Shown: positions 1 to 9,525 of the stretch, one piece after another | Layout of the letters: each line of letters opens with the position of its first letter | Numbering within the stretch: the stretch's first letter is position 1 | Source of the DNA: Candidatus Altimarinota bacterium | GTDB lineage: Bacteria; Patescibacteriota; Gracilibacteria; BD1-5; UBA2023 | Length of the DNA stretch: 9,525 nt | Direction: 5' to 3' | Assembly (NCBI GenBank): GCA_943355085.1 | Contig: CALREC010000011.1 | Coordinates: forward strand, 1 to 9,525 | Program-made: the position numbers and the translations under genes | Notes under the pieces: generated by a model | Database searches by the model: none | Told to the model about the DNA's origin: nothing | What the model saw: the letters and a program-made list of their open reading frames with translations, nothing else

Positions 1-103
1 CCGTACTTTTTTCAGTAAGTTCGGCTATTTCAGTTGCTCAGAGAATATCTTTTCATGTAAAAACATCCAAAATTTGTTGAAGCGACTGAAATTTGTAGGC
101 CAT
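1..103 (-). CDS. Partial wHTH protein, near-identical divergent copy of the 179-1204 gene start
   Basis: Only the first 34 codons are in the window; the gene runs off the left edge. Starting at the ATG read from 103 to 101, the product begins MAYKFQSLQQ and continues into a predicted helix-turn-helix stretch (ATEIAELTEK). It contains two in-frame TGA codons at residues 17 and 22, read as Gly. It matches the N-terminus of the gene at 179 at 33 of 34 residues: the only replacement is Gln10 here for His10 there, and one further codon (residue 28, GAA versus GAG) differs silently. Inference: either the 5' end of a diverged paralogue arranged head to head, or an assembly/amplification chimera that copied the neighbouring gene in inverted orientation. 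Whether the copy goes on beyond the wHTH cannot be seen. Confidence 0.5.
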
Positions 104-112
104 AGTAAATAT

Positions 113-169
113 ATTATAGATAAAACACTTTAGTATAAATAGTTTATACTAAAGTGTTTTATATATAAT
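113..169. promoter_or_regulatory. Divergent promoter pair with central operator-like palindrome
   Basis: A TATAAT hexamer occurs on the plus strand at 164-169 and its mirror image on the minus strand at 118-113. Each lies only 9 nt from its ATG (179 and 103), so transcripts would be leaderless or nearly so. Between them, 122-160 is a symmetric palindrome with arms AAAACACTTTAGTATAAA and TTTATACTAAAGTGTTTT around a 3-nt centre. It covers the space where both -35 elements would lie; I see no consensus -35. Because both genes encode a wHTH, autoregulation through this palindrome is a reasonable inference. It could instead fold as a hairpin. Confidence 0.5.
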
Positions 170-178
170 ATATTTACT

Positions 179-1204
179 ATGGCCTACAAATTTCAGTCGC
201 TTCAACACATTTTGGATGTTTTTACATGAAAAGATATTCTCTGAGCAACTGAAATAGCCGAGCTTACTGAAAAAAGTACGGTTATTGTACACAAGTATTT
301 AAAAGAACTTGTCACACAGTGAAAACTTCAAAAAATAGGAATAGGCCCAGGGACAAAATATACCATGGTCTGAACCGAGCAAGCAACTAAGTATGAACAA
401 AAACCCGAACTACCAAAAAACCTGTCACAAGTGAGCTATCAAGATAAAAAGCTTCTTGATGATATCTTCCTCAAATTCAGTCCAGAAGGAAATATTCTCA
501 AGTGATTTGAAGGACTGGAAAACTGGTGCCAAGAAAGGGGTTTGAATGTAGCAGAAAAAGTTATTGCCTATATTGGAATATACGCACATCTGCAAAAACT
601 GAAGGATCATTGCTGACTCCTCGATGCAAAGACATCTTTTGGGCACGATTTCGATGCGGTATATATAGATCAAGTATACTATGCTGACCAGTATAAATGG
701 ATGGATTTCTGAAGGGGAAAACTCGCAGAGATGACATTTTATGCAAAGCAATCTCAAAACAAGAAACTTATTTCCGAGAGTATCCATGAGGTTATTCGTA
801 GTATCGAGTGTCTGATAGCCCAAGAAGGTTATAATGCTATTGGAATTGTACCATGGAGTATCAATCGGAAAAATCAACTTTTAAAGATATTCAAGAATCA
901 GCTAAAATCGGTAGGTATTCCTTTCGTAAATATCATCAAGTACTACCCAAGTGGTATTTCCGTACCGCAAAAATCCTTAAAAACTAGAGAGCAGCGTATT
1001 CAAAATGCGAAAAATACCATCTTTGTAGATGATATAGATATCAAAAACTATGAAAAAGTATTACTCATAGATGACTTCGTAGGATCTGGAGCTACTCTCA
1101 ATGAAACGGCCAAAAAACTCAAACAAGCGTGAGTGAAAAAAGTAGACTCTTTCGCTTTTGTCGGGAATCTTAATCTGAGTTATGAAGTGATTAATGAGAT
1201 TTAG
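179..1204 (+). CDS. wHTH-ComF-like phosphoribosyltransferase fusion protein (341 aa)
   Basis: One open frame from ATG 179 to TAG 1202-1204 when TGA is read as Gly; TGA occurs at codons 17, 22, 48, 65, 109, 146, 178 and 318. Residues about 10-65 look like a winged helix-turn-helix (ATEIAELTEKSTVIVHKYL, then a wing-like GIGPGTKYTM). The C-terminal half is a type I phosphoribosyltransferase fold of the ComF type: IGIVPWS near residue 220, a QKSLKTREQRIQNAK segment resembling the ComF Q-x-x-L-x-x-x-x-R-x-x-N motif, and the PRPP loop VLLIDDFVGSGAT at residues 294-306 with the two acidic residues D298 and D299. Residues 70-200 are not recognised. The architecture recalls Bacillus PurR, which also joins a wHTH to a PRPP-binding domain, but the sequence resembles ComF more. 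The target, and whether the protein is an enzyme or a sensor, are unknown. It sits alone, diverging from a near-copy of its own start, and probably regulates itself through the shared palindrome. Confidence 0.85.
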
Positions 1205-1262
1205 GAATACAGTTGCTCACGGAAAGTGGTCAGTTTTTACTTCACCCAAGGCATACTATCAG

Positions 1263-1282
1263 AAAACTTTTATAAGTTTTTT
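1263..1282 (+). terminator. Weak hairpin plus T-run after the phosphoribosyltransferase gene
   Basis: A 7-bp stem AAAACTT / AAGTTTT around the loop TTAT runs into further T residues, about 60 nt past the TAG stop. The stem is almost all A:T, so a working intrinsic terminator is uncertain. The rest of the 213-bp gap to infB is AT-rich and shows no further gene or RNA that I recognise. Confidence 0.3.
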
Positions 1283-1392
1283 GACTTTACGTACCGAAAA
1301 CATATACTCTTTCTCATATTACCACATAACAAAAAGATAAACAGACAATATTTTCTTTCAAAAAGCAACTATTTCTCTGTACATCTCTTTTA

Positions 1393-1398
1393 TATAAT
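1393..1398 (+). promoter_or_regulatory. Candidate -10 box of the infB promoter
   Basis: A perfect TATAAT ends 19 nt before the ATG at 1418, implying a 5' leader of roughly a dozen bases. No clear -35 hexamer is seen 15-18 nt upstream, and no Shine-Dalgarno sequence lies between the box and the start (the DNA there is CACCTATATATAAA). Confidence 0.45.
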
Positions 1399-1417
1399 TA
1401 CCCCACCTATATATAAA

Positions 1418-3889
1418 ATGACAGATAAGATTACAACAAGTTTTGATGATTATTATGCACATATTCCAACTGCAAATACTCCCGAGGAAGAAGCCTCAAA
1501 GAAAAAAGGATTAAAATTAAAAGTAAAGGCAAAAAAAGTCGAAGAAGCATCTCCGGTACAGGCATTTGTGCCTCCTCTTGAAATCATACCAGAGGCTCCT
1601 GTTAAAAAATGAGCGAAAGACAAGAAGTCTTCCGTTGCCATTATTTGGTCTCCAAAGGAAACTAAAATAGTAGAGGCAGTAGTTACAAAGCCGCCCCAGG
1701 CCATTGCACCAAAAAATGCTTTTGTGCATGCTCCAAAAGATATTCCGAAAACACCATTTGTTCCCCGTACTTCTGTTTCTAAAACACCGAAAACACCATT
1801 TGTTCCTCGCATCTCATTTTCGCCGAGTGAAAAAATGGCTCCAGTGAAAAAAGAAGGGACAGAAAATACACCATTTGTTTTTACCCCACGATCGAGTGAA
1901 TCTTGAAAAAGTGAAAAAAAGGTATTTGGGAATAACAAGCAAAAATGAGGTACTGGAAAGTCGCCATTCTCTTTTTGAGACCGACATGGAGGAAAAAAGA
2001 CTCTCAAAACCCGTTGATATGCTGAAGATGATGGAGGATTTCGTCGATCCGGAAAGGTTGTTGCGAGCGAGAAAAAAGAACGTGACATTGATGATATAAA
2101 ACAAACACTAACCGATAAGACGGGTCAGGAGATCACTATACCAGAGGTACTTACTGTAAAGGAGTTTTCTGAAAAAATTGGAATTCCACTTGTGAAAATT
2201 ATTACTGAGCTCATGAAAAATGGGATGATGGTAACAATCAATACAAAGATAGATTTCGATACCTGTTTTCTTATTGGTGAGATATTCGGAATGAAGATAA
2301 CCAAAGAAATCAGCACTAAGGCAAGTGTATCAAGCCTTATGGATGGAAATATCGACGATCTGCTCAAAAATGACGATGTAAATAAGATGATTACTCGAGC
2401 ACCAATTGTTTCTGTTATGGGACATGTTGATCATGGAAAGACATCTATACTCGATTATATCCGAAGCACTGAAATTACAAAAGGAGAAGCTGGTGGTATT
2501 ACTCAGAAAATAGGAGCGTATCAGGTAGAGAAAAATGGAAAAAAGATTACTTTTCTCGATACTCCTGGACATGAGGCATTTTCTATCATGCGTGCACGTG
2601 GAGCAAAACTCACAGACCTTGCCGTGATTGTTATCGCAGGAGATGAAGGGATGAAGCCTCAGACTATTGAATCTATCAATCATGCGAAAGAGGCTTGAGT
2701 TCCCATGATTATCGCGGTTAATAAGATGGATAAACCAGGGGCAAATGTCGAGTTTGTCTACGGACAACTTGCCGAGCAAGGTTTGCAACCAGAAAAATGG
2801 GGCGGAGATGTTATTGTCGTGCCTGTTTCTGCGCACACCGGACTTGGTATCGAAGATCTTCTCGATATGATCCTCCTCTCAACTGAGATGATGGAGCTTA
2901 AGGCAACCGTTGATCGTCCTGCTATCGCTACTGTTATAGAATCGCATCTCGATGCAAAACTTGGACCTTTGGCAACCGTGCTCGTAAACACTGGTACCAT
3001 AAAGAAAGGTGATTATGTTGCCTGCGGATCTGCTAGTGGGCGTGTGCGATTTCTCCGAGATTTCAAGGGAAAGAATGTCGATCGTGCAGGTCCATCTGTC
3101 CCTGTGTTGGTTTCTGGTATGTCAAAAACGGTTGGAGGGGGTGACATCCTTCAGGTGGTTTCTGACTCTCTCACTGCAGCAGCGAAAGCACATGAATTTC
3201 AGCTTGTTCAGAGTACCAAGAGTATCCATAACTTCGAAGGTGCATCTCTTGATCTTCTCCTTAATCGACTTAAAACCTGAGGACTGAAGCAGCTCAAAGT
3301 GGTTCTTAAATGTGAATCCAACGGAAGTCTCGAAGCTCTAAAAAATGCTCTTGGTAAGCTCTCAACAGGAGAAACTCGAGTGACTTTTATCCACTCTGCT
3401 GTCGGAGATGTCAATGATTCTGACGTCGTACTTGCGGGTACAAGCCAAGCCATCCTCATTGCCTACAATGTCGGAGTTGGAGTCCGAGCCAAAAATACGC
3501 TCGCCAATTCTAAAATCGAGTTTATCGACAAGAAGGTTATTTATCACGTGCTCGATCGAATAGAAGCGATCATTACTGGTATGGTCGATACTCGTTACGA
3601 AGATGTCGAGCTTGGAGAAACGAAAGTCAAAGCGATATTCTACAACGGAAAAGATAAGATGATTGTTGGGCTTGAAGTAAAAACAGGAAAGATCGAGAAT
3701 CGAGCCAAGATACGTATCATCCGAGATGGAAAGAAGATTGCCAATGGTGAAGTGGCGAATCTCAAATCTTGACTTCTAGATGTGAATGAAATCGAAGCAG
3801 GTAATGATTGCGGTATCTCATACAAGGGAGATACGAAGCCGGAAGTGGGGGATGTGCTTGAGATGTATAAGACGGTCATCAAAAAATAA
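1418..3889 (+). CDS. infB: Translation initiation factor IF-2 (823 aa)
   Basis: IF-2 is the GTPase that places initiator fMet-tRNA on the 30S subunit and promotes 50S joining. The frame is continuous to TAA 3887-3889 with eight internal TGA codons (65, 163, 177, 187, 200, 427, 621, 785) read as Gly. Residues 1-240 are low-complexity, Lys/Pro/Ser-rich and probably disordered, with a repeated TPFVPR motif. An IF2_N-like domain follows at about 245-295. The G domain has G1 GHVDHGKT (335-342), G3 DTPGH (381-385) and G4 NKMD (435-438). The beta-barrel and C-terminal domains fill the rest and end in a typical domain IV. Length is between the B. subtilis and E. coli proteins. Gly427, in KEAGVP, is a common IF-2 glycine encoded by TGA. 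The frame is open back to a GTG at 1226, but ATG 1418 is chosen because the TATAAT lies just upstream and the extra sequence is AT-rich and unlike IF-2. The usual nusA-infB-rbfA neighbours are absent: infB stands alone, convergent with hflX. Confidence 0.97.
1745..1806 (+). repeat. Direct repeat in infB encoding KTPFVPR units
   Basis: A 20-bp sequence (CCGAAAACACCATTTGTTCC) occurs at 1745-1764 and again at 1787-1806, a 42-nt or 14-codon period. Both copies encode PKTPFVP. A third, diverged copy near 1868-1880 encodes TPFVF. The repeats lie in the disordered N-terminal region of IF-2, which commonly varies in length. Confidence 0.85.
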
Positions 3890-3892
3890 CTG

Positions 3893-3901
3893 TGATATAA
3901 T
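3893..3901 (+). promoter_or_regulatory. Possible extended -10 box just after infB
   Basis: TGATATAAT matches an extended -10 (TGn-TATAAT) four bases past the infB stop, with no convincing -35. Transcription would run through the convergent gap into the 3' end of hflX as antisense RNA, and would meet the hairpin at 3942-3967. It may be chance in AT-rich DNA. Confidence 0.2.
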
Positions 3902-3941
3902 CCTGCCTTATGGGGGCTTATTAAGTAGCAAAAAGGATTTT

Positions 3942-3967
3942 TGAGAATTGATGAAAAACAATTCTCA
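3942..3967. terminator. Hairpin between convergent infB and hflX, likely bidirectional terminator
   Basis: A perfect 9-bp stem TGAGAATTG / CAATTCTCA encloses the 8-nt loop ATGAAAAA. It sits 52 nt past the infB stop and 23 nt past the hflX stop. The plus strand continues with only TTT; the minus strand continues with AAAATCCTTTTT. The stem is solid but the T-runs are short or displaced, so the efficiency of termination is uncertain. Confidence 0.55.
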
Positions 3968-3990
3968 TTTGAGCAGGATATTTTGTTCTA

Positions 3991-5223
3991 TTACTCCAAC
4001 AACTCTCCAATTCTCTCCTTCAGCTCTTCTATTCATCGTCCGTTCACTGCACTTATAAAGATGGGATTCAATTCTGCGAATTGCTCCTTCATCATAAGGA
4101 TGGCGAGGTCGGACATATTGTCAATCTTATTGAATACGTAGATACGATCTTGCTCAGCTCCAATGTGTGCGAGTGTCGTATCTACGATACCTATTTTGTC
4201 GAGCACCTTGGGGTCACTCGCATCTATGACATGAAGGAGGATATCTGCCTCGATGGAATCCTCAAGTGTCGAAGAAAACGCTCGGATGAGTTCTGGGGGC
4301 AAGTCTCGGATAAATCCGATGGTGTCGTTTATGAGGACTTCTTTTCATCTCTGATAATCTATAAAACCTTCTGCGGAAACTTCATCTCTTTCCACTTCCT
4401 TCCCGTCCCTTCTCCTAGGAGGAGAAGGGTGATTTATCTCACTTTTTACTCCCTCTCCTTCTAGGAGAGGGTTAGGGTGAGGTAAACTAGGTGGCAACCA
4501 CATCTTCCCGACACTCGTTCCAAGTGTTGCAAAGAGTTTATCTTCAGCAAGAACTCACTTATGCGTGAGTGTATTCATGAGTGTAGATTTTCAGGCGTTC
4601 GTATACCCAACAATTCCGACTGTTTTCAAGTCTTTGCGCTTTCGTGCCTTGCGATGTTCGCTCCGAGTTTTGGAGTACCGCTCAAGTTTTTCAATTATTT
4701 TGAGCTCATGATCTCGAAGGTGTCGCTTCATGATCTCGGTATTGGTTTCACCGAGTCCGCGCATGGCTCCAGAACCTCATCAACCCTGGCGAGAGAGTTC
4801 CATACCCATTCCAAATATCCGTGGTCCCATATGGCGAATAGAGGCGAGTTCGATCTGAAGCTTTGCCTCTGGAGAGCGCGCATTTTGATCAAATATCTTC
4901 AGTATGAGATCGATCCGGTCCCAGGCCTGGATTTTGGATTTCCGTTCCCGGAGAATCTCATTGATATGATATATCTGCGCAGGCTTCAGGATATTCCCGA
5001 TGATAATTCGCTCCGCTCAAAGTTCTTCCCCAGCTGCTATCATCTCCTCAAGTTTTCCTGTTCCGACATAGGTATTGTAATCAGGAGTATCACGCTTTTG
5101 AATACGTTTTACAACAACCGTATCGCCATAAGTAGACACGAGTGACTCAAGCTCTGCCATACGTGCCTCGAGATCATTTGCTTTTATATTTTGTGGAGCT
5201 ATATCAACAATGATGGTTTTCAT
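3991..5223 (-). CDS. hflX: Ribosome-associated GTPase HflX with an inserted repeat peptide (410 aa)
   Basis: HflX binds 50S/70S ribosomes and splits stalled or hibernating ribosomes. The frame runs from ATG 5223-5221 to TAA 3993-3991 with seven internal TGA codons read as Gly. The N-terminal HflX domain includes [10 protein letters not shown] and the glycine-rich linker [19 protein letters not shown] near 137-155, where the two central glycines are TGA. The G domain has G1 GYTNAGKST (206-214, with Gly211 encoded by TGA at 4593-4591), G3 DTIGF (300-304), G4 NKID (365-368) and G5 SAVNG (from 391). Between LFATL (ending at 234) and DTIGF there are about 65 residues, where HflX proteins usually have about 20; the surplus of roughly 45 coincides with two DNA palindromes and encodes a Pro-rich, charged peptide. 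The protein ends soon after G5 ([14 protein letters not shown]), so it lacks the longer C-terminal domain of the E. coli protein. It diverges from the glycosyltransferase gene. No clear Shine-Dalgarno or strong promoter is visible upstream. Confidence 0.96.
4407..4490. repeat. REP-like double palindrome inserted in frame within hflX
   Basis: Two hairpins lie in tandem. At 4407-4429 CCCTTCTCCT pairs with AGGAGAAGGG around AGG (10-bp stem); at 4451-4471 CCCTCTCCT pairs with AGGAGAGGG around TCT (9-bp stem), followed by TTAGGGTGAGGT. This resembles the widespread REP-like family of the form CCCTCTCC...GGAGAGGGTTAGGGTGAGG, normally intergenic. Here the minus strand reads through it as [12 protein letters not shown] and NHPSPPRRR without a stop or frameshift, and HflX resumes with [13 protein letters not shown]. 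Inference: a mobile palindromic element that landed in a tolerant loop, comparable in principle to Rickettsia palindromic elements inside genes. Confidence 0.75.
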
Positions 5224-5308
5224 AGAAAAGTAGGTGAAAATATTAACGGTATATGTTACGGAATTGCTCTCGAAAGTAAAGAGAAAATTATTTTTTGAGA
5301 TACTATAT

Positions 5309-5336
5309 TTGCACTTTTTTCACTTATCTCTATAAT
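5309..5336 (+). promoter_or_regulatory. Promoter of the glycosyltransferase-PEGA operon
   Basis: TTGCAC (5309-5314), a 16-bp spacer, and a perfect TATAAT (5331-5336) precede the ATG at 5369, predicting a 5' leader of about 25 nt with no Shine-Dalgarno sequence. The rest of the 145-bp gap between the divergent hflX and glycosyltransferase genes is AT-rich and holds no other recognisable element. Confidence 0.65.
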
Positions 5337-5368
5337 CCCACGCATTCGCATATTATTTACCTGATCCC

Positions 5369-6847
5369 ATGAAACTGCATCCATATTTTTTGAGTCAGGC
5401 TTTTTTGTCCAAACTTCCTATTGTATTTCTCTGTATTATATTTTTTGTTCCCATTATTCTTCTGAGCGTAAATTATCAACTCGGGATACTTTTCATCGCT
5501 TTTTATATATCGTATTGGACTATAAAAGTTTTTGAATCCTATTACTATGTCCTGACTTCTTATATCACACTACTGCGTACCAATAAAAAAGATTATTCTG
5601 ATTATCCCGTTATCCTCTCAGACGCCAAGCATCTCATACATATTGTGATTGTTCCTATCTATTCTGAGCCATACGATGTCATTAAAGAAAATATAGAATC
5701 TATCATTGCTAATGATTATCCTTACAAGGAAAATATTGTTGTTCTCCTGGCCACCGAGGAGCGTTGACCTGGGGCTATGCAAAATGCTCATAGGATTGTA
5801 GCTGATTTTTCAGGCACTTCTCCAGTTCGGATTGTAAATGTTGTGCATCCCCCGAATATCCCTGGAGAAGGAAAGGTAAAAGGATCCAATATTACCTATG
5901 CGATAAGGCGATATATGGAGACTATAGAGCTGGATGATCGCATGACATTTGTTTCCACCATAGATACCGATACATTGGTAGAACCAAATTTTTTTCTCAT
6001 CACGAGTTATGTATTTCTTTCTACCGAACATAATCAAAACGCCATCTATCAGTATACCCCAGTATATGCCAATAACTGGCATAAAGGAACATTTTTTGCT
6101 CGCCTCATTGCCATGGGGACCACTTTTTGGCAACTCTCAGAATCACAAAATCCTGAATTTTATCGTAACTTTGCCGTATATGGACAGTCTTTGTATTGCT
6201 TAAAGCAATCCAATTTTTGGTCTTTGACAAGTATTGTAGAGGATTGATTTCAGTACTGGCGGAGTTATTTTGCCTTTGATGGAATGTTTCGCATCGTGAA
6301 TGTGCCTGCTGTATGTCGAATGGATATAGTGGAAGAGGAAACCTTTTTAAAAACTATTCGCTCTCAGTACAAACAACTCAGAAGGTGGTCTTGGGGGTGT
6401 ACTGATATTGAGTTTGTAATCCCTCAGTTTGTCCAAAATTCCAAAATTCCCACTTTTGAGAAGGTAAAAAAAACTATATATCTCATATTTAATCATCTCT
6501 TTTGGGCTGGGGGTGCTTTTATGCTTTTTTTTATCGGATATATTCCCGGTATTCTTTCGTCTGTTCATGAGTCTATAATTACTCTCACTATTCCCCTTAT
6601 TACCTCCTTTCTTTTTACCTGGATATTTGCCACGATTATTTTTCCAAGCATTATCTCCATTTTGATTATGAAAAAATATACTACATTTCGCAAACGAGAT
6701 TACATATTTAATATTTTTCAGTGGGCACTCATCCCTGTTCTTACTCTTACGCTTTTTTCTCTCCCGGCAATAGAAAGTCAGCTTCGTCTTTTTTTTGGAA
6801 AGAGACTTGGAACCTTTGAAACGACACAAAAGATGAAGCGTAATTAA
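5369..6847 (+). CDS. Membrane family 2 glycosyltransferase, processive type (492 aa)
   Basis: A membrane enzyme that probably moves sugars from a nucleotide-sugar donor onto a growing polysaccharide or lipid acceptor; the sugar is unknown. Two N-terminal membrane segments (about 17-34 and 38-55) precede the GT-A domain. The domain starts near HIVIVPIYSEP, has a D-x-D-type motif IDTDT (D199, D201), the catalytic-site ED at 291-292 followed by a TGA-coded Gly293, and the acceptor/product motif QLRRW (336-340), the Q-x-x-R-W of cellulose- and chitin-synthase-like enzymes. Hydrophobic stretches follow at about 375-395, 406-435 and 452-470. TGA at 5765-5767 and 6245-6247 are the only two internal ones; the stop is TAA. 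The next gene begins 16 nt after the stop, so the two are probably co-transcribed from the promoter at 5309-5336. There is no PilZ domain, so no sign of cyclic-di-GMP control. Confidence 0.9.
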
Positions 6848-6863
6848 TAATAATATCCTTTTT

Positions 6864-8132
6864 ATGATCCCTTCCTACCAAGAAGAAATTCGTATACGCA
6901 AAAACAAGGACCGCATTTTTTGGTTTGTGGTTATTGTCATGACGATGTTTCTTTATTTCTTTTTTCAAGGATATTATCCTAACTATGAACGCCTACTCGA
7001 CGGAGCGAATACTTCTAAGCAAGCTTTCCTTAAGCCATTTGGTATCATAGATATTCACGTATTCCCATCACCCGATACCATACTTGTCAACAATGAGAGA
7101 TACAATAATAATTCAAAAACAATATTTGATTTAGGTGAATATGTCGTAGGCATCAAGAAGGATGGATATCTTCCAATTACTTTTCCTATAGATATCAATA
7201 AAAAGAATCCATTTTTTACAAATGTAGTAAATCTCTTTGCTCTTCCAGAATACTCACGTCTTCCGATAAACTTCGATAAGATTTCTGTTTATGACGATTT
7301 TTTTCTTCTCCATACAACAGGAACAGGCTGATTGGTTTTAGTGGGTAGTGATTTTCAAGTTATCCATCGTATACCTCTGCGCTATTGATACATAGGAGGT
7401 TTATATTTTACTGATGGCAGCAATATATATAGCTATTCTCTCGATACTGATAAATTTTTAAATGTTATTGATCGAGAAACAAGCCTTCCGATTCAGTGTA
7501 CTCATATATCTTATTTTGGAGAAAAACTTTTTTGTCATGACAGTATGCGATTTGTATGAACAAAAATATCTGAGATACAAGAAAAGATACTTAAGATTAA
7601 TGATCGCGTCATTGTTACATCAAAGTATATCTACAATCAGGATTCTGCCAATATGAACTGGAAGTACTTTGAATATAAATCTGGTACATTAAGACTTCCT
7701 AGCGCGGTCGTACATCTTAATAAGATTCCCTATTTTTTCGAGAATGGAAAACTTTCTCCCGTTGATAAGATATATACAGGAGCGCTCTTTGAGTATTGAC
7801 TCGATAGTATCACTTGAGTGAAAGAATTTGATGATGATACCATCCTTCTGTGAGAAAAACAAGGGCGTGCTCAATTTGTGTTCATCTCTTCAGAAAAGAT
7901 ATATAGTGGATTGTTTGATTTCGAGGATATTAACGATATTACAGTTCATAAGCTCAATGGTGCCTATGTATTTATTACAAAAAAATCTGCCTATATATAC
8001 TATAAGGGTGCCAAAGAAATTGTTAAGATTTTAGACCAAGCAGATGTCGCATGAATGGTAGACGCAAAGATATTTTTCAACAAGGAATGAAAATCTTATG
8101 TCGTAGATCTTTTGAGGAAAGTATCAAAATAA
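6864..8132 (+). CDS. Membrane-anchored PEGA-domain protein (422 aa)
   Basis: The frame runs from ATG 6864 to TAA 8130-8132 with eight internal TGA codons (7329, 7386, 7557, 7797, 7815, 7851, 8052, 8088) read as Gly. A short charged N-terminus is followed by one hydrophobic segment (about 18-36), fitting a signal anchor with the bulk outside the membrane. Residues about 60-125 resemble a PEGA domain: GIIDIHVFPSPDTILVNNE, then LGEYVVGIKKDGYLPITF, the pattern of a short beta-sandwich with the closing K-x-G-Y. The remaining 300 residues are beta-rich, aromatic and low in known motifs; a beta-propeller or similar surface domain is possible but not shown. PEGA domains are common in surface proteins. 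Sixteen bases separate it from the glycosyltransferase, so a joint role in envelope or surface polysaccharide is likely. It is convergent with the methyltransferase gene, 46 bp away. Confidence 0.8.
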
Positions 8133-8178
8133 AAGATAGTTGAGGTACAATGTTCCTGCCTTTATATACCGGGTTTTT

Positions 8179-9117
8179 TTACCAGTCTTTTCGTATTTTG
8201 GCCAAATAAAACCCCTCAGTAAGATGTGATGGTAGAATTCGAATAGTGTTTTCTATAGCATCATTATAGACTCTGCCATCAAAACTTTGGATTCAGGGTA
8301 TCGCATATTGCAGGTTTCCAATTTCAATTTTTTCTAGCTTGAAATCTGGATGTTGTGCAATCACATTGCTCACTACTGCTTCATTTTCTTCTGGAGCAAG
8401 CGTGCATGTGGAGTAAACAAGTACTCATCATTTTTTGAGAAGTGGCATACATGCTTCTAGAAGCATAGTCTGAATCATTGCTTTTTCTCGTATATTCCTA
8501 AGCGTCCAGAACCCATAGGATTTTTCATCTGAGAGCTTGAACCGCCCTTCTGCGCTACAAGGGGCATCGAGCAGAATGGCATCAAAGGTCTCGGGATTAA
8601 TTTGACTCATGAGCTTGAGGGCATCTATCTTATGGGTCTCTATATTCGTCGCACCCTGAAGTTTTATATTATAAACGAGTTTGTCGTAGCGAATCTGGTG
8701 TTTTTCACAGGCAATGATTCTTCATTCATTATTCATGAGAGCAGACATTTGTGTCGTTTTAGATCCCGGTGCTGCCGTCACATCGAGCACATTCATATTG
8801 CTTTTTAAGTCAAGTATATTTGCCGGAATTTGGCTTGCGAGTCCTTGTAGATATATTTTTCCTTCATAAAAAAGAGTACTTCCTTTGAGAGTAAACTCAT
8901 ATTTTTTCTCTATAACATAACTCAGAGCCGGGAATACAGGTTTATCGAAGGGGATATTTGATGTACACAAAAATGATTCAACTTCTCCAGCCGTTGTTTT
9001 GAGTATATTGACCCTAAAAGCACATACCCGCTCATTCATATATCCCTTGATCACTTGTTCTTTGTCTTTTGTTGTAAGAAACGATTCAATTCTTTGAAGA
9101 TATTTTTTTGGAATCAT
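8179..9117 (-). CDS. RsmB/RsmF/NSUN-family RNA (cytosine-5) methyltransferase (312 aa)
   Basis: Uses S-adenosylmethionine to methylate C5 of a cytosine in RNA, most likely rRNA. Starts MIPKKYLQRIESFL at ATG 9117-9115 and ends in TAA 8181-8179, with four internal TGA codons (8722, 8428, 8425, 8293) read as Gly. The SAM-binding motif I is DVTAAPGSK (112-120). Motif IV DAPCSAEGR (184-192) carries the product-release cysteine C187, and motif VI STCT (236-239) carries the catalytic cysteine C238; both cysteines of this family are present with normal spacing, followed by APEENE. The two glycines just before the STCT strand (KKGGVLVYSTCT) are both TGA. The protein lacks the NusB-like N-terminal domain of RsmB and the C-terminal extension of RsmF, so a specific symbol is not assigned. 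It is read away from the 16S rRNA gene, back to back with the rRNA promoter. Confidence 0.93.
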
Positions 9118-9146
9118 AGATAGATAATTATAAGCTAGTAACCGCT

Positions 9147-9176
9147 ATTATATGCAGATACTTAAAAACTACGAAA
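9147..9176 (-). promoter_or_regulatory. Candidate promoter of the methyltransferase gene
   Basis: On the minus strand, TTTCGT (9176-9171), an 18-bp spacer and a perfect TATAAT (9152-9147) precede the ATG at 9117 by 29 nt. The -35 is weak. A second TATAAT at 9132-9127 is only 9 nt from the start and could give a leaderless transcript. No Shine-Dalgarno sequence is present. Confidence 0.4.
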
Positions 9177-9193
9177 CTTTCTTTTAAAATCTT

Positions 9194-9221
9194 TTGACAT
9201 TCTCTTCGAAAATCATACTAT
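9194..9221 (+). promoter_or_regulatory. rRNA operon promoter
   Basis: A perfect TTGACA (9194-9199) is separated by 16 bp from TACTAT (9216-9221), the best sigma70-type match in the window. AT-rich sequence upstream (about 9160-9190) could act as an UP element. The start of transcription would be near 9228, giving a leader of about 158 nt before mature 16S rRNA. Confidence 0.75.
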
Positions 9222-9251
9222 AGGCGAGCTTTATTTTTGAAGCACAAAACC

Positions 9252-9263
9252 TGCTCCTTAACA
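9252..9263 (+). promoter_or_regulatory. boxA antitermination site in the rRNA leader
   Basis: TGCTCCTTAACA matches the bacterial rrn boxA (TGCTCTTTAACA) at 11 of 12 positions and lies about 25 nt past the predicted transcription start, where NusB-NusE load to prevent early termination of rRNA transcripts. Further along, AGTAC / GTACT (9321-9338) can form a small hairpin. No boxB is obvious. Confidence 0.7.
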
Positions 9264-9385
9264 TCCTACCCACAAGAAGATAAAACTTCAAGTGGGGAAG
9301 TAAATAACCACGATACATAAAGTACCTGAACATGTACTCTAAAAAAGGTTTATTATTTAGATATACGCAAGTATAACTAAGCTAC

Positions 9386-9525
9386 GTTTAAAAGAGTTTG
9401 ATCATAGCTCAGGATGAACGCTAGCGGTGCGCCTAACACATGCAAGTCGAACGGATATAGAGGGCTTGCTCTCTATATTAGTGGCAAACGGGTGAGTAAC
9501 AAGTTTGTACCTACCCCAAAGTGAG
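9386..9525 (+). rRNA. rrs: 16S ribosomal RNA, 5' end (partial)
   Basis: About 140 nt of the small-subunit rRNA, cut by the right edge. The universal 5' signature AGAGTTTGATCATAGCTCAG begins at 9393, placing E. coli position 1 near 9386 by homology. It continues with GATGAACGCTAGCGG, ACACATGCAAGTCGAACGG, a V1-region hairpin (ATATAGAG paired with CTCTATAT, about 9455-9479), and ACGGGTGAGTAAC. The sequence has one base different from the common 27F primer (ATAGCTCAG for ATGGCTCAG). The 3' end with the anti-Shine-Dalgarno is not in the window. Confidence 0.98.

Follow-up and report, generated by a model that had tools for sequence, protein, structure and literature searches.

The window, i.e. the whole 9,525-nucleotide stretch of DNA that was analysed, contains six complete open reading frames (2800 codons), the 5' end of a 16S rRNA gene and a palindromic element inside one of the frames, arranged as follows when TGA is read as a sense codon.

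179..1204, forward strand: ORF of 341 aa with 8 in-frame TGA, stop TAG; its C-terminal part is a phosphoribosyltransferase domain, resembling the PsyrT and ShosT models
1418..3889, forward strand: translation initiation factor IF-2, 823 aa, with 8 in-frame TGA, stop TAA; over the cut-off of TIGR00487
3991..5223, reverse strand: GTPase HflX, 410 aa, with 7 in-frame TGA including that of the P-loop glycine, stop TAA; over the cut-off of TIGR03156
4393..4483, no strand assigned: copy of an interspersed palindromic element, within the HflX gene and in its reading frame (about PHPNPLLEGEG...RRRDGKEV); approximate boundaries, judged by eye
5369..6847, forward strand: family 2 glycosyltransferase, 492 aa, with 2 in-frame TGA, stop TAA; over the Pfam cut-off
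6864..8132, forward strand: ORF of 422 aa with 8 in-frame TGA, stop TAA; at E <= 0.001 it matches no family
8179..9117, reverse strand: RsmB/RsmF-type RNA methyltransferase, 312 aa, with 4 in-frame TGA, stop TAA; over the Pfam cut-off
9386..9525, forward strand: 16S rRNA gene, 5' end, cut by the contig end

Across the six complete frames there are 37 in-frame TGA codons and no internal TAA or TAG, and termination is at TAA in five frames and at TAG in one, exactly as counted in an earlier, sequence-only reading of this DNA. For the frames that begin at 1418 and 6864 the ATG is our own choice, and taking the longest possible starts, at 1226 and 6795, raises the TGA count to 38. TGA makes up 19% of all codons in the six frames that are either GGN or TGA. 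In the two off-frames of the same strands TGA accounts for 50% of the stop triplets, and the chance that all 37 in-frame stops would be TGA, naively calculated from this proportion, is about 1e-11. With code 11, ORFs of 100 aa or more cover 0.62 of the window; once TGA counts as a sense codon, the figure is 0.91. The sequence-only reading had also held that full-length genes are restored in this way. IF-2, HflX, the glycosyltransferase and the methyltransferase pass NCBIfam or Pfam cut-offs, while its naming of the ORF at 6864..8132 as a 'PEGA protein' found no backing, there being no Pfam or NCBIfam match to that ORF at E <= 0.001.

The phosphoribosyltransferase ORF at 179..1204 has its best phage-defence matches to the PsyrT (E 4e-16) and ShosT (E 5e-8) models, in both cases over its C-terminal half only. 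The contig begins with a near-perfect inverted repeat (positions 1-281) with 139-nt arms that are 98% identical and separated by 3 nt, so that the opening 34 codons of this ORF are present a second time in divergent orientation, with two differing bases, one of them silent. A palindrome like it, together with a related N-terminus, is present on contig C67. The inverted repeat may represent either a real divergent gene pair or a fold-back artefact.

Residues at the TGA columns

Placement of the organism was based on an IF-2 scan with one genome per species, which returned 75 loci, eight of them (L079-L086) 59-86% identical to the IF-2 of the window and titled Candidatus Gracilibacteria in seven cases and 'uncultured bacterium' in one. 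The five nearest (L079-L082 and L086), at 81-86% identity, all carry the title Candidatus Gracilibacteria, and the remaining loci reach at most 47% identity over the matched part. By IF-2 identity to named records the organism thus falls within the range of code 25, i.e. Gracilibacteria or Absconditabacteria.

The amino acid at UGA was addressed by aligning the codons of the window to the DNA of relatives at ten loci (L079-L086, L196 and L197), with the relatives' own TGA codons ignored. DNA was used in place of translations because the translations of this clade in the protein collection are untrustworthy for the amino-acid question. At least one non-TGA residue was available from the relatives at 28 of the 37 TGA columns, and among the 98 residues obtained there were 68 glycines, 5 serines, 4 threonines and 21 others, so that 30 residues were not glycine. 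Tryptophan, the predominance of which had been named in advance as the outcome that would speak against a glycine reading, was not among them (0/98). Under a simple BLOSUM62 column scheme of our own, TGA scored 33.2 for Gly, with Ser next at 1.2 and Trp at -21.6, and as a control the same score was right for all 59 of the sense codons that had eight columns or more. The frames of the relatives also contain in-frame TGA, at some of the same sites as in the window.

Homologues of solved structure give a largely concordant picture. All seven TGA sites of HflX are glycine in chain 8vkw_4, as are five of the six aligned sites in 7yla_6, the exception, against glycine, being residue 223, which is Arg in the latter chain. 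There was no homologue of the methyltransferase among the ten column-test loci; compared with the solved chains listed, its four TGA sites are glycine at 4/4 in three chains and at 3/4 in a fourth (1ixk_A), where residue 275 is Ala, again against glycine. For IF-2, 55 homologous ORFs from outside the clade, presumed from their record titles to use the standard code, have glycine at column 427 in 40 of 55 and at column 621 in 47 of 54. At column 785, 44 of 51 of these homologues have Phe, against glycine, and 8/8 relatives have Gly; at the other five of the eight IF-2 TGA sites, which are N-terminal, the outside-clade homologues are gapped, too few or non-glycine. The individual positions for which glycine had been proposed from the sequence were all correct, namely KEA-G-VP of IF-2 (427), the HflX linker (148/149) and P-loop (211), and KK-GG-VLVYSTCT of the methyltransferase (230/231), and the proposal that UGA is read as glycine is itself supported by the columns and by the mostly glycine residues of the solved HflX and methyltransferase homologues.

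Decoding machinery in the clade

A survey of tRNA and release factor (RF) genes covered 59 genomes of the clade, including six congeners, of which 45 form a subset with completeness of 90% or more and contamination of 5% or less. A UCA tRNA was matched in 50/59 genomes and 5/6 congeners, and in 43 of the more complete subset, with no match in the other 2/45. Congener G005 (94% complete) carries 36 tRNA genes, including Gly(UCC), Trp(CCA) and the UCA tRNA, the last of which is labelled SeC by ARAGORN. Thirty of the 50 UCA tRNA loci were read, and all have anticodon TCA with G1:C72, C2:G71, G3:C70 and U73, the criteria of Shulgina and Eddy for glycine identity in a tRNA (PMC8629427). This tRNA would presumably be charged with glycine.

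An RF-1-domain protein was found in 53/59 genomes and in 44/45 of the more complete ones, the remaining genome of the 45 having no release factor match, and there is one copy per genome except for two in G058 (54 matches in total). A PxT motif marks RF1 and SPF marks RF2. Thirty of the 54 loci were read, of which 29 have PxT and one, in G058, has SPF; only G058, of the 59 genomes, contains an RF2 above its cut-off (L226, on contig C153). That contig has a code-11 density of 0.95 and 7/15 of its ORFs end in TGA, in contrast to the 10-kb stretch around the other, RF1-type gene of G058, where a density of 0.035 for code 11 stands against 0.71 for code 25. The RF2 contig is probably a contaminant, because it looks standard-code, unlike the RF1-type contig of the same bin. 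Absence of prfB from BD1-5 genomes has been stated previously (PMC6851277), and two species filed as Gracilibacteria that have RF2 and no UCA tRNA are reported to use UGA as stop (PMC8629427). Three of the 30 release factor genes read (L046, L047 and L048) use TGA for one of the two glycines in their catalytic GGQ motif.

The assembly from which the window derives (G000; 777 kb in 133 contigs) is 78% complete, and in it RF1, RF2, any RF-1-domain match and any match to the UCA tRNA were all not found. The tRNA model identified 18 tRNA genes there, with none, by anticodon, for Ala, Asp, Cys, Gly, Ile, Pro, Trp, Tyr or Val. We read the missing UCA tRNA, RF1 and RF2 as an assembly gap, and as evidence neither way, because tRNAs for nine amino acids are missing as well. 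Comparison of this genome with the release factor region of G005 gave two matches only, of 51 and 56 bases. Contig C98 of G000 carries the gene that adjoins the UCA tRNA in some congeners and is preceded on C98 by a large ORF; the distance and orientation of this gene vary among the congeners fetched. Through its relatives only, the window's own genome would be expected to have tRNA-Gly(UCA) and RF1 and to lack RF2.

It is very likely that each of the six complete genes in the window reads UGA as glycine, and not as stop, i.e. that the genome uses NCBI genetic code 25. Under the proposed mechanism, the predicted tRNA-Gly with anticodon UCA, carried by sister genomes of the genus, would decode UGA, and RF1 would terminate at UAA and UAG, native RF2 appearing to be absent from the clade. 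A partly ambiguous UGA, mostly glycine and in part stop, with RF2 kept somewhere, would be in keeping with the one RF2 over the cut-off among the 59 genomes, but that gene lies on the probable contaminant contig of G058, and we regard ambiguity as very unlikely.

Tryptophan at UGA (code 4) is the form in which the protein collection translates this contig, its entries for the HflX and methyltransferase of the window (P0001 and P0121) having W at 11 of 11 TGA sites. However, this reading would place Trp in the HflX P-loop (NAWKST), TGG columns score as Trp, unlike TGA, and none of the residues recovered at the TGA columns is Trp; the column test refutes code 4, which is accordingly given still less credence than ambiguity, and the two entries are evidently products of code-4 translation. 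Entries with Trp at UGA, as here even in the HflX P-loop, need re-translation. Least credible of all is that the genes are decayed pseudogenes, or that the TGA codons are assembly errors, an idea in favour of which stands the fragmentation of the assembly into its many contigs. Decay would be expected to produce TAA and TAG as well, but none of the 37 in-frame stops is of either type, a bias that refutes pseudogenisation, and both IF-2 and HflX lie above curated cut-offs; the in-frame TGA codons that the relatives share with the window, partly at the same sites, count against decay and error alike.

A palindromic element within HflX

The HflX of the window has about 47 extra residues relative to its solved homologues, situated between the P-loop and the DTxGF motif, and a palindromic repeat lies within them. 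The core of this element, CCTCTCCTNCTAGGAGAGG, has 10 exact copies in the own genome, while the reversed control has 0. Seven of the ten lie within ORFs of 320 aa or more, in the frame that gives LL[EG]GEG, six of these seven as PHP[NS]PLL[EG]GEG. The hosts are the HflX of the window and, at L211-L216, LigA, PolA, Tex, MutY and two family 4 glycosyltransferases. As for the remaining three copies, a tRNA-Glu gene follows directly downstream of one, which is overlapped by a putative 181-aa ORF, and the other two are not spanned by any ORF of 100 aa.

LigA has 50 residues where the ligase 2owo has 4, and PolA and Tex have 12 and about 22 extra residues, respectively, relative to solved homologues; in MutY and in the glycosyltransferase other than L211 the element lies outside the aligned domain or at its border, and no insertion is directly visible. 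Six further HflX proteins were aligned, and these comprise two with a similar insert (P0002 and P0071), two with a differing insert (P0003 and P0005) and two without such an insert (P0004 and P0007). In two of the seven fusions, those of LigA and one glycosyltransferase, the frame runs across a TGA close to the element's far end. Over the five copies examined, open frames increase from 4/30 under the standard code to 9/30 under code 25, although such a rise is expected for many sequences once one of the three stops is ignored.

Comparison with known genetic codes and palindromes

The window shares with code 4, as used by Mycoplasmatales and insect symbionts, the reading of UGA as a sense codon, and differs from it in that the columns are Gly and not Trp. 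UGA as glycine is likewise shared with the code 25 of Absconditabacteria (SR1). Reassignment of CGA and CGG to Trp has been predicted for Absconditabacteria, and of CGG also in some Gracilibacteria (PMC8629427), but this change does not show in the window, where CGA (25 columns) and CGG (9 columns) both score as Arg and neither codon is rare (28 and 11 of the 2800 codons, respectively); the Arg score puts the window outside this reassignment.

With the code 25 of Gracilibacteria (BD1-5), the window has in common a sense UGA that corresponds to glycine and UAA and UAG kept as stops, and its clade has in common a UCA tRNA with glycine identity elements, an RF1-type factor and apparently no native RF2. 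No difference from that code was found; the own assembly is not complete enough for the tRNA or RF1 to appear in it. Glycine at UGA was predicted for this group and then supported by proteomics in another BD1-5 organism, with 97 peptides unique to Gly versus 3 for Trp (PMC4032931). The assignment is therefore already known in Gracilibacteria, and the window adds one more genome to those with code 25.

The palindromic repeat in HflX and six other ORFs is more unusual than code 25 itself. Rickettsia is known to have protein-coding palindromes (PMC10969869, PMC2229807), and so, going by a reference title in that literature, is Wolbachia. No published palindromic element was found for this group or for the Candidate Phyla Radiation among the matches listed from the open-access literature. 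The element resembles the Rickettsia palindromic elements (RPE) in being a palindrome of about 100 bp joined in frame to conserved proteins that are unrelated to one another, here in seven of the ten copies, with a recurring peptide; it differs in belonging to another phylum, and the likeness is one of features. A possible interpretation, which we hold tentatively and with slightly more doubt than confidence, is that this gracilibacterium carries a protein-coding palindrome comparable to RPE that spread in frame through housekeeping proteins, and that the change of UGA to glycine may have helped it to do so. With the in-frame palindrome one could directly test whether proteins tolerate insertions more easily when a stop codon is recoded.
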